Shown here one piece after another: positions 1-64,000 of a stretch of 64,000 nt of DNA. The translations under genes were made by a program, and so were the position numbers. The notes beneath the pieces are model-generated. The model saw only the letters and a list, made by a program, of their open reading frames with translations, ran no database searches and was not told the origin of the DNA. The stretch's first letter is position 1; every line of letters starts with the position of its first letter. Origin of the DNA: Cyanobium sp. Cruz-8D1 (GTDB lineage Bacteria; Cyanobacteriota; Cyanobacteriia; PCC-6307; Cyanobiaceae); the NCBI RefSeq assembly GCF_024345975.1, contig NZ_JAGQCD010000011.1, forward strand, positions 1 to 64,000, given 5' to 3'.

Positions 1-374
1 TCCAAATGCTGCGAAATCGGGCTGTCTGAGCGCTTGAACTGAACCCATCTGACGAAATCACCGAGAAATCAGCTCGGAGATGGGAAAACACGACTGCTTA
101 GACGGTTTTTCCGCAAACTCCTAAATCTATACGCCCAGTATACCCGCTTTGGCCTGCAGCCGTCGCCACCTTCTCTCTAACGTTCCCGCTCAGCCGCGGG
201 CAAGAGCCAATGGTTTTGTTCTTCATCGAGGTTCAATAGATGGCGGACATCGTCGGCTGCAGCGGCTTGCTGGAAGGACCAAACGGATGAGGAAGGAGTT
301 TTGACTATTCTCTTTGCTATGCAGGACATTGGCAGACTCTGGTATTCACAGGAAGAGACCTCATCTGGGATGAG
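1..374. other. Edge region without a recognised gene; possible insertion-sequence end
   Basis: This stretch is more AT-rich than the rest of the window. On the minus strand an ATG at 48-46 opens a frame that runs off the window (MGSVQALRQPDFAAFG, 16 codons). The bases upstream of it (about 95-130, containing GTTTGCGGAAAAACCG on the minus strand) could be the terminal region of an insertion sequence, but I cannot name a family from so little sequence. A small inverted repeat CTCATC/GATGAG (about 362-373) sits just beyond the stop of the Nif11 gene. No other coding signal was seen. Confidence 0.3.
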
Positions 375-680
375 CTAAAAGCAGGAGCAATCACCACCGT
401 AGTGAGAGCATCCGCCTCCTCCAGACGCGCCCCCTTCCTCTCCTCCGCCCCACCAAGACCAGGATGCATCGCTTGGCCTGGCGAAATCAAGATGAAAGGA
501 TTGCTTCCCAATCACGGTGCGGAGCTCTTTTCGATGCGTAGTTACATCTTCAATGGACAAGCGAATGCCATAGAGACTCGCTACTTTGATTGCCTCTTGC
601 ATGTCATTTGCTTTATTAAACAGCGAGCGAAACAGGGGGTCCTTGATTAACTTTTCTTTGAGAATCATTAACTCGCTCAT
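375..680 (-). CDS. Nif11-type RiPP precursor peptide with Gly/Cys-rich core
   Basis: The 101-residue product has the two-part build of Nif11-leader ribosomal peptide precursors. An N-terminal amphipathic leader (residues 1-55) carries the family pattern of acidic/basic helices (LKEKLIKDPLFRSLFNKAN, then IKVASLYGIRLSIEDV). It is followed by a short tail of very different composition: a Trp cluster (SWSWW), runs of glycine, three cysteines and a terminal CSHYGGDCSCF. I chose the ATG at 680 because AAGGTG lies five bases upstream; the longer frame to 770 adds 30 residues that do not resemble a leader. The leader would recruit a modifying enzyme and the tail would be matured and exported. No modification enzyme, protease or transporter is visible, but the gene is 375 bases from the window edge and points towards it. 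The family assignment is from sequence pattern only. Confidence 0.8.
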   Translation of the reverse strand: MSELMILKEKLIKDPLFRSLFNKANDMQEAIKVASLYGIRLSIEDVTTHRKELRTVIGKQSFHLDFARPSDASWSWWGGGEEGGASGGGGCSHYGGDCSCF

Positions 681-1030
681 AGCGGCACCTTGGCGAACAT
701 GACTCAGCTCCACGCATGGTAAAGGCATTCCGGCAATTGACCCAAGCAGGTGCGCTAAGCCCACTGCCATGAACTCATTGACCCACCATAACTCATCTCA
801 TCGAGCTTCAGAGCATCCGGGCAAGGCATCTGACCAGCTCTTGACAAGACTATTTTTCCAACGAGTCTGGCAAGGGGAACTGCGGCCGCATCAGTCGCTT
901 GTTCAATCCCAATTCTGATCCTGGGATTCACTCCAGCACATGGCATTGTTCTGGTTAGGCCTCTTGGTGCCGGCTGGATGGGCCCATCACCCCACAAGGG
1001 CAACGAGTCAGCAGGTGGCTATTCCTCCTC
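681..1030. other. Intergenic region between the Nif11 gene and the small secreted-protein pair
   Basis: No frame here looks coding: the candidate minus-strand frame 755-1003 has no domain and biased composition. It should hold divergent promoters for the Nif11 gene (minus) and the 1031 gene (plus), but I found no convincing paired -35/-10 elements. Confidence 0.4.
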
Positions 1031-1435
1031 GTGGTCGTCACGACGCAGCGTCGCCTAGCGCTTCCCTTTGAACTGGTCTACGACCAGGGGCATCCCCAGG
1101 CTGACTTGGCCTGGGCCCGCCAGCCAGCCATCGCTGCTGTGCCGCCCATCGCCTTGCTCTACCTCTACGCCACACCAACCAATGGGCGCCAACAACAGCT
1201 CCTGGCCCAGTTGCTGCCGCTGGCCCCGATGGGGCGATCCCCCAGCCGCGTACAGATGGGTGTCTTTCGTGATACGCCGCGCGGCAGAAGGCTTCTCGCC
1301 GCCCAGCAACAACAACTCCAGGCCTTGGCCATGCCCTACGAACAGGTACGTTTCGTCCCCGGTGCCCCTGTGCCAGCGGCATCGTTTCAGCCACCTGAAT
1401 CCATGTCCCTGCTGCCGGAGTCTGATCTCCGATGA
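1031..1435 (+). CDS. Conserved-looking hypothetical protein, possibly SPOR-like
   Basis: The frame begins at GTG 1031 and encodes 134 residues; no ATG is available, and the frame is open back to 959. Its stop overlaps the start of the next gene by four bases (ATGA), which argues for translation of both. The middle (residues about 40-110: LYLYATPTNGRQQQLLAQLL, then VQMGVFRDTPRGRRLLAAQ) has the alternating beta-strand/helix pattern and the VQ-G-F phrase of SPOR-type repeats found in cyanobacterial envelope proteins. This is a weak resemblance and no function is claimed. The C-terminus is Pro/Ser-rich. Confidence 0.5.
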   Translation: MVVTTQRRLALPFELVYDQGHPQADLAWARQPAIAAVPPIALLYLYATPTNGRQQQLLAQLLPLAPMGRSPSRVQMGVFRDTPRGRRLLAAQQQQLQALAMPYEQVRFVPGAPVPAASFQPPESMSLLPESDLR

Positions 1436-1902
1436 GAGGCCTGGCTTGCATCCGTTGCCGGTTTCCGGGTCTGTTCGCTGCTGGGTTGATTGGCCTGGCT
1501 CTCGCTGCCCCCAGCCAAGCCAGCACATTTGATGTGTTCTGTACGAACAACTCGGATGGCACGCTCACCTGCAGCGGCTGGGATGGGGGCGAGACACTCA
1601 CCTGTGTGAGCAGCCGGGGCCGCACAACCACCTGCTCAACCCCCAGCGGCCGCAGCTTCAGCTGTGTGCAAGGGCTGGGGGGAGTGCTCTCCTGTGGCAA
1701 CCCAGACCGGGGCACCATGCGCGGGGATGGACCGCGCTGTGTGCCTGCAGGCGACGGCACCTTGGTCTGTGACGAAGACGATCCCCCCAGTGAGCCGCTG
1801 CTGCGGGCACCGGCGGTCCCAGGCAGCATGGCCCCGTTCATGGGGCCCAGCATGGATCTGCTTCGGCCCGATTCCCTCACGATCCCAAGCCTGTTTGATT
1901 GA
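1432..1902 (+). CDS. Small secreted cysteine-rich protein, function unknown
   Basis: 156 residues with a Sec-type signal peptide (positive MRGLACIRCRF, hydrophobic GLFAAGLIGLALAA, likely cleavage after ASQAS-like residues near 31). The mature part carries short repeating units of the form T-C-S/V spaced 12-16 residues (LTCSGWDG, LTCVSSRG, TTCSTPSG, FSCVQGLG, LSCGNPD), then an acidic stretch (VCDEDDPPSE) and a Pro-rich tail. The repeats suggest a small beta-rich disulphide or metal-binding exported protein. It overlaps the preceding gene by four bases. No family recognised. Confidence 0.6.
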   Translation: MRGLACIRCRFPGLFAAGLIGLALAAPSQASTFDVFCTNNSDGTLTCSGWDGGETLTCVSSRGRTTTCSTPSGRSFSCVQGLGGVLSCGNPDRGTMRGDGPRCVPAGDGTLVCDEDDPPSEPLLRAPAVPGSMAPFMGPSMDLLRPDSLTIPSLFD

Positions 1903-1985
1903 GCTGCTCCATCCAGCCATGCCTCACCTGCCCGTTGAGAAAGAGGAGGGAGGGCGGCGACGATGCCCGCCTAACCTCATGGCCG

Positions 1986-3290
1986 ATGGTCCATACCCTG
2001 GTGCTGCTGGCGAGTGAGTCGCGCCTTGAGGCGCTGCTCGACTGGCTCGATCGACAGGCCCTGGCCGTCGCCGGTTTTCCGCTGCTTGCCACCGCCGAAC
2101 TGGCTGGGCGGCTGCGCAGCGACCCCCGCACCGCCCAGCTGCCGGTGATGGCACTGGAGGCACTCTCAGAAGGGGGCGATATCCAGGTGGCCGCCCGCGT
2201 GCTGGCTGGTGAGGTGGCGGCGGTGATCGCCTTCCTTGATCCGGAGGCGCCCGTGGGCTCGCCGCCCGACGGCCGGCTGCTGATCCGCGCCTGCGATCTG
2301 GCCGCCGTGCCCCTGGTCCTCAACGCCGCCACCGCCGAGCTGGCCCTGCGGGGCCTGGCCCACGGCCGCTCGGCCTACCTGCTGTTCAATCCCGTGGCCG
2401 GCCAGGGGGAGCCCAACGCCGATCTGGCCCTGATCCGCTCGATCCTCGAGCCCCAGCTGCTGGTGACGGTGCTGCTCACCAGTGCCAGCACCGATCCAGG
2501 CGACCAGTGCCGCGAGCTCGTCGAGCTGCTCCAGGCCCGGCCAGCCGGCGAGGTGGGCAACGTGATGATCGTGGCCTGCGGTGGCGACGGCACCGTCTCG
2601 GCGGTGGCGGGGGCGGTGGCCGGCACCGGCATTCCCCTCGGCGTGATCCCCCGCGGCACCGCCAACGCCTTCGCGGCGGCGCTCGACATCCCCACCGACC
2701 TGGTGGGCGCCTGCGAGACGATCCTGGCCGGCCACACCCACGTAGTGGATGCCGCCCGCTGCAACGGCCTGCCGATGACCCTGCTGGCCGGCGTCGGCTT
2801 TGAGGCCGGGATGGTGGATCGCGCCACCCGCGAGCTCAAAACGATGCTCGGCCCGCTCGCCTACATGCTCGCCGGCGCCCAGCAGCTGGTGAGCCAGCAG
2901 CCCTTCCAGGCCCGCGTCGAGATCGACGGCACCGTCACCGACGTGCAGGCGGCCGCCATCACCGTGGCCAACGTGGCCCCCGCCACCTCGGTCCTGGCCC
3001 AGGGCTTCGGGCGGGTGATCCCCGACGACGGCCTGCTGGAGGTCACGATCGCCTCGCCCAGCACCCGCCTGCAGGGCCTCAACGCCCTCGCCTCCCTGCT
3101 CACCTCCGCCGTGGTCCAGTCGCCCAGCAACCACCCCGATCTTCTCTGTTTGCGGGCCCGCCACATCACGATCAGCACCGACCCACCCCAGCGGCTGGTG
3201 ATCGACGGCGAAATGCTCGAAGCCGACTCCGTCACCTTCACCTGCCTGCCCGGCGCCCTGACGGTGTTCGCGCCACTCCAGACACCGTGA
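1986..3290 (+). CDS. Methylglyoxal synthase-like domain fused to a diacylglycerol/lipid kinase
   Basis: 434 residues. Residues 1-125 align by eye with methylglyoxal synthase: VLLASESR start, the GGDIQVAARV phrase that carries the family catalytic Asp, AVIAFLDPEA, and a closing VPLVLNAATAELALRG. The conserved catalytic His of the bacterial enzyme (in the PHDPDV phrase) is replaced by SPPDGR. Residues from about 135 form a DagK/YegS-type catalytic domain: LLFNPVAGQGEPNADL, ACGGDGTVSAVAGAV (nucleotide-binding GGDGT), IPLGVIPRGTANAFAAAL, and a C-terminal all-beta lobe ending in RLVIDGEMLEAD. Predicted to phosphorylate diacylglycerol or a related lipid. The ATG at 1986 starts exactly at the domain; TTG at 1899 would add 29 residues without homology. 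Confidence 0.85.
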   Translation: MVHTLVLLASESRLEALLDWLDRQALAVAGFPLLATAELAGRLRSDPRTAQLPVMALEALSEGGDIQVAARVLAGEVAAVIAFLDPEAPVGSPPDGRLLIRACDLAAVPLVLNAATAELALRGLAHGRSAYLLFNPVAGQGEPNADLALIRSILEPQLLVTVLLTSASTDPGDQCRELVELLQARPAGEVGNVMIVACGGDGTVSAVAGAVAGTGIPLGVIPRGTANAFAAALDIPTDLVGACETILAGHTHVVDAARCNGLPMTLLAGVGFEAGMVDRATRELKTMLGPLAYMLAGAQQLVSQQPFQARVEIDGTVTDVQAAAITVANVAPATSVLAQGFGRVIPDDGLLEVTIASPSTRLQGLNALASLLTSAVVQSPSNHPDLLCLRARHITISTDPPQRLVIDGEMLEADSVTFTCLPGALTVFAPLQTP

Positions 3291-3300
3291 TCCCCCCACC

Positions 3301-4827
3301 ATGAACCTCGCCTCCGAGGCGGGTATCGCCACCAAGGTGCGCCGCATGGCCGACCGGGTGCGCTGGGGCCATCCCGAGATCACCCGCCGCGGCATCGATC
3401 CCTGCCGCCTGGCGATCGAGGGGGATCCAGGCGCACCGGAGGCCTTCTCCTTCCTCGTGCTGGGGGACAGCGGCACCGGTCTGCACCGCCGCGACACCCC
3501 CCAGCGGCGGGTGGCCGAGCAGTTGCTCGCCCATGGCAGCGAGGCTCGCTTCCTGCTGCACACCGGTGATGTGGTGTACCCGGTGGGTTCCAGCGAGCAG
3601 TACCCGGACAACTTCATCCGTCCCTACCGCGAGTGGATCGTGGGCGGTGAGGACTGGCGCCGGCTGCGCTACGACCGGCTGGTGTTCAAGGTGCCGTTCC
3701 TGCCGGTGCTCGGCAACCACGACTACTACGACCTGCCGCTGCCCCTGGGGTTGCTGGCCGGCCTGACGGCGGCGCCGCGGCGGTTGCTGCGCTCCTGGAT
3801 CCATCTCGATGTGGGTTGGCACGGCTCCTACGTGGGCCAGGCCTGGGCCCGCGCCTTCCTCGATGGGCTCAGCGCCGTACCCGAGGCGGACCTGGGCGAG
3901 CACCTCGCCCGCACCCGCACCGCCACGGTCGACGGGGCCCCCTGCCTGCTTTATCGCCCCGGCCAGTTCACCCGCCTGCCCCACCGCCACTACACCGTTC
4001 GCTGGGCCGGTGTCGACGTGTTCGCCCTCGACTCCAACACCTTCAACCAGCCCCTGCCGGCCGGCGCCGACAACGGCGACCTGCGCGAGCGTCGCCAGGG
4101 GCTCGACGCCGAGCGGGCCGCCCTGCTGCTGTCCCTCGGCCCCGTCGACGGCGACGAGGACGCCCGCGACGATCGGGCCACCAAGGCCGAGCAGCTCGAT
4201 GAACAGATCCGTGACATCGACAAGCAGCTCACGGGCGGCCCCCGGGCGGTGGATGAGGCCCAGTTCGACTGGTTCGCCGACGCCCTGATCGCCTCCTGGC
4301 GCAACCCCGCGGTGCGAGGCCGGCTGCTGGTGCTGCACCACCCCCCCTACGTCACCGAAACCAGCAAGTGGGACCAGGGCCAGACCCTGGCCGTGCGCAC
4401 CCAGCTGCGCCGCGTGCTGGATCGGGTGGCCGCCGCCCTCGGCGATCGGCCGGCCGGCCGGCCCCTGCTCGATCTGGCCTTCAGCGGCCATGCCCATTGC
4501 CTGGAGCTGCTCGAGGTCGGCGACACCGGCCACGGCGATGCCCGCATCCCCTGGGCGATCTGCGGCGGCAGCGGCTACAGCCTGCGCCGCCAGCGACGGG
4601 AAGGGTCCGTGCTGCTGGAGGGTCCCCGGGGCGCCGAGCGAGTCGTGGCCCGCTCGCGCCTGTTCCTCGGCCGCAGCGGCCGGGGCTCCGGCCTGCGGCG
4701 TGCCTACTCCGCCCTGCGGGTCGACGTGGCGGCAGGCACCCCTTTGCAGCTCACGCTCACGCCACTGGTGGCCGAGAAGGCTGAAGGGGAATGGCGGCCC
4801 TACTGCGGGGCCGAGATCACGCTATGA
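3301..4827 (+). CDS. Calcineurin-like metallophosphoesterase
   Basis: 508 residues with the metal-binding blocks of the family in order: LVLGDSGTG (about residue 50), LLHTGDVVYPVGS (about 82), VLGNHDYYD (about 138), LVLHHPPYV (about 345) and FSGHAHCLEL (about 395). These give the dinuclear-metal phosphoesterase site with Asp, Asn and His ligands. Substrate is unknown. No signal peptide is evident. The gene follows the lipid-kinase fusion by 10 bases and overlaps MoaB by four, so a plus-strand operon is likely. Catalytic class is secure, physiological role is not. Confidence 0.85.
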   Translation: MNLASEAGIATKVRRMADRVRWGHPEITRRGIDPCRLAIEGDPGAPEAFSFLVLGDSGTGLHRRDTPQRRVAEQLLAHGSEARFLLHTGDVVYPVGSSEQYPDNFIRPYREWIVGGEDWRRLRYDRLVFKVPFLPVLGNHDYYDLPLPLGLLAGLTAAPRRLLRSWIHLDVGWHGSYVGQAWARAFLDGLSAVPEADLGEHLARTRTATVDGAPCLLYRPGQFTRLPHRHYTVRWAGVDVFALDSNTFNQPLPAGADNGDLRERRQGLDAERAALLLSLGPVDGDEDARDDRATKAEQLDEQIRDIDKQLTGGPRAVDEAQFDWFADALIASWRNPAVRGRLLVLHHPPYVTETSKWDQGQTLAVRTQLRRVLDRVAAALGDRPAGRPLLDLAFSGHAHCLELLEVGDTGHGDARIPWAICGGSGYSLRRQRREGSVLLEGPRGAERVVARSRLFLGRSGRGSGLRRAYSALRVDVAAGTPLQLTLTPLVAEKAEGEWRPYCGAEITL

Positions 4828-5423
4828 GCCGGCTGCGTTCCCCAGTCAAGGGTGTGCCAGCCGCCTGCCTCGCTTTAGCGTCAGGCTCATTCGCAGCCGC
4901 TGGATCGGTGAGCCTCTCCATCGCCCTGCTCACGGTCTCCGACAGCCGCAGCCTCAGCGACGACCCCTCGGGCGATGCCCTGCAACGGCGGCTGGAGGCG
5001 GCCGGCCACCGGCTGCTGGAGCGCAGCCTGGTGCCCGACGACCGTTACCGCATCCGCGCCGAGCTGAGCCGCTGGATCGCCGATGCCGCCGTGCAGGTGG
5101 TGATCAGCTCCGGCGGCACCGGCCTCACCGGCCGCGACGGCACCCCCGAGGCGGTGGCGCCCCTGCTCGACAAGACCATCGAGGGCTTCGGGGAGCTGTT
5201 CCGGGTGCTGTCCTTTGAGACGATCGGCACCAGCACCCTGCAGAGCCGTGCCCTGGCCGGGGTGGCCAACGGCACGGTGGTGTTCGTCCTGCCCGGCTCC
5301 CTCGATGCGGTCTGCACCGCCTGGGACCGGCTGATCCGCGCCCAGCTCGACGCCACCACCCGCCCCTGCAACCTGGTGCAGCTGCTGCCGCGGCTCCGCG
5401 AGCCTGCCGACCAGTCGCCGTGA
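4824..5423 (+). CDS. moaB: Molybdenum cofactor biosynthesis protein MoaB/MogA type
   Basis: The MoaB/MogA fold is clear: [22 protein letters not shown] at the domain start, [20 protein letters not shown] (the SGGTG molybdopterin-binding loop), [21 protein letters not shown] and [12 protein letters not shown]. In molybdenum cofactor synthesis this family adenylylates molybdopterin. The ATG at 4824 overlaps the previous stop (ATGA), but gives 28 extra residues before the domain; GTG at 4908 gives 171 residues, the usual family length, and may be the true start. It sits away from the moaA-mobA genes at 30-32 kb. Confidence 0.85.
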
Positions 5424-7180
5424 TCGCTGGTTCGTGGCGGAGTGGCGCAGCCCGTTCCTGGTGGCTGGGGATCCTCGCCCTGCTGATGGCCCTGGGCCTT
5501 TCCCTGCCCCTGGCCCCGGGCCTGTCGGCGACCGCCTCCGGCCCCAGCGGGGCCGCCCCCCCGCAGGCTGCGGCCGCCCCGGGCGACCAGAGCGGCATGG
5601 TGGCCGCCGGCAGTTTCGAGCTGGCCAAAGTCCGCATCCTTGGCGTTCCCGCCCTCACCGTGGCCTCTCCAGTGGTGGGCAGCCAGGACGATGCGCCCAA
5701 CGCCCAGCGCCGCGCCGAGGTGATCGAAGGCAACCTGCGCCTGCTCTACGACCCCCAGCATCTCTGCAGCGAGAGCGAACAGATCGCCGAGTGGATCCTG
5801 CTGCGGGTGCTGGGGGGCAACGAGGGGGCCTGTGAGCAGCCACCGCTCCAGCCGGTCACGGGCAGCGCCCCAGAGCAATTGGTGGTCCAGCGCAAGCAAC
5901 TGCCCGGAGGGGATGTGGTGCTGGAAGCCAGGGTGCCGGAACGGTCCGAGCCCCTGCCGCTACTGACGATCACCCGTGCCGATGCCAGCCTCAATGGCAT
6001 CAGCGCCTTGGCCCTGGGGGAACGCTGGCAGCAGCGGCTGCAGAGCCGCCTTCGCCACGCCCGCCGGGTGATGCAGCCGGCTGACCTGCGCCGCCGCTGG
6101 CGGTTCACCTTCGCGCTGGAGCTGGCGCTGGCCCTGCTCACCGCCGGCACCCTCTGGCTCTGGCGCCAGAACCGCCACCGCCGCGCCAGGCTCCTGGGCC
6201 GCCGCCGCCCCACACCGGATCGGGCCCTGGAGCACCGCCTGCAGCTGCACCAGGCCTTCGGGCTGCTGCTTCTGCTGGCGGTGCTGCTGCAGCTGATGGT
6301 CATGCTGGCCCTGGGGGTGATGGCCGTCCCGGGCAAGGTGCCCCTGGGCCTGCAGTTGCTGCTGCAGCCGGTTCACACCTTCCTCAAGGTGCTGCTCGTC
6401 GGGTTGGTTGCCCTGCTGGTGCGTTCCCTGGCCACGTTTCTGCTGCACCAGTGGGCCGACAGCGCCAGCGTGCCGGTGGAGGAGCAGGCCCGGCGGGAGC
6501 AGCGACACCGCAGCCTGCTGCGGGTGAGCCACCGCCTCATCGATCTGGCCTGCGTGATCGCGGCCAGCGGCTTGATCCTGATCGACATTCCCGGCCTCCG
6601 GGCCGCCTCCTCCTCCCTGCTGCTGGCCGGCGGCGCCCTGCTGGGTGGCCTGGCCCTGGTGTTCCAGGGGCTGCTGCGCGATTTCGCCGCCGGCCTCGCC
6701 GTGCTGATCGAGGATCGCTACGCCATCGGCGACTGGGTGGAGATCGGCGGCCTCGAGGGTGACGTGGTGGACGTGGGCGTGCTCAGCACCCAGCTGCGCT
6801 GCCTCGACCACCGGGTGGCCGTGATCCAGAACAGCGCCTTCGACCGGGTGGTGAACCACACCAAGCTGCGCTCCGGCGAAGAGGTGAAGCTGCTGGTGTC
6901 CCACCGCTGCCCCGACATCGACCACGCCCTGGCGGTGGTGGCCGAGGAGCTCGCCCTCTTCCACGCCGACAGCACCTGGGGACCGCGGCTGCTGGCGGCG
7001 CCCCTGCTGCGGGGCGTCAGTGCCACCGGGCCCCTGGGCATCACCGTGAGCGCCCTGCTCACCACCGTGGCCGGCGAACAGTGGGCCTGTTCCCGCGAGC
7101 TGCAGCGGCGCCTGGTGGCCCGCTTCCAGCGGGAGGGCCTTCCCCTGGCCGATGGCCTGGAGCTGGCCGCCCGCAGCTGA
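5420..7180 (+). CDS. MscS-family mechanosensitive ion channel
   Basis: 586 residues. A signal-like hydrophobic segment (residues 13-40) precedes a long periplasmic region (about 40-225), then transmembrane helices near 225-245, 275-300, 315-340 and 375-395. The pore and beta-domain typical of MscS follow: [21 protein letters not shown], then [40 protein letters not shown] and the C-terminal alpha/beta domain. It would open under membrane tension and release solutes in hypo-osmotic shock. Start GTG 5420 overlaps moaB by four bases. It converges on the ABC permease gene with a 17-base gap. Confidence 0.88.
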
Positions 7181-7197
7181 TCAGAGGGCTGCCGCGC

Positions 7198-8742
7198 TCA
7201 GGCAGCCGCCAACCAGCGACGCCGGGCCCGGTCGCTGAGGTCCTCGCCGACCAGGGTGAGCAGGGCGTAGACCGCCACCAGCGCCAGCAGCTGGTCCCAG
7301 GCGAAGGAGCTGAGGCTCTCCAGCAACTGGCTGCCCAGTCCGGTCGCCCCCACCAGTCCCACCACCACCGATTCCCGCAGGATCACATCGGCCCGGTAGG
7401 CGCCGTAGGCCAGGTAGGGGCGAGCCAGCCCGCTGAAGCGGCCGTAGAGCAGGGCCAGCCGCGGCCCGCTGCCGCCGCAGGCCAGGGCCTCCTCGGCGGC
7501 CGGATCGGTGGAATCGGCGCTCTCCAGCAGCAACCGGCCCAGCACCCCCAGGTTGTGGAAGCCCAGGGCCAGGGCGGCGGTGATCACCCCCGGCTCGAGC
7601 ACGAACAGCAGCAGCAGGGCCGTGAGGGGCGGCGGCCACAGGCGCCCCAGGGCCCACAGCAGCCGCAGCCCCTGCCGGGCCCAGCCCACCGGCGCCACCA
7701 CCAGCAGCAGCAGCGGCGCCAGGCCCACCGCGAGGCTGGCCGCCAGGCCGGTGAGCAGCAGGGTGCCCCCCACCAACCGGGGCCAGGGCAAGGCAAACGT
7801 GGCCACCCAGCTGCCGCCGCCCAGGCCGGGCAGGGGCTGCCAATGGAGCAGGGCCGCCGGATCCACCCCCAGGCCGCGACCCACCAGAACGCAGAGGGGC
7901 AGCAGGGCGGCCAGGGTCAGCAGCATCTCGCGGCTGCGTTCGCCCACGCCCCGCCGGGCCAGCACGAAACGGCCGGGCACCAGCCAGCGCCGGCGCAGCA
8001 GGCTGATGACCGCCTCCAGGGCCAGCATCACCGCCAGCAGCAGCCACAGGCCGCTCCAGAGTTCATGGAACTCGAGCGACTGCAGGGTCAGCTTGAGATC
8101 GGTGCCCAGGCCCCCGAGGCCGAACACCCCCAGCAGGGTGGCGCTGCGCAGGGCGCATTCCAGCCGGTAGCCGCCGTAGCTGAGCACCCCCGGCAGCAGG
8201 GCCGGCCCCAGGGCCGTGAGCAGGGCCGCCGGCGCCGGGGCGCCCGCCGCCCGCAGGGCCTCCAGGTTGGCGGTGGGCAGGGCATCGAGCAGGTCGGACA
8301 GCACCCGCGCCACCAGGGCGCCGAAGGGCAGGGCGATCGCCAGCACCGCCACCGCCGGCTGCAGCCCCACCAGCTGCAGCAGCAGCAGGCCCCAGATCAG
8401 TTCATGGATCGCCCGGGGCAGGGCCAGCAGGCAGCGGATCAGCTCCGCCGGCACCCCGCTGCCCGTCAGGGTGCGCCACACGGTGCGGGAGCTGGCCGCC
8501 CCCAGCACCAGGCCCAGCACCAGGCTGCCGGCCCAGCCCAGCAGGGCCATGCCGGCCGTCACCCCCAGCCCCTTCAGCAGCGAAGCCAGCACCACTGGAT
8601 CCAGCGATGGCGTCACCGCCGCCAGCACAAAGCTGCCGATCAGCTCCCAGCCGCCGCCGTGCACCAGCGGCGGCAGCAGGACGGCCAGGGGCACCAGCAC
8701 CAGGGCCGGCAGCAGCATCAGCAGCGGCGACGCCGGTTTCAA
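7198..8742 (-). CDS. ABC transporter permease, PhnE-like tandem protein (oxyanion uptake; probably selenate)
   Basis: 514 residues consisting of two BPD-type permease halves in tandem, each with several membrane helices. Half one carries the permease loop LPRAIHELIWGLLLLQLVG and GAPAPAALLTALGPALLPG; half two repeats it as CGGSGPRLALLYGRFSGLARP. This arrangement is that of phosphonate/phosphite PhnE-PtxC permeases. Only two genes of the transporter lie here (the ATPase overlaps it by four bases); the matching binding protein is probably the one at 15177-16127, which resembles the putative selenate-binding family linked to SelD. Substrate is therefore inferred from context, and phosphonate or phosphite remain possible. 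Confidence 0.8.
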   Translation of the reverse strand: MKPASPLLMLLPALVLVPLAVLLPPLVHGGGWELIGSFVLAAVTPSLDPVVLASLLKGLGVTAGMALLGWAGSLVLGLVLGAASSRTVWRTLTGSGVPAELIRCLLALPRAIHELIWGLLLLQLVGLQPAVAVLAIALPFGALVARVLSDLLDALPTANLEALRAAGAPAPAALLTALGPALLPGVLSYGGYRLECALRSATLLGVFGLGGLGTDLKLTLQSLEFHELWSGLWLLLAVMLALEAVISLLRRRWLVPGRFVLARRGVGERSREMLLTLAALLPLCVLVGRGLGVDPAALLHWQPLPGLGGGSWVATFALPWPRLVGGTLLLTGLAASLAVGLAPLLLLVVAPVGWARQGLRLLWALGRLWPPPLTALLLLFVLEPGVITAALALGFHNLGVLGRLLLESADSTDPAAEEALACGGSGPRLALLYGRFSGLARPYLAYGAYRADVILRESVVVGLVGATGLGSQLLESLSSFAWDQLLALVAVYALLTLVGEDLSDRARRRWLAAA

Positions 8743-9509
8743 GCGCTCACGCCGGGTGGGGTGCCCCCGTAGAGGTCCGCCAGCAGGGCCGCGTTCACCC
8801 GGGCCGCCGGCCCGTCGAACAGCACCCGGCCGTCCTTGAGGCCCACGGCCCGATCGAAACCGTCGAGCAGGTCGGGGCGGTGCAGGCTCAGCAGCAGGGC
8901 CCGGGGGGCCACGGCCTGGGCCAGCAGCAGGGCCAGCAGCTCGGCGGCCAGCCGCGGATCGAGGCTGGCCAGGGGTTCATCGGCCAGCAGCAGGGTGGGC
9001 TCCTGGCGCAGCAGCCGGGCCATCGCCACCCGCTGGCGCTGGCCGCCGGAAAGGGCCGTCACCGGCTGCTCCAGCAGGGCCGGATCCAGGTCCATCGCCC
9101 GCAGGGCCGCCGCGCAGTCGTCGGTGTCCAGCGGCAGCAGCAGGTTGAGCAGGGCCCGGGGCCAGCCCCAGCGGGCCAGGCGGGCAGCGTTGAGGTTCTG
9201 CTGCACGGTCAGCTCCTCGATCAGGCGCAGGTCCTGCCAGAGGGTGCCGATGCGGGCCTGCTGGCGGCGCCGGCCGCGGCGGGAACGGGCGGGGGCCTGT
9301 CCCTCCCACAGCACCGTGCCCGCCGCCGGCGCCAGCAGGCCGTTGGCCACCGCTATCAATGAGCTCTTGCCGGCGCCACTGGCCCCCAGCAACGCCACCC
9401 GCTCGCCGGGGGCCAGGCTCAGATCGACGTCCTCCAGCCGGGGCCGCCCGCGGCCGTCGACGCGGATGCCCCGCAACGCGAGCACGGCGGTGGGGGGGCC
9501 GGCGGCCAT
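8739..9509 (-). CDS. ABC transporter ATP-binding protein, PhnC-like
   Basis: 256 residues with complete ATPase motifs: Walker A GASGAGKSS (about residue 45), Q-loop TLWQDLRL, signature LSGGQRQRVAMARLL (about 155), Walker B TLLLADEPLASLD and switch SLHRP. Family resemblance is to PhnC/PtxA. I chose ATG 9509; the frame stays open further upstream but the extra residues are antisense to DoxX and not family-like. Its stop overlaps the permease start (ATGA), so ATPase and permease are translated together. It is divergent from doxX with 67 bases between. Confidence 0.85.
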   Translation of the reverse strand: MAAGPPTAVLALRGIRVDGRGRPRLEDVDLSLAPGERVALLGASGAGKSSLIAVANGLLAPAAGTVLWEGQAPARSRRGRRRQQARIGTLWQDLRLIEELTVQQNLNAARLARWGWPRALLNLLLPLDTDDCAAALRAMDLDPALLEQPVTALSGGQRQRVAMARLLRQEPTLLLADEPLASLDPRLAAELLALLLAQAVAPRALLLSLHRPDLLDGFDRAVGLKDGRVLFDGPAARVNAALLADLYGGTPPGVSA

Positions 9510-9576
9510 GGGAGACGCAAACAGCAAAGGCTCGGTCCAGATTGCCAGCAGAATCTCCCTATCCACATGGCCTCCG

Positions 9577-9951
9577 ATGACGCCAGCCACCGGGTCCAGA
9601 CCCTCTCTCCTCGATGGCCTTGCCCGGGTGCTGCTGTGCCTGGTGTTCGTCCATGCGGTGATCGGCAAGCTGACGGGATTCACCGGGGTGGCCTGGATGA
9701 TGGCCGGTCGGGGATGACCGATCGCGCCGGTGCTGCTGGCAGCGGCCACGGCACTGATGGCCGTCGGGTCGTTGCTGGTGATCAGCGGCTACCGGGTGCG
9801 GCTCGGGGCGATCCTGCTGCTGCTGTTCCTGGTGCCCACCACCCTGCTGTTTCACAACGCTATGGCCGACCCCCCGGAGCGGATCGCGCTGTTGAAGAAC
9901 CTCTCGATCATCGGCGGCCTGCTGCTGGTGGCCGAACGCCCCTCGACCTGA
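9577..9951 (+). pseudogene. DoxX-family membrane protein interrupted by an in-frame TGA
   Basis: Two open stretches in one frame join into a DoxX-like protein of about 124 codons: MTPATGSRPSLLDGLARVLL, LVFVHAVIGKLTGFTGVAWM, MAGRG, a TGA at 9715-9717, then PIAPVLLAAATALMAVGSLL, GYRVRLGAILLLLFLVPTTL, LFHNAMADPPE and LLKNLSIIGGLLLVAE. DoxX relatives have a residue (commonly Met after RG) where the TGA falls, and both sides keep family sequence in the same frame, so this is a single nonsense codon, not a frameshift. A downstream start (GTG 9730) could still yield the C-terminal half. It could be a true null allele, a sequencing error, or much less likely recoding. Confidence 0.75.
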
Positions 9952-9964
9952 GCGCCCCCACCCC

Positions 9965-10873
9965 ATGACCTTTGCCTCCCCCCGCTCCTACATCCTTCTC
10001 TCGGTGGCAGCGGCGGTGGCCACCATCGTGCTGAAGACGGCCGCCTGGCGGCTCACCGGTTCGGTGGGCCTGCTCTCGGATGCGATGGAATCCGGGGTCA
10101 ATCTGGTGGCAGCCCTGGGGGCCTTCTGGGCCCTCAGCCTGGCCGCCAAGCCGGCCGACCGCACCCACCACTACGGCCACTTCAAGGCCGAGTACTTCTC
10201 CAGCGGTCTGGAGAGTGTGCTGATCGTGCTGGCCGCCCTGGCGATCATCACTTCGGCGGTGGGCCGCCTGCAGGCTCCCGAGCCGCTGGAACAACTGGGA
10301 TTGGGCATGGCCCTGTCCCTGGTGGCCACGGCGCTCAACGGCCTGGTGGCCTGGGTGCTGCTGCGGGCCGCCCGCCACTTCCACTCGATCAGCCTGCGGG
10401 CCGACGCCCACCACCTGTTCACCGACGTCTGGACCTCCTGCGGGGTGCTGGTGGGCATCGGCCTGGTCAAGCTCACCGGGCTGACGATCCTCGACCCGCT
10501 GATCGCCATCGCGGTGGCGCTCAACATCACCCTCACCGGCTGGAATCTGCTGCGGGAGACGGCCTCCGGCCTGCTCGACCGTTCGCTGCCCAGCGACGAG
10601 CAGGAGCGGCTGGAGGCGCTGCTGGCCTGCCATGAAACCGAGGGCATCCGCTTCCACGCCCTGCGCACCCGGGTGGCCGGATCACGCCGCTTCGTGGCCT
10701 TCCACGTGCTGGTGCCGGGGCAATGGACCGTGCAGGACGGCCATGACCTCTGCGAGCAGCTGGAGCAGGAGATCGCCATCGCCCTGCCCCGCAGCGATGT
10801 GCTCACCCACCTCGAGCCGATCGAGGATCCCAGGGCCTGGGATGACGAGGGCTTCCGCTGGGAGGAGGGTTGA
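9965..10873 (+). CDS. Cation diffusion facilitator (CDF) metal efflux transporter
   Basis: 302 residues, about five to six membrane helices in the first 200 residues and a cytosolic beta-alpha-beta domain at the C-terminus. Metal-site helices are visible: LLSDAMESGVNLVAA (helix II Asp) and ISLRADAHHLFTDVWTS (helix V His and Asp), plus the HHYGHFKAEYFSS loop and the C-terminal GIRFHALRTRVAG/VAFHVLVPG module. Family members export Zn, Co, Fe or Mn by proton exchange; the metal here cannot be read with certainty. It follows doxX by 13 bases and is 38 bases before the SDR start. Confidence 0.88.
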   Translation: MTFASPRSYILLSVAAAVATIVLKTAAWRLTGSVGLLSDAMESGVNLVAALGAFWALSLAAKPADRTHHYGHFKAEYFSSGLESVLIVLAALAIITSAVGRLQAPEPLEQLGLGMALSLVATALNGLVAWVLLRAARHFHSISLRADAHHLFTDVWTSCGVLVGIGLVKLTGLTILDPLIAIAVALNITLTGWNLLRETASGLLDRSLPSDEQERLEALLACHETEGIRFHALRTRVAGSRRFVAFHVLVPGQWTVQDGHDLCEQLEQEIAIALPRSDVLTHLEPIEDPRAWDDEGFRWEEG

Positions 10874-10911
10874 GCCCCCATACGATCCAGACAGCAGCGA
10901 GCCCGTCCCCG

Positions 10912-11577
10912 ATGGCCACCGTTCTGATCACCGGCGCCAACCGCGGCATCGGACTGGAATACTGCCGCCAGCTCCAGGCCAGGGGCGACACCGTGGTGGC
11001 GGTCTGCCGCACGCCGTCGCCGGAGCTGGAGGGTCTGGGGGTGCGCATCGAGGCCGGGGTCGACCTCACCGAGGCGGCCGCCATCGCCGATCTGGTGGGC
11101 CGGCTGGGGTCCCTGGCCCTCGATGGGTTGATCCTGAACGCCGGCCTGCTGGAGCGCACCACCCTGGCCGACCTCGACGTCGACAGCCTGCGGCGTCAGT
11201 TTGAGGTGAATGCCATCGCGCCCCTGCGGCTCACCCGGGCCCTGCTGGGCCAGCTGCCATCCGGCGCCAAGGTGATCCTGATGACCAGCCGCATGGGCTC
11301 GATCGACGACAACAGCTCCGGCGGCGCCTACGGCTACCGGATGTCGAAGGTGGCGCTCAACATGGCCGGCAAGTCGCTGGCCATCGACCTGCACCCCCGC
11401 GGCATCGCCGTGGCCCTGCTCCATCCCGGCCTGGTGCGCACCCGCATGACGGGCTTCAGCGACCAGGGCATCAGCACCGAGGACTCCGTGCACGGCCTGC
11501 TGGCCCGCATCGACGCCCTGACCCTGGAGACCAGCGGCAGCTTCTGGCATGCCAACGGCCAGGTGCTGCCCTGGTAG
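10912..11577 (+). CDS. Short-chain dehydrogenase/reductase
   Basis: 221 residues of classical SDR: nucleotide-binding VLITGANRGIGLEYC (residues 3-17), GLILNAGLLERTT (NAG motif), active Ser in ILMTSRMGSID and catalytic YxxxK in YGYRMSKVALN. The C-terminal HPGLVRTRMTG is typical. NAD(P)-dependent oxidoreductase with unknown substrate. The ATG at 10912 begins at the Rossmann motif; TTG 10870 would overlap the CDF stop and add 14 unlikely residues. Converges on the racemase gene with a 12-base gap. Confidence 0.85.
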   Translation: MATVLITGANRGIGLEYCRQLQARGDTVVAVCRTPSPELEGLGVRIEAGVDLTEAAAIADLVGRLGSLALDGLILNAGLLERTTLADLDVDSLRRQFEVNAIAPLRLTRALLGQLPSGAKVILMTSRMGSIDDNSSGGAYGYRMSKVALNMAGKSLAIDLHPRGIAVALLHPGLVRTRMTGFSDQGISTEDSVHGLLARIDALTLETSGSFWHANGQVLPW

Positions 11578-11589
11578 GGCAGGCGTTAC

Positions 11590-12657
11590 TCACGCCTGGA
11601 GGCAGCGCTTGTGAACGAAGGGGCTGGTCATGGCCCGCAACAGGGCGCTGTAGCCGGGCTGGAAGCGAAGTTCCTCACCCACCCGAAGCGGCCGCTCCGC
11701 CTCCACCACCAGGTGATCGCTGCTGGCCCCCACGATCGACACCCCTGGTGGCGGCTCCAGGTCCGCCGGATCCACATCCTGAACCCCCAGCGCCAGCAGG
11801 CCCCGCTGCCGCAGGCCCCGGTCCGGCGCTGGGGGTGCGGCCGTGGCCAGGAAGCTGGTGAACCCCTGTTCCCCCCAGGGGTGGCTGGGTTTGCGTTTCA
11901 CTTCGATCAGCTCACCCACCAGGGAAAAGGCATCTGTGTGGAGGCCGGGAATGGGGCAGCGTGCCAGGGGTTCCCGCCCCAGCAGCAGGGCCTCCCCCAG
12001 CCGCAGATGGTTGATCCGCCCCGGGGCGCCCCCCTGGGCCAGCCAGGGGAGATTGGCCGAATTCCCCCCCGAGACCAGCTCAAGACTGATGCCGAGGCGG
12101 GCTTCGAGAGCGTCCGCCAGGGCCGAGAGCTCCGCCATGTTGGCCGCGTCAGGGGCCACCCCATGCTGGCAGCCCAGGTTGGTGCCGATCCCCACCAGCC
12201 GCAGCGACGGCAGGCTCAGGGTGAGCCTGGCGATGACTTCGAGATCATGGGGCAGGAGGCCTTCGCGCCGATCGCCCAGCTCCACCATCAGCAGCACGCC
12301 ATGGCGGCGGTGTTGACGCTGTGCCACCGCCGCCAGCGCCTGGATCACCAGCGGTTCGCTGTGGCAACTGCTGGTGGCATGGGCCACCACCTGCTCCATC
12401 TGGCTGAGCATCGGGGTACGGATCAGCAGCGTCGGCGCCGTGAGGCCGCCGCGGGCCAGGCCTTCCAGCGTTTCGATGCGTGAGTCGCCGATCGAGGTCA
12501 CGCCGGCCGCCAGCCAGGTGCGCACGATTTCGGGCCTGCCGAGGCAGGCCTTGCTCACCGCCGTGACCGCGATCCCCTGGCCCGCCAGGCGGCGCACCAG
12601 CGTGGCGGCGTTGTGGTGCAGGCGATCGAGATCGATCTCGAGCCGCGGGGCGCTCAC
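11590..12657 (-). CDS. Alanine/ornithine racemase-family PLP enzyme
   Basis: 355 residues of the fold-III PLP barrel plus beta domain. The PLP lysine is in IAVTAVSKACLGRPEIV (about residue 36), with the barrel strands SIGDSRIETLEGL, VGIGTNLGCQHGV, ELVSGGNSANLPWL and GRINHLRLGEALLLGR, and the C-terminal domain VSIVGASSDHLVVEAE. Relatives are annotated as alanine/ornithine racemase family or YhfX-like; the precise substrate is not known. Its start overlaps the DUF1611 stop by four bases, so the two act together, probably in D-amino-acid conversion. Confidence 0.8.
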   Translation of the reverse strand: MSAPRLEIDLDRLHHNAATLVRRLAGQGIAVTAVSKACLGRPEIVRTWLAAGVTSIGDSRIETLEGLARGGLTAPTLLIRTPMLSQMEQVVAHATSSCHSEPLVIQALAAVAQRQHRRHGVLLMVELGDRREGLLPHDLEVIARLTLSLPSLRLVGIGTNLGCQHGVAPDAANMAELSALADALEARLGISLELVSGGNSANLPWLAQGGAPGRINHLRLGEALLLGREPLARCPIPGLHTDAFSLVGELIEVKRKPSHPWGEQGFTSFLATAAPPAPDRGLRQRGLLALGVQDVDPADLEPPPGVSIVGASSDHLVVEAERPLRVGEELRFQPGYSALLRAMTSPFVHKRCLQA

Positions 12658-13742
12658 GCCATCGCCGCCAGTTCCGCGCCGAGTTCGGGGAAGGCCCTCA
12701 CCACCATCTGCACCAGGCGCTCGGGGGCGCTGGTGAGCGGGTCGGTGACCGGGATGTGAAGTTCCGCCTCGTAGAGGGCAATGGCGGCGGAGATCTGGGC
12801 GGAGTTCATGCCCTCGTGGTTGAGCGTGAGGCCGATCACCCTGGTGGGCGCAAAGGCCTCGATCAGCGTGATCTCGCTCTGGGGCGTGGGCATCGCCACG
12901 CCGGGGAAATCGCAGCGTTGGCGGCGTCTGGGCGCGTGCTGGAGGATCACGGCCTGGGGCTGGGCGCCCCGCAGAATGAAGGTGGAGGAGAGGTAAGCCG
13001 GATGGCTGAGCGATCCCTGACCCTCGATCACGATCACCTGGGGATGCTCGCTGTTGAAGGCCTCCACCACGGCGGCCTCCACCTCACCGGAGCAGAACTG
13101 GGAGGGAATCGCATCGAGCGGCAGACCGTAACGGCCGCCCTGGATGATGCCGGTCTGCCCCGTGGACACCAGCGCCGCGTGGATGCCGTGATCGTTGAGG
13201 GTCTGCACCAGCAGCGTGGCGGTGGTGCGTTTGCCGATGGCACCATCCGTGCCGAGCACGGCGATGCGCCGGCAGGTGACGTTGCTGATAGCGCCACTGA
13301 ACAGCCGCAGATCCTGCAGAGCCGGCGGCCGGCGCACATCCTGGATCGTCACCCGGTGCCCTGCGGCGCTGGCGGCGAAGACAGGGTCATCCGCCAGAAA
13401 CTCGCGCATGCCACTCACCAGGGACAAGCCAGCCGCCATGGCGGCCAGAAGAACCTGTCGGTCGCTGGAGCTGTACAGGCCATCGGCCGGGGCCATGCCA
13501 TAGATGAACGCTTCCGGGGTGGGGCCGCCGAGGCGGAACGCGGCCTTCAGATCGGCCACGATCGGGATGCCATTGGGAAGGCCATCAAGCAGCTCCCCGG
13601 CGTCGCGGCCGGCGGCCTGGCTGTCGATCACGGCCACGATCCGGTAGAGGGTGCTGTAACGCACCAGCCCGTGGGCGGTCTTGCCGTCGGCGCTGGCGAA
13701 CTGCCCTTCGCAATAGACCACAGCTGCCATGGGGGCTGCCAT
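12654..13742 (-). CDS. DUF1611 protein (DgcN-like, P-loop fold)
   Basis: 362 residues. An N-terminal Rossmann-like domain (VIDSQAAGRDAGELLDGLPN, PTPEAFIYGMAPADG) is followed by a P-loop domain with GTDGAIGKRTTATLLVQTL (about residue 185), STGQTGIIQGGRYG, VIVIEGQGSLSHPAYLSST and VIGLTLNHEGM. DUF1611 proteins are usually paired with an amino-acid epimerase; a characterised member, DgcN, acts on D-glutamate. Here the partner is a PLP racemase-family protein, so a role in D-amino-acid use or salvage is likely but substrate is inferred. ATG 13742 is chosen near the domain start; a TTG at 13832 adds 30 low-complexity residues and ATG 13730 is also possible. Confidence 0.8.
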   Translation of the reverse strand: MAAPMAAVVYCEGQFASADGKTAHGLVRYSTLYRIVAVIDSQAAGRDAGELLDGLPNGIPIVADLKAAFRLGGPTPEAFIYGMAPADGLYSSSDRQVLLAAMAAGLSLVSGMREFLADDPVFAASAAGHRVTIQDVRRPPALQDLRLFSGAISNVTCRRIAVLGTDGAIGKRTTATLLVQTLNDHGIHAALVSTGQTGIIQGGRYGLPLDAIPSQFCSGEVEAAVVEAFNSEHPQVIVIEGQGSLSHPAYLSSTFILRGAQPQAVILQHAPRRRQRCDFPGVAMPTPQSEITLIEAFAPTRVIGLTLNHEGMNSAQISAAIALYEAELHIPVTDPLTSAPERLVQMVVRAFPELGAELAAMA

Positions 13743-13992
13743 GGATGTGGTCAGCGGGGCGGACGTCGCCTGCGGCTGGGCAGGGACGCGCGCCGACGAG
13801 GGCGAGCCGATGGCCCGGGAAGGAGCTGTCAAGTGGTTGTGATCCTTTCTGAAGGCTCAGGGGAGGCGGCCGCATGGTCTGCCGGTCGCCGAACCGAGCA
13901 GGGATAACCACTGGCCCCCACCAAGCGGAAGGGTATCGAAAGATATTAAGCGATTCCAAGCGCTTGCTGCTGCCCCTACGGCCCTGGCAGGG

Positions 13993-15126
13993 CTAAGGCA
14001 GGGCCAGCTGCAGGGGCAGGAGCCGCCCATACCGCCGCAGGGTGAGGCCCAGGGGCCGACCCTCCGGGTGGGCGGCCAGCCGCTCGATCACCTGGCGGGC
14101 GCTGCTCACCGGCTGGCCATCGATCGATGTGATCCGATCACCAACCCGCAGGCCGGAGCGCTCCGCCAGCGAACCAGGCGCCACCTGACGGATCTCCACC
14201 CGGCCGCCGTGGGTTTCCAGATACACCCCCAGCCACAGGCCCGCCGGCGGCGGTGAGGCCACCCCGAACACCGCCGTGGCCAGCCCCGGCTGCAGCACGG
14301 CGCAGTCGAGCCCAACCTCCCAGGGCAGCAGCCAGGCCGCCTCACCCAACCCCAGGGCCCGCAGCTGATGGGGCACGCCGTGGCCCCCGGCCAGGTGGCC
14401 ATGGCCGATCAGGGCCACCACCAGGGCCCCGGGGTGCAGGCGGCGGCGGTCGGCGATGGCCTCGGCCATGGCCCGGTCCCACAGCTGTTGACTCTCCACG
14501 AAGCGGCCAAAGGAGGGATCCTCCAGGCCGGGCCGCCCCTGGCCGCTGCTGGGAACAAAGGGATGGTGCTGCCAGAGCCGGTGCAGCTGGGCCCGGTAGG
14601 CCCGGCTGGCTGGCGCCGGACGCCCCACCCCCTCCCGCTCAGCCAGGGGCACCGCCGCGAAGCCCTCGGCCCGCACCCGCCGCACCAGCCGGCGCTCCAC
14701 GTTCAGGGCCAGCAGGGGGATCCGGTGGTCACGGGCGAAGCGCAGGATCGGCAGGTAGAGGTTGGCGTCATAGCCCCAGATGGCCGGCCAGTCGAGGGCC
14801 GCGAGGAAGGCACGCTCCTCCAGCTCCCCGGCCACCCAGCGGTCGAGCACCGGCTGCAGCCGGCGCGGCACCATCTCCAGGCCGAGGCTCAGCTCGGGAC
14901 GCCGCGTCTGCAGCGCCTGGAGGGTGGCCAACTGCCAACGGTGGTGGGCAGCACTGTCGTGGCGTTCCCCCAGCAGCACCACCGGGCGCCGGGCAAGGCG
15001 ATCGAGCAGGTCGCCTGCCGCCACGGTGCGGGGACCGGCGGCGCTGGGCTCCACCCAGACGCCCGCGGGCACACAGGCGCTGGCGGCGGCAGGCCCAGGC
15101 GCACCGAACAGGGCGGCCAGACCCAA
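13993..15126 (-). CDS. ChaN-family (haem-binding-uptake-type) protein with C-terminal PDZ domain
   Basis: 377 residues. A short hydrophobic N-terminus ending in PAAASA suggests export. Residues about 45-275 match the ChaN fold: RRPVVLLGERHDSAAHHRWQ, SLGLEMVPRRLQPVLDRWV, WPAIWGYDANLYLPILRFA, VVALIGHGHLAGGHGVPHQL. Residues about 295-370 form a PDZ domain: GGRVEIRQVAPGSLAERSGL, RVGDRITSIDGQPVSSARQV. The only start in frame is TTG 15126, which gives a signal peptide without the usual basic residues, so the true start is uncertain. Downstream of the binding-protein gene on the same strand with a 50-base gap. Actual ligand unknown. Confidence 0.8.
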   Translation of the reverse strand: MGLAALFGAPGPAAASACVPAGVWVEPSAAGPRTVAAGDLLDRLARRPVVLLGERHDSAAHHRWQLATLQALQTRRPELSLGLEMVPRRLQPVLDRWVAGELEERAFLAALDWPAIWGYDANLYLPILRFARDHRIPLLALNVERRLVRRVRAEGFAAVPLAEREGVGRPAPASRAYRAQLHRLWQHHPFVPSSGQGRPGLEDPSFGRFVESQQLWDRAMAEAIADRRRLHPGALVVALIGHGHLAGGHGVPHQLRALGLGEAAWLLPWEVGLDCAVLQPGLATAVFGVASPPPAGLWLGVYLETHGGRVEIRQVAPGSLAERSGLRVGDRITSIDGQPVSSARQVIERLAAHPEGRPLGLTLRRYGRLLPLQLALP

Positions 15127-15176
15127 GGCCAGCCCTGTGATCCGGCGCCCTAGGTGGTTGCCAAGCAGGAGGGGGC

Positions 15177-16127
15177 TCAGCGGATCTTGCCGATCTGGCG
15201 GCCCACCTTCTCGATGGGGCTGTAGGCCGCCGCGTTGGCGGGAATGAAGCGCTGGGCGCCGAACAACGCCAGCACCTCCTTCTGCCGGGGATTGGCGGCG
15301 CGCCAGCTGAGGATCGCCGTCTTCATCCGGGCGGTGAAGCCCTTGCCGAAGCGCTTGTCGAGATCGGGCTGGGCGATCCAGTGGTAGTTGGGGTAGCCGG
15401 GGGTTTTCCAGATCTGCACCACCTTGGCGCGGCTGACCTTGCCCTCGCTGAGGCTGCTGCGCCAGACCTCTTCGCTGACGGCGCCGGCCTGGTAGGCGCC
15501 GCTCTGCACCAGGGCGATGGTGGCGTCATGGCTGCTGCTGAAGCCGGGGGCACCGCCGGCGAAGTCGCTCAGCTGGACCCCGGCCTGATTCAGGTAGAAC
15601 TGGGGCATCAGGCGGCCGGAGGTGGAGCTCTCCGAGCCGAAGGTGAAGCGCTTGCCCTTCAGTTCCCTCAGCCCCTTGACGTTGCTGATCGGCTTGAGGC
15701 CGCTGCTGGTGTTGGCGATGAAGACGCTCTGGAACGACGCGTCGATATCGCGCTGGGCGATCACCAGGGCGCCGGGCTTCTGCAGGCGCGCCTGCACCCC
15801 CGTGAGACTGCCGAACCAGACCAGATCCAGGCCACCGGTGCGGAACGCGGTGACGGCGGCGGCATAATCCACCACCGGCACGTAGACCACCTTCACCCCC
15901 AGCTGACGGCTGAGTTCAGTGGCCACCAGCGGGTAGAGCCGGTTGAGCATCTCGGGCTTCTGGTCGGGGATGGCGCCGATGCGCAGCACCTTCTGGCTCT
16001 GCTGGGCCGCCGCCGGAGCCAGCAAGCCGCCCAGGGGCGTGGCCGGTGGCGTCAGCAGGGGCACCAACGCCAGCGAGACCCCCATCAGGGCAGCGGTGGC
16101 GGTGGTGCGGATCCGGAACATGCTCAT
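15177..16127 (-). CDS. Substrate-binding protein of a putative selenate (PhnD-like) ABC transporter
   Basis: 316 residues with a Sec signal peptide (MSMFRIRTTATAALMGVSLA, cleavage likely after LAPAAAQ). The mature protein is a PhnD/PtxB-type two-lobe binding protein: LRIGAIPDQKPEMLNRLYPL, VYVPVVDYAAAVTAFRTGGL, DLVWFGSLTGVQ, RFTFGSESSTSGRLMPQ, and TPGYPNYHWIAQPDLD. The subfamily named putative selenate-binding protein was defined by its genomic association with SelD, and SelU and SelD are directly next door here (SelU starts 106 bases away on the other strand). The permease and ATPase are probably those at 7198-9509. Specificity is inferred, not shown; start Met-3 is equally possible. Confidence 0.8.
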   Translation of the reverse strand: MSMFRIRTTATAALMGVSLALVPLLTPPATPLGGLLAPAAAQQSQKVLRIGAIPDQKPEMLNRLYPLVATELSRQLGVKVVYVPVVDYAAAVTAFRTGGLDLVWFGSLTGVQARLQKPGALVIAQRDIDASFQSVFIANTSSGLKPISNVKGLRELKGKRFTFGSESSTSGRLMPQFYLNQAGVQLSDFAGGAPGFSSSHDATIALVQSGAYQAGAVSEEVWRSSLSEGKVSRAKVVQIWKTPGYPNYHWIAQPDLDKRFGKGFTARMKTAILSWRAANPRQKEVLALFGAQRFIPANAAAYSPIEKVGRQIGKIR

Positions 16128-16233
16128 CGGGCTTGGGAAGCGTTGGCGGCCTTTGCTCCACTATGGCCATCAGGTGGGTGCCGGCCCGCGGCCTTCGTCA
16201 TCGCCAGACGCCCCCGTCCCTGCCGCGAGCCCC

Positions 16234-17274
16234 ATGGCGCCCTGCCTTCCCATCGATGCGTTCCTGGCGGCAGGTGGCGCGCTGCTCGACGTGCGCACGC
16301 CGGCCGAATTCCGCCAGGGCCACATCCCCGGGGCCGCCAATCTGCCCCTGTTCAGCGACGGGGAGCGGGCCGAGGTGGGCACCCTCTACAAGCACCAGGG
16401 CCGCCAGGCCGCCGTGCGGCGGGGTCTGGCCCTGGTGGGGCCGCGGATGGAGGCCCTGGCCGCCGAATTGGTGACCTGGAGCGAACGCTCGGCCGGGGCG
16501 CCCCTGCGGCTGCACTGCTGGCGCGGCGGCATGCGTTCGGGCAGCGTCGCCTGGCTGGCCCAGCAGCTGGAGCTGCCGGTGCTGCTGCTGGAGGGCGGCT
16601 ACAAGAGCTACCGGCGCTGGGTGCTGGAGCTGTTCGAGCGGCCCTGGCCCCTGCGGCTGCTGGGGGGCCGCACCGGCAGTGGCAAGACCGATCTGCTGCT
16701 GGCCCTGCAGGAGCTGGGGGCGGCGGTGGTGGACCTGGAGGGCCTGGCCCACCACCGCGGCAGCAGTTTCGGTGGCCTGGGCCTGCCGGAGCAGCCCAGC
16801 AGCGAACATTACGAGAACCGCCTCGCCGCCGCCCTGGCGCCCCTGGCCGGCACCGACCAGATCTGGCTGGAGGCCGAAAGCGTCATGGTGGGCCGCTGCC
16901 GCATTCCCGCCGGCCTGTGGCGCCAGATGCAGGCCGCGCCGGTGCTGGCGGTGGAGCGCCCCCTCCAGGAGCGGGTGGACCACCTGGTGGAGATCTACGG
17001 CGCCCAGGACCCCCTCGCCCTGGCGGAGGCCACCCAGCGCATCGCCCGGCGGCTGGGACCCCAGCGCACCGCCCTGGCCCTCGAAGCGATCGAGCAAGGC
17101 AACTGGGCCGCCGCCTGCCGCCAGATGCTCGATTACTACGACCGCTGCTACGACCACGGCCTCGACGGCCATGCCTGCTCGGGGGTGGATCTGGGCGGCC
17201 TGGCGGCTCCGGAGGCTGCCCGCCAGCTCGTCAGCCAGGGCCTGGTGACGCTGCAGCAGCCCCCCTCCGGCTAG
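16234..17274 (+). CDS. mnmH: tRNA 2-selenouridine synthase SelU/MnmH
   Basis: 346 residues. N-terminal rhodanese domain: LLDVRTPAEFRQGHIPGAAN and the active-site loop LHCWRGGMRSGSVAWL with its cysteine (about residue 95). C-terminal P-loop domain: GGRTGSGKTDLLLALQELGA and VVDLEGLAHHRGSSFGGLG, EAESVMVGRCRIP. The enzyme replaces sulphur of 2-thiouridine at tRNA position 34 with selenium from selenophosphate, by way of geranylation. The direct partner SelD is convergent and overlaps by four bases (CTAG, shared stop). Start at ATG 16234 fits the domain. Confidence 0.93.
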   Translation: MAPCLPIDAFLAAGGALLDVRTPAEFRQGHIPGAANLPLFSDGERAEVGTLYKHQGRQAAVRRGLALVGPRMEALAAELVTWSERSAGAPLRLHCWRGGMRSGSVAWLAQQLELPVLLLEGGYKSYRRWVLELFERPWPLRLLGGRTGSGKTDLLLALQELGAAVVDLEGLAHHRGSSFGGLGLPEQPSSEHYENRLAAALAPLAGTDQIWLEAESVMVGRCRIPAGLWRQMQAAPVLAVERPLQERVDHLVEIYGAQDPLALAEATQRIARRLGPQRTALALEAIEQGNWAAACRQMLDYYDRCYDHGLDGHACSGVDLGGLAAPEAARQLVSQGLVTLQQPPSG

Positions 17275-19352
17275 ACCACCCGCCCGATCACCGCCGCCGC
17301 CCCGAAGCCCGCGGCGCGCAGGGCGGCCAGGGCGGCAGGCGCCCGCTGCGCCGGCAGCGCCGCCAGCAGCGGACCACAGGTCTGGGGGTCGACCAGCAGC
17401 CCCGCCAGGGCCGCGGACGCCACCAGCCGCACCGGCCCCTCCAGCAGGGCCAGGGCGGCGGCATTGGCGGGGGCCAGGCTGCTGGCAAAGCCCCGCTCCA
17501 GCAGCTCCAGGGCGCCGGAATAGGCGGGGATGGCGGCGGCCTCAAGCTCTACCGCCACCCCCGCGCCGCTGGCGTCGACCATCTCGCCGAGGTGGCCCAG
17601 CAGACCGAAGCCGGTCACGTCGGTGCAGGCCCCGCAGCCGTGGGCGGCCAGCAGCGGCACCAGGGGCGCCTGGCTGCGCTGCATCGCCATGAGCACCGCC
17701 TCCATCCACTCAGGGGCGGCGGCACCGGCCATGGCGGCGGCGAACAGCACGCCGGTGCCCAGGGGCCGGCTCAGCAGCAGGGCGTCGCCGGGGCGCAGCG
17801 GCCCCTTGCCCCAGGACGCCGCCGGCGCCACCCAGCCGTTCACGGTCAGGGCCAGGGCCAGGCCCGCCCCATCGCGGCCCTCCAGGGTGTGGCCGCCGAT
17901 CAGGGCGGCGCCGAGGGGCTCCAGCACCGAGCGCACTCCGGCCAGGGTCTGCAGCAGCAGCTCCTCCTGCACGGCCGCCGCCGCCTCGGGCACCGTCACC
18001 AGGGCCTGGACGCTCGCCACCGCCGCACCGCTGGCCCAGAGGTCGCTGCAGGCATGCAGGGTGGTGAGCCGGCCGTTCAGCCAGGGGTCATCCACCAGGG
18101 CCGGAAAGCCATCAACGCTCTGCAGCAGCAGGGCCCCATCGGCGCCGCTGCCCACCCGGGCCGCGTCTTCCACCGCCGCCGGCGGGCCGTCCGGGTCGAG
18201 CCTGGCCAGGGCGGCGTTCAGGGGGGCCGCCCCCAGCTTGGCGGCGCAGCCACGGCAGGCCATGGCGGCGGCCGCCATCGGCTGGAGCGTGGCGAAGCGG
18301 TCCATGAAGGCCCGATCGATGCGCTGCTTCCAGCGCCAGATCCACCACGAAGGCCCCAGGGCCAGCGGACCGAACAGGGCCAGGGCCCGGGGGCCAGCGG
18401 CATGCCAGCCGCCGTCACCGAGCAGCTGCAGGGCCCGCGCCTGGGGCCGCCAGGGCCGTAGGGGCCTGGGGGGCTCGCCCAGGCTGCGGCCAAGGTTGTC
18501 CGCCAGCACCGGCGCCGCCCGCACGGCCCACACCCCCGAGGGGGGCCGGGGATCGGCAGCGATCAGGCCGCAGTCGCCCGCAGCGAACAGGGCCGGATGG
18601 CCGATCACCTGGAGGCTGGGGTGGGTCAGCACCCGGCCGCTCGCCGGATCCACCGGCAGGCCGGCGGCTGCCAGCCAGGCGGGGGCGCGGCTGCCGGTGC
18701 AGGCCAGATCGGCCGGGGCCCCAGGCGGCGCCCGCCGCTGGATCGGGATGGCGGCCTGGGCCAGCAGCCGTTCACCGGCCCGGTTCGCCGCGGCCGATCC
18801 CAGGTGCAGGGACTCCCCCTGCAGCAGCAGGCGGCAATCCATCCCCCGGGCCCGGAAGGCCAGGGCCAGCTCCACGGCAGCGGCCCCACCGCCGCGGATC
18901 ACCAGGGGCTCGCCGGCGGCGCGGCGCTCCGCCCAGGCCAGGAAGGGCTCCAGCGGCTTGACGGCCATCGCCGCCCCCGCCGACCATCCCGAGGTGGCCG
19001 TCACGGCGCCCAGATCGAGGCTGAGCCGGTCGAAGCGCAGGGGCGGACGGCCCGCCAGCCGCAGCTCCCGGGCCGCCGGGTCCAGCCCGGTGATCTCCGC
19101 CTGAACGAAGGTCACGCCGGCCAGGGTGCAGAGGCGGCGCAGGTCGATGGCGGCGGCCGCCAGGGGCTCCAGCCCCGCCACCACGGCGGGCAGCAGGCCC
19201 GAATAGAGGGCGGTGCCGTGGCGGCTCACCAGGGTGAGGCGGGTGCGCGACGGCCGGGTGCGCGGGCGCATCAGCCAGCGCCTGAGCACCAGCACGTGGC
19301 TGTGGCCGCCCCCCGCCAGGACCAGCTGGTGGCGCTCGGGGGCGATGGTCAT
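17271..19352 (-). CDS. selD: Pyridine-nucleotide oxidoreductase fused to selenophosphate synthetase (SelD)
   Basis: 693 residues in two halves. Residues 1-360: a FAD-dependent NDH-2/FCC-type oxidoreductase (QLVLAGGGHSHVLVLRRWLM dinucleotide motif; VIGHPALFAAGDCGLIA second motif). Residues 366-693: SelD, with ACRGCAAKLGAAPLNAAL holding the catalytic Cys and Lys, then AVEDAARVGSGADGALLLQS, AVASVQALVTVPEAA, GGHTLEGRDGAGLALALTVN and CTDVTGFGLLGHLGEMV. SelD makes selenophosphate from selenide and ATP. The oxidoreductase-SelD fusion is known in cyanobacteria and may reduce selenium to selenide for the synthetase (inference). The active site uses Cys, so no selenocysteine is needed. Confidence 0.93.
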   Translation of the reverse strand: MTIAPERHQLVLAGGGHSHVLVLRRWLMRPRTRPSRTRLTLVSRHGTALYSGLLPAVVAGLEPLAAAAIDLRRLCTLAGVTFVQAEITGLDPAARELRLAGRPPLRFDRLSLDLGAVTATSGWSAGAAMAVKPLEPFLAWAERRAAGEPLVIRGGGAAAVELALAFRARGMDCRLLLQGESLHLGSAAANRAGERLLAQAAIPIQRRAPPGAPADLACTGSRAPAWLAAAGLPVDPASGRVLTHPSLQVIGHPALFAAGDCGLIAADPRPPSGVWAVRAAPVLADNLGRSLGEPPRPLRPWRPQARALQLLGDGGWHAAGPRALALFGPLALGPSWWIWRWKQRIDRAFMDRFATLQPMAAAAMACRGCAAKLGAAPLNAALARLDPDGPPAAVEDAARVGSGADGALLLQSVDGFPALVDDPWLNGRLTTLHACSDLWASGAAVASVQALVTVPEAAAAVQEELLLQTLAGVRSVLEPLGAALIGGHTLEGRDGAGLALALTVNGWVAPAASWGKGPLRPGDALLLSRPLGTGVLFAAAMAGAAAPEWMEAVLMAMQRSQAPLVPLLAAHGCGACTDVTGFGLLGHLGEMVDASGAGVAVELEAAAIPAYSGALELLERGFASSLAPANAAALALLEGPVRLVASAALAGLLVDPQTCGPLLAALPAQRAPAALAALRAAGFGAAAVIGRVV

Positions 19353-21058
19353 GCGCTTGGCACCGGCATCGCCCGGGCCTGGAAGGCCGCGATCGCCGTG
19401 GGCAGGGTGGGGAAGAACAGGCGCGGCCCGATCCGCTCCACCAGCCCGGCCCGCTCCAGCTGGATGTAGAGGTCCTGCTTGACCCGCACCAGACCGAAGG
19501 TGATGCCGCGGGTGGTCAGGTCCCGCTGCAGTTCCTCGAGCACGTCAGCCGCCGTGATGTCGATCTCGACAATGGCTTCGGCATTGAGCACGAACCAGGC
19601 CACCGGCTGGGGCTCGGCGGCGATCGTCGCCAGCACCCGCTGGCGGAAGTGCTCCGCGTTGGCAAAGCAGAGGGGGGCATCGAACCGGAACAGCACCAGA
19701 CCCGGAATCGTGCGCGCCCCCTCCCAGTCGCGCACGTCGTGCAGGCCCGCCAGCCGCGGCACGATCCCCATGACGGCGTCGTGGGGACGCACCAGCCGGG
19801 CGAACAGATCGATCACCGACAGGCCCACCGCCACGCCCACGCCGGTGAGCAGGTCGGTGAGCAGCACCCCCAGCAGGGTGATCAGGGCGAGCCGGAATTC
19901 ACTGGGGCGGAAGCGGTGCAGCCGCAGGAACTCCGGGATGTCGATCAGGCGCAGGGCGGCATAGATCACGATGGCCCCCAGGGCCGCCGTGGGGAACAGG
20001 GCCAGCACCGGCCGCAACCACAGCAGCACCGCCAGCACCACCGCCAGCGCCACCAGGGAGAACAGCTGGGAGCGGCTGCCGAGGGAATCGCCGATGGCGG
20101 TGCGACTGCCGCTGCTGCTCACCGGAAAGCCCTGCATCAGGCCATTGCCCAGGTTGATGCTGCCGAGGGCCAGCAGCTCCTGGTTGGCGTCGATGCGGTA
20201 ACCACCCCGGGCGGCAAAGGCCCGGGCCGTGAGCACGTTGTCGGAGTAGCCCACCAGGGTGATGCCCACCGCCGCCGTCAGCAGGTAGCGCAGCTGGGCC
20301 GGTGACACCGCGGGAGGCAGCGTCGGCTGGGGCAGCCCGGCCGGGATGGCGCCGATCACGGCCACGCCGCGCTGATCGAGGTGTCCCACCGCCACCACCG
20401 CCATGGCCAGCAGCACCGCCAGCAGGGGAGCCGGGGCCCGGGGGAAACGGCGCTGCACCAGCAGCAGGAACACCAGCACCCCCAACGCCAGCAGCAGGGT
20501 GGGCCGGTGGATCTCGCCCAGCCGGCCCAGCAGCTCCAGCAGCTGGCCGGGGCTGGAGTCGGCCTGCAGTGTCATGCCGCTGATCCGGCCCAGCTGGCCG
20601 CCGATCATGATCAGGGCCACGCCGCCCAGATAGCCCACCAGGATCGGCCGGGAGAGCAGATCAGCCAGGAAACCAAGCCTGGCCCAGGCGCCGGCGCAGC
20701 AGACCAGGCCCACCAGCATGGCCAACAGGCTGCAGAAGCCGGCATAGGCGAGTGGATCGCCCGCCACCAGCGGCCCGACGGCAGCCGCCGTCATCACGGC
20801 GGTGGTGGACTCTGGACCCACCGAGAGCTGGGGCGAGGAACCCAGCAGGGCATAGAGCAGCAGGGGGGGCAGGATCGCCCACAGGCCCGCCACCGGCGCC
20901 AGCCCGGCCACTTCGGCGTAGGCCATGCACTGGGGCACCAGGTAGGCGGCCACGGTGACGCCCGCCAGCAGGTCCGGCCGCAGCCAGCTGCGCTGATAGC
21001 CCAGCAGCTGCGCGAGGCCCGGCACCACCCTGGCCAGGCGGTCGCGCGGCTCCATCAA
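19349..21058 (-). CDS. SulP-family anion transporter with STAS domain
   Basis: 569 residues: about 10-12 membrane helices (for example LLAGVTVAAYLVPQCMAYAE, the SulP signature helix, and ESTTAVMTAAAVGPLVAGD) and a C-terminal STAS domain (GLVLFRFDAPLCFANAEHF, IVEIDITAADVLEELQRDL). SulP proteins carry sulfate, bicarbonate or related anions. Its stop overlaps the selD start by four bases, so it is translated with SelD; selenate or selenite uptake is therefore an attractive reading, but sulfate or bicarbonate cannot be excluded. Initiator ATG 21058. Confidence 0.88.
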   Translation of the reverse strand: MMEPRDRLARVVPGLAQLLGYQRSWLRPDLLAGVTVAAYLVPQCMAYAEVAGLAPVAGLWAILPPLLLYALLGSSPQLSVGPESTTAVMTAAAVGPLVAGDPLAYAGFCSLLAMLVGLVCCAGAWARLGFLADLLSRPILVGYLGGVALIMIGGQLGRISGMTLQADSSPGQLLELLGRLGEIHRPTLLLALGVLVFLLLVQRRFPRAPAPLLAVLLAMAVVAVGHLDQRGVAVIGAIPAGLPQPTLPPAVSPAQLRYLLTAAVGITLVGYSDNVLTARAFAARGGYRIDANQELLALGSINLGNGLMQGFPVSSSGSRTAIGDSLGSRSQLFSLVALAVVLAVLLWLRPVLALFPTAALGAIVIYAALRLIDIPEFLRLHRFRPSEFRLALITLLGVLLTDLLTGVGVAVGLSVIDLFARLVRPHDAVMGIVPRLAGLHDVRDWEGARTIPGLVLFRFDAPLCFANAEHFRQRVLATIAAEPQPVAWFVLNAEAIVEIDITAADVLEELQRDLTTRGITFGLVRVKQDLYIQLERAGLVERIGPRLFFPTLPTAIAAFQARAMPVPSA

Positions 21059-21074
21059 CGTGCTCCCGTGGTGC

Positions 21075-21410
21075 TCATTTGCGTCGCGGCGGCAGCACCT
21101 GGCTGGGGCATAGGTCCTTGTCCTCCTCCACGCCCTTCATACCGGCGAGCACGCCCTCCAGATCGTCCTTCGTGGAGGGATCGCCGCCGATGCTGTCCAG
21201 TTGCGCCTGGGCCAGCTTGGCGCGGGTGGCGGTGGAGATGAAGCCGTCCTTCTCCAGGTTGCACAGGGCGCTCATGTACCCGGAGCCCACCCCCACCATC
21301 ACCATGAACTCCTCCCGTGGGCTGAGTTCCCCACCCTGTGACTGCGCCGCCGCCAGTCCCGGTGAGGCGTTCAGGAGCGCCAGGAGCAGCAGGGCGAAGG
21401 GAGTGGGCAT
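21075..21410 (-). CDS. Small secreted protein, function unknown
   Basis: 111 residues with a signal peptide (MPTPFALLLLALLNASPGLA, cleavage after LAAA). Mature part: acidic/polar helix SPREEFMVMVGVGSGYMSAL, CNLEKDGFISTATRAKLAQA, ending in LCPSQVLPPRRK. Two cysteines could pair. The pattern of a ~90-residue helical exported domain recurs in picocyanobacterial hypothetical proteins but I cannot name a family. Located 16 bases upstream of the SulP gene, same strand, so possibly co-transcribed. Confidence 0.6.
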   Translation of the reverse strand: MPTPFALLLLALLNASPGLAAAQSQGGELSPREEFMVMVGVGSGYMSALCNLEKDGFISTATRAKLAQAQLDSIGGDPSTKDDLEGVLAGMKGVEEDKDLCPSQVLPPRRK

Positions 21411-21569
21411 GCCAGGGCCGTGGCGTTGCCGTCAGGGTAGGGGTGGACTCCCGTACAGGCCTCCCGGTACGCCGACACATAGACCGTGCAATGTTCCACC
21501 AGCGGCAGCCGCTTGTCGCGCAGATCCTGGTTGTGGAAAGCGTGCCGGCCGCTGGAGGGCGACACAGCC

Positions 21570-23429
21570 CTAACTCGGAAACGACGCCTCCAGATCATCC
21601 CCTGCGATGATCGTGGTGCTGAACAGGAAATTCTTGTTGGCCTTGTAGCGGGGATCCTGCTGAACAAGGCGCATGAATTCACGGTGACCTTCCCGGGAGC
21701 GACCCACCAGGCAGCCGGCACTGGCGCGGCCGATGTCGTTGCGGGGCAGGTCATAGCCCCAGTGCTGATTGATGCCAAACAATCCGGTGTCCACAAGGTC
21801 GCCGGGCCGCTGGAAGTCCTGGTTGGAATCGCGGTGGACTGTCACCGGAGCGGCCTGAACCAAGGCCTCGTGGGGATCGCTTTCGCCGTGCGAACCGACC
21901 TGCCAGGCGCGGTATTGGTCGAACTTGATCCGGGCGGCGCCGCGGGGATTCATGGGGTTCTTTGTGTAGTGGCTCCCCGGCTCGGTGGTGGCCTCCCATT
22001 GACCGATGATCCGTGGCCGTGCCTCCACGAACTCGATCACCAGGCGCAGGTCGTTGAAGTGGTTGGGGGGATCATCGTTGAGGCTACCGTCGAGATTCAT
22101 CCCCTCGACGTAGACAATATTCCGCTCTCCGAGCCCTGCGAACACCTGGAACTTCTTCTGGCGCATGTACTGAATGATCCGCGTGGCCAGGTCGCCCCCA
22201 CTGAGGTCAAGGGTCGGCTGAGGAAGTTCACTGAGGGACGTTTCGATCAGCAGCTTTGCTGTGGCAGCGCCGAGCACAGTCTCCTCTCCGCTCTTCATCA
22301 ACGTCTGGAACGTCCTGAGGGCTGTGGTGGAGATGGGCCCGAAGGTCCCCGTCGGTGGTTCTAGCAATTGGAGCGTGATCAGCCGTTGCTGGATCTGGGT
22401 GGCCAGGGCGGGGTAGCGGGGGATCTCCCCGTGGTCGATGACAAGCTTCCGCTTCAGCACGTCCTGGAGCTTCAGCTCGCCGCTGGGAGCAGACCCAGGG
22501 ATATCCCTGGGTCTGGAGCCGCCAGGGGCCGGGGGATTGTGGCGCAGCGTCTCCTCCCAGCGCTTGGCGTCCGCGGCGCTGTTGATCTCGCCTTCGGCCT
22601 GCCGGATGGCCTCCGCTGGATCAGCGCCCATCCACACCAGACCCTCAGCGCGCCGTCGTCGTCCCAGGCCGACGACGACATGGGGCTCTCTGGGATTGCG
22701 ATACAGCATGAGCGAGCCCGGAACCGCTGCCCAGTTGCGCTCGCGCAGATTGGCGCTGATCGTATCGAAGCCCTTGCTGCCATAGAAATCAGGCCCTAGA
22801 TTATAAGCAAAGCTACAAAGAGCGGCTCGCTGCTTGTCGGCCATCTCCTGCCAGAAAGGAATGCGGGCTTCTTGTTTCTTCCAAAATTTCTCATAGCAGA
22901 TGAAGTCATAGAGCTCATCTGCCTTCGCCTGGGTGATGCGATCCCCCAAGCGGATCGGGGCGCCATCCTGGTAGAACGTGCTGCCCCAGCCAATCGTGAT
23001 CGGCTCGGCCTTGGTTTTCGGATCGACGTAGGCCTCCAGCCGGCAGCCCTCGTAGTGATGCGTCAGTGCAGCGACCTCCGGTGGCAGCAGTCCCCTGGGT
23101 GGTTGGGTGTCAGGAGCCACCGTCACAGCACGGGGATCAAGCTGTTCAGGCTGTGGAGCAGAAGCTGGCGACGCCACCCGATCCCAAGCCTGATCGGGAA
23201 TCTGAAACCTGGCTGGGTTCAAGTAGCGGACCGCCCCGGCCTCAAGAGGCCCGCTTCCACCCGGGTACGCATAGGGTCCGGCCAGGCGTACCAGAGCCAG
23301 CGAACCGTCGCCACTGGGCCGGATCCAGTCAATCCCGAGTTGCCTACCCGCTGGAACGTAGGAGTCAGCAGCGATTGCGGTGGGGTCAGGGCTCAGGCCA
23401 GCATCTTCCAGGGCAGTGATGAACGGCAT
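21570..23429 (-). CDS. Multi-domain peptidoglycan enzyme: GH24 lysozyme, PG-binding-like domain and L,D-transpeptidase-like C-terminus
   Basis: 619 residues. Residues about 118-300 are a phage-type lysozyme: LTHHYEGCRLEAYVDPKT, ITIGWGSTF with the Glu-Asp-Thr triad of T4-like enzymes, and CSFAYNLGPDFYGSKGFDTI, AVPGSLMLYRNP. A Pro/Gly linker (about 300-320) contains a perfect palindrome in DNA. Residues about 325-400 look like a peptidoglycan-binding helical repeat (ALATQIQQRLITLQLLEPP, TGTFGPISTTALRTFQTLM). The C-terminal 200 residues end in QHWGYDLPRNDIGRASAGC, spacing His and Cys as in YkuD transpeptidases (HX13SAGC, the usual SHGC His being Ala). The N-terminal 110 residues are unrecognised. 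No signal peptide is seen. Its start overlaps the upstream membrane-protein gene (ATGA). Lower GC than flanks suggests transfer. Confidence 0.75.
   Translation of the reverse strand: MPFITALEDAGLSPDPTAIAADSYVPAGRQLGIDWIRPSGDGSLALVRLAGPYAYPGGSGPLEAGAVRYLNPARFQIPDQAWDRVASPASAPQPEQLDPRAVTVAPDTQPPRGLLPPEVAALTHHYEGCRLEAYVDPKTKAEPITIGWGSTFYQDGAPIRLGDRITQAKADELYDFICYEKFWKKQEARIPFWQEMADKQRAALCSFAYNLGPDFYGSKGFDTISANLRERNWAAVPGSLMLYRNPREPHVVVGLGRRRRAEGLVWMGADPAEAIRQAEGEINSAADAKRWEETLRHNPPAPGGSRPRDIPGSAPSGELKLQDVLKRKLVIDHGEIPRYPALATQIQQRLITLQLLEPPTGTFGPISTTALRTFQTLMKSGEETVLGAATAKLLIETSLSELPQPTLDLSGGDLATRIIQYMRQKKFQVFAGLGERNIVYVEGMNLDGSLNDDPPNHFNDLRLVIEFVEARPRIIGQWEATTEPGSHYTKNPMNPRGAARIKFDQYRAWQVGSHGESDPHEALVQAAPVTVHRDSNQDFQRPGDLVDTGLFGINQHWGYDLPRNDIGRASAGCLVGRSREGHREFMRLVQQDPRYKANKNFLFSTTIIAGDDLEASFPS
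22490..22515. repeat. Perfect 26-base palindrome inside the lysozyme gene
   Basis: The sequence CAGACCCAGGGAT and its reverse complement meet at a GATATC centre with no mismatch over 26 bases. It encodes the linker SRPRDIPGS between the lysozyme and binding domains, in frame, so it could have been inserted without breaking the protein. As RNA it would fold into a strong hairpin. Confidence 0.9.
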
Positions 23430-24850
23430 CAGAGGGCTCCCGCGCGCTGGATCCTTTGCAAAGGGGTGGCTTCTTCGCCCTCGAACAACGCGGGAAACAG
23501 ACCACGCAGATAGGTGAAGAAGTCGTCAGGAAGTGACTTGAGAATGGGATGCACAGTTCCACGACTCTTTTTGAGCCACTGCATCACCTCTGGCTGATTA
23601 ATTTCGGCCTCAATAAGATCGGTGATTCCGAGTTTGAAGCGGGCAAGCATGCGCTTCAGACTGTAATGCCAGAACATCTGCCTGTCAGCGGCGCTGCGGT
23701 CCCTCAGATCAATCGCAAGCGTGAGGCTCTCCTCGGCCTCGCGCCAGTGCTGGCTGGGCTTGCCGGCCAGTCCACCCAGCCGTTCGGTGCCGGCGCCAAG
23801 TTGTAGGTGGATGAAGCCGCGGTGCGCGAGATAGCGGTGCAGGAAGGCATCGTCCTCGCCACCGAAGCCCGTCTGCTGCTTGGCGGCGGCGATCAAGGCA
23901 TCGAACCCTGCCAGCAGTCCCTGCTGCAGGGTCATTCGGGTCTCAATCTCGACATCAGCAAGCGGGCCGGTATCGCCACCCGTGATCAGGTGGCTGTCAT
24001 GGGCCTTCTGGAGACGGTTAAACACCTTGTTTCGGATGTTCAGAGGCGCCTGCAGGACATGGGCATGAAAGGACTCATTCTGCGTGTCGGTGAGCGGTTG
24101 AAGAGAGGGATCAACCAGAGGGCTAAGCAGAAACTGAATATCTGACTCCTGCTGGTCATTGTTCTGCAGCACCTGAATCTTGTCGCGATTGAGATGGAGT
24201 TCTGCCTGCGTATCTTCCAGTTGCCGGCTGATGCGCTTAGCCGCTTCATCGAACAGACTGATGCCTGCGAATCCACCGATCAGCGCAAGGGCCAGGATCT
24301 TCATCACCGTGCTCACAGCCGTACCAAGACTGGCCGGCTGGTTCAGCAGGCTCATGAACAGATCCGAATCGCCAGCTTGAGGCACAAGGTTGAAGATGAT
24401 GATGCCACCACCGATGCCAACGACACAATCGGCTAGTGTTCCGAGATCCAGTTTCGTGAAGGCCTGCTGGGCTTGCGCTGCACCGCGTCGGGCTGGTCTT
24501 ACCGATCCATCGGTGTCTTGACCGGCTGGATAGTCCTGGGTCTCCGCTGCTTGGCTGACCCAGTGGGGAACGATGAAGCCACGGTGCCGACTGAGGCTGT
24601 AGATCAAACCTCCGAGTGCGCCACCAAGCAGCACGGAGAAGTAAATGACGTACCTCAGAATGTACTGATCATGCGCGTTGAGGGTGAGGCTCGCGGCAGG
24701 AGGAACGTCAGGGGCCGCCGCCGCGAGGGTGGCAGCACTCACCACCAGAGCACTGGCGAAAATCAACAACAGGCCAGACTTCAAGCCTCTAAAATGAAAT
24801 GCCTTGACCTTCACAAATCGCCGCCGTCCACCTGGCAGGAGATGGTTCAC
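23429..24850 (-). CDS. Membrane protein with coiled coil and large helical cytosolic domain, function unknown
   Basis: 473 residues. Hydrophobic segments near residues 25-46 (LLLIFASALVVSAATLAAA, possibly a signal anchor), 63-86 (YILRYVIYFSVLLGGALGG), 138-158 (DCVVGIGGGIIIFNLVP) and 180-200 (ILALALIGGFAGISLFDEA). Then a coiled coil (ISRQLEDTQAELHLNRDKIQ, about 207-235) and a mainly helical C-terminal half with tetratricopeptide-like spacing (FLHRYLAHRGFIHLQLGAG, WREAEESLTLAIDLRDR). No family recognised. It is the first gene of a two-gene unit with the lysozyme-type enzyme (overlap ATGA), suggesting it anchors, exports or controls that enzyme. Confidence 0.7.
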   Translation of the reverse strand: MNHLLPGGRRRFVKVKAFHFRGLKSGLLLIFASALVVSAATLAAAAPDVPPAASLTLNAHDQYILRYVIYFSVLLGGALGGLIYSLSRHRGFIVPHWVSQAAETQDYPAGQDTDGSVRPARRGAAQAQQAFTKLDLGTLADCVVGIGGGIIIFNLVPQAGDSDLFMSLLNQPASLGTAVSTVMKILALALIGGFAGISLFDEAAKRISRQLEDTQAELHLNRDKIQVLQNNDQQESDIQFLLSPLVDPSLQPLTDTQNESFHAHVLQAPLNIRNKVFNRLQKAHDSHLITGGDTGPLADVEIETRMTLQQGLLAGFDALIAAAKQQTGFGGEDDAFLHRYLAHRGFIHLQLGAGTERLGGLAGKPSQHWREAEESLTLAIDLRDRSAADRQMFWHYSLKRMLARFKLGITDLIEAEINQPEVMQWLKKSRGTVHPILKSLPDDFFTYLRGLFPALFEGEEATPLQRIQRAGAL

Positions 24851-27657
<2,807 letters not shown>

Positions 27658-27732
27658 GGGGTGGAATCTCTATCGGGCGAGAGGGCATGGGGGTCGTCAG
27701 AATCGAAGGCAACTGTCATCGCTTTCCCCTCC

Positions 27733-28011
27733 ATGCCCAAGGTTGAGATCTACACCTGGCGCTTCTGCCCGTTCTGCATCCGGGCCAAGCAACTGCTGGA
27801 CCGCAAGGGCGTGACCTACACCGAATACGTCATCGATGGCGACGAGGACGCCCGCAACGCCATGGTGGCCCGGGGCAGCGACGGCCGCCGCTCGGTGCCG
27901 CAGACCTTCATCGACGACGCCCATGTCGGCGGCTGCGACGACCTCTACGCCCTGGAGCGCCAGGGCCGGCTGGAGGCGCTGCTGTCTGGCGCCGCCGAAG
28001 CCTCTGCCTAG
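27733..28011 (+). CDS. grxC: Glutaredoxin, GrxC type
   Basis: 92 residues with dithiol active site CPFC in YTWRFCPFCIRAKQLLD (Cys-12 and Cys-15), the cis-Pro/TVP loop as RRSVPQTFIDDAHVGGCDD, and C-terminal helix. The glutathione-binding GGCDDL is intact. Glutathione-dependent thiol oxidoreductase of the cytosol. ATG 27733 starts at the fold; the open frame upstream has no matching residues. Lies between the cupin (divergent) and the YdeP-type enzyme, 27 bases upstream of the latter. Confidence 0.93.
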   Translation: MPKVEIYTWRFCPFCIRAKQLLDRKGVTYTEYVIDGDEDARNAMVARGSDGRRSVPQTFIDDAHVGGCDDLYALERQGRLEALLSGAAEASA

Positions 28012-28038
28012 GGTTAATGCCTTGGCGCACGAGGGATC

Positions 28039-30333
28039 GTGGAATCTGGGGCCCCCGATGCTGCACCCCGTCCAGAGCCCGGCCTCCCCGGCCAGGGCGG
28101 CGGCTGGCCCCTGATCGAGGGCTGGGCCCGCGCCACCCTGACCCCCCAGGGCCCCAAGCTCTGGCAGACCCTCAACCACCGCAGCGCCTGCCTCTCCTGC
28201 GCCTGGGGCACCGGCGGGCAGCACGGCGGTTTCCGTGACGAGCTGGGGGAGCCGCTGCAGCGCTGCCTCAAGAGCGTCGAGGCGATCATGGCCGAGCTGC
28301 AGCCGGCCGTACCCGACGGCGTCTTCGCCAGCCGCAGCCTCGCCGAGCTGCAGGCCCTGAGCTCGATGCAGGCCGACCGCCTCGGCCGCCTCAGCCATCC
28401 CCTGCTGCTGCGGGAGGGCCGCAGCCACTACGAGCGCATCGGCTGGGACGACGTGTTCGCCATCGCCGCGGCCGCCTTCCGGCGCCCGCCGGAGCGGGTG
28501 GCCTCCTACAGCTCGGGGCGCTCCTCCAACGAGGCGGCCTACCTGCTGCAGCTGCTGCTGCGGGCCATGGGCTCCAACAACCTGGCCGACTGCTCCGACC
28601 TCTGCCACGCCCCCTCCACCGTGGGGCTCAATGCCGTCTTCGGCTCCGGCACCTCGATGGTGAGCCTGGAGAGCCTGCAGCAGGCGGATTGTGTGGTGCT
28701 GGTGGGCTCCAACGCCCCGGCCAACCACCCACGGCTGATGAACGAGCTGATCAAGCTGCGCCAGCGGGGCGGCTCGGTGGTCGTCATCAACCCGGTGATC
28801 GAGGTGGGGCTGCTGAAGTTCGGCTCGCCGGCCTTCCCGGTCTCGTCGCTGCGGGGGGGCGCGGACATCGCTTCGCTGTTCCTGCAGCCCGTGCCGGGCA
28901 GCGACACGGCCGTGTTCCTGGGGCTGCAGAAGGCCCTGCTGGAGGCCGGCGCCGTCAAGCGCGACTTCCTGGCCGCCCATACCGAGGGCTGGGAGGCGCT
29001 GCTGGAGCAGCTGGAGGCCACCCCCTGGGAGGCGATCACCGCCAGCTGCGGCCTCAGCCGCCGGGAGCTGGAGCACGCCGCCGCCGTGGTCGCCGCGGCC
29101 CGGGGCGTGGTGTTCGCCTGGGCGATGGGCATCACCCACCACGCCAACGGCATCGACAACGTGCAGGCGATCGCCAACACTGCCCTGCTCAGCGGCAACG
29201 TCGGCCGGCCCGGCGCCGGCACCATGCCGATCCGGGGCCACTCCAACGTGCAGGGCTTCGGCTCGATGGGGGTCAGCGTCAAGCTGCGGGCGGAGATGCA
29301 GCAGGCCCTGGAGCAGCTGCTGGGGCGGCCCCTGAGCCGGGTGCCCGGCTACGACACCCGCGCCCTGATCGAGGCCGCCGCTGCCGGCCGGGTCGACACC
29401 CTGCTCTGCCTGGGGGGCAACCTCTGGGGCGCCAACCCCGACAGCGGCGAGGCGAAGCGGGCCCTGGGCCGCATCGACACGATCCTGTACCTGGCCACCA
29501 AGCCCAACCAGGGCCATTTCCACGGCCTGGCGGCCCGCCAGACCCTGGTGCTGCCGGTGTTCAACCGCTTCGAGACGCCGCACCGCACCACCACCGAATC
29601 GGGCAACAACTACGTGCGCCTCAACGAGCCGGGCTCCACCCACCTGGGCGGCGCCGACCTGATCAGCGAGGTGGCGTTCCTGGCCGAGCTGGCCCGGCGC
29701 CGGATGGGCAGCGATCCGATCGACTGGGGGCGGCTGCAGGATCCGTCCTACGTGCGGGACCTGATCGGCCGCACCGTGCCCGGCTACGGCCCGATCGCCC
29801 GCATCGATGCCACCCGGCAGGAGTTCAGCGTCGAGGGACGTCTGTTCGACAGCCCAACCTTCCCCACCCCCAGCGGCCGGGCCCGGGTGGCGCCCACCCC
29901 CCTGCCCGAACTCACGCTGCCGGAGGCGGAGCACTTCGGCGGCCTCGGGCCCGGGGAAACCGGCCTGGTGCTGGCCCTGATCACGGCCCGCAGCTATGGC
30001 CAGCACAACACCGTCGTCTACAAGGCCGGCGACAGCTACCGGGGCATGCCCCACCGCCACACGATCCTGATGAACCGCGCCGACCTGCGCCGCTGCGGCC
30101 TGGCGGCCCACCAGCGGGTGACGGTGCAGGGGGAGGCGGGCGCCCTTGAGGGGGTGGAGATCATCCCCGGCGAGATCCGCGAGGGCGCGGCGCTGATGTT
30201 CTACCCGGAGGTGAACGTGATCATGAAGGCCGTGGTCGACCCCCGCTGCGGCACCCCCGCCTTCAAGCGGGTGCCGGTGCTGGTGAAGGGGCCAGTGGCT
30301 CCAGCGCCCGGAGCCGCTCAGCCCCCCAAGTAG
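28039..30333 (+). CDS. FdhF/YdeP-family molybdopterin oxidoreductase
   Basis: 764 residues of the molybdopterin oxidoreductase fold. N-terminal RSACLSCAWGTGGQHGGF (about residue 50) corresponds to the CxxCAW region of YdeP, not to the four-Cys iron-sulphur motif of nitrate reductase NarB. Further marks: ASYSSGRSSNEAAYLLQLL, NNLADCSDLCHAPSTVGL, INPVIEVGLLKFGSP, LLSGNVGRPGAGTMPIRGH, SNVQGFGSMG and C-terminal ARSYGQHNTVVYKAGDSYRG with NRADLRRCGLAAHQRVTVQG. YdeP-type enzymes are tied to acid resistance in enterics but lack a proven substrate. Its end overlaps moaA by 16 bases on the other strand; moaA and mobA make the cofactor it would need. Confidence 0.88.
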   Translation: MESGAPDAAPRPEPGLPGQGGGWPLIEGWARATLTPQGPKLWQTLNHRSACLSCAWGTGGQHGGFRDELGEPLQRCLKSVEAIMAELQPAVPDGVFASRSLAELQALSSMQADRLGRLSHPLLLREGRSHYERIGWDDVFAIAAAAFRRPPERVASYSSGRSSNEAAYLLQLLLRAMGSNNLADCSDLCHAPSTVGLNAVFGSGTSMVSLESLQQADCVVLVGSNAPANHPRLMNELIKLRQRGGSVVVINPVIEVGLLKFGSPAFPVSSLRGGADIASLFLQPVPGSDTAVFLGLQKALLEAGAVKRDFLAAHTEGWEALLEQLEATPWEAITASCGLSRRELEHAAAVVAAARGVVFAWAMGITHHANGIDNVQAIANTALLSGNVGRPGAGTMPIRGHSNVQGFGSMGVSVKLRAEMQQALEQLLGRPLSRVPGYDTRALIEAAAAGRVDTLLCLGGNLWGANPDSGEAKRALGRIDTILYLATKPNQGHFHGLAARQTLVLPVFNRFETPHRTTTESGNNYVRLNEPGSTHLGGADLISEVAFLAELARRRMGSDPIDWGRLQDPSYVRDLIGRTVPGYGPIARIDATRQEFSVEGRLFDSPTFPTPSGRARVAPTPLPELTLPEAEHFGGLGPGETGLVLALITARSYGQHNTVVYKAGDSYRGMPHRHTILMNRADLRRCGLAAHQRVTVQGEAGALEGVEIIPGEIREGAALMFYPEVNVIMKAVVDPRCGTPAFKRVPVLVKGPVAPAPGAAQPPK

Positions 30334-31370
30334 GCCATCTCGGGCGGTGCCGGGCGGTGCTCGGCCGCTTCCTGCCGCTCCTCGCTCCAGCGATCACGGC
30401 GGGCGTGCCACAGACCCGCCAGCGCCTCGTGCAGCAGGCCCGGCTCGGGCCGGGGCCGCAGCCAGGGCTTCAGGTCGGTGCCGTTGGCGGCGAACAGGCA
30501 GCTGTAGGCCACCCCATCGGCGGTGATCCGCAGCCGGTTGCAGTCGCCGCAGAAGGGCGCCGTGATCGAAGCCACCACCGCCAGGTGCAGCCCGTCCCGG
30601 TCGCGGTAGCGCCAGCGGCTGGCGGTGCCATGGGGGGAGCGGCCCACCGGCTCCAACGGCCAGGCCGCCCCGATGCGGGCCACCATCTCGGCGGCCGGCA
30701 GCACCTGCTCCGGCAGCCAGCCGTTGCGGTTGCCCACGTCCATGAATTCGATCAGGCGCAGCTCCAGCCCCTGCTGCCGGGCCAGCTCCGCGAGGGGCAG
30801 CAGCTGGTCGGCATTGCCTGAGCGGGTGATCACCGCATTCAGCTTCAGCTCACCACGGGCCGGATCGAAGCCGGCCTCTCTGGCGTGGCGAATCGCCGCC
30901 AGCACCTTTTCCAGCACCGCACCACCGGCGGCCGCACCCGCCAAGCCAGCCATGCGGGCCACGCTGGCCCCATCGGTGCCATCGAGGCTGAGGGTGATCC
31001 GGTCGAGGCCCGCCGCCTTCAGCTGCCGGGCCCGATCGGCACTGAGCAGCACCCCGTTGCTGGTGAGGGCGAGCTCCCGCAGGGCACCGCGGGGATCGTT
31101 GGGGTCCCGCCGCCGCAGTGGCTGCAGGGCGGCGATCAGCGCCTCCAGCTGCCGGTGCAGCAGGGGTTCGCCGCCGGTGAGGCGCAGGGTGTGCACCCCC
31201 AGGCCCACGCTGGTCTCCACCAGGGCCAGCCGTTCCGGCAGGGTCAGCAGGTCGGGCGGGTCCTCGAGATCGGGGCAGCAGTAGGGGCAGGCCAGGTTGC
31301 AGCGGGCCGTGAGCGACAGCCGCAGCACCCCCAGGGGCCGGCCATGCAGATCCAGGGGACGCTCCGCCAT
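30318..31370 (-). CDS. moaA: GTP 3',8-cyclase MoaA
   Basis: 350 residues. Radical-SAM cysteines CNLACPYC (about residues 23-30) and the second C-terminal cluster in FCGDCNRLRITADGVAYSC (about 268-287), as required for the family; also LRLTGGEPLLHRQLEALI and LRLIEFMDVGNRNGW. First step of molybdenum cofactor synthesis, converting GTP to the cyclic precursor with MoaC. ATG 31370 chosen; the frame upstream is antisense/overlap of mobA. Ten bases after mobA in a mobA-first operon with narM. Confidence 0.95.
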   Translation of the reverse strand: MAERPLDLHGRPLGVLRLSLTARCNLACPYCCPDLEDPPDLLTLPERLALVETSVGLGVHTLRLTGGEPLLHRQLEALIAALQPLRRRDPNDPRGALRELALTSNGVLLSADRARQLKAAGLDRITLSLDGTDGASVARMAGLAGAAAGGAVLEKVLAAIRHAREAGFDPARGELKLNAVITRSGNADQLLPLAELARQQGLELRLIEFMDVGNRNGWLPEQVLPAAEMVARIGAAWPLEPVGRSPHGTASRWRYRDRDGLHLAVVASITAPFCGDCNRLRITADGVAYSCLFAANGTDLKPWLRPRPEPGLLHEALAGLWHARRDRWSEERQEAAEHRPAPPEMAYLGG

Positions 31371-31380
31371 GGCAGGAAAG

Positions 31381-31983
31381 CTAGGGCCACAGGCCGGTGG
31401 CGTCGTCGGGTCGGTTGGCATTGCGCAGGCCCGCCGGCGGCAGCGGCACCGCCACCACCGCTTCCCCGGCCAGCCAATCCTGGAGCCGCCGGCCGCCGGC
31501 CACCGTGAAGGCACGCAGCCCCTGGCGGCGGCTGGCGTGGGCGGGATAGACCCCCAGCAGCGGCTGCAGCCGCTGGCCGTCATGGGCCAGGTGGATGGCC
31601 ACTGGGCCCGTCGGGATCATGGCGGCAGCGACCAGCGCCTTGAGGGCGGCCGTCTGCAGCCAGGGCATGTCCACAGCGCAGAGCAGCAGGTGCTGGTCCC
31701 GGTGGTGCTGCATCAACCGGTCGAGAGCCAGCAGCGGCCCTTGCCGCGGTGGCGGCTCCTCCAGGACGGTGATCGCCTCGCCCAGCCCGTCCCGCAGGGG
31801 CTGGGCGAGGGCCAGGTGGGCCCGGTGGTGGCTGACCAGGGTGATCGGCAGCGGCAACGCCGCCAGCTGGGCCAGGCTGAATTCCAGCCAGGTGCCACCG
31901 GCGGGATGGGGCAGCAGGGCCTTGTCCGTGCCCATGCGGCGGCTGGCACCGCCGCTGAGCAGGCAGGCCCGCAGGCCGCTCAT
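31381..31983 (-). CDS. mobA: Molybdenum cofactor guanylyltransferase MobA
   Basis: 200 residues of the nucleotidyltransferase fold. Signature LLSGGASRRMGTDKALLPH (residues 8-26) binds GTP, followed by ITVLEEPPPRQGPLLALD and LLLCAVDMPWLQTAALKAL (the DMP metal-site motif) and LQPLLGVYPAHASRRQG. It attaches GMP to molybdopterin, giving the bis-MGD form used by nitrate reductase and YdeP-type enzymes. The ATG at 31983 overlaps the narM stop by four bases. Length agrees with the family. Confidence 0.93.
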   Translation of the reverse strand: MSGLRACLLSGGASRRMGTDKALLPHPAGGTWLEFSLAQLAALPLPITLVSHHRAHLALAQPLRDGLGEAITVLEEPPPRQGPLLALDRLMQHHRDQHLLLCAVDMPWLQTAALKALVAAAMIPTGPVAIHLAHDGQRLQPLLGVYPAHASRRQGLRAFTVAGGRRLQDWLAGEAVVAVPLPPAGLRNANRPDDATGLWP

Positions 31984-32441
31984 ACCAGCAGGCCGAATTC
32001 GGCGAGAGCCCGGGGCAGGTTGCGGTGCTCGTGCCCCGGATGGCTGAGCTTCACCAGGGCAAAGCGCTGCAGCTCGTCGAGCCCCCCCCAGGCGTTGGCA
32101 GGCAGGCTCAGCCCCAGCTGCTGGCAGGAGGCGAGCAGCACCTCGGGGGGAGCGTCTCCCTGCTGCCACGGGGCGCCGCAGGCGGGCTCCAGCCGGCCGG
32201 CAGCACCGGTGGCCGTGCCGGCCGTGCGCTGGCCGAGCCAGTGGTCCAGCTCCGCCAGGGCGCCGGGGTCATCCAGCCAGGCCAGCAGCCGCTGCCGCTC
32301 CTGATCGCTGAAGTCGCCCCAGTGGCTCAGCTTCAGCTTGACGCCGACCAGATCCAGCTTGCGCCGAACGGCCATGGGAATGCAGCGCAGGTCGCCGACG
32401 AAGTCGGCCTCGAAGCCGAAACAATGGTCGTGGCGGCCCAT
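31980..32441 (-). CDS. narM: Nitrate reductase associated protein NarM
   Basis: 153 residues. The start block CFGFEADFVGDLRCIPMAVR followed by RKLDLVGVKLKLSHWGDFSD and the end block GLDELQRFALVKLSHPGH define the cyanobacterial nitrate-reductase-associated family, which is needed for active ferredoxin nitrate reductase NarB. ATG 32441 chosen because it immediately precedes the conserved block; ATG 32483 is also open. It heads a narM-mobA-moaA operon with a four-base overlap to mobA. The reductase gene itself is not in the window. Confidence 0.9.
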   Translation of the reverse strand: MGRHDHCFGFEADFVGDLRCIPMAVRRKLDLVGVKLKLSHWGDFSDQERQRLLAWLDDPGALAELDHWLGQRTAGTATGAAGRLEPACGAPWQQGDAPPEVLLASCQQLGLSLPANAWGGLDELQRFALVKLSHPGHEHRNLPRALAEFGLLV

Positions 32442-32512
32442 GGGCGCGGCGCGCAGGAGAATCACCCTAGGCACCACCACCACTGGAACTGGCCCAAAGC
32501 CCGGGGGCTTTC

Positions 32513-32526
32513 GTAGCCGATCTCAC
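32513..32526. promoter_or_regulatory. Possible NtcA-like half-conserved site (GTA-N8-CAC)
   Basis: GTAGCCGATCTCAC lies between divergent narM and the cupin gene; NtcA recognises GTA-N8-TAC. A TAGGTT element is 19 bases downstream on plus (32546-32551), a shorter spacing than the usual 21-24, so support is weak. A hairpin AAAGCCC/GGGCTTT is at 32496-32511. Confidence 0.25.
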
Positions 32527-32591
32527 CGTGGGACCCCGCCAGGATTAGGTTCACTGAAGAGAACGCAGAGGCTTCTGACGAAGTCGCTCCC

Positions 32592-33149
32592 ATGACCGCC
32601 ACCGTCCCGTCGAGAGACGAGCTGCAGGATCGCCGGCCCACCGGGGCTGGCCAAGGACCCCGTCCGGCTCCGATGTTCGAGCTGATTCCCTACGAGAAGT
32701 TCCGCGACACCCCATCGGTGCGCTTCTTCGACATCACCGTGCCCACCTCGAACAAGCGGGATCTGGTGGTCCATTCGGGTCCGGCGATCAGCCCGCCGGA
32801 CTGCAAGGAGTCCGGCAGCTGGCAGTTCTATCTCCATCCCCATCAGGAGGACAATCTCCTGGCCATGCACGGCGGCCGCACCTTCTTCCTGGTCAATCTG
32901 GGCTGGAATTACCCGTATCACATCGTTCGCCTCGATTGCGGCGGCGACATCCTGCGCATTCCCCCCGGCACGTTCCACCGGTCCGTCTCCGATCCCGATG
33001 GCTCTTTGGTGCTCAACCAGGCCGTGCGCGAGGAGGGCGCCAGCGTGGTGCGCGAATTCCGCGTCTACAACAGCCACCGCATCCCACGGCTGTTCGCGGT
33101 GACCTCCAAGACCGCCCCCCTGCCCAAGCTCCACGGGGTGAGCTGGTAA
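32592..33149 (+). CDS. Cupin-fold protein, function unknown
   Basis: 185 residues. A cupin barrel is indicated by the metal-site pattern FYLHPHQEDNLLAMHGGRTF (first motif with two His and Glu) and GDILRIPPGTFHRSVSDPDG (second motif with His). Other conserved-looking phrases are RFFDITVPTSNKRDLVVHSG and NSHRIPRLFAVTS. No enzyme family can be named. It is divergent from narM, and convergent with the EAL gene with a nine-base gap. Initiator ATG 32592; Met-28 is possible because the first 25 residues are polar and non-conserved in look. Confidence 0.75.
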   Translation: MTATVPSRDELQDRRPTGAGQGPRPAPMFELIPYEKFRDTPSVRFFDITVPTSNKRDLVVHSGPAISPPDCKESGSWQFYLHPHQEDNLLAMHGGRTFFLVNLGWNYPYHIVRLDCGGDILRIPPGTFHRSVSDPDGSLVLNQAVREEGASVVREFRVYNSHRIPRLFAVTSKTAPLPKLHGVSW

Positions 33150-33158
33150 CCGCAGGCT

Positions 33159-35294
33159 TCAGGCTGCGGCGACGCCCTGCAGCAGGGAGCCGAAGGCGTC
33201 GGTGTCCATGGGCCTGCCCAGCAGGTGCCCCTGGAACTGGTCGCAGCCGAGGTTCTGCAGCATCTGCAGCTGCTCGCGGGTTTCCACCCCTTCGGCCAGG
33301 GTCATCAGGCCGAGTTCCTTCGCCATCACGATCGTGGCTTTGACGATGGCAAGGTCGGCATCGTCATGACCGAGGCGGTCGACGAAGAAACGGTCGATCT
33401 TGAGTTTGTCGAGGGGCAGGGAGTGGAGCATGGCCAGGGAGGAATACCCCGTGCCGAAGTCGTCGATGGCGAGGCTGAAGCCGCTGTTGGCCAGCTGCCG
33501 CAGTTGCTCGCTGGCACGGGCGGGATCGTTCAGCAGGGCCGTTTCGGTGATCTCCAGTTCGAGATTCTCCGGGACGAGGTCGTAGCGCTTCAGGGCACCG
33601 GCCAGCAGCTCGGCAAGGGAGGGATGCTCCGCTCCCAGCTGCAGGGCGGAGATGTTGATCGCCAGCTTCCCCAGCCGCAGCCCCTGGCTGTGCCAGGCGT
33701 GCAGTTGCCGGCAGGCCTCCTCGATCACCCAGAGGCCGATGCTGTGGATCTGGCCGGTCCTCTCCGCCAGCGGGATGAACACGTTCGGGGACACCATCCG
33801 GCCGTTCTGATCACGCCAGCGCAGCAGGGCCTCGGCCCCGGCGATCCGGCGGCCACCCCGATCGATCTGGGGCTGGTAGACGAGCTGCAGCTGCTCCCGA
33901 TCGATCGCCCGGCCCAGGCTCAGCTCCAGCTCGAGGCGCTCCCGCAGCTGCAGGCTGATCTCCGGGGAGTAAACGCGCAGTTGGTTCTTGCCGTGCTGTT
34001 TAGCCTCCATCAAGGCGGTGTTGGCGCAGCGCAGCAGGGTGTCGGGGTCCTGGCCGTGATCAGGGGCCAGGGCCACCCCCAGCGAAGCACTGGGCTGGAC
34101 CGCCAGGCCGGTGCCCATCCCGGGGGTGTTGCCAAGGGTGCGGCGGATCTCCTCCGCCCACTGCAGGGCCTGACCCCGGTCCGCCAGGGCCATCGGTCGC
34201 AACAGGATGAATTCATCACTGCCGACCCTCGCCAGCCAGTCGTCCTGCCGCATCAGGTGACGCAGACAGGTGCCGCTGGCCTGGAGCACCTGGTTGCCGA
34301 TCTCGTGGCCCAGGCTGTTGTTGATCGACTGGAAATTGTCGAGGTCGAGATTGATCAGGGCGATGCTGTGCTCCTTGCCAGCGGTGCGCAGCAGGCGGGC
34401 CAGCTGGCGGATGGTGGCGGCCTTGTTGGGCAGCCGGGTGAGGGGATCGACGAAGGCGATGCGCTCCAGCCGCTGCTGAATCTCGTGCTGTTCGCTGATG
34501 TCCTGAACCGTGCCCACCGTGGAGAGCGGTTGCCCGTTCTCGTCCAGGGTGGTCCGCCCCCGCTCCAGCACCACCTTGATCAGGCCATCGCCGAGCAGCA
34601 GGCGGTGCTCGATCCGGTAGGGCCGGCCCGAGCAGAGGGAGTCCTGGAAGGTGGCCTCCACCAGGAAACGATCCTCCGGATGCACCCTGCTGAGGAACAC
34701 CTCATAGGACGGAACCGTCTGCCCCGGGGTGGTGTTGAAGATGCTGTAGACCTCGTTCGACCAGAGCAGTTCTCCGCTGCGATGGTGCAACTCCCAGCTG
34801 CCCACATGGGTGAGTCGCTCGGCTTCCTGCAGCAGTGAGCCGAGCCGGGAGCTCTCCCGCAGGGCCGTGTCCAGGTCGGTGCGGTCGCGGTGGCTGACAA
34901 GGGCCACCAAGCGACCACGCAACTCCAGCACCTGGTAGCTCACGGACACATCCCGGCAGGCGCCGGAACGGGCCCGGAGGCGCGTGGCGAAGCCGCCCCT
35001 GGGCTGCTGTCGCATCAGCCGCAGTTGATCCGCCACCAGATCGGACACCTGGTCGCCATCCGCCTGAATCGCCGCTGGATTCAATGTGAGGAAGTGGTCC
35101 CGGTCGTAGCCGAGCCGTTCGTGGGCAGAACGGTTGCAATCGATGTGACGGCCACTGGCAAGATCCAGGACGACAAGATCATCACTGCCAAGGTCAGCGG
35201 CAAAACGCAGGGCGTCGCCGACGCTGTCGACGCAAGGAATCAGCCCCTGTTCTGACGGGGTGCTGAACCAGGGCGATGGCACGGAGGCTTCCAT
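33159..35294 (-). CDS. PAS-GGDEF-EAL cyclic-di-GMP phosphodiesterase
   Basis: 711 residues: N-terminal sensor region with two PAS-like units (SDDLVVLDLASGRHIDCNRS about 38-57; VGSWELHHRSGELLWSNEVY about 170-190, with PAC-type VLERGRTTLDENGQPLSTVG), then GGDEF (FVDPLTRLPNKAATIRQL about 290; signature reads VGSDEF, a degenerate form) and EAL (AGAEALLRW; AINISALQLG; LELEITETALL; IDDFGTGYSSLAML; KLKIDRFFVD; TLAEGVET; CDQFQGHLLGRP). All EAL catalytic residues appear present, so it should hydrolyse cyclic-di-GMP, with the GGDEF acting as a regulatory domain at most. No membrane helix. Signal sensed is unknown. Confidence 0.92.
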   Translation of the reverse strand: MEASVPSPWFSTPSEQGLIPCVDSVGDALRFAADLGSDDLVVLDLASGRHIDCNRSAHERLGYDRDHFLTLNPAAIQADGDQVSDLVADQLRLMRQQPRGGFATRLRARSGACRDVSVSYQVLELRGRLVALVSHRDRTDLDTALRESSRLGSLLQEAERLTHVGSWELHHRSGELLWSNEVYSIFNTTPGQTVPSYEVFLSRVHPEDRFLVEATFQDSLCSGRPYRIEHRLLLGDGLIKVVLERGRTTLDENGQPLSTVGTVQDISEQHEIQQRLERIAFVDPLTRLPNKAATIRQLARLLRTAGKEHSIALINLDLDNFQSINNSLGHEIGNQVLQASGTCLRHLMRQDDWLARVGSDEFILLRPMALADRGQALQWAEEIRRTLGNTPGMGTGLAVQPSASLGVALAPDHGQDPDTLLRCANTALMEAKQHGKNQLRVYSPEISLQLRERLELELSLGRAIDREQLQLVYQPQIDRGGRRIAGAEALLRWRDQNGRMVSPNVFIPLAERTGQIHSIGLWVIEEACRQLHAWHSQGLRLGKLAINISALQLGAEHPSLAELLAGALKRYDLVPENLELEITETALLNDPARASEQLRQLANSGFSLAIDDFGTGYSSLAMLHSLPLDKLKIDRFFVDRLGHDDADLAIVKATIVMAKELGLMTLAEGVETREQLQMLQNLGCDQFQGHLLGRPMDTDAFGSLLQGVAAA

Positions 35295-35338
35295 TCAGCA
35301 GGGATGTTAGGCATCGTTTTTCGGTGCCGATCAGAATA

Positions 35339-35359
35339 GGGAAGGAAAATCTCCTTCCC
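35339..35359. repeat. Hairpin in the gap before the EAL gene
   Basis: GGGAAGGA and TCCTTCCC pair around AAATC (8-bp perfect stem). It lies in the 222-base gap 35295-35516 between DUF2126 and the EAL gene, both minus. No T-run follows on either strand, so it is not a standard terminator. No gene is seen in this gap. Confidence 0.6.
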
Positions 35360-35516
35360 CCCTGAATCCATTCACTCCAACTGCAGCGCTCCTGAAGATT
35401 GGACTGAAAATGTGACCCCTGTGTGCCAGAAAAGTGAAAGAAGGAGAAGAATTAGAAATTGCTGATCGCCTGCCCCGGCAGTCGTTTTGGCACTTTTGCG
35501 CTCCTCGCCCACCCGT

Positions 35517-37610
35517 TCAGTCGATCCTCAGGTCGATGGTGTGGTCGCTGGGGCACTGGCGCCCCTGCCAGGCGGGCGCGCCGGGAACCGGTCCGGGCGC
35601 CGGCACCGGGCAGGGTTCAAAGCGGTGGCCCTCAGGATGCAAACGGAAACCAACATCCCCGCCAGGTGTGCGCAGCACAAGCTCCAGCGGCATGTGCGGC
35701 TCGATCGCTGGATGCAGGCAGGGGTAGAGCCGCTGGAAGCGAAAGCGCACCGCCAGCACCGGGGGCTCTGCCTCGCCGGCGGGCTCCAGGGGCAGGGGCC
35801 GGCCGTTCACCAGCAGCTGGCAGTCGCGGCGGAACACCGGGTTGGCCACCACCTCGAAGCGGCGCAGGGAGCCGTCGATGAACCGGCTGGTGAAGCCCCC
35901 CTGCACCGGGGTGTCGCAGATCAGGGGCCAGGGCTCGGGGGCGGGTCGCAGTTCCAGGGTCGCTGCCGTCTCAGCGGATCCCGACGGGCCCTGCCAACGC
36001 AGCAGGGGCGGGAAGCGCCACTCCCAGATGGCACGGAACGGCGCTGGATCCAGCGCCAGGCCATCCGCCGCCAGGTCGGCCAGGATGCCCTCCAGATCAG
36101 CCCACAGCTGGCTGGGTAGCAGCTGGCGGTCGTGCAGGGTGGAGCCCCAGTCGTGCAGCCGGCTGGGGCGGTGGCGGGGCTCCAGCAGGTGGGCCGCCAG
36201 GGCGCTCCACAGCAGGGCGATGGTGCTGCTCCATGCCATGTGGGGCAGGCTTTCCAGCGCCCGGAACTCCACCAGGCCCAGGCAGCCGGCCGGGGCGCCG
36301 GGGTTCCAGAACTTGTCGAAGCTGATTTCGCTGCGATGGTTGTTGCCGCTGCGGTCGGCGTGGAGGTGGCGCAGCGTTTCGCCGATCAGGCCCCGACAGT
36401 CGCCGAAGGGTTCGCCCGAAGGCTGACCCTCCGCCTGCTCGATGGCGCGGTAGGCCAGCTCCAGGTCGAAGCACTCGCCGATCGCCTCATCGGGCCGCGG
36501 CGACTGGGACGAAGGGCCCACCCCGGGGCCGCAGAACAGATAGGCCAGCGACGGGTGCCGTTGCCAGTAGCGCAGGATTCCCGTGAGCCAGGCCGGCCGG
36601 GAGAAGAAGGGATGGTGCGCCAGATCGGGGCCGCCCCAGAGCAGGTGGTTGCCGCCGCCGGTACCCTCCTGGCGGCCATCGCCCAGGTCCTTCCAGCTGC
36701 GCAGTCCGACGCGCTCGCCGACCTCCTCCAGACGCTGCAGCCACTGGTGGTATTCCAGCCAGCTGTGGCAGACGGGCAGGTTGATCTCCAGCACGCCCGG
36801 ATCGGCCGTGAGGCCCAGCACCTGCCAGCGCTCGCCGGCATCGAAGGGCAGGACGCCGCTGAGCCGTGGCGCCGCCAGGTCGCCCAGACTGTCGGCCACC
36901 GCCTGCAGCAACAGGCGCAGGGGTTCGCGCTCCAGGGGCGGCAGGAACAGTTCCCAGCCGTCAGGATCGATCTCCAGGGTAAGCACCTGGCGCGGCACGT
37001 CCTCGGGCAGGTGCTCCAGGGGCAGGCGCAGGCCGGCCGGACCGGGGGCACCGGTCAGCTCCCTCAGGCCGTCGTCCAGGGGCCAGGGCGCCACCTTCCA
37101 TTCCACCGGCGCCCCCTCGGCCGCCGTCTCCGCCGGTGCGGCGCTCAGGGGGGCCGCCCAGGCCCGCCGCTCGGGATCGAGCGGATCCCGCAGCAGCACG
37201 GGCTGGAGGGTGAGGCCCAGGAGCCCGCCCAGGCGCTCCAGCCAGGCCGGGCCGTCGCTGGCCTTCAGCGGTGAACCCTCCAGGCCGGGCTGGCAGGGGC
37301 CGGGCCAGCGGACCGGCGCCGTGCCGTCGTCGCCCAGGAACAGACGCAGGGCCCAGCGGGGATTGACCTCGCCGTCGTAGCGCTTGCCCGGGCAGTAGAG
37401 GAGCGTGCTGCCGCGCCAGATCCGCTGCTGCAGATCCCGGGCCATGGCCCGGGCGATAGGAAGCTTGGTGGGACCATCGGCGGTGACGCTCCACTCGGGT
37501 CCCTCCGGTTCGAGGGGCACCAGGGTGGGCTCACCGCCGAGGGTGAGCTGGATGCCGGCAGCGCGCAGGCGGGACTCGGCCGCCTGCGCCACCCGTTCCA
37601 TCCAGCTCAT
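35517..37610 (-). CDS. DUF2126 (transglutaminase-linked) protein
   Basis: 697 residues of the family that usually forms the C-terminal part of large transglutaminase-like proteins: AGIQLTLGGEPTLVPLEPEG near the start, LLYCPGKRYDGEVNPRWALR, GGNHLLWGGPDLAHHPFFSR (about residue 320), SEISFDKFWNPGAPAGCLGL, VEFRALESLPHMAWSS and GWLGVR-type ending replaced by FVLRTPGGDVGFRLHPEGH. Function unproven; it co-occurs with an ATP-grasp, alpha-E protein and a transglutaminase in many bacteria. Here it is a stand-alone gene, separated from those three by glgP, all on the same strand. Confidence 0.85.
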   Translation of the reverse strand: MSWMERVAQAAESRLRAAGIQLTLGGEPTLVPLEPEGPEWSVTADGPTKLPIARAMARDLQQRIWRGSTLLYCPGKRYDGEVNPRWALRLFLGDDGTAPVRWPGPCQPGLEGSPLKASDGPAWLERLGGLLGLTLQPVLLRDPLDPERRAWAAPLSAAPAETAAEGAPVEWKVAPWPLDDGLRELTGAPGPAGLRLPLEHLPEDVPRQVLTLEIDPDGWELFLPPLEREPLRLLLQAVADSLGDLAAPRLSGVLPFDAGERWQVLGLTADPGVLEINLPVCHSWLEYHQWLQRLEEVGERVGLRSWKDLGDGRQEGTGGGNHLLWGGPDLAHHPFFSRPAWLTGILRYWQRHPSLAYLFCGPGVGPSSQSPRPDEAIGECFDLELAYRAIEQAEGQPSGEPFGDCRGLIGETLRHLHADRSGNNHRSEISFDKFWNPGAPAGCLGLVEFRALESLPHMAWSSTIALLWSALAAHLLEPRHRPSRLHDWGSTLHDRQLLPSQLWADLEGILADLAADGLALDPAPFRAIWEWRFPPLLRWQGPSGSAETAATLELRPAPEPWPLICDTPVQGGFTSRFIDGSLRRFEVVANPVFRRDCQLLVNGRPLPLEPAGEAEPPVLAVRFRFQRLYPCLHPAIEPHMPLELVLRTPGGDVGFRLHPEGHRFEPCPVPAPGPVPGAPAWQGRQCPSDHTIDLRID

Positions 37611-37640
37611 GCGGGCCAGCTCATGCGGGTTGGGGGAGGT

Positions 37641-40067
<2,427 letters not shown>

Positions 40068-40173
40068 GGGGGAGATGCCGTGGGTAGCGAGGTGGGACCT
40101 GTCCTGGCCTGGGGAGTGCCGCAGCCGCTGCACCATTGGATACAGGCGGGCGCTCCTTAAGAGTGGCTTCGCT

Positions 40174-41073
40174 TCAGCGCTGCAGCAGCTCGTGTCTGGC
40201 TGTGCCCATGGGAGCGGGCTCCAGCAGCTCCGCCTCGATGGTCCAGTCCAGCTCGCTTTCCACCCCCCCAGGGCCCGAGAAGCTGCCGTTCACCGCCGCC
40301 GTGAGGGTGGGCTTGGAGGAGGTGGCCAAGGTAATGTAGCGGTCGTCGATGGTCCCGGTGCCACTGGGGTCGAAGCCCCGCCAGCCCGCTCCAGGCAGGT
40401 AGACCTCCGCCCAGGCATGCAGGTCGTACTGCTTCGGTGCCGGCTCCACCAGGTGGTAGCCGCTCACAAACCGGGACGGCAGGCCGACACAGCGGCAGGT
40501 CTCGATCATCAGCATCGCCAGGTCGCGGCAGGAGCCGACCCGTTCCTTGAGGGTGCGGCCCGCCGGCCAGGCCGGCCCCACATGCCGCTGGGTGTACTTG
40601 ACCCGGTCCTTGATGATCTCCACCAGCTGTTCGAGGAACATCAGCCCCCGCTGGTCGCTGCCCATCAGCGCCTCCTGGGCCAGATCTACCGCGGCCGGGT
40701 CGTGCTGACCATTGGGCAGCCACCCCCCCAGGGAACCGAGCAGATCGCCGTTGAGATGGCCCACCGGGTAGGGGAGCAGGGGCTCCTGGTCCTCCAGGCA
40801 GGTGGCCAGGGCCGGGGGCGGCTGGGTTTCCACATCGCTGATCGCCAGCACCCGGAAGTGATCGGTGCTGCCCTCGAAGCGGGCCCGCAGGATCTCATCG
40901 CCGCTGGCGGCCACCAGGGGGTACAGCAGGGACGGTTCCGGGCTGATGGCCAGGTGGAAATGGAGCAGACGCTGGAAGCCGTGGCCCCGGGGCTTCAGGC
41001 AGAAACGGTGGGGGCCCAGGAAGACCGGAGCGCTGTAGCGGTAGTTGAAGGTGTGGGTCAGGCGGGCTCGCAT
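40174..41073 (-). CDS. Transglutaminase-like protein
   Basis: 299 residues. N-terminal beta domain (THTFNYRYSAPVFLGPHRFC, typical of bacterial transglutaminase-like proteins) then catalytic core: Cys in RVGSCRDLAMLMIETCRCVG (about residue 182), His in YDLHAWAEVYLPGAGW (about 217) and Asp in RGFDPSGTGT. A cysteine-protease-fold enzyme that could cleave or cross-link amide bonds. Its start overlaps the alpha-E gene end by 16 bases. Same set as the ATP-grasp, so a shared peptide substrate is likely. Confidence 0.9.
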   Translation of the reverse strand: MRARLTHTFNYRYSAPVFLGPHRFCLKPRGHGFQRLLHFHLAISPEPSLLYPLVAASGDEILRARFEGSTDHFRVLAISDVETQPPPALATCLEDQEPLLPYPVGHLNGDLLGSLGGWLPNGQHDPAAVDLAQEALMGSDQRGLMFLEQLVEIIKDRVKYTQRHVGPAWPAGRTLKERVGSCRDLAMLMIETCRCVGLPSRFVSGYHLVEPAPKQYDLHAWAEVYLPGAGWRGFDPSGTGTIDDRYITLATSSKPTLTAAVNGSFSGPGGVESELDWTIEAELLEPAPMGTARHELLQR

Positions 41074-42038
41074 GCCGCCTCCTGACTGGAGGTGCTGCTC
41101 GGGGGGGCGATGAAGTAGCGCGCTTCAATCAAGGCATGCAGACGGTTGAGATCCGACTGGAAGTTATCGATGGCCTCATGCAATCCCGTGGCCACGAGTT
41201 CATCAATTCTAGTGAAACTCCAATGGGCCAGGGTGAGCCCGATCAGGCATTCCAGGTCGTCGGCGGGCTGGGGCACCGAGCTGCCGCGGATGATCCGCAG
41301 CGTGTCACTGATCCGCTCCAGGCAGTAACGCACCGAGCGGGGAAAGATCGGATCCAGCAGCAGGAAGGCGGCCACCGCCTTGGGTTCGATGGCCTGCTGG
41401 CTCGACTGCCGGAACATCTGGTAGGCCCCCGCTGAGCGCAGCAGGGAAATCCACTGCAGCTCATCCAGCACCCCGCCCACCTCCTCGGTCGAAGGCAGCA
41501 GCAGGAAATACTTGACGTCCAGGATCCGGGTGGTCTTGTCGGCCCGCTCCAGCAGCCGCCCCAGGCGACTGAACTGCCAGGAGAGGTCCCGGCTGAGGGT
41601 AGCGTCGGTGATTCCGTAGAAGAGCTGGCAGGCGCGTCGGATCTCCCGCAGCTGCTCCTGGGGTGGCTGCGTCCAGAAGGACTCTTCCTGCAGCGTCCAG
41701 TAGATGTCGTTGATCTGCTCCCACATCTCCGTGGTGATCACCTCACGGATCTGCCGGGCGTTTTCCCGGGCATTGCTGATGCAGTTGAGAACACTGCTGG
41801 GGTTGTCGGCCTCCCGCACCAGGAAATGGATCACGGCCTCGGGCGTGACCACCGGACAGAGCTTGTCGAAGAGCTTGCGGTCGCCGCTGGCCTCGATCAG
41901 GGGTAGCCAGGGTTCGGCGCTGCCGGGGGGGCAGTCGAGGGCCATGGCCTCGCTCACCTCCACGAAGCGGGAAATGTTCTCGGCCCGTTCGACGTTGCGA
42001 TTGATCCAGTAGAGGGAATCGGCAACGCGGCTCAGCAT
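41058..42038 (-). CDS. Alpha-E domain protein (DUF403)
   Basis: 326 residues, almost all helical. Marks of the alpha-E family: MLSRVADSLYWINRNVERAE at the N-terminus, with conserved-looking NIS and RADKTTRILDVKYFLL (about 160-180) and SVRYCLERISDTLRII. The family is invariably linked with circularly permuted ATP-grasp enzymes and transglutaminases and is thought to be part of a peptide synthesis/modification complex; no activity is known. Overlaps the ATP-grasp gene by seven bases and the transglutaminase by 16. Confidence 0.9.
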   Translation of the reverse strand: MLSRVADSLYWINRNVERAENISRFVEVSEAMALDCPPGSAEPWLPLIEASGDRKLFDKLCPVVTPEAVIHFLVREADNPSSVLNCISNARENARQIREVITTEMWEQINDIYWTLQEESFWTQPPQEQLREIRRACQLFYGITDATLSRDLSWQFSRLGRLLERADKTTRILDVKYFLLLPSTEEVGGVLDELQWISLLRSAGAYQMFRQSSQQAIEPKAVAAFLLLDPIFPRSVRYCLERISDTLRIIRGSSVPQPADDLECLIGLTLAHWSFTRIDELVATGLHEAIDNFQSDLNRLHALIEARYFIAPPSSTSSQEAACEPA

Positions 42039-43471
42039 GGGGCTTCATCCACGATCCAGGTGTCCTTGCAGCCGCCGCCCTGGGAGGAATTGACCACCAG
42101 CGAACCGCGCCGCAGGGCGACCCGGGTCAGGCCGCCGGGGCTCACCCAGGCCCCCTTGCCACGCAGCACGTAGGGCCGCAGGTCCACATGGCAGGGGTAG
42201 AGCTCCCCTTCGCTCAGGGAAGGCACGGTGGAGAGTTCCAGGGTCGGCTGGGCGATGTAATTGCGGGGATCCGCCTGGATCTTGACGGCGAACGCATCGA
42301 TCTCCGCCTGGCTCGCATGGGGGCCGATCAGCATGCCGTAGCCGCCGGCTTCCGCCACCGCCTTCACCACCAGCTCCCCGAGGTGCTCCAGCACATAGGC
42401 CTGATCATCGGGCCGCGAGCAGATGTAGGTGGGAACGTTCTCGATGATGGGCTCCTCATCCAGGTAGTAGCGGATCATCTCGCCCACATAGGCGTAGATG
42501 AGCTTGTCGTCGGCCACGCCGGTGCCCGGGGCATTGGCGATGGCCACCCGGCCCGCCCCGTAGGCCCCCATCAGGCCCCTCACCCCCAGCATGGAATCGC
42601 GGCGGAACACGGCCGGGTCGAGGAAGTCGTCGTCGATGCGGCGGTAGATCACATCGACCGCTTCGAGGCCGGCGGTGCTGCGCATCCACACCCGATCCCC
42701 CTCGCAGACCAGGTCACGGCCCTCCACCAGCTGGATACCCATCTGCTGGGCGAGATAGCTGTGCTCGAAGTAGGCGCTGTTGAACACCCCGGGGGTGAGC
42801 AGCACCACCTTGGGGGTGTCGGTCCAGGGAGCCAGTTCCCGCAGAGTCTGCAGCAGGTGGGAGGGGTAGTCGTCGATGGGCTGCACCGTGCGCCCGGCGA
42901 ACAGGCTCGGGAACATGCGCTTCATCACCCGCCGGTTCTCGAGGAAGTAGGCCACCCCCGAGGGGCAGCGCAGGTTGTCCTCCAGCACCCGCCAGGTGCC
43001 GTCGCCGTCGCGCACCAGATCGAGGCCGGAGACGTGGCACCAGCGCCCCAGGGGCGGCTGGAAGCCCTGCATCTGGGGCCGCCAGCCCTGGGAGCTTTCC
43101 ACGTCGGCCCTGGGCACCACGCCGTCGGCCAGGATCTTCTGATCGCCGTACACGTCGGCCAGGAAGCGGTCGCTCGCCTCCAGCCGCTGGATCAGGCCCC
43201 GCTCCAGGCGCTCCCAATCCTGGGCCCCGATCAGGCGGGGCAGGGGATCGAAGGGGAGGATCCGCTCCACACCCTTGCTGCCGGAGTCGTTGAGGCGGAA
43301 GGTGGCCCCCAGCCGCTTCAGCAGCATGCCGGCCGCCTCATGGTTGCGATTCAGCTGGTTGAGTCCCATCTGGCCCAGGGACGACAGCAGCGGCTTCAGG
43401 GTCGCCCGAGGCTCGTCGGTGGAGGTGAAGTACTCGTCATACCCCTGGCTCGGTTTGTACTGACTGAACAT
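42032..43471 (-). CDS. Circularly permuted ATP-grasp protein (DUF404/DUF407)
   Basis: 479 residues. Family blocks: FSQYKPSQGYDEYFTSTDEP start, GQMGLNQLNRNHEAAGMLLK, LPFDPLPRLIGAQDWERLER, GLIQRLEASDRFLADVYGDQ, WRVLEDNLRCPSGVAYFLEN (ATP-grasp EDN), VIYRRIDDDFLDPAVFR, GTGVADDKLIYAYVGEMIRY, and C-terminal RGSLVVNSSQGGGCKDTWIV. Predicted ATP-dependent amide ligase. ATG 43471 starts at the conserved sequence; frame runs on to 43666 with no homology. Head of a gene set ATP-grasp, alpha-E, transglutaminase. Confidence 0.92.
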   Translation of the reverse strand: MFSQYKPSQGYDEYFTSTDEPRATLKPLLSSLGQMGLNQLNRNHEAAGMLLKRLGATFRLNDSGSKGVERILPFDPLPRLIGAQDWERLERGLIQRLEASDRFLADVYGDQKILADGVVPRADVESSQGWRPQMQGFQPPLGRWCHVSGLDLVRDGDGTWRVLEDNLRCPSGVAYFLENRRVMKRMFPSLFAGRTVQPIDDYPSHLLQTLRELAPWTDTPKVVLLTPGVFNSAYFEHSYLAQQMGIQLVEGRDLVCEGDRVWMRSTAGLEAVDVIYRRIDDDFLDPAVFRRDSMLGVRGLMGAYGAGRVAIANAPGTGVADDKLIYAYVGEMIRYYLDEEPIIENVPTYICSRPDDQAYVLEHLGELVVKAVAEAGGYGMLIGPHASQAEIDAFAVKIQADPRNYIAQPTLELSTVPSLSEGELYPCHVDLRPYVLRGKGAWVSPGGLTRVALRRGSLVVNSSQGGGCKDTWIVDEAPC

Positions 43472-43678
43472 TCCAGACCCATCCGCGCCTTTGAATCCTG
43501 CAGTGCCGCCGGGCTGGCCACCCGTTGCCGTTGTTACGGAAATCGGGGGCGCTCTCGACTGGTGGGCTCCGCCAGCCATCGCCGAGCAACCTGCAGGCCC
43601 GATCCGCACCCCTCCTACCGCTCCATAGGAATAGCGTTTTGATAAGTATTGGTCTCGCTGAGACACAGAGGGTTGAGA

Positions 43679-44188
43679 ATGAGCGCAAAGGCAGGAGCCG
43701 CGCCGATGATGACGAATAAGTCCGGGTCCCAGTCCTCAAGCGCGTCAGGCGTCCTGCTGCGGGACCAGGAAAGGGGTGGCGCCCGCCGAGACAAGCGGTC
43801 CTACGCCCGTCACGCGATCGAGAGCTGCCGCACCATCGCCCTCCGGTGCCTGGACGACGATCGCCAGCCCACGGGCCGCTGGTTTCTCGCCGACGTCGCC
43901 GATGTGGGTGTGGGCGGGATGTGCCTGATCGCGTCCGAGGAGCAATCCCTTGAAATCGGGCAATGGCTGCTGATGGATCTGCGCGCCCATCCCGGCTTCG
44001 GCCACATAAGGCTGCAGGCCCAGTTGCGCTGGCTCACCCGGGCCCACTTTGCCCTCACCTTCGGCGTGGCCTTTGAAATGCCCCTGAAGGACGTGCCGGT
44101 GCTGACGGTGGAGAGACGCAGCCTGCGCCGGGATCCGAACAAGGAGGACTGGGCTCTCGAGGAAGAGCGGGCCGTGGCCACCTCCTGA
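43679..44188 (+). CDS. PilZ-domain protein (probable cyclic-di-GMP receptor)
   Basis: 169 residues. The PilZ c-di-GMP motif RxxxR appears as RRDKRSYARH (about residues 35-45) and the second motif as DVADVGVGGMCLIA, close to D/NxSxxG (Ser replaced by Val). The rest (QWLLMDLRAHPGFGHIRLQA, LRWLTRAHFALTFGVAFEMP) fits the six-stranded barrel. N-terminal 30 residues are polar. ATG 43679 is preceded by a weak GAG; 43649 gives 10 more residues. Convergent with ureC with a 15-base gap. Whether it binds the dinucleotide with the altered motif is unknown. Confidence 0.8.
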   Translation: MSAKAGAAPMMTNKSGSQSSSASGVLLRDQERGGARRDKRSYARHAIESCRTIALRCLDDDRQPTGRWFLADVADVGVGGMCLIASEEQSLEIGQWLLMDLRAHPGFGHIRLQAQLRWLTRAHFALTFGVAFEMPLKDVPVLTVERRSLRRDPNKEDWALEEERAVATS

Positions 44189-44203
44189 AGGGGATGGGCG
44201 CCG

Positions 44204-45928
<1,725 letters not shown>

Positions 45929-45934
45929 GGGAGT

Positions 45935-46252
45935 TCAGTCGAGGGGGCCGTTGACCAGACCGTTGAAGCCGAACACACGACGCTCGCCGACGTAGGGCAC
46001 CAGATCCACCTGGCGGGTGTCGCCAGGCTCAAAGCGGATGGCGGTACCGGCCGGGATGTCGAGCCGCAGGCCCCGGGCCGCCTCGCGATCGAAGTGGAGG
46101 GCGTCGTTGGCCTCATGGAAATGGAAGTGGGAGCCCACCTGCACGGGGCGGTCGCCGCTGTTGGACACCGAAAGGCTGGTGACGGGGCGACCGGCGTTGA
46201 GCAGAAGGGTCCCCGGTTCGGGGATCAGCTCGCCGGGGATCAGGGGGGCCAT
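45935..46252 (-). CDS. ureB: Urease beta subunit
   Basis: 105 residues: [20 protein letters not shown] at the start, then the invariant [20 protein letters not shown] and [39 protein letters not shown]. Structural subunit of the urease trimer. Separated from ureA by 22 bases and from ureC by six; the repeated GGGGT tract (46255-46275) lies in the ureA-ureB gap. Confidence 0.97.
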
Positions 46253-46274
46253 GGCGGGGTGGGGTGGGGTGGGG

Positions 46275-46577
46275 TCAGCGGATCGGTGCGTGGAGGGTGA
46301 CGAGCTTGGTGCCGTCGGGAAACATCGCCTCGATCTGAACGTCGACGATCAGCTCGGGCACCCCCTCCATCACCTGCTCCCGGTTCAGCCAGGTGGTGCC
46401 GTCCCGCATCAGTTCGGCCACCGAACGGCCGTCCCGGGCGCCTTCCAGCACCTGGAAACTCAGCCAGGCCACGGCTTCGGGGTAGTTGAGCCGCAGCCCC
46501 CGGTTCATGCGGCGTTCGGCCAGCAGGGCGGCGGTGACGATCAGGAGCTTGTCCTTCTCCTGAGGGGTCAGGTGCAT
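46275..46577 (-). CDS. ureA: Urease gamma subunit
   Basis: 100 residues, standard family length: [60 protein letters not shown] and a C-terminal [20 protein letters not shown]. Small structural subunit of urease. Begins 73 bases after ureD on the minus strand. Confidence 0.97.
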
Positions 46578-46650
46578 GGGCCCGGCGGCAACCGAACCAT
46601 CCTGTCAGGGACGGGAACGGCCAAGGTTCCTGCCGCACCTTTCTCCGCTC

Positions 46651-47550
46651 TCAGCCCAGCGACTGCTCCTGGAAGGGCCACACCCGCGGGATCAGGGGGG
46701 CGCCCAGCCCCTGGACAGCGCGCAGCCGTGCCCACACCCGGGTGAACCAGCAGCGGGCATCGGCGCTCGTGGCGCCCCGATAGCGGGCGACCAGGCCCTG
46801 GTCGAGGGCTCCGCAGGCCATGCTCCCGCTCAGCCCCTGGCGATCCCTGCGGCAGTCCTCCAGCAGCTGGACCAGCACCTCGCCAGCCAGCGGCTCGGGC
46901 GCGGCCCACACCAGCGAACCGAACACCGGCACGCCGTCCATGCCGTGGGAGCCCTTCAAGCTGGAGCCCCCCAGCTCGATCCGGTCCACCAGCTCCCAGC
47001 GGTCGGGTTCGCTGGCGGTCGCCCCAAGGCGGCGGATCTCCAGCAGGGAGCGCCAGCGCCCCTCCCCCAGGTCCTCCCCGGCCGCCGTCCGGCCCAGCCG
47101 CACCACCTCGCCCCCCAGCCAGCCGGCCCCCGGGGCCAGCGTCACCCGGGCGCGCTGCTCGAACAACCCCCCCGCATAAAGCACCAACTCCTGGGGCAGC
47201 CACTCCAGATCGGCTCCCGCCTCCAGGCTGAACTCCAGATCCTGCCTGGCCCAGCTGCCGGCCGGCGCCCGGCGCGAGCGACCGATCGAGCCATACACCT
47301 TCTGGGCCGCCACGCTGGTGAGCAGGGCCCGGCTGCCGGCCTCCAGGGTGGCGGCGATGCTGAGCCGGTCGCCTCCCACCAGGCCGCCCGCCGTGTGCAG
47401 GATCGGCAGCTCGCAGCGGCCATCGGCCTGCTGGAAGGACCGTTGCACCTTGAGCGGCGAGGTGGTGCCCCCCTGGTGTCGCGTGCCCTGGTCGCCCCGG
47501 GCAAAGCGCAGGTTCGCCGTGCCGCACCAGTCGCTGCCTGTGTCGCCCAT
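46651..47550 (-). CDS. ureD: Urease accessory protein UreD
   Basis: 299 residues: WCGTANLRFARGDQGTRHQG (start block), QRSFQQADGRCELPILHTAG, GGLVGGDRLSIAATLEAGSR, ALLTSVAAQKVYGS, DLEWLPQELVLYAGGLFEQR. UreD forms the scaffold with UreF and UreG for nickel insertion. ATG 47550 chosen because WCGTANLRF must follow it closely; ATG 47616 would overlap the divergent ureE start. With this choice ureD and ureE are divergent with 64 bases between. Confidence 0.93.
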   Translation of the reverse strand: MGDTGSDWCGTANLRFARGDQGTRHQGGTTSPLKVQRSFQQADGRCELPILHTAGGLVGGDRLSIAATLEAGSRALLTSVAAQKVYGSIGRSRRAPAGSWARQDLEFSLEAGADLEWLPQELVLYAGGLFEQRARVTLAPGAGWLGGEVVRLGRTAAGEDLGEGRWRSLLEIRRLGATASEPDRWELVDRIELGGSSLKGSHGMDGVPVFGSLVWAAPEPLAGEVLVQLLEDCRRDRQGLSGSMACGALDQGLVARYRGATSADARCWFTRVWARLRAVQGLGAPLIPRVWPFQEQSLG

Positions 47551-47614
47551 GGGCCTGCGGATGCCTGCTCGAAGGGTCACACTCTGGGGGTGAACTGCCA
47601 CGACGTCAGAGCCC

Positions 47615-48130
47615 ATGGCCGAGAGGGAACCGGAGCCGTTGCTGCTCACCGGCCGGGTGGCTCCGGGCCAGGTCGCCAGGGGCGATGCCGCCGCCACGCC
47701 GTTGCGGCTCGAACTGAGCGCCGATGAACGCACCCGGCTGCGGGGCCATCGCCGCAGCAGCTGCGGCCGCGACCTGCTGCTGCAGCTGCCCCGTGGCGCC
47801 GCTCTGGAGCCGGGCGAATGGCTCGCCGGCCCGGACGGCACGCCCAGGGTGCAGGTGGAGGCCGCCGCCGAGCCCCTGCTGCTGGTGAGCTCAGACCATC
47901 CCCTGGCCCTGCTGCGGGCCGCTTACCACCTGGGCAATCGCCACGTCGCCCTGCAGGTGGGGGAGGGCGGCCTGCGGCTGCTGGATGATCCGGTGCTGGC
48001 GGATCTGCTGCGTCAGCTGGCGGGCCTGCAACTGGAGCGGCGGCTCGAGCCCTTCCTGCCGGAGGCCGGCGCCTACGGCGGCGCCCACGACCACACCCAC
48101 GCCGCCGGGATTGCGGCGCCGCAGCCATGA
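47615..48130 (+). CDS. ureE: Urease accessory protein UreE
   Basis: 171 residues. Metallochaperone for nickel: central HPLALLRAAYHLGNRHVALQ carries the conserved His of the dimer site, and the C-terminus has GGAHDHTHAAG, a short His tail for metal binding. N-terminal domain includes RTRLRGHRRSSCGRDLLLQL. Overlaps ureF by four bases (ATGA). Confidence 0.92.
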   Translation: MAEREPEPLLLTGRVAPGQVARGDAAATPLRLELSADERTRLRGHRRSSCGRDLLLQLPRGAALEPGEWLAGPDGTPRVQVEAAAEPLLLVSSDHPLALLRAAYHLGNRHVALQVGEGGLRLLDDPVLADLLRQLAGLQLERRLEPFLPEAGAYGGAHDHTHAAGIAAPQP

Positions 48131-48810
48131 GCCTCAACCGGCTGCGCCTCTTCCAACTCGTCAGCCCGGCCCTGCCAGTGGGGGCCTTCAGCTATTCCGA
48201 GGGCCTGGAGGTGCTGGTTCAGACGGGCCAGCTGCGGGACGCCACCAGCGTGCGCCGCTGGCTGGAGGCGGAGCTGGACCGCGGCGCCCTGACGATCGAG
48301 GCGGCCAGCCTGGGCCGGCTGATGGACGCCCTTGCCCGCTGGCGTGAGGCACCGGACGGGCCTGCCTGGCAGGAGCTGCTGGAACTGGACGGCTGGCTGC
48401 TGGCCCAGCGGGAGGCGGCCGAGGTGCGGGCCCAGCAACGCCAGATGGGCCGCTCCCTGCTGCAACTGCTGGCGGAGTTGGGCCTGCCCCTGCCGCAAGG
48501 ACGCACGCCGCGGCTGGCCTGGCCGGCGGCCTGGGCCTGGGCGGGCCTGGCCCTGGAGATCGCCCCCCAGGACGTGGTGGAGGCCTACCTCTACGGCTGG
48601 ATTGCCGCCCAGCTCAGCGCCGCCGTGCGGCTGGTGCCCCTGGGCCCCACCGAGTCCCAGCGCTTGCAGCTGGCCCTGGCGGCCGCCATCGCCTCGCGGG
48701 CTGCGGACCTGGTGGACACCGACCCCGAGACCCTCTGGAACGGGGGGGTGGGAGCAGGCCTGGCCCAGCTGGGCCATGGGGAGCTCTACTCGCGGCTGTT
48801 CCGCAGCTGA
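48127..48810 (+). CDS. ureF: Urease accessory protein UreF
   Basis: 227 residues, helical: FQLVSPALPVGAFSYSEGLE (signature near residue 8-27), WLEAELDRGALTIEAASLGR, RAQQRQMGRSLLQLLAELGL, and the C-terminal LRLVPLGPTESQRLQLALAA-like block. Binds the UreD-apourease complex and acts as gatekeeper for UreG. Follows ureE with a four-base overlap and overlaps the next start by one base (TGATG). Confidence 0.93.
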   Translation: MSLNRLRLFQLVSPALPVGAFSYSEGLEVLVQTGQLRDATSVRRWLEAELDRGALTIEAASLGRLMDALARWREAPDGPAWQELLELDGWLLAQREAAEVRAQQRQMGRSLLQLLAELGLPLPQGRTPRLAWPAAWAWAGLALEIAPQDVVEAYLYGWIAAQLSAAVRLVPLGPTESQRLQLALAAAIASRAADLVDTDPETLWNGGVGAGLAQLGHGELYSRLFRS

Positions 48811-49823
48811 TGGCCAAGGCACGCCGAATCAGCCGCCGTCAGGCCCTGCGCCTGCTGGGCGGCGGCGCGGCCGGCGGGGCTCTCCTGGCCGCCGGATGCA
48901 CCCCCCGCTCCCGGCCTCCGGGCCCGCCCCGCCTCGGACTGCTGCAGTACGTACGGGGTGCGGCCCCCGAGGCCGCCCGCCGCGGGTTCGTGCAGGCCCT
49001 GGCCAGGGGCGGCTTCCGGCCGCCAGCCAGCTTGATCCTGCTGGAACGCTTCGCCGAGGGCAGCATGGCCACCAGCCGCGCCCAGGTGATCGCGCTGCTG
49101 GAGGACGGGGTCGACATGCTGGTGGCCATCGGCACCCCGCCCCTGACGACGATCCTGGCCGTCGCCCCCGCCCGGGTGCCGGTCGTGTTCATGTACTGCT
49201 CCAACCCCTGGGGGGCGGGGGCCGGCACCAGCTACACCAACCACCGGCCCAACGTGGTGGGCACGGTGAGCACCAGTCCCCTCGCCGAGCAACTCGACCT
49301 CGCCCGCCGGATCACCCCCGCTCTGTCCAGCGTCGGGCTCATCTTCCATCCCTCCGAGGCCAATGCCAGCTTCGAAGCGGAGCTGCTGCGCCGGGAAGCC
49401 AGCCAGCGGTCGATCGCGGTCGCGATCGAGCCGGTGTCCGGACCGGGGGAGGTGGCCCGTGCCGCCGACGCCCTGGCCGCCCGGCGGGTGGGGGCCCTGG
49501 TACGGGTGGGGGACTACGCCACCAGCGTCGGCTTCCCCGCCCTGGCGGCGGCGGGTCTGCGCCATCGCCTGCCGGTCTATTCCGTTGATCCCTCCGACAT
49601 CGCCACGCCGGGGTGCCTGGCGGTGGTGGGCTGGGATCCGGAAGCCGATGGGGCCCTGGCCGGGGATCTGGCGGTGAAGGTGCTGCGCGGGCGCTCGCCT
49701 GCCGATCTGCCCTTCGAACCGGTCACCAAAAAACTCCTGCTGCTGAATCGCCGTACGGCCCGGGCCATCGGGGTGACCTTCCCGCCCGAGCTGCTGCGCC
49801 AGGCGGACCAGTTGGTGGGCTGA
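48810..49823 (+). CDS. Tat/lipoprotein-type ABC substrate-binding protein (TrpX-like family)
   Basis: 337 residues. N-terminus RRISRRQALRLLGGGAAGGA has a twin-arginine-like pair followed by a lipobox LLAAGC (Cys about 30). Mature part belongs to the ABC_sub_bind family: LLQYVRGAAPEAARRGFVQA, VDMLVAIGTPPLTTILAVAP, PVVFMYCSNPWGAGAGTSYT, NVVGTVSTSPLAEQLDLARR and GCLAVVGWDPEADGALAGDL. Family members bind amino acids or small ligands; ligand here is unknown. The start overlaps the ureF stop by one base, so it is in the urease operon although it is not a known urease component. No cognate permease or ATPase is next to it. Confidence 0.82.
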   Translation: MAKARRISRRQALRLLGGGAAGGALLAAGCTPRSRPPGPPRLGLLQYVRGAAPEAARRGFVQALARGGFRPPASLILLERFAEGSMATSRAQVIALLEDGVDMLVAIGTPPLTTILAVAPARVPVVFMYCSNPWGAGAGTSYTNHRPNVVGTVSTSPLAEQLDLARRITPALSSVGLIFHPSEANASFEAELLRREASQRSIAVAIEPVSGPGEVARAADALAARRVGALVRVGDYATSVGFPALAAAGLRHRLPVYSVDPSDIATPGCLAVVGWDPEADGALAGDLAVKVLRGRSPADLPFEPVTKKLLLLNRRTARAIGVTFPPELLRQADQLVG

Positions 49824-49847
49824 GCGGCTCCACGGCCATCAGGCCGA

Positions 49848-50717
49848 TCAGGGTTTGCGGTCCTTCAGGTGCTCCCCGGGCCGATCGATGAGCTCGAACA
49901 GCCAGCTCTCGTTGAGGGTCTTCACGAGGCGGTTGGTGGCGCCGGCCATGGTGGTCAGCTCCCGCAGGGTCTGGAGCAGCAGCGGCCGCGTCTCGGTTTC
50001 GGTTCTCTCCAGGCGCCGGATCAGGGCCGAAAGATCGACGGCGGTGCCATCGGCCCGGCTCTCCAGGCGCTCCGCCAGGGCACGGGTGGCTCCCAGGGTG
50101 CGGTTCAGCTCGGTGCTGCTGCGCTGGGTGTCGGCCTCCAGCCGTGTCGCCAGACGGCGGGTTGAGGCCAGGGTCTGGTCCAGCTGGTCGAGGCTGCGGG
50201 GCAGGCGAGTCTCCGCCAGGTTGAGGCCGCTGCTGAGGGCCCGCTGCAGCGGGATGCGGCTGCTGGCCACCTCGGCGAGCAGGTCCTCGAGGTCCGGACG
50301 GCTTGTGAACACGAGCGTCTCGCCATCGCCGATCGGCGGCTGGCCCACCGCCGCCGGATCGGGCGTGATGGCGATGTAGCTGTCGCCCAGCAGCCCGATC
50401 TGGGCCAGCTCCGCCCGGCTACGGCGACCCACCATGGAGCGGTAAGGATCTCGCAGCTCCAGTTCCACCAGCACCTGGGCATCGGGCTGAAGCAGGATGC
50501 GGCGCACCTGGCCCACGGAGAACCCCGAGATCCGCACCGCCATGCCCGTCTGCAGGCCGGCGGCATTGAGGGTACGGAACTGCAGCCGCACGCTGGGCGC
50601 CAGCCAGTGGCCGGAGCGGGCGATCCCCACCACGAACAGCCCCAGCAATCCCACCGCCCCCGCCAGGACAACCAGGCTCTGGAGGCCGGGGCGACGCTGC
50701 GCTGCGGTCGGTGTCAA
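49848..50717 (-). CDS. MlaD-type MCE protein
   Basis: 289 residues. One N-terminal transmembrane helix (SLVVLAGAVGLLGLFVVGIA about 14-33), an MCE domain (VRLQFRTLNAAGLQTGMAVR, ISGFSVGQVRRILLQPDAQV, AQIGLLGDSYIAITPD about 45-130) and a long helical coiled tail rich in R/E/L (for example RLATRLEADTQRSSTELNR). Periplasmic lipid-transfer component paired with an MlaE-type permease; the cyanobacterial homologue is in the Mla/TGD-like lipid transport. Follows mlaE by two bases. Confidence 0.87.
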   Translation of the reverse strand: MTPTAAQRRPGLQSLVVLAGAVGLLGLFVVGIARSGHWLAPSVRLQFRTLNAAGLQTGMAVRISGFSVGQVRRILLQPDAQVLVELELRDPYRSMVGRRSRAELAQIGLLGDSYIAITPDPAAVGQPPIGDGETLVFTSRPDLEDLLAEVASSRIPLQRALSSGLNLAETRLPRSLDQLDQTLASTRRLATRLEADTQRSSTELNRTLGATRALAERLESRADGTAVDLSALIRRLERTETETRPLLLQTLRELTTMAGATNRLVKTLNESWLFELIDRPGEHLKDRKP

Positions 50718-50719
50718 GG

Positions 50720-51376
50720 TCAGCTCCCTCCCACGCGCAGGGGATCGACGACGATCGTCCAGAGCAGGTCGATGCAGACCAGCAGCCCCAGGCCCAGCAG
50801 GAACGATCGGGACAGGCGGGAGGCCATCGCCGTGGCGCCGGCCGAGGAGTGCCTCCCCTGCTGCAGGCAGATGGCAGCGGTGATCGCGCCATAGAGGCCC
50901 GCCCTGGCCAGGGTGGCGGCGAAGCGGGCCGGCTCCAGCTGGCCGACCAGGAAGCCCACTTCCGCCACCACATCGCCCTGGTTGAGGGTGAGGCCGGCCG
51001 TGAGGATCACAGCCGCCATGTAGTAGAGCAGCAGCACGATGCTCAGCAGGCCGCTGGCCAGCAGCTCGGGCCCCCAGGAGCGGAGGGGGCGGCGTTCCCC
51101 CAGCAGCAGCGGACCATCCCGCAGCAGCAGCAGCAGGCTGACCAGCAGCGGCCCCAAGAAAAACAGAGTCCGCACCGCCAGCAACTCGACCGTGAGCCTG
51201 GACAGCTGTTGCAGCGGACTGCGCAACAGCTCAATGAAGCCAAGGCACACCACCACCCCTGTCCCCGTCACCGCGGCGACGAGCCGCCCATCCAGACGCT
51301 CAAAGCGGCGGATCAGCCTGGGGATCGGTTCATCACTCACCGCGGCCATCGGCGCTGGCGTCAGGATGGCACCCAT
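50720..51376 (-). CDS. MlaE-like ABC permease (divergent)
   Basis: 218 residues with about five membrane helices. Family-like blocks are [59 protein letters not shown] and the terminal [18 protein letters not shown], corresponding to the Mla permease C-terminal helices. Divergent, so identity rests partly on the adjoining mlaD. Start ATG 51376; ATG 51349 is also possible. No MlaF ATPase is in the window. Confidence 0.7.
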
Positions 51377-51390
51377 CCTGGGCTGGGGCG

Positions 51391-52005
51391 ATGGGTAGCA
51401 AATTGAGGGTCGGGGTCGCAGGGCCGGTGGGGTCTGGAAAGACGGCCCTGGTGGATGCCCTCTGCCGCCGCCTGCGGGAACGGTTGCAGCTGGCCGTCGT
51501 CACCAACGACATCTACACCCAGGAGGATGCCCAGTTTCTGACCAAGGCCGGCTCCCTGGCCCCCGAGCGGATCCGGGGGGTCGAGACCGGAGGCTGCCCC
51601 CACACTGCCATCCGGGAGGACTGTTCGATCAACCGGGCCGCAGTGCAGGAGCTGGAGGAGGCCTTCCCGGACCTGGATCTGGTGCTGGTGGAAAGCGGCG
51701 GCGACAACCTGGCGGCCAGCTTCAGCCCGGAGCTGGTGGATCTCTGCATCTACGTGATCGACGTGGCCGCCGGCGACAAGATCCCTCGCAAGGGAGGACC
51801 TGGCATCACCCGCTCCGACCTGCTCGTGATCAACAAGATCGACCTTGCCCCCATGGTGGGCGCCAGCCTGGCGGTGATGGAACAAGACACGGAACGCATG
51901 CGCGCTGGTCGCCCCTGGTGCTTCACGAATCTGCGCAGCGGTGAAGGACTGGATCGGGTCGAAAGCTTCCTGTTGCGGCAGTTGCCCGCGCCCACCACGG
52001 CCTGA
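51391..52005 (+). CDS. ureG: Urease accessory GTPase UreG
   Basis: 204 residues of SIMIBI GTPase: P-loop [20 protein letters not shown] (about residues 8-27), [40 protein letters not shown] (Ni-binding CPH motif), [18 protein letters not shown] and [17 protein letters not shown]. Supplies GTP hydrolysis for nickel insertion. It is separated from ureEF by the TrpX-like gene and the two Mla genes, and starts divergent from mlaE with 14 bases between. Confidence 0.96.
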
Positions 52006-52148
52006 CCCCTGACCCCCACCGCCTGAGCCTCAACGCCTTCAGAACGGCGATTCTCACCCTTTCATCCCCAGGCCCCACAGGCAAGGCTACCTATCGAAAG
52101 GGAGAGCACGTGCAAATCCTCACTCCGGCAGGCCCTCGGTCAGTTTCT

Positions 52149-52190
52149 GTCTCATTGGATACCGGGAGTCATCGCGTCCTTCTTTACCTT
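52149..52190 (+). promoter_or_regulatory. NtcA-activated promoter of urtABCDE
   Basis: GTC-N8-TAC at 52149-52162 is one base from the NtcA consensus GTA-N8-TAC. Exactly 22 bases further lies TACCTT (52185-52190), a match to the -10 form TAN3T at the spacing usual for NtcA-activated class II promoters. Transcription would begin near 52197, about 44 bases before urtA. Predicted from spacing and motifs only. Confidence 0.6.
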
Positions 52191-52240
52191 TCCTTTTGCC
52201 GTCGGTTACGGCGACTACAATTCATCTTGAACAGGCTTCA

Positions 52241-53536
52241 ATGTCTCTGCATCTTTCAAGGCGACTGACAGCTGCTCTCGCCGTAACTGCTGTGAGCGTT
52301 ACCCTCGTCTCCTGTGGCGGCGAGTCCGGGTCAGGCGGTAATTTTGATGGTGAAGTGAAGGTTGGCATCCTTCATTCCCTCAGTGGCACCATGGCCATTT
52401 CCGAAACGACTTTGAAAGAAGTCGAAGAAATGGCGATCAAGGAGATCAATGATGCCGGCGGTGTCAAAGTTGGCGACAAATCTTACAAGATTGTCCCTGT
52501 CATCGAAGACGGAGCCTCCGACTGGCCGACGTTTGCTGAGAAAGCTCAGAAGCTGATCGACTCCGACAAAGTTGCCGTGGTCTTCGGCGGTTGGACTTCG
52601 GCCAGCCGCAAGGCGATGCTGCCGGTCTTCGAGTCGAAGAACCACATGCTCTTCTACCCGATTCAGTACGAGGGTCAGGAGTGCTCCAGGAACATCTTCT
52701 ACACCGGCGCCGTTCCGAACCAGCAGGCCGAGCCTGCGGTGCAGTGGCTGATGGACAAGTTCTCCGGAGAACTCGGCAAGAAAGTCTACCTGGTTGGCTC
52801 TGATTACGTATATCCACGTACGGCCAACACCATCATCAAAGAGCAGATGAAGGCTCTGGGTGGCGAGACCGTCGGCGAGGATTACATCCCTCTCGGCAAC
52901 ACCGAGGTGGCTCCGATCATCGCCAAGATCAAGAAGGCGTTCCCGGATGGCGGGATCATCATCAACACCCTGAACGGGGACTCCAACGTCGCCCTGTTCA
53001 AGCAGTTCAAGGCTTCGGGCATCGACCCAGCCAAATATCCGATCATGTCCTTCTCGATCGCGGAAGAAGAGATTCGTCAGATCGGACCGGAGTACACCAC
53101 CGGCACCTATGCCGCCTGGAACTTCTTCATGAGCCTGGACACCCCGGCCTCCAAGAAGTTCACCGCCGACTTCCAGGCCATGTACGGCGCTGATCGGGTC
53201 ACGGGTGACCCGGCCGAATCCGCCTACAACATGGTGTACCTCTGGAAGAACGCCGTCGAGAAGGCCGGAACCTTCGAGGATCTCGACAAGGTCCGCACCG
53301 ACATGATCGGGATCACCTTCGCCGCTCCCCAGGGCGAAATCAAGATGTTCCCCAACCACCACACCTCCGAGCGGGTGCTCATCGGCGAGGCTGAGAACTC
53401 GGGCCAATTCAAGATTCTCTACGACAGCGTCAAGGCCATTCCCCCGATTCCCTGGAACCAGTTCGTTCCTGAGACCAAGGGCTTCACCTGCGACTGGACC
53501 CAGGACCGCCCTGACGCCGGCAAGTTCAAGATGTGA
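52241..53536 (+). CDS. urtA: Urea ABC transporter substrate-binding protein
   Basis: 431 residues with a lipoprotein signal (LTAALAVTAVSVTLVSCGGE, lipobox VSC near residue 26). Leu/Ile/Val-type type I binding fold: VKVGILHSLSGTMAISETTL, AVVFGGWTSASRKAMLPVFE, HMLFYPIQYEGQECSRNIFY, VYLVGSDYVYPRTANT, DPAESAYNMVYLWKNAVEKA and KMFPNHHTSERVLIGE. Captures urea at the outer membrane face for UrtBC. ATG 52241 chosen; GTG-side extension to 52196 adds 15 residues with no signal character. First gene of the urt operon. Confidence 0.97.
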   Translation: MSLHLSRRLTAALAVTAVSVTLVSCGGESGSGGNFDGEVKVGILHSLSGTMAISETTLKEVEEMAIKEINDAGGVKVGDKSYKIVPVIEDGASDWPTFAEKAQKLIDSDKVAVVFGGWTSASRKAMLPVFESKNHMLFYPIQYEGQECSRNIFYTGAVPNQQAEPAVQWLMDKFSGELGKKVYLVGSDYVYPRTANTIIKEQMKALGGETVGEDYIPLGNTEVAPIIAKIKKAFPDGGIIINTLNGDSNVALFKQFKASGIDPAKYPIMSFSIAEEEIRQIGPEYTTGTYAAWNFFMSLDTPASKKFTADFQAMYGADRVTGDPAESAYNMVYLWKNAVEKAGTFEDLDKVRTDMIGITFAAPQGEIKMFPNHHTSERVLIGEAENSGQFKILYDSVKAIPPIPWNQFVPETKGFTCDWTQDRPDAGKFKM

Positions 53537-53568
53537 TCACGGAACAGTCCGTGAATTCATGAAAGACG

Positions 53569-53590
53569 GGTGGTTCCTTCGGGAACCACC
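53569..53590 (+). terminator. Strong hairpin after urtA (UUCG tetraloop)
   Basis: GGTGGTTCC and GGAACCACC pair over nine bases around TTCG. No T-run follows, so it is more likely an RNA-stabilising or attenuating stem downstream of urtA than a full terminator. Confidence 0.7.
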
Positions 53591-53624
53591 GCGTTCCAGA
53601 TCAGCACACCACCAGGTTCGACCC

Positions 53625-53654
53625 GATCGAGCGCCGCCAAGGCGACGCTCGATC
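53625..53654 (+). terminator. Second hairpin in the urtA-urtB gap
   Basis: GATCGAGCG and CGCTCGATC form a nine-base stem around a 12-base loop that itself can pair GCC with GGC. It lies 21 bases before the TTG start of urtB. No T-run follows; it could reduce readthrough or shield the urtA transcript from 3-prime decay. Confidence 0.65.
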
Positions 53655-53675
53655 TAACGTTCAACAATCATTCCG

Positions 53676-54833
53676 TTGGAACTCTTCTTTTCTCAGATCC
53701 TCGATGGCCTGAGCATCGGATCCGTGCTGCTGCTTGCAGCCACGGGGTTGGCCATTGTTTTCGGCTTGATGGGCGTCATCAATCTCGCCCACGGCGAGTT
53801 CATGATGCTCGGGGCCTACGTGACCTACGTGGTGCAGTCGGCCTTCAAGCCCATGGGTGGTGTGATTTTCGAACTGTACTTTCCGGTCTCACTGGTTCTG
53901 GCCTTCCTTGTGACGGCACTGGTCGGGGTGCTGCTGGAGAGAACGTTGATCAGGCAGCTCTACGGCCGCCCGCTTGAAACACTGCTGGCCACGTGGGGGG
54001 TCAGCCTGATTCTCATCCAACTGATACGGAGTGTCTCAACCGCGATGATGCTCGGCATCATTGTCGGCGTTGTGATTGGTTTCTTTCTATCCAAACTACT
54101 CGGGGCCAAGTTCTCGGAGAAGCCCTTTTTCACCTATCTCAATGGACTCGGCTGGGCCATCGCCATCGGCCTTGGTCTGATCGCCGTCAACGTCTTTGAT
54201 CAGATTCGGCCGCTGTCCAAGGCCTGGTTCGGACCCCGCAACATTGATGTCACCGCGCCCAAGTGGCTACAGGGAAGCTGGGGAGCGATCGGCGGTATCG
54301 AGCTTCCTGGTCTGCGCATCTTCATCATTCTCCTGTCGGCCCTGTTGCTGCTCGCCACCTTCTGGTTCCTCAACAAGAGCGTCTGGGGTCTGCGCATCCG
54401 TGCCGTCACCCAGAACCGCCAGATGAGCAATTGCCTCGGCATTCCCACCGACCGCGTCGACAGCATCACCTTCGGCATCGGTTCCGGACTGGCCGGGGTG
54501 GCTGGGTGTGCCATCACCCTGCTGGGATCGGTGGGCCCGAACCTTGGTGCGGCCTACATCGTTTCCTGCTTCATGGTGATCGTTCTTGGTGGTGTGGGCA
54601 ATCTGCTGGGCACCGTGCTGGCCTCGCTGCTGCTGGGCATCATCCAGTCGGTGATCGGTTCTGGCACGTTGTTGACAATCTTCCCGGACATGCCCTTAGC
54701 GGCGAAAGGGGTGATCGAGTTCTTCGCCACCACGAGCATGTCCCTGGTGCTGGTGTTCATCTTCATCATCGTCTTCCTTCAGTTCCGCCCCAACGGCATG
54801 TTCCCCCAGAAGGGTCGCTCGGTCGATGCCTGA
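53676..54833 (+). CDS. urtB: Urea ABC transporter permease
   Basis: 385 residues, membrane helices along its length (LLAATGLAIVFGLMGVINLA about residue 20, LATWGVSLILIQLIRSV, NRQMSNCLGIPTDRVDSITF with following GSGLAGVAGCAITLLGSVGP). The HGEFMMLGAY loop marks the LivH-type permease. Start TTG 53676 gives MELFFSQILDGLSIGSV, the family N-terminus; no ATG is suitable. Pairs with UrtC to form the pore. 60 bases before urtC. Confidence 0.95.
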   Translation: MELFFSQILDGLSIGSVLLLAATGLAIVFGLMGVINLAHGEFMMLGAYVTYVVQSAFKPMGGVIFELYFPVSLVLAFLVTALVGVLLERTLIRQLYGRPLETLLATWGVSLILIQLIRSVSTAMMLGIIVGVVIGFFLSKLLGAKFSEKPFFTYLNGLGWAIAIGLGLIAVNVFDQIRPLSKAWFGPRNIDVTAPKWLQGSWGAIGGIELPGLRIFIILLSALLLLATFWFLNKSVWGLRIRAVTQNRQMSNCLGIPTDRVDSITFGIGSGLAGVAGCAITLLGSVGPNLGAAYIVSCFMVIVLGGVGNLLGTVLASLLLGIIQSVIGSGTLLTIFPDMPLAAKGVIEFFATTSMSLVLVFIFIIVFLQFRPNGMFPQKGRSVDA

Positions 54834-54893
54834 CCCGCTGATTTCAACCCTGCGCAGATTCCCGTTCCATCTCCCCACCAGGAGGTCCTACCT

Positions 54894-56000
54894 GTGAAAC
54901 TCTTCCAACGACTTGTCCCCTGGATTCTGCTGGCGATCGCCCTGTTCATCCTTCCAGCGGCGCTCGACGACTTCCGCCTCAACCTCTTCGGCCGCTACTT
55001 CGCGCTGTCGATCACGGCGCTGGCGATCGACCTGATCTGGGGCTACACCGGTCTGCTGAGCCTGGGGCAGGGGATCTTCTTTGCACTGGGGGGCTACGCG
55101 GTGGCCATGAACCTGATGCTCAACACCAAGAGCCTGGCGGGTGGCAATGGCATCCCCAAGTTCTTTGAGAATTATGGTGTTGCCCAGCTTCCTTTCTTCT
55201 GGCAGCCCTTCTGGTCGCCGCTGTTCACCCTGATTGCGCTCTGGGTGATTCCTGCGGCGGTGGCGGGTGTGGTGGGTTGGTTGATCTTCAGAAATCGCAT
55301 CAAGGGGGTGTATTTCTCGATCATCACCCAGGCGGCGCTGATGGTTTTCTTCCACTTCTTCAACGGCCAGCAGAAACTCTTCGACGGTACCAATGGCCTC
55401 AAAACCAGCACCACCGAGCTGTTCGGCCAACTGGTGGGTTCGCCTGACATGCAGGTCTGGTTTTACCGCCTCACGGTGCTGCTACTGCCCCTGGCCTTCC
55501 TGGTCTGTCGCTACTTCACCAGTGGTCGCTTCGGTGATGCCCTGATCGCCATCCGTGACGACGAAAGCCGACTTCGCTTCGCCGGATTCAACCCCGTTCC
55601 CTTCAAAACCATCGTCTTTCTGGTGGCAGGGGCCCTGTGCGGGATCTCCGGTGCTCTCTACACCGTCCAGTCCGGCATCGTCTCGCCCCAGTACATGTCG
55701 ATCTCCTTCTCGATCGAGATGGTGATCTGGGTGGCCGTGGGTGGTCGTGGCACCCTGGTCGGTCCGATCATCGGAGCCACCGTGGTGAACTACCTGCGCA
55801 GCCTGGTGAGCGAAGCCCTGCCGGAGGCCTGGCTGTTCGTGCAGGGGGCCCTGTTCATCTTCGTGGTGGTTCTGATGCCCGACGGCATCTACGGCTGGAT
55901 CACCAAAGGCGGCTTCCGCACCTTTCTGGCCGCCTTCGGCATCGCCAAGAAGTCCAATACCTACCCCCAGCTGGACAAGGAGGCCATTCCGGTGGATTAG
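54894..56000 (+). CDS. urtC: Urea ABC transporter permease
   Basis: 368 residues, LivM-type permease: LDLIWGYTGLLSLGQGIFFA-like block (ALAIDLIWGYTGLLSLGQGI about 43-62), IRDDESRLRFAGFNPVPFKT (EAA-type loop), GALCGISGALYTVQSGIVSP and AVGGRGTLVGPIIGATVVNY. The GTG at 54894 is decided by a clear AGGAGG (54880-54885) eight bases upstream. Final residues are AKKSNTYPQLDKEAIPVD, hydrophilic. Forms the second half of the urea pore. Confidence 0.96.
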   Translation: MKLFQRLVPWILLAIALFILPAALDDFRLNLFGRYFALSITALAIDLIWGYTGLLSLGQGIFFALGGYAVAMNLMLNTKSLAGGNGIPKFFENYGVAQLPFFWQPFWSPLFTLIALWVIPAAVAGVVGWLIFRNRIKGVYFSIITQAALMVFFHFFNGQQKLFDGTNGLKTSTTELFGQLVGSPDMQVWFYRLTVLLLPLAFLVCRYFTSGRFGDALIAIRDDESRLRFAGFNPVPFKTIVFLVAGALCGISGALYTVQSGIVSPQYMSISFSIEMVIWVAVGGRGTLVGPIIGATVVNYLRSLVSEALPEAWLFVQGALFIFVVVLMPDGIYGWITKGGFRTFLAAFGIAKKSNTYPQLDKEAIPVD

Positions 56001-56066
56001 TCCTCCAGAGGACCCATCCTGGCTGATCTGCTGTGACTGTGTTTCGATTTCGCACCCTTCCAATCC

Positions 56067-56813
56067 ATGTCAGAACCTCTCCTCGAGCTCAATGACGTCA
56101 GCGTGAGTTTCGACGGCTTCTATGCCCTCACGGACCTCAGCCTGAAGCTCTATAAGGGTGAACTCAAGTCCATCATCGGCCCCAACGGTGCTGGCAAGAC
56201 CACCTTTCTGGATGTGATCACTGGCAAGGTGCGTCCCACGAAGGGGACGGTGTCCTTCAAGGGGAAGTCGCTGCTGGGCGTCTCCGAGCAGAAGATCTCC
56301 CGCAATGGCATCGGCCGCAAGTTCCAGACCCCGCGGGTGTTTGAGAATCTCACCGTGCTGCGCAACCTGGAGCTGTCCGCCTCGCCGGAGAAAAACGCCT
56401 TCAGCCTGCTGGGCTCCAGCCTGCCCCAGTCCTCGAAGGATGAGGTGCATCGCATCATGAATTACGTCGGCCTGACGCCGTTTGCCACCGTCAAGGCCGG
56501 CTCCCTCTCCCACGGCCAGAAGCAGTGGCTGGCCATCGCCTCCCTCGTGGCCCAGGCCCCGGAAGTGCTGCTGCTCGATGAACCCGTCGCCGGCCTCACT
56601 GACGAGGAAACCCTGCGCACGGCCGAGCTGATCAAGTCCCTGGCCGGCGACCACACCGTGGTGGTGATCGAGCACGACATGGAGTTCATCCGCGACCTGG
56701 GTTTCGACGTCACCGTGTTGCACCAGGGACAGGTGCTTACGCAGGGGCCTCTGGAGAAGGTTAAATCCGACCCGCGGGTGATTGAGGTCTACCTGGGGCC
56801 GCCCGAACAGTAA
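56067..56813 (+). CDS. urtD: Urea ABC transporter ATP-binding protein
   Basis: 248 residues. Walker A GPNGAGKTTFLDVITGKV (about residues 36-53), signature LSHGQKQWLAIASLVAQAPE (about 146-165), Walker B VLLLDEPVAGLTDEE, and switch VVIEHDMEFIRDLGFDVTVL. LivG-type subunit energising UrtBC. Starts 66 bases after urtC and ends 29 bases before urtE. Confidence 0.97.
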   Translation: MSEPLLELNDVSVSFDGFYALTDLSLKLYKGELKSIIGPNGAGKTTFLDVITGKVRPTKGTVSFKGKSLLGVSEQKISRNGIGRKFQTPRVFENLTVLRNLELSASPEKNAFSLLGSSLPQSSKDEVHRIMNYVGLTPFATVKAGSLSHGQKQWLAIASLVAQAPEVLLLDEPVAGLTDEETLRTAELIKSLAGDHTVVVIEHDMEFIRDLGFDVTVLHQGQVLTQGPLEKVKSDPRVIEVYLGPPEQ

Positions 56814-56842
56814 TCGCTTCTTGACCATCACCCACCGACCCC

Positions 56843-57568
56843 ATGTCCTCCACCAGCGCCCAACCCCTGCTCCAGGTCTCCGACCTGAATGTGTATTACG
56901 GAGAAAGCCATATTCTCCGCAACGTCGACCTTTCCATCGACGAAGGCAAGATGGTCTGCCTGATCGGCCGTAATGGCGTCGGCAAAACCACCTTCCTCAA
57001 AACCGTCATCGGCCTGCTGCAGCAGCGATCGGGAACCATCCATTACCAGGATGACCAGCTCACCACCCAGCCGCCCTACAAGCGGGCCAGGGCGGGCATC
57101 GGTTATGTGTCCCAAGGCCGGGACATCATTCCCCAGGTGACCGTCAAGGAAAATCTGCTGCTCGGCATGGAGGCCTTGCCTGGGGGTCTTGAGAAGAACC
57201 GCCACATTGATCCACTGATCTTCGATCTGTTCCCGATCCTCGAGAAGTTCCTGAAGCGCAAAGGGGGCGACCTCAGTGGCGGTCAGCAACAACAGCTGGC
57301 CATTGCCCGCGCCCTGCTGGGCAAGCCCAAGCTGTTGCTCCTGGATGAACCCACCGAAGGCATTCAGCCCTCGATCATCCTCGACATCGAGCATGCGGTG
57401 CAGCGGATCATGAAGGAAACCGGCATCAGCGTGTTGCTGGTGGAGCAGCACCTGCACTTCGTGCGCCAGTCCGACTTCTATTACGCCATGCAGCGCGGCG
57501 GCATCGTCTCCAGTGGCCAGACCGACAAGCTCTCCGATGACGTGATCAAGGAATTCCTCACCGTCTGA
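56843..57568 (+). CDS. urtE: Urea ABC transporter ATP-binding protein
   Basis: 241 residues, LivF-type: Walker A GRNGVGKTTFLKTVIG (about 37), signature LSGGQQQQLAIARALLGKPK (about 142-161), Walker B LLLLDEPTEGIQPS, switch VLLVEQHLHFVRQSDF. Completes the UrtABCDE urea importer. Last gene of the operon; ends 50 bases before the convergent fmdB, with a long hairpin in the gap. Confidence 0.97.
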   Translation: MSSTSAQPLLQVSDLNVYYGESHILRNVDLSIDEGKMVCLIGRNGVGKTTFLKTVIGLLQQRSGTIHYQDDQLTTQPPYKRARAGIGYVSQGRDIIPQVTVKENLLLGMEALPGGLEKNRHIDPLIFDLFPILEKFLKRKGGDLSGGQQQQLAIARALLGKPKLLLLDEPTEGIQPSIILDIEHAVQRIMKETGISVLLVEQHLHFVRQSDFYYAMQRGGIVSSGQTDKLSDDVIKEFLTV

Positions 57569-57584
57569 GGCACTTTTGCTCTCC

Positions 57585-57612
57585 CCGGCCGCCACCATCG
57601 GGTGGCGGCCGG
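57585..57612. terminator. Bidirectional terminator-like hairpin between urtE and fmdB
   Basis: CCGGCCGCCACC pairs with GGTGGCGGCCGG over 12 bases with an ATCG loop, in the 49-base gap between convergent genes. It is very stable but lacks a strong U-tract, so may rely on pausing. Confidence 0.75.
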
Positions 57613-57617
57613 CGGCC

Positions 57618-57890
57618 TCAGCAGCCGCGATTGAGCATCCAGGGACGGGTGCCGCTCTCCTTGAGCCGCTGCTTGCCAGCCACTTCCTTGGTTTCCTTGC
57701 GCACCAGGCGCGGTCCGGATTGTTCCTGCTTCAGCCTGAGCGGGCCGCTGAGCGACATCACAGGCGTGAAGACCCGGACCCCTTCCGCGGTGCAGGACGG
57801 GCAGTTGGTCTCCGTTTGGCGCTCATCAATGCTGCGCCAGACTTCGTAGTTCTCGCAGCCATTGCTGCAGCTGTATTCGTAGACAGGCAT
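57618..57890 (-). CDS. fmdB: FmdB-family zinc-ribbon protein
   Basis: 90 residues. Begins with MPVYEYSCSNGCENYEVWRS and has two Cys pairs, CSNGC and CPSC in TETNCPSCTAEGVRVFTPV, forming the FmdB zinc ribbon. C-terminal part is basic. The family lies next to formamidase genes and has been linked with regulation of amidase expression. The ATG at 57890 starts at the family sequence. A rho-independent terminator lies between it and fmdA, so it may have separate transcription or depend on readthrough. Confidence 0.88.
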   Translation of the reverse strand: MPVYEYSCSNGCENYEVWRSIDERQTETNCPSCTAEGVRVFTPVMSLSGPLRLKQEQSGPRLVRKETKEVAGKQRLKESGTRPWMLNRGC

Positions 57891-57930
57891 GGTGCGAACG
57901 GGGAGAGAAATGAAAGCGGAGCGGTGGCAC

Positions 57931-57960
57931 AAAAGAAAAGGGGCCTGACGTTCAGGCCCC
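57931..57960 (-). terminator. Rho-independent terminator of fmdA
   Basis: Read on the minus strand: GGGGCCTGA, loop ACG, TCAGGCCCC, then TTTTCTTTT. Nine-base GC-rich stem with a U-rich tail, 18 bases past the fmdA stop. It lies upstream of fmdB. Confidence 0.88.
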
Positions 57961-57977
57961 CGCATTCCACTGGCTGA

Positions 57978-59183
57978 TCAGCAGGGGAGAATGTCCTGAT
58001 CGAAGATCGAGGTGGGGATCGCCAGGGTGCAGCAGGCGTTGGGGATGTCAACAATGCCGCTGATCCTGCCTTCCACCGGCGCACAACTCAGCAGCAGGTA
58101 AGCCTGCTCGCCGGTGTAGCCGAACTTCTTGAGGTACTCGATGGCGTTGAGGCAGGCACGCCGGTAGGCGATGTGCACGTCCATGTAGTACTGCTTACCT
58201 TCGAATTCATCGACGGAGATGCCTTCGAACACCAGGTAGTCGGAGTAGTGGGGTTCCACCGGGCTGGTCTTGAACATGGGGTTGACCATCCCATACTTCG
58301 CCATGCCGCCCTTGATGATCTCCACATGGAGATCGAGGTAACCGGACATCTCGATGGCGCCGCAGAAGGAGATCTCCCCATCCCCCTGGGAGAAGTGGAT
58401 GTCACCCATCGAGAGCTTGGCGCCTTCAACATAGACGGGGAAGTAGATCCGCGTGCCCTTGGTGAGGTTCTTGATGTCGCAGTTGCCGCCGTGCTCCCTG
58501 GGCGGCACAGTACGGGCCGCTTCGTTGGCCACCCGCTCGAACTCGCTGGAGGGGAGGGTGCCGAGGATGGCGCTGTTGGGGTTGGGCAGGGCCGCCAGCA
58601 CCGGCTCGCTGCCGGAGAGGCCGGCGCCGTAGGTGCGGCGGTCGGGGGCGGTCTGCACCAGTTCCGTCTCGCGTCGGTTCCACTCATTGAGCAGCTCCTG
58701 GGAAGGGGCGCAGCCGATCAGACCCGGGTGGGTGATGCCCGCGAAGCGCACACCGGGAATGTGGCGGGAGGAGGTGTAGATGCCTTCCAGATCCCAGATC
58801 GCCTTGGCGGCCTTGGGGTAGTGATCGGTGAGGAAGCCACCACCGTTCTCCTTGGCAAAGATACCGGTGAAACCCCATTCGTCCCCCTGCAGGGCACCGA
58901 CATCAAGAATGTCGACCACAAGGATGTCTCCGGGCTGGGCCCCGTTGACCCAGATCGGGCCACTCAGGACGTGGACAACCTCAAGATTGACATCTTCGAT
59001 GTCCTTGGGGTCGTCATTGTTCTTGATCTGGCCATCGGTCCAGTCCTTGCATTCGATCCGGAACACATCACCAGGATTCACCGAGGCCACAGCCGGGATG
59101 TCGGGGTGCCAACGGTTGTGACCGGGCATGTCCTGCTGATCCATCGGCTTGGTGAGATCGACGGAGAAGAGTGTTTTTGGCAT
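57978..59183 (-). CDS. fmdA: Formamidase (acetamidase/formamidase family)
   Basis: 401 residues. Family sequence includes HNRWHPDIPAVASVNPGDVF at the start, NNDDPKDIEDVNLEVVHVLS, GALQGDEWGFTGIF, VRFAGITHPGLIGCAPS, VPPREHGGNCDIKNLTKGT and VEGAKLSMGDIHFSQGDGEI, all typical of bacterial FmdA. It hydrolyses formamide to formate and ammonia. ATG 59183 chosen; the frame to 59213 adds ten non-family residues. A probable NtcA promoter is just upstream, and it follows the urea transporter, consistent with nitrogen scavenging. Confidence 0.95.
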   Translation of the reverse strand: MPKTLFSVDLTKPMDQQDMPGHNRWHPDIPAVASVNPGDVFRIECKDWTDGQIKNNDDPKDIEDVNLEVVHVLSGPIWVNGAQPGDILVVDILDVGALQGDEWGFTGIFAKENGGGFLTDHYPKAAKAIWDLEGIYTSSRHIPGVRFAGITHPGLIGCAPSQELLNEWNRRETELVQTAPDRRTYGAGLSGSEPVLAALPNPNSAILGTLPSSEFERVANEAARTVPPREHGGNCDIKNLTKGTRIYFPVYVEGAKLSMGDIHFSQGDGEISFCGAIEMSGYLDLHVEIIKGGMAKYGMVNPMFKTSPVEPHYSDYLVFEGISVDEFEGKQYYMDVHIAYRRACLNAIEYLKKFGYTGEQAYLLLSCAPVEGRISGIVDIPNACCTLAIPTSIFDQDILPC

Positions 59184-59211
59184 CGAGAAACCGAGGCGCA
59201 ATGTCCTCTCC

Positions 59212-59253
59212 ATCCAAAAGGATGACCTGCGGCTCGAAAGTGCCTATTGCTAC
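59212..59253 (-). promoter_or_regulatory. Probable NtcA-activated promoter of fmdA
   Basis: On the minus strand GTAGCAATAGGCAC (59253-59240) is one base from GTA-N8-TAC. It is followed after exactly 22 bases by TTGGAT (59217-59212), one base from the TAN3T -10 form. Transcription would start about 22 bases before the ATG. Motif-based prediction. Confidence 0.5.
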
Positions 59254-59347
59254 CGAATGTCGGCAGCCCAGGAGCTGCCTATGGGATTGAAATAGGAATG
59301 ATTATCAAGGCTGACCAAGACTTCATGCTGCTTGTCCATCAGAGCAA

Positions 59348-59842
59348 TCAGGTGTCATCGAAATCACCTTTGCGGCACAGATTGTCTTTCAGTCGTGAGA
59401 CCCAGCCACTGGGTTCAAGCGTTCCAGTCTTTTCCGTCCGGCCATCATAATGGAACAGGAACTGCCAGCGATCCTTGACTGGGAATGTTCTCTTCGCATT
59501 GAGATCACTGATCGGATCACCGTAGATATTGTCATAGGATTGCCAGCCCGACTCTCCCTTGATGCTGCAGATCACCGTGACTTCATACATCTGACCCTTG
59601 GCCCCATCGGCCTCTGTTGTGATCGTCACAACACCCTTGTGCAGGCCATTGGCGATGCCTGGGGTGAAGGCTCTGACGAGCTCCACGCGGCTTCCATCAA
59701 CACTGACCAGCAGGTCGCCCGGCTTGGCGTTCTGGATGGCCACCTCCTTGGACGTGGCGCCACAGCCGGCCAGGGCCACGCCCAGACAGGCCAGCCATCC
59801 CGCCAGGTGCTTCCGGGACCGGCCCCCCACAGCGTCGGACAA
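59348..59842 (-). CDS. Lipoprotein of unknown function
   Basis: 164 residues. Lipoprotein signal GWLACLGVALAGCG (lipobox LAGC, Cys about 27). The mature part is beta-rich: KPGDLLVSVDGSRVELVRAF, VTITTEADGAKGQMYEVTVI, then CSIKGESGWQSYDNIYGD and WQFLFHYDGRTEKTG. No family recognised. It lies downstream of the PabC-like gene on the same strand with a 27-base gap, and ends 164 bases before fmdA. Confidence 0.65.
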   Translation of the reverse strand: MSDAVGGRSRKHLAGWLACLGVALAGCGATSKEVAIQNAKPGDLLVSVDGSRVELVRAFTPGIANGLHKGVVTITTEADGAKGQMYEVTVICSIKGESGWQSYDNIYGDPISDLNAKRTFPVKDRWQFLFHYDGRTEKTGTLEPSGWVSRLKDNLCRKGDFDDT

Positions 59843-59869
59843 GGTGGATAGATCGACTCTGGGGCCAAC

Positions 59870-60742
59870 CTATGACGACGCCAGCAGCCGCTCCCACAGG
59901 CCCTCGATCCCGCTCGGCGGGGGCAGATCATGGCCCTCGCAGCGGCGGATCGGCCGGTAGCCCAGGCTGTTGATCAGCAGGGCCCCCTCGCTGGCCAGCA
60001 GGTCGGCGACGGCGACGTCGCCCTCCCGCGCCAACCCCAGGGCCAGGCCCCGGCCCCGCATCACCCCCGGCAGGCAGCCGCTGGCCAGGGGCGGTGTGAT
60101 CCACTCGCCGTTGAGGCGCACGAGCAGGTTGGCGCTGGTGCCGCAGCAGAGGTCGCCGCCACCTCCCAGCAGCAGGGCATCGTCGGCGCCGGCGGCCCGG
60201 GCCTCCCGCCGGGCCTGGATGGCGCCGGCGTAGGCGAAGGTCTTGCAGCGGCCCACCAGGCTGTCGGGGTTGCGGCGCTCCAGACCGCTGACGATCACCG
60301 CCACCGGCGCGCTGGGGCGCGTCCAGGGGCTCAGCTGCAACCAGAAGCGCGGCCGCCCCTGGGGTTCGCCCGACCCCGGCAGGGCAAGGCCCCGCCCGGC
60401 GCCGCTCCCCCGGCTCCAGTTGAGCCGCAGGGCGCCATCGCCGCGGAGACCGCTGCGGGCCACGGCCTCCGCCAGCAGCGGCAGCACCCGATCGGCGCCG
60501 GGGGGAGGTTCCATACCCAGACTGGCGGCCGAGGCCTGCCAGCGCGCCAGGTGCTCCGCCAGCAGCCGGGGGCGCCCCGCCTGGACCAGCACCGTCTCAA
60601 ACAAGCCATCGGCCAGCAGCAGGCCCCGGTCGCTCAGGGGCAGACTGAGGTGGTCCGGGTCGCCCCAGGTTCCTTCCGGCGCTGGCGCATCGATCCAGGC
60701 GATGGCCCTGGGGCCCGGGCCGCTGGCGCCGCCGCCGCTCAT
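59870..60742 (-). CDS. Class IV aminotransferase, aminodeoxychorismate-lyase type
   Basis: 290 residues. SLPLSDRGLLLADGLFETVL is the PabC/BCAT class IV entry, catalytic Lys in LVGRCKTFAYAGAIQARREA (about residue 165) and DDALLLGGGGDLCCGTSANL with later GCLPGVMRGRGLALGL. Its start overlaps the PabB-like stop by four bases. This pairing is the p-aminobenzoate/folate pattern, so lyase activity on aminodeoxychorismate is likely; branched-chain or D-amino-acid aminotransferase activity is the alternative. Confidence 0.82.
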   Translation of the reverse strand: MSGGGASGPGPRAIAWIDAPAPEGTWGDPDHLSLPLSDRGLLLADGLFETVLVQAGRPRLLAEHLARWQASAASLGMEPPPGADRVLPLLAEAVARSGLRGDGALRLNWSRGSGAGRGLALPGSGEPQGRPRFWLQLSPWTRPSAPVAVIVSGLERRNPDSLVGRCKTFAYAGAIQARREARAAGADDALLLGGGGDLCCGTSANLLVRLNGEWITPPLASGCLPGVMRGRGLALGLAREGDVAVADLLASEGALLINSLGYRPIRRCEGHDLPPPSGIEGLWERLLASS

Positions 60743-62055
60743 ACCAGGGCCTCCAGCAGCGGTTCGATCTTCCAGCCCATCTCCCGGGCCTCCCCCGCCG
60801 GGTCGGAGTCGGCGACGATGCCGCCGCCGGCATGCAGCCGCAGGCGACGGCCCTTCTGCAACAGGGTGCGGATGAGGATGCTGCTGTCGAAGCCGCCATC
60901 GGCCTCGAGGTGAAACAGGGAGCCGCAGTAGGGGCCCCGCGGCACCGGCTCGAGCCGGTTGAGGCGCCGGCAGGCGCGCACCTTGGGGGCGCCGGTGATC
61001 GAGCCCCCCGGCCAGCAGGCCCGCAGCAGGTCCACCAGGCCGCGGCCGGCGGCGAGCCGGCCCATCACCACCGAGGTGAGGTGATGCACATGGGCGTAGC
61101 TCTCCAGCCCCAGCAGCTGGGGCACGTGCACCGACCCGGGCACACAGACCCGGCCCAGGTCGTTGCGCAGCAGGTCGACGATCATCACGTTCTCGGCTCG
61201 GTCCTTGGGGTCGCAGATCAGGGCGGCGGCACTGGCGGCATCGGCGTCGGGGTCGCCGTGGCGCGGCCGGGTGCCCTTGATCGGCCGCGTCTCCACCCGC
61301 CCATCGGGGTGCAGGCGCAGGAAGCGCTCAGGGGAGGCCGAGATCACGGCCTCCTCGCCGGCGATCGCCAGGCCCGCGAAGGGGGCCGGCCCGTGCCGGA
61401 CCAGGCGGCTATAGAGCGTCAGCGGATCGGCCCGCGCTGGCCGCAAGCTCTCGCAGCAGGCCGTGAGGTTGGCCTGAAACAGATCACCGGCGGCGATCCA
61501 CTGCCGCAGGATCCGCACCTGCCCGGCGTAGTCCTCCGGGGAGGTGTGCCAGCGCCAGTCGCCCGGCGCGATGCCGGCCCCATCGGCCGGGCACTCCCCA
61601 GTCGCAGTCACCGCCGCGACCGTGGCCGGATCCTCCAGCAAGCGCACCATGGCCGCCAACCGGGCGGGGTCGCGGCCCTCGAGCCAGAGCCGCTGCTCGC
61701 CCCGATCGAAATGGATCAGGGGGTCGTGGCGGGCCGCCCACAAGCTGGCCATGTCGGAGAGCTGCCAGTGGTCGGAAGGCTCCACCCAGGCCCCGGCCTC
61801 GTAACCGAGCCAGCCCAGCCACGGCCCCCCCTGGCGCTCCAGGTCCGCCAGGACGGCGAAGGGATCGCCCGCCCCTGGGGTGCCCGGCAGGCCCCGGCAG
61901 ACCACCCGGGCCACCGGATCCACCCCAAGCACGCCGCGGCTGCCGAGGCGGCTGCCGTCGCCATCGAGCAGCACCAGCCCGTCCTGGCCGAAGCGCGCCG
62001 CCAGCACCCGGGCCAGGGAGCGGGGCTCCAGCCACGGAAGCGGCACGCTCTTCAA
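60739..62055 (-). CDS. pabB: Aminodeoxychorismate synthase component I (PabB-like)
   Basis: 438 residues of the chorismate-binding fold. Marks: [20 protein letters not shown] (about 165-185), [92 protein letters not shown] and [20 protein letters not shown]. Uses chorismate and ammonia (via PabA) to form aminodeoxychorismate. The glutamine amidotransferase partner is not in the window. Overlaps the queC stop by four bases and PabC-like start by four. Confidence 0.9.
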
Positions 62056-62792
62056 CGGGCGGCTCCGGCGCGGATGGCAGCACTGGCCAGATCGGCCCGG
62101 CCGGCGGCGACCAGGGCGGCATCACGGATGCGGCAGCTGTCGCAGCGGCCGCAGGGGAGATCTTCGCCGCTGTAGCAGCTCCAGGTGGCCGCGATCGGCA
62201 CCCCCAGTCGCAGCGCTTCGCGCACGATGGTGGTCTTGTCCCAGGCCACCAGCGGCGCCCAGAGGCGGGCCCCCTGGCCCTGGCGCCCCGCCTTGCTGGC
62301 CAGGTCGGCCAGGCTCTGGAAGGCGGCCAGATAATCGGGGCGGCAATCGGGATAGCCGGAGTAATCCACCGCATTGACCCCGAGCACCAGGCTGCCGGCG
62401 CCACGGGCTTCGGCCAGGCTCAGTCCCAGGGCGATGAACACCGTGTTGCGTCCGGGCACGTAGGTGGTGGGGATCACCCCCTCGACCACACCCCCATCGG
62501 GGACAGGGATGGCCGGATCGGTGAGGGCCGAGCCGCCCCAGGCCGCCAGGTTCACGGCGATCACATGGTGCTCCTCGAGCGCCAGGGCGGCGGCCACCAT
62601 GGCGGCGGCGGCGAGCTCGCGCCGGTGGCGCTGGCCGTAATCAAAGGAGAGGCCGATCACCCGGTGGCCAGCCTCGATCGCCAGGGCGGCGGCGGTGGCC
62701 GAGTCGAGGCCGCCCGAGAGCAGGGCAATCGCTAAAGGCGTCGGAGAGGGGGGAGTGCGCGTGATGGGCCGTTGGGCGCAAGGTGTCCCCAT
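62052..62792 (-). CDS. queC: 7-cyano-7-deazaguanine synthase QueC
   Basis: 246 residues. ATP pyrophosphatase-type loop [20 protein letters not shown] (about residues 20-40), [40 protein letters not shown] and the C-terminal zinc site [14 protein letters not shown] (about 205-220). Converts carboxydeazaguanine to preQ0 in queuosine synthesis. ATG 62792 chosen; longer frames to 62957 are antisense/unrelated. QueE, the preceding step, lies at 63415-64000 with ecotin between. Confidence 0.94.
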
Positions 62793-62835
62793 TGTGGAAG
62801 CGGCCGGAGGGGGCGGAAGATGCCATCGTGATTCC

Positions 62836-63384
62836 ATGAGGATCCCCATGGCCCACCCCCTGCGCCGCGCCCGCCTGACGGCGGCCACCGCCAGCGTCAT
62901 CATCACCCTGGCGGGACTGGGGGCTCCGGCCCTGGCCATCCCCCGGCTGGATCTCAAGCCCTACCCACCAGCGGCCGCCGGCCAGACCCGCTGGGTGATC
63001 CAGTTGCCCGGCGTGCTGCCGCCCGGCGCCGATCCGCGCCTCTCCCCCCACCCGAGCGACTGGCGGGTGCAGCTGATCCCCGGCCGGGAGGTGGAGGCCG
63101 ACTGCAACCAGCAGGCCTTCCGCGGCCGCTTCCGCGCCAGCAAACGCAAGGATCTCGGCGTCAGCGTCTACACCGTGAGCGATGTGGGCCCGATGGTGAC
63201 CACCCGGATGGCCTGCCCCCCCGGCCAGGCCAAGCGCACCGTGTTCGTGCCCATGGGCAGCAGGCCCTTCGTGGTGCCTTACGACGCCAGCCGGCCGATC
63301 GTGGTGTACACCCCCAAGGATCTGCAGCTGCGCTGGCGGCTGTGGAAGGCGGAGAAGGTGCAGCAGCCGGCCCAGGCCCTCTGA
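62836..63384 (+). CDS. Ecotin-family serine protease inhibitor
   Basis: 182 residues. A signal peptide ([20 protein letters not shown], cleavage near ALAIP) precedes an ecotin domain: [40 protein letters not shown] (the first Cys), [20 protein letters not shown] (reactive loop and second Cys), and [19 protein letters not shown]. The scissile position, by comparison with Escherichia coli ecotin STMMAC, reads TTRMAC, so P1 is Arg and not Met. Ecotin forms dimers that block trypsin-fold proteases in the periplasm. ATG 62836 or 62848 are both possible. It is divergent from queC. Confidence 0.85.
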
Positions 63385-63385
63385 G

Positions 63386-63401
63386 GCCCCAGCGCTGGGG
63401 C
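63386..63401. terminator. Palindromic terminator-like stem between ecotin and queE
   Basis: GCCCCAGCGCTGGGGC is a perfect 16-base palindrome in the 30-base gap between convergent genes (six-base stem, four-base loop). No T-run is seen on either side. Confidence 0.55.
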
Positions 63402-63414
63402 TCGCTCCCCGGCC

Positions 63415-64000
63415 TCAGCGCACCCCCAGCCACTTGTGGCTCTGCAGACTGAGCCGCCAGGCGGGGTTGCGACGCACGTAGGCCACCGCCAGCGCCTCGG
63501 AGCCCGACTCGTCCCAGGCGGGCTGGATCAGGAGTTCGGGGCCGAGAGCGGCGGGCGGGCGCAGGCGGCCGGCCTCGGCAGCCATAGCTTCGGCAAAGGC
63601 CAGGTCGGCCGCGGAGGTCACCACCACCTTGAGCTCGTCGCAGCGAGCCAGGAGGGTGGCGGCCGGGGGGCGGTGGGGCTTGGGGGAGAGGGTGATCCAG
63701 TCGAAGCGGCCGCTGGGCTCCCCCACGCCGCTGGTTTCCAGGTGCAGGGGCAGGCCCGCCGCGGCCAGGGCCGCGCACAGGCCGTCCAGGGGCTGCTGCA
63801 GGGGCTCGCCGCCAGTGATGACCACGAAGGCGGCACCGGCTTTGGCCGCGTCGCGCGCTTCGGCGGCCAAAGCCGCCAGGCTGCGCTGACCATGGGCGCC
63901 CACCGGCCAGGAGTGCTTGGTGTCGCACCAACTGCAGCCCACCGTGCAACCCGCCAGGCGGATGAAGAAGGCGCTGCGGCCTGCATGGAGCCCTTCGCCC
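63415..64000 (-). CDS. queE: 7-carboxy-7-deazaguanine synthase QueE (5-prime end outside the window)
   Basis: At least 194 residues are visible; the start lies beyond position 64000. The radical-SAM motif is CTVGCSWC in FIRLAGCTVGCSWCDTKHSW (CX3CX2C), followed by AKAGAAFVVITGGEPLQQPL and LPLHLETSGVGEPSGRFDWI, TLSPKPHRPP, and the terminal LQSHKWLGVR. It makes 7-carboxy-7-deazaguanine from carboxytetrahydropterin, the step before QueC. Truncation is by the window edge only. Confidence 0.92.
   Translation of the reverse strand, partial: GEGLHAGRSAFFIRLAGCTVGCSWCDTKHSWPVGAHGQRSLAALAAEARDAAKAGAAFVVITGGEPLQQPLDGLCAALAAAGLPLHLETSGVGEPSGRFDWITLSPKPHRPPAATLLARCDELKVVVTSAADLAFAEAMAAEAGRLRPPAALGPELLIQPAWDESGSEALAVAYVRRNPAWRLSLQSHKWLGVR

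Follow-up and report, generated by a model that had tools for sequence, protein, structure and literature searches.

A Nif11-like, precursor-type open reading frame with a Trp/Gly/Cys-rich tail and no visible maturation pathway in Cyanobium sp. Cruz-8D1

The window analysed here is the whole 64,000-nucleotide stretch of one contig (NZ_JAGQCD010000011.1, positions 1 to 64,000) of Cyanobium sp. Cruz-8D1, and the genome to which it belongs (3.97 Mb in 108 contigs, rated 100% complete) was also searched as a whole. Near the left edge of the window, positions 375–680 of the minus strand encode a 101-residue, Nif11-like, precursor-type protein (P0001) that starts with MSELMILK and ends with CSHYGGDCSCF, and its translation agrees with the description given in a first-pass annotation of this DNA, i.e., a precursor of that length with a Gly/Trp/Cys tail, an HYG triplet, and three cysteines. 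The frame stays open upstream to position 797 and contains a further ATG at 770; the ATG at 680 is preferred as the start because a possible ribosome-binding site, AAGG, lies 7 nt ahead of it (688–691, minus strand) and because the Nif11 similarity begins close behind it. No sigma-70-like promoter was seen when one was looked for at the ORF, and the sole terminator-like site nearby is on the opposite strand. The length of the ORF is within chance, with ATG-initiated ORFs of at least 101 aa in 292 of 1000 dinucleotide shuffles of positions 125–1030 (and of at least 131 aa in 108 of 1000). The surroundings are AT-rich, as had been remarked, with a GC content, measured in windows, of 48–56% over the P0001 stretch versus 66–75% to the right of ~1.7 kb.

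The protein was divided into a leader-like region (residues 1–59; 504–680, minus strand), delimited from a profile of the genome’s own Nif11 sequences, a phmmer alignment, and an AlphaFold2 model, and a Trp/Gly/Ser/Cys-rich tail that is predicted to be disordered (residues 60–101 and the stop codon; 375–503, minus strand). At the junction, the alignment and inspection by eye place G58-K59 (504–509, minus strand) where a Nif11 leader would end in Gly-Gly: ELRTVIGK of P0001 aligns by eye on ELESVVGG of L130, a Nif11 precursor described below, and the Gly-Gly of the leader end thus appears to have become Gly-Lys. A Gly-Gly motif is absent at the leader end of P0001, and the later GG runs fall within the Gly-rich tail. 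The 42 tail residues include 11 Gly, 7 Ser, 3 Trp, 3 Cys, and one Tyr, with zero Asn and zero Thr, and C91, H93, C98, and C100 form the arrangement C-x-H-x4-C-x-C.

Residues 1 to ~59 are probably a Nif11-type leader of weak resemblance, and what had been called a clear leader keeps its similarity, seen with own-genome profiles and in one pairwise match at marginal genome-scale E-values, and loses its clarity, the curated models having given nothing. P0001 had zero matches in Pfam and NCBIfam at an E limit of 10, in scans whose HMMER filters discard most weak matches, and hence none to TIGR03798, for which L130 scores 56.6 bits against a cut-off of 32.3. The Nif11-leader model proposed as a check (PF07862), run on the whole genome at E 10, matched 17 places, 10 of them over the cut-off, and P0001 was absent from the list. 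A profile built from 12 own-genome Nif11 sequences gave P0001 7.9 bits, versus 4.5 bits for the best of 2000 leader shuffles and 12–75 bits for genuine Nif11 members under leave-one-out, and ranked it third among 1710 ORFs of the window and five own-genome stretches (E 0.58), after one training member and one unrelated frame. With L130 added as a thirteenth sequence, P0001 reached 9.6 bits and ranked second (E 0.19), and one of 5000 shuffles scored higher (9.7). In a phmmer search of 400 family genomes, L130 was the best non-self match (E 1.2e-4 per genome, which across 400 genomes amounts to ~0.05 overall, L130 having been chosen by this same search); it passes both TIGR03798 and PF07862, and is 28% identical to P0001 over residues 7–94, in register from residue 7. 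The pair scores 19.9 bits, a level far from that of 5000 leader shuffles, of which none exceeds 7.8, and among the 1710 ORFs compared with L130, the P0001 frame comes first. Two non-self matches in the family genomes fell below 0.001, and the second (4.2e-4) is a spurious frame antisense to an ORF read by eye as dihydrolipoamide-dehydrogenase-like.

Structure prediction is consistent with such a two-part protein. AlphaFold2, given the single sequence and no alignment, predicted helices at residues 3–13, 15–22, 27–36, 43–48, and 50–57, with the rest disordered; pLDDT was 78–88 in blocks over residues 1–50, 64 over residues 51–60, and 44–51 beyond (mean 66). Foldseek returned 11 matches to this model, the best at only E 0.97. 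A second fold comparison ranked the Nif11 leader structure 9zn4 second (Z 3.5, rmsd 4.0, 57 aligned residues), a match to which we give no weight because an unrelated protein ranks above it (Z 4.7).

Searches for relatives of P0001 returned nothing real from the viral_contigs, genome_contigs, and plasmids collections, two of the collection scans by protein using exact peptide patterns that reach close relatives only. The single match in phages (E 0.5, residues 15–54) has no annotated gene, the own genome contributed two short weak frames, and 99 relatives contributed three weak non-Nif11 matches (two stop-containing frames and an ORF that looks recombinase-like by eye). Comparison with PDB sequences gave Gly linkers and other chance matches (best E 0.38). 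The core pattern was found in one stretch of viral_contigs, where no leader-like frame was seen, and in 11 stretches of genome_contigs, where the frames are mostly short and unrelated and the printed residues show no Nif11 leader. No homologue carrying the tail was found in the 99 relatives, the 400 family genomes, viral_contigs, genome_contigs, plasmids, or phages, and L130 as a query found nothing in plasmids and viral_contigs. No account of the peptide was found in the literature consulted, including the available portions of PMC2887384, PMC10533398, PMC10783134, and PMC12715784. A genus-wide PF07862 search yielded loci of essentially one conserved Nif11 protein, and the profile was not widened with them; in the best Nif11 locus of each of 29 genomes (L063–L091), 28 encode this short protein, whose C-terminus reads ...PGEY followed by a single further residue, and the remaining locus is broken at its end. 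This conserved protein is probably a housekeeping protein and not a precursor. Separately, a 189-aa protein near the end of contig C32 (L035, 15370–15939, minus strand) contains two Nif11-like stretches (PF07862, 32 bits; TIGR03798, 28.7 bits, below the cut-off) and no obvious core; nothing joins that contig end to the window.

The first-pass annotation had suggested that a modifying enzyme may lie left of position 1, and the flank was extended in that direction. The contig breaks inside a multi-copy insertion sequence, possibly of the IS5 type, whose inverted right end occupies positions 1–120 (plus strand), followed by CTAA (121–124), its presumed target-site duplication. Positions 1–124 have nine further copies in the genome at 96–100% identity, eight of them within ~650 bases of a contig end according to the locus coordinates and lengths, and a partial DDE transposase gene is present in a longer copy (PF01609, 6.5e-12). 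The other end of the element occurs with CTAA at three contig ends (C30, C37, and C54), and CTAA by itself is not enough to identify the left contig because four right ends carry the same duplication, i.e., that of the window and three more (two on C65, one on C88). When the first or last 20 kb of each of these three contigs were compared with the relatives’ stretches, C37 alone matched, in five of six stretches (in one over just 84 bases; the sixth stretch is only 3 kb), and C30 and C54 had no match at E 1e-20. C37, correctly oriented, shows synteny with the region upstream of a diacylglycerol-kinase-like gene in the relatives, and from this synteny together with the shared target-site duplication, we infer that C37 is the left neighbour of the window.

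On this arrangement, the order leftward from P0001 would be the insertion sequence, mazE (NF007312, 1.9e-9, under the cut-off), mazF (PF02452, 1.1e-23), and a bile-acid-symporter-type gene. The genes farther along C37 include those for a sulfite exporter, a sigma-70 factor accompanied by an RskA-type protein, a phosphate transporter, and a class I tRNA synthetase. The first 20 kb of this 29.6-kb contig were read with a crude caller (24 ORFs), and Pfam was scanned with 23 of the 24 ORFs and nine frames that had been missed or outvoted, mazE included (eight of these also against NCBIfam); none of them matched a RiPP enzyme. At 14.1–14.8 kb of C37, ~14 kb from P0001, there is a 2OG-Fe(II) oxygenase-type protein, which is not an obvious partner for it. 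We therefore reject the leftward enzyme for the 20 kb read, which carry the insertion-sequence end, mazE, mazF, and ordinary genes, and a biosynthetic cluster in the left flank is very unlikely. The variable spot as a whole spans C37 from ~1165 to window position ~1948, and one relative (G026) has ~6 kb of other DNA there. Among 971 frames of the six relatives’ stretches (one of them 3 kb long), the best Nif11-like frame (5.5 bits) and the best P0001-like frame (7.1 bits, E 0.37) are not convincing.

Maturation enzymes were also sought in the whole genome. LanC-like (PF05147) and Peptidase_C39 models had zero matches at E 0.01, and the readings of P0001 as a lanthipeptide and as a C39-exported peptide were rejected on these two results, respectively. 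The one SPASM match, below the cut-off, is GrrM (TIGR04261, 571 bits) on contig C76, and because this true member scored below the cut-off, the SPASM search cannot be taken as a complete survey of radical-SAM maturases. The best match to the splicease model (TIGR04103), at window positions 30933–31316, reaches 25.6 bits against a cut-off of 725 and belongs to MoaA (30318–31583). Within the window, the LanC-like, SPASM, C39, and splicease searches list MoaA only, in keeping with the earlier remark that P0001 stands apart from any enzyme there. Distance alone is no argument, since members of the N11P family occur in genomes with an unlinked LanM, according to the available portion of Haft et al. 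(PMC2887384). The first-pass annotation would have yielded to the want of a modification or export enzyme combined with an unconserved core, and the null LanC-like, C39, and splicease searches and the lack of a tail homologue lead most, though not all, of the way to that point.

Our favoured reading, held with about as much doubt as confidence, is that P0001 is a divergent singleton, a stranded Nif11-type precursor for which no pathway is visible. Its leader, helical and of the Nif11 type (residues 1 to ~59, with Gly-Gly degenerated to Gly-Lys), would carry a flexible Trp/Gly/Ser/Cys tail, and if the protein ever served as a RiPP precursor, the leader would have been the docking site of an enzyme that altered the tail in trans. 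The gene would now stand by itself at a variable site, next to an insertion sequence and a mazEF pair, with no visible partner in the genome. Most likely, P0001 yields no mature product, or its tail is changed by disulphide formation only; we infer that it is expressed and was once a precursor, of which it is now a relic.

This candidate relic was compared with known systems. The N11P family (TIGR03798) is described in the available portion of Haft, Basu and Mitchell (2010; PMC2887384) with the motif ELSDEELEAVAGG, a leader of 69 residues, and a suffix of 23, versus a leader of ~59 and a tail of 42 residues in P0001; the ELxxVxG leader end is recognisable by eye, but P0001 falls below every curated cut-off, has Gly-Lys for Gly-Gly, and has no LanM-type or peptidase-transporter partner that we could find. 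L130 (contig C39) shares with it a leader in register and an end containing Gly and Cys; unlike P0001, it keeps VVGG, passes TIGR03798 and PF07862, and has an unrelated core. No RiPP enzyme was recognised on the 9-kb contig of L130 (four of 10 called ORFs searched in Pfam, the rest read by eye). With the prochlorosins and synechococsins (ProcM-type lanthipeptides; available portion of PMC10783134), P0001 has in common a picocyanobacterial Nif11-type leader and a core with Ser and Cys, whereas its genome has no LanC-like match and its leader end lacks Gly-Gly.

A possible but less likely explanation is that P0001 is an intracellular Nif11-domain protein and no precursor at all, with the C-x-H-x4-C-x-C end of the tail binding a metal or forming disulphides. 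The four residues concerned lie close together where a flexible Gly-rich stretch ends, Nif11-domain proteins in this setting are often not precursors (28 of the 29 genus loci end in ...PGEY), a Cys-rich tail was seen in none of the own-genome Nif11 frames that were read, and LanC-like and C39 proteins are unmatched in the genome. However, the Cys/His pattern occurs in no relative, its 11 matches in genome_contigs lack a Nif11 leader in the residues printed, and P0001 matches no binding family.

It is likewise doubtful, though still worth weighing, that P0001 is a chance or decaying frame in an accessory, insertion-ridden spot, its likeness to Nif11 being coincidental. An ORF length that nearly three in ten shuffles (292/1000) equal, the lack of a curated-model match and of a sigma-70-like promoter, and the absence of an orthologue from the 99 relatives, 400 family genomes, genome_contigs, viral_contigs, plasmids, and phages would all fit such a frame. 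Set against these, the leader similarity was unequalled by any shuffle in two tests and surpassed by one of 5000 in the third, the single-sequence prediction gives a helical leader followed by a disordered tail, and AAGG is in place.

There is a slim prospect that P0001 is a working peptide with a Nif11 leader and a new Trp/Gly/Cys core. It would then be matured in trans by an enzyme that has so far not been connected with such leaders, independently of LanC-like, C39, or splicease partners, or else it would act by binding a metal through C-x-H-x4-C-x-C. GrrA/GrrM cyclophane peptides carry aromatic-x-Asn repeats beside GrrM, and P0001 could in principle be a trans-acting substrate of the GrrM maturase of its own genome, which is the sole SPASM protein found and would meet a Gly- and aromatic-rich tail. 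We consider this very improbable, as GrrM stands directly behind a GrrA-like protein with WGN and FRN repeats, whereas P0001, with its gene on a different contig from GrrM, has no Asn in its tail and a different leader. The GrrA-like Gly-rich repeat protein and the GrrM that follows it were read at 7392–8995 (plus strand) of contig C76 (L133).

PlpA of the spliceotides has a Nif11-type leader, and the HYG triplet (residues 93–95; 396–404, minus strand) had been read as the XYG element that radical-SAM spliceases process. P0001 has in common with the PlpA/PlpXY system an XYG triplet and, weakly, a Nif11-type leader. The residue before YG is not strictly fixed, since PlpXY also accepts an engineered GYG site (available portion of PMC10533398). 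In P0001, that residue is His, and the triplet is at chance level: when the 42-residue tail was shuffled 100,000 times, YG turned up in 25.5% of the shuffles. With the triplet at chance level and no splicease match in the genome beyond MoaA, at 25.6 bits, we reject as scarcely credible the proposal that P0001 is a spliceotide precursor from which tyramine would be excised at HYG.

The practical value of these results is mostly negative, in that one candidate spliceotide and lanthipeptide is removed. If expressed, P0001 would add another orphan to the Nif11 set of picocyanobacteria, and would indicate that precursor-like genes can stand apart from enzymes and lose the Gly-Gly site.

Several minor observations concern the rest of the window and its neighbours. 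A 156-aa Ser/Cys-rich ORF at 1432–1902 (plus strand), which has no Pfam or NCBIfam match, begins, by eye, like a signal peptide. The 5' ureB small RNA (Rfam RF02514, 150 bits) was found at 45487–45777 (plus strand), opposite an ORF called at 44204–45928 (minus strand). On C37, mazE and mazF occupy positions 131–732 (plus strand; L060), and the insertion sequence may have separated the two genes from their promoter, since it stops ~11 bases short of the start codon set for mazE. Copies of the same element, found at window positions 1–124 and at the contig ends of C22, C30, C37, C48, C50, C54, C55, C65, C69, C81, C88, and C89, break many contigs of this assembly and mostly have YTAR-like 4-bp duplications; such duplications, combined with synteny, could serve to pair its contig ends.
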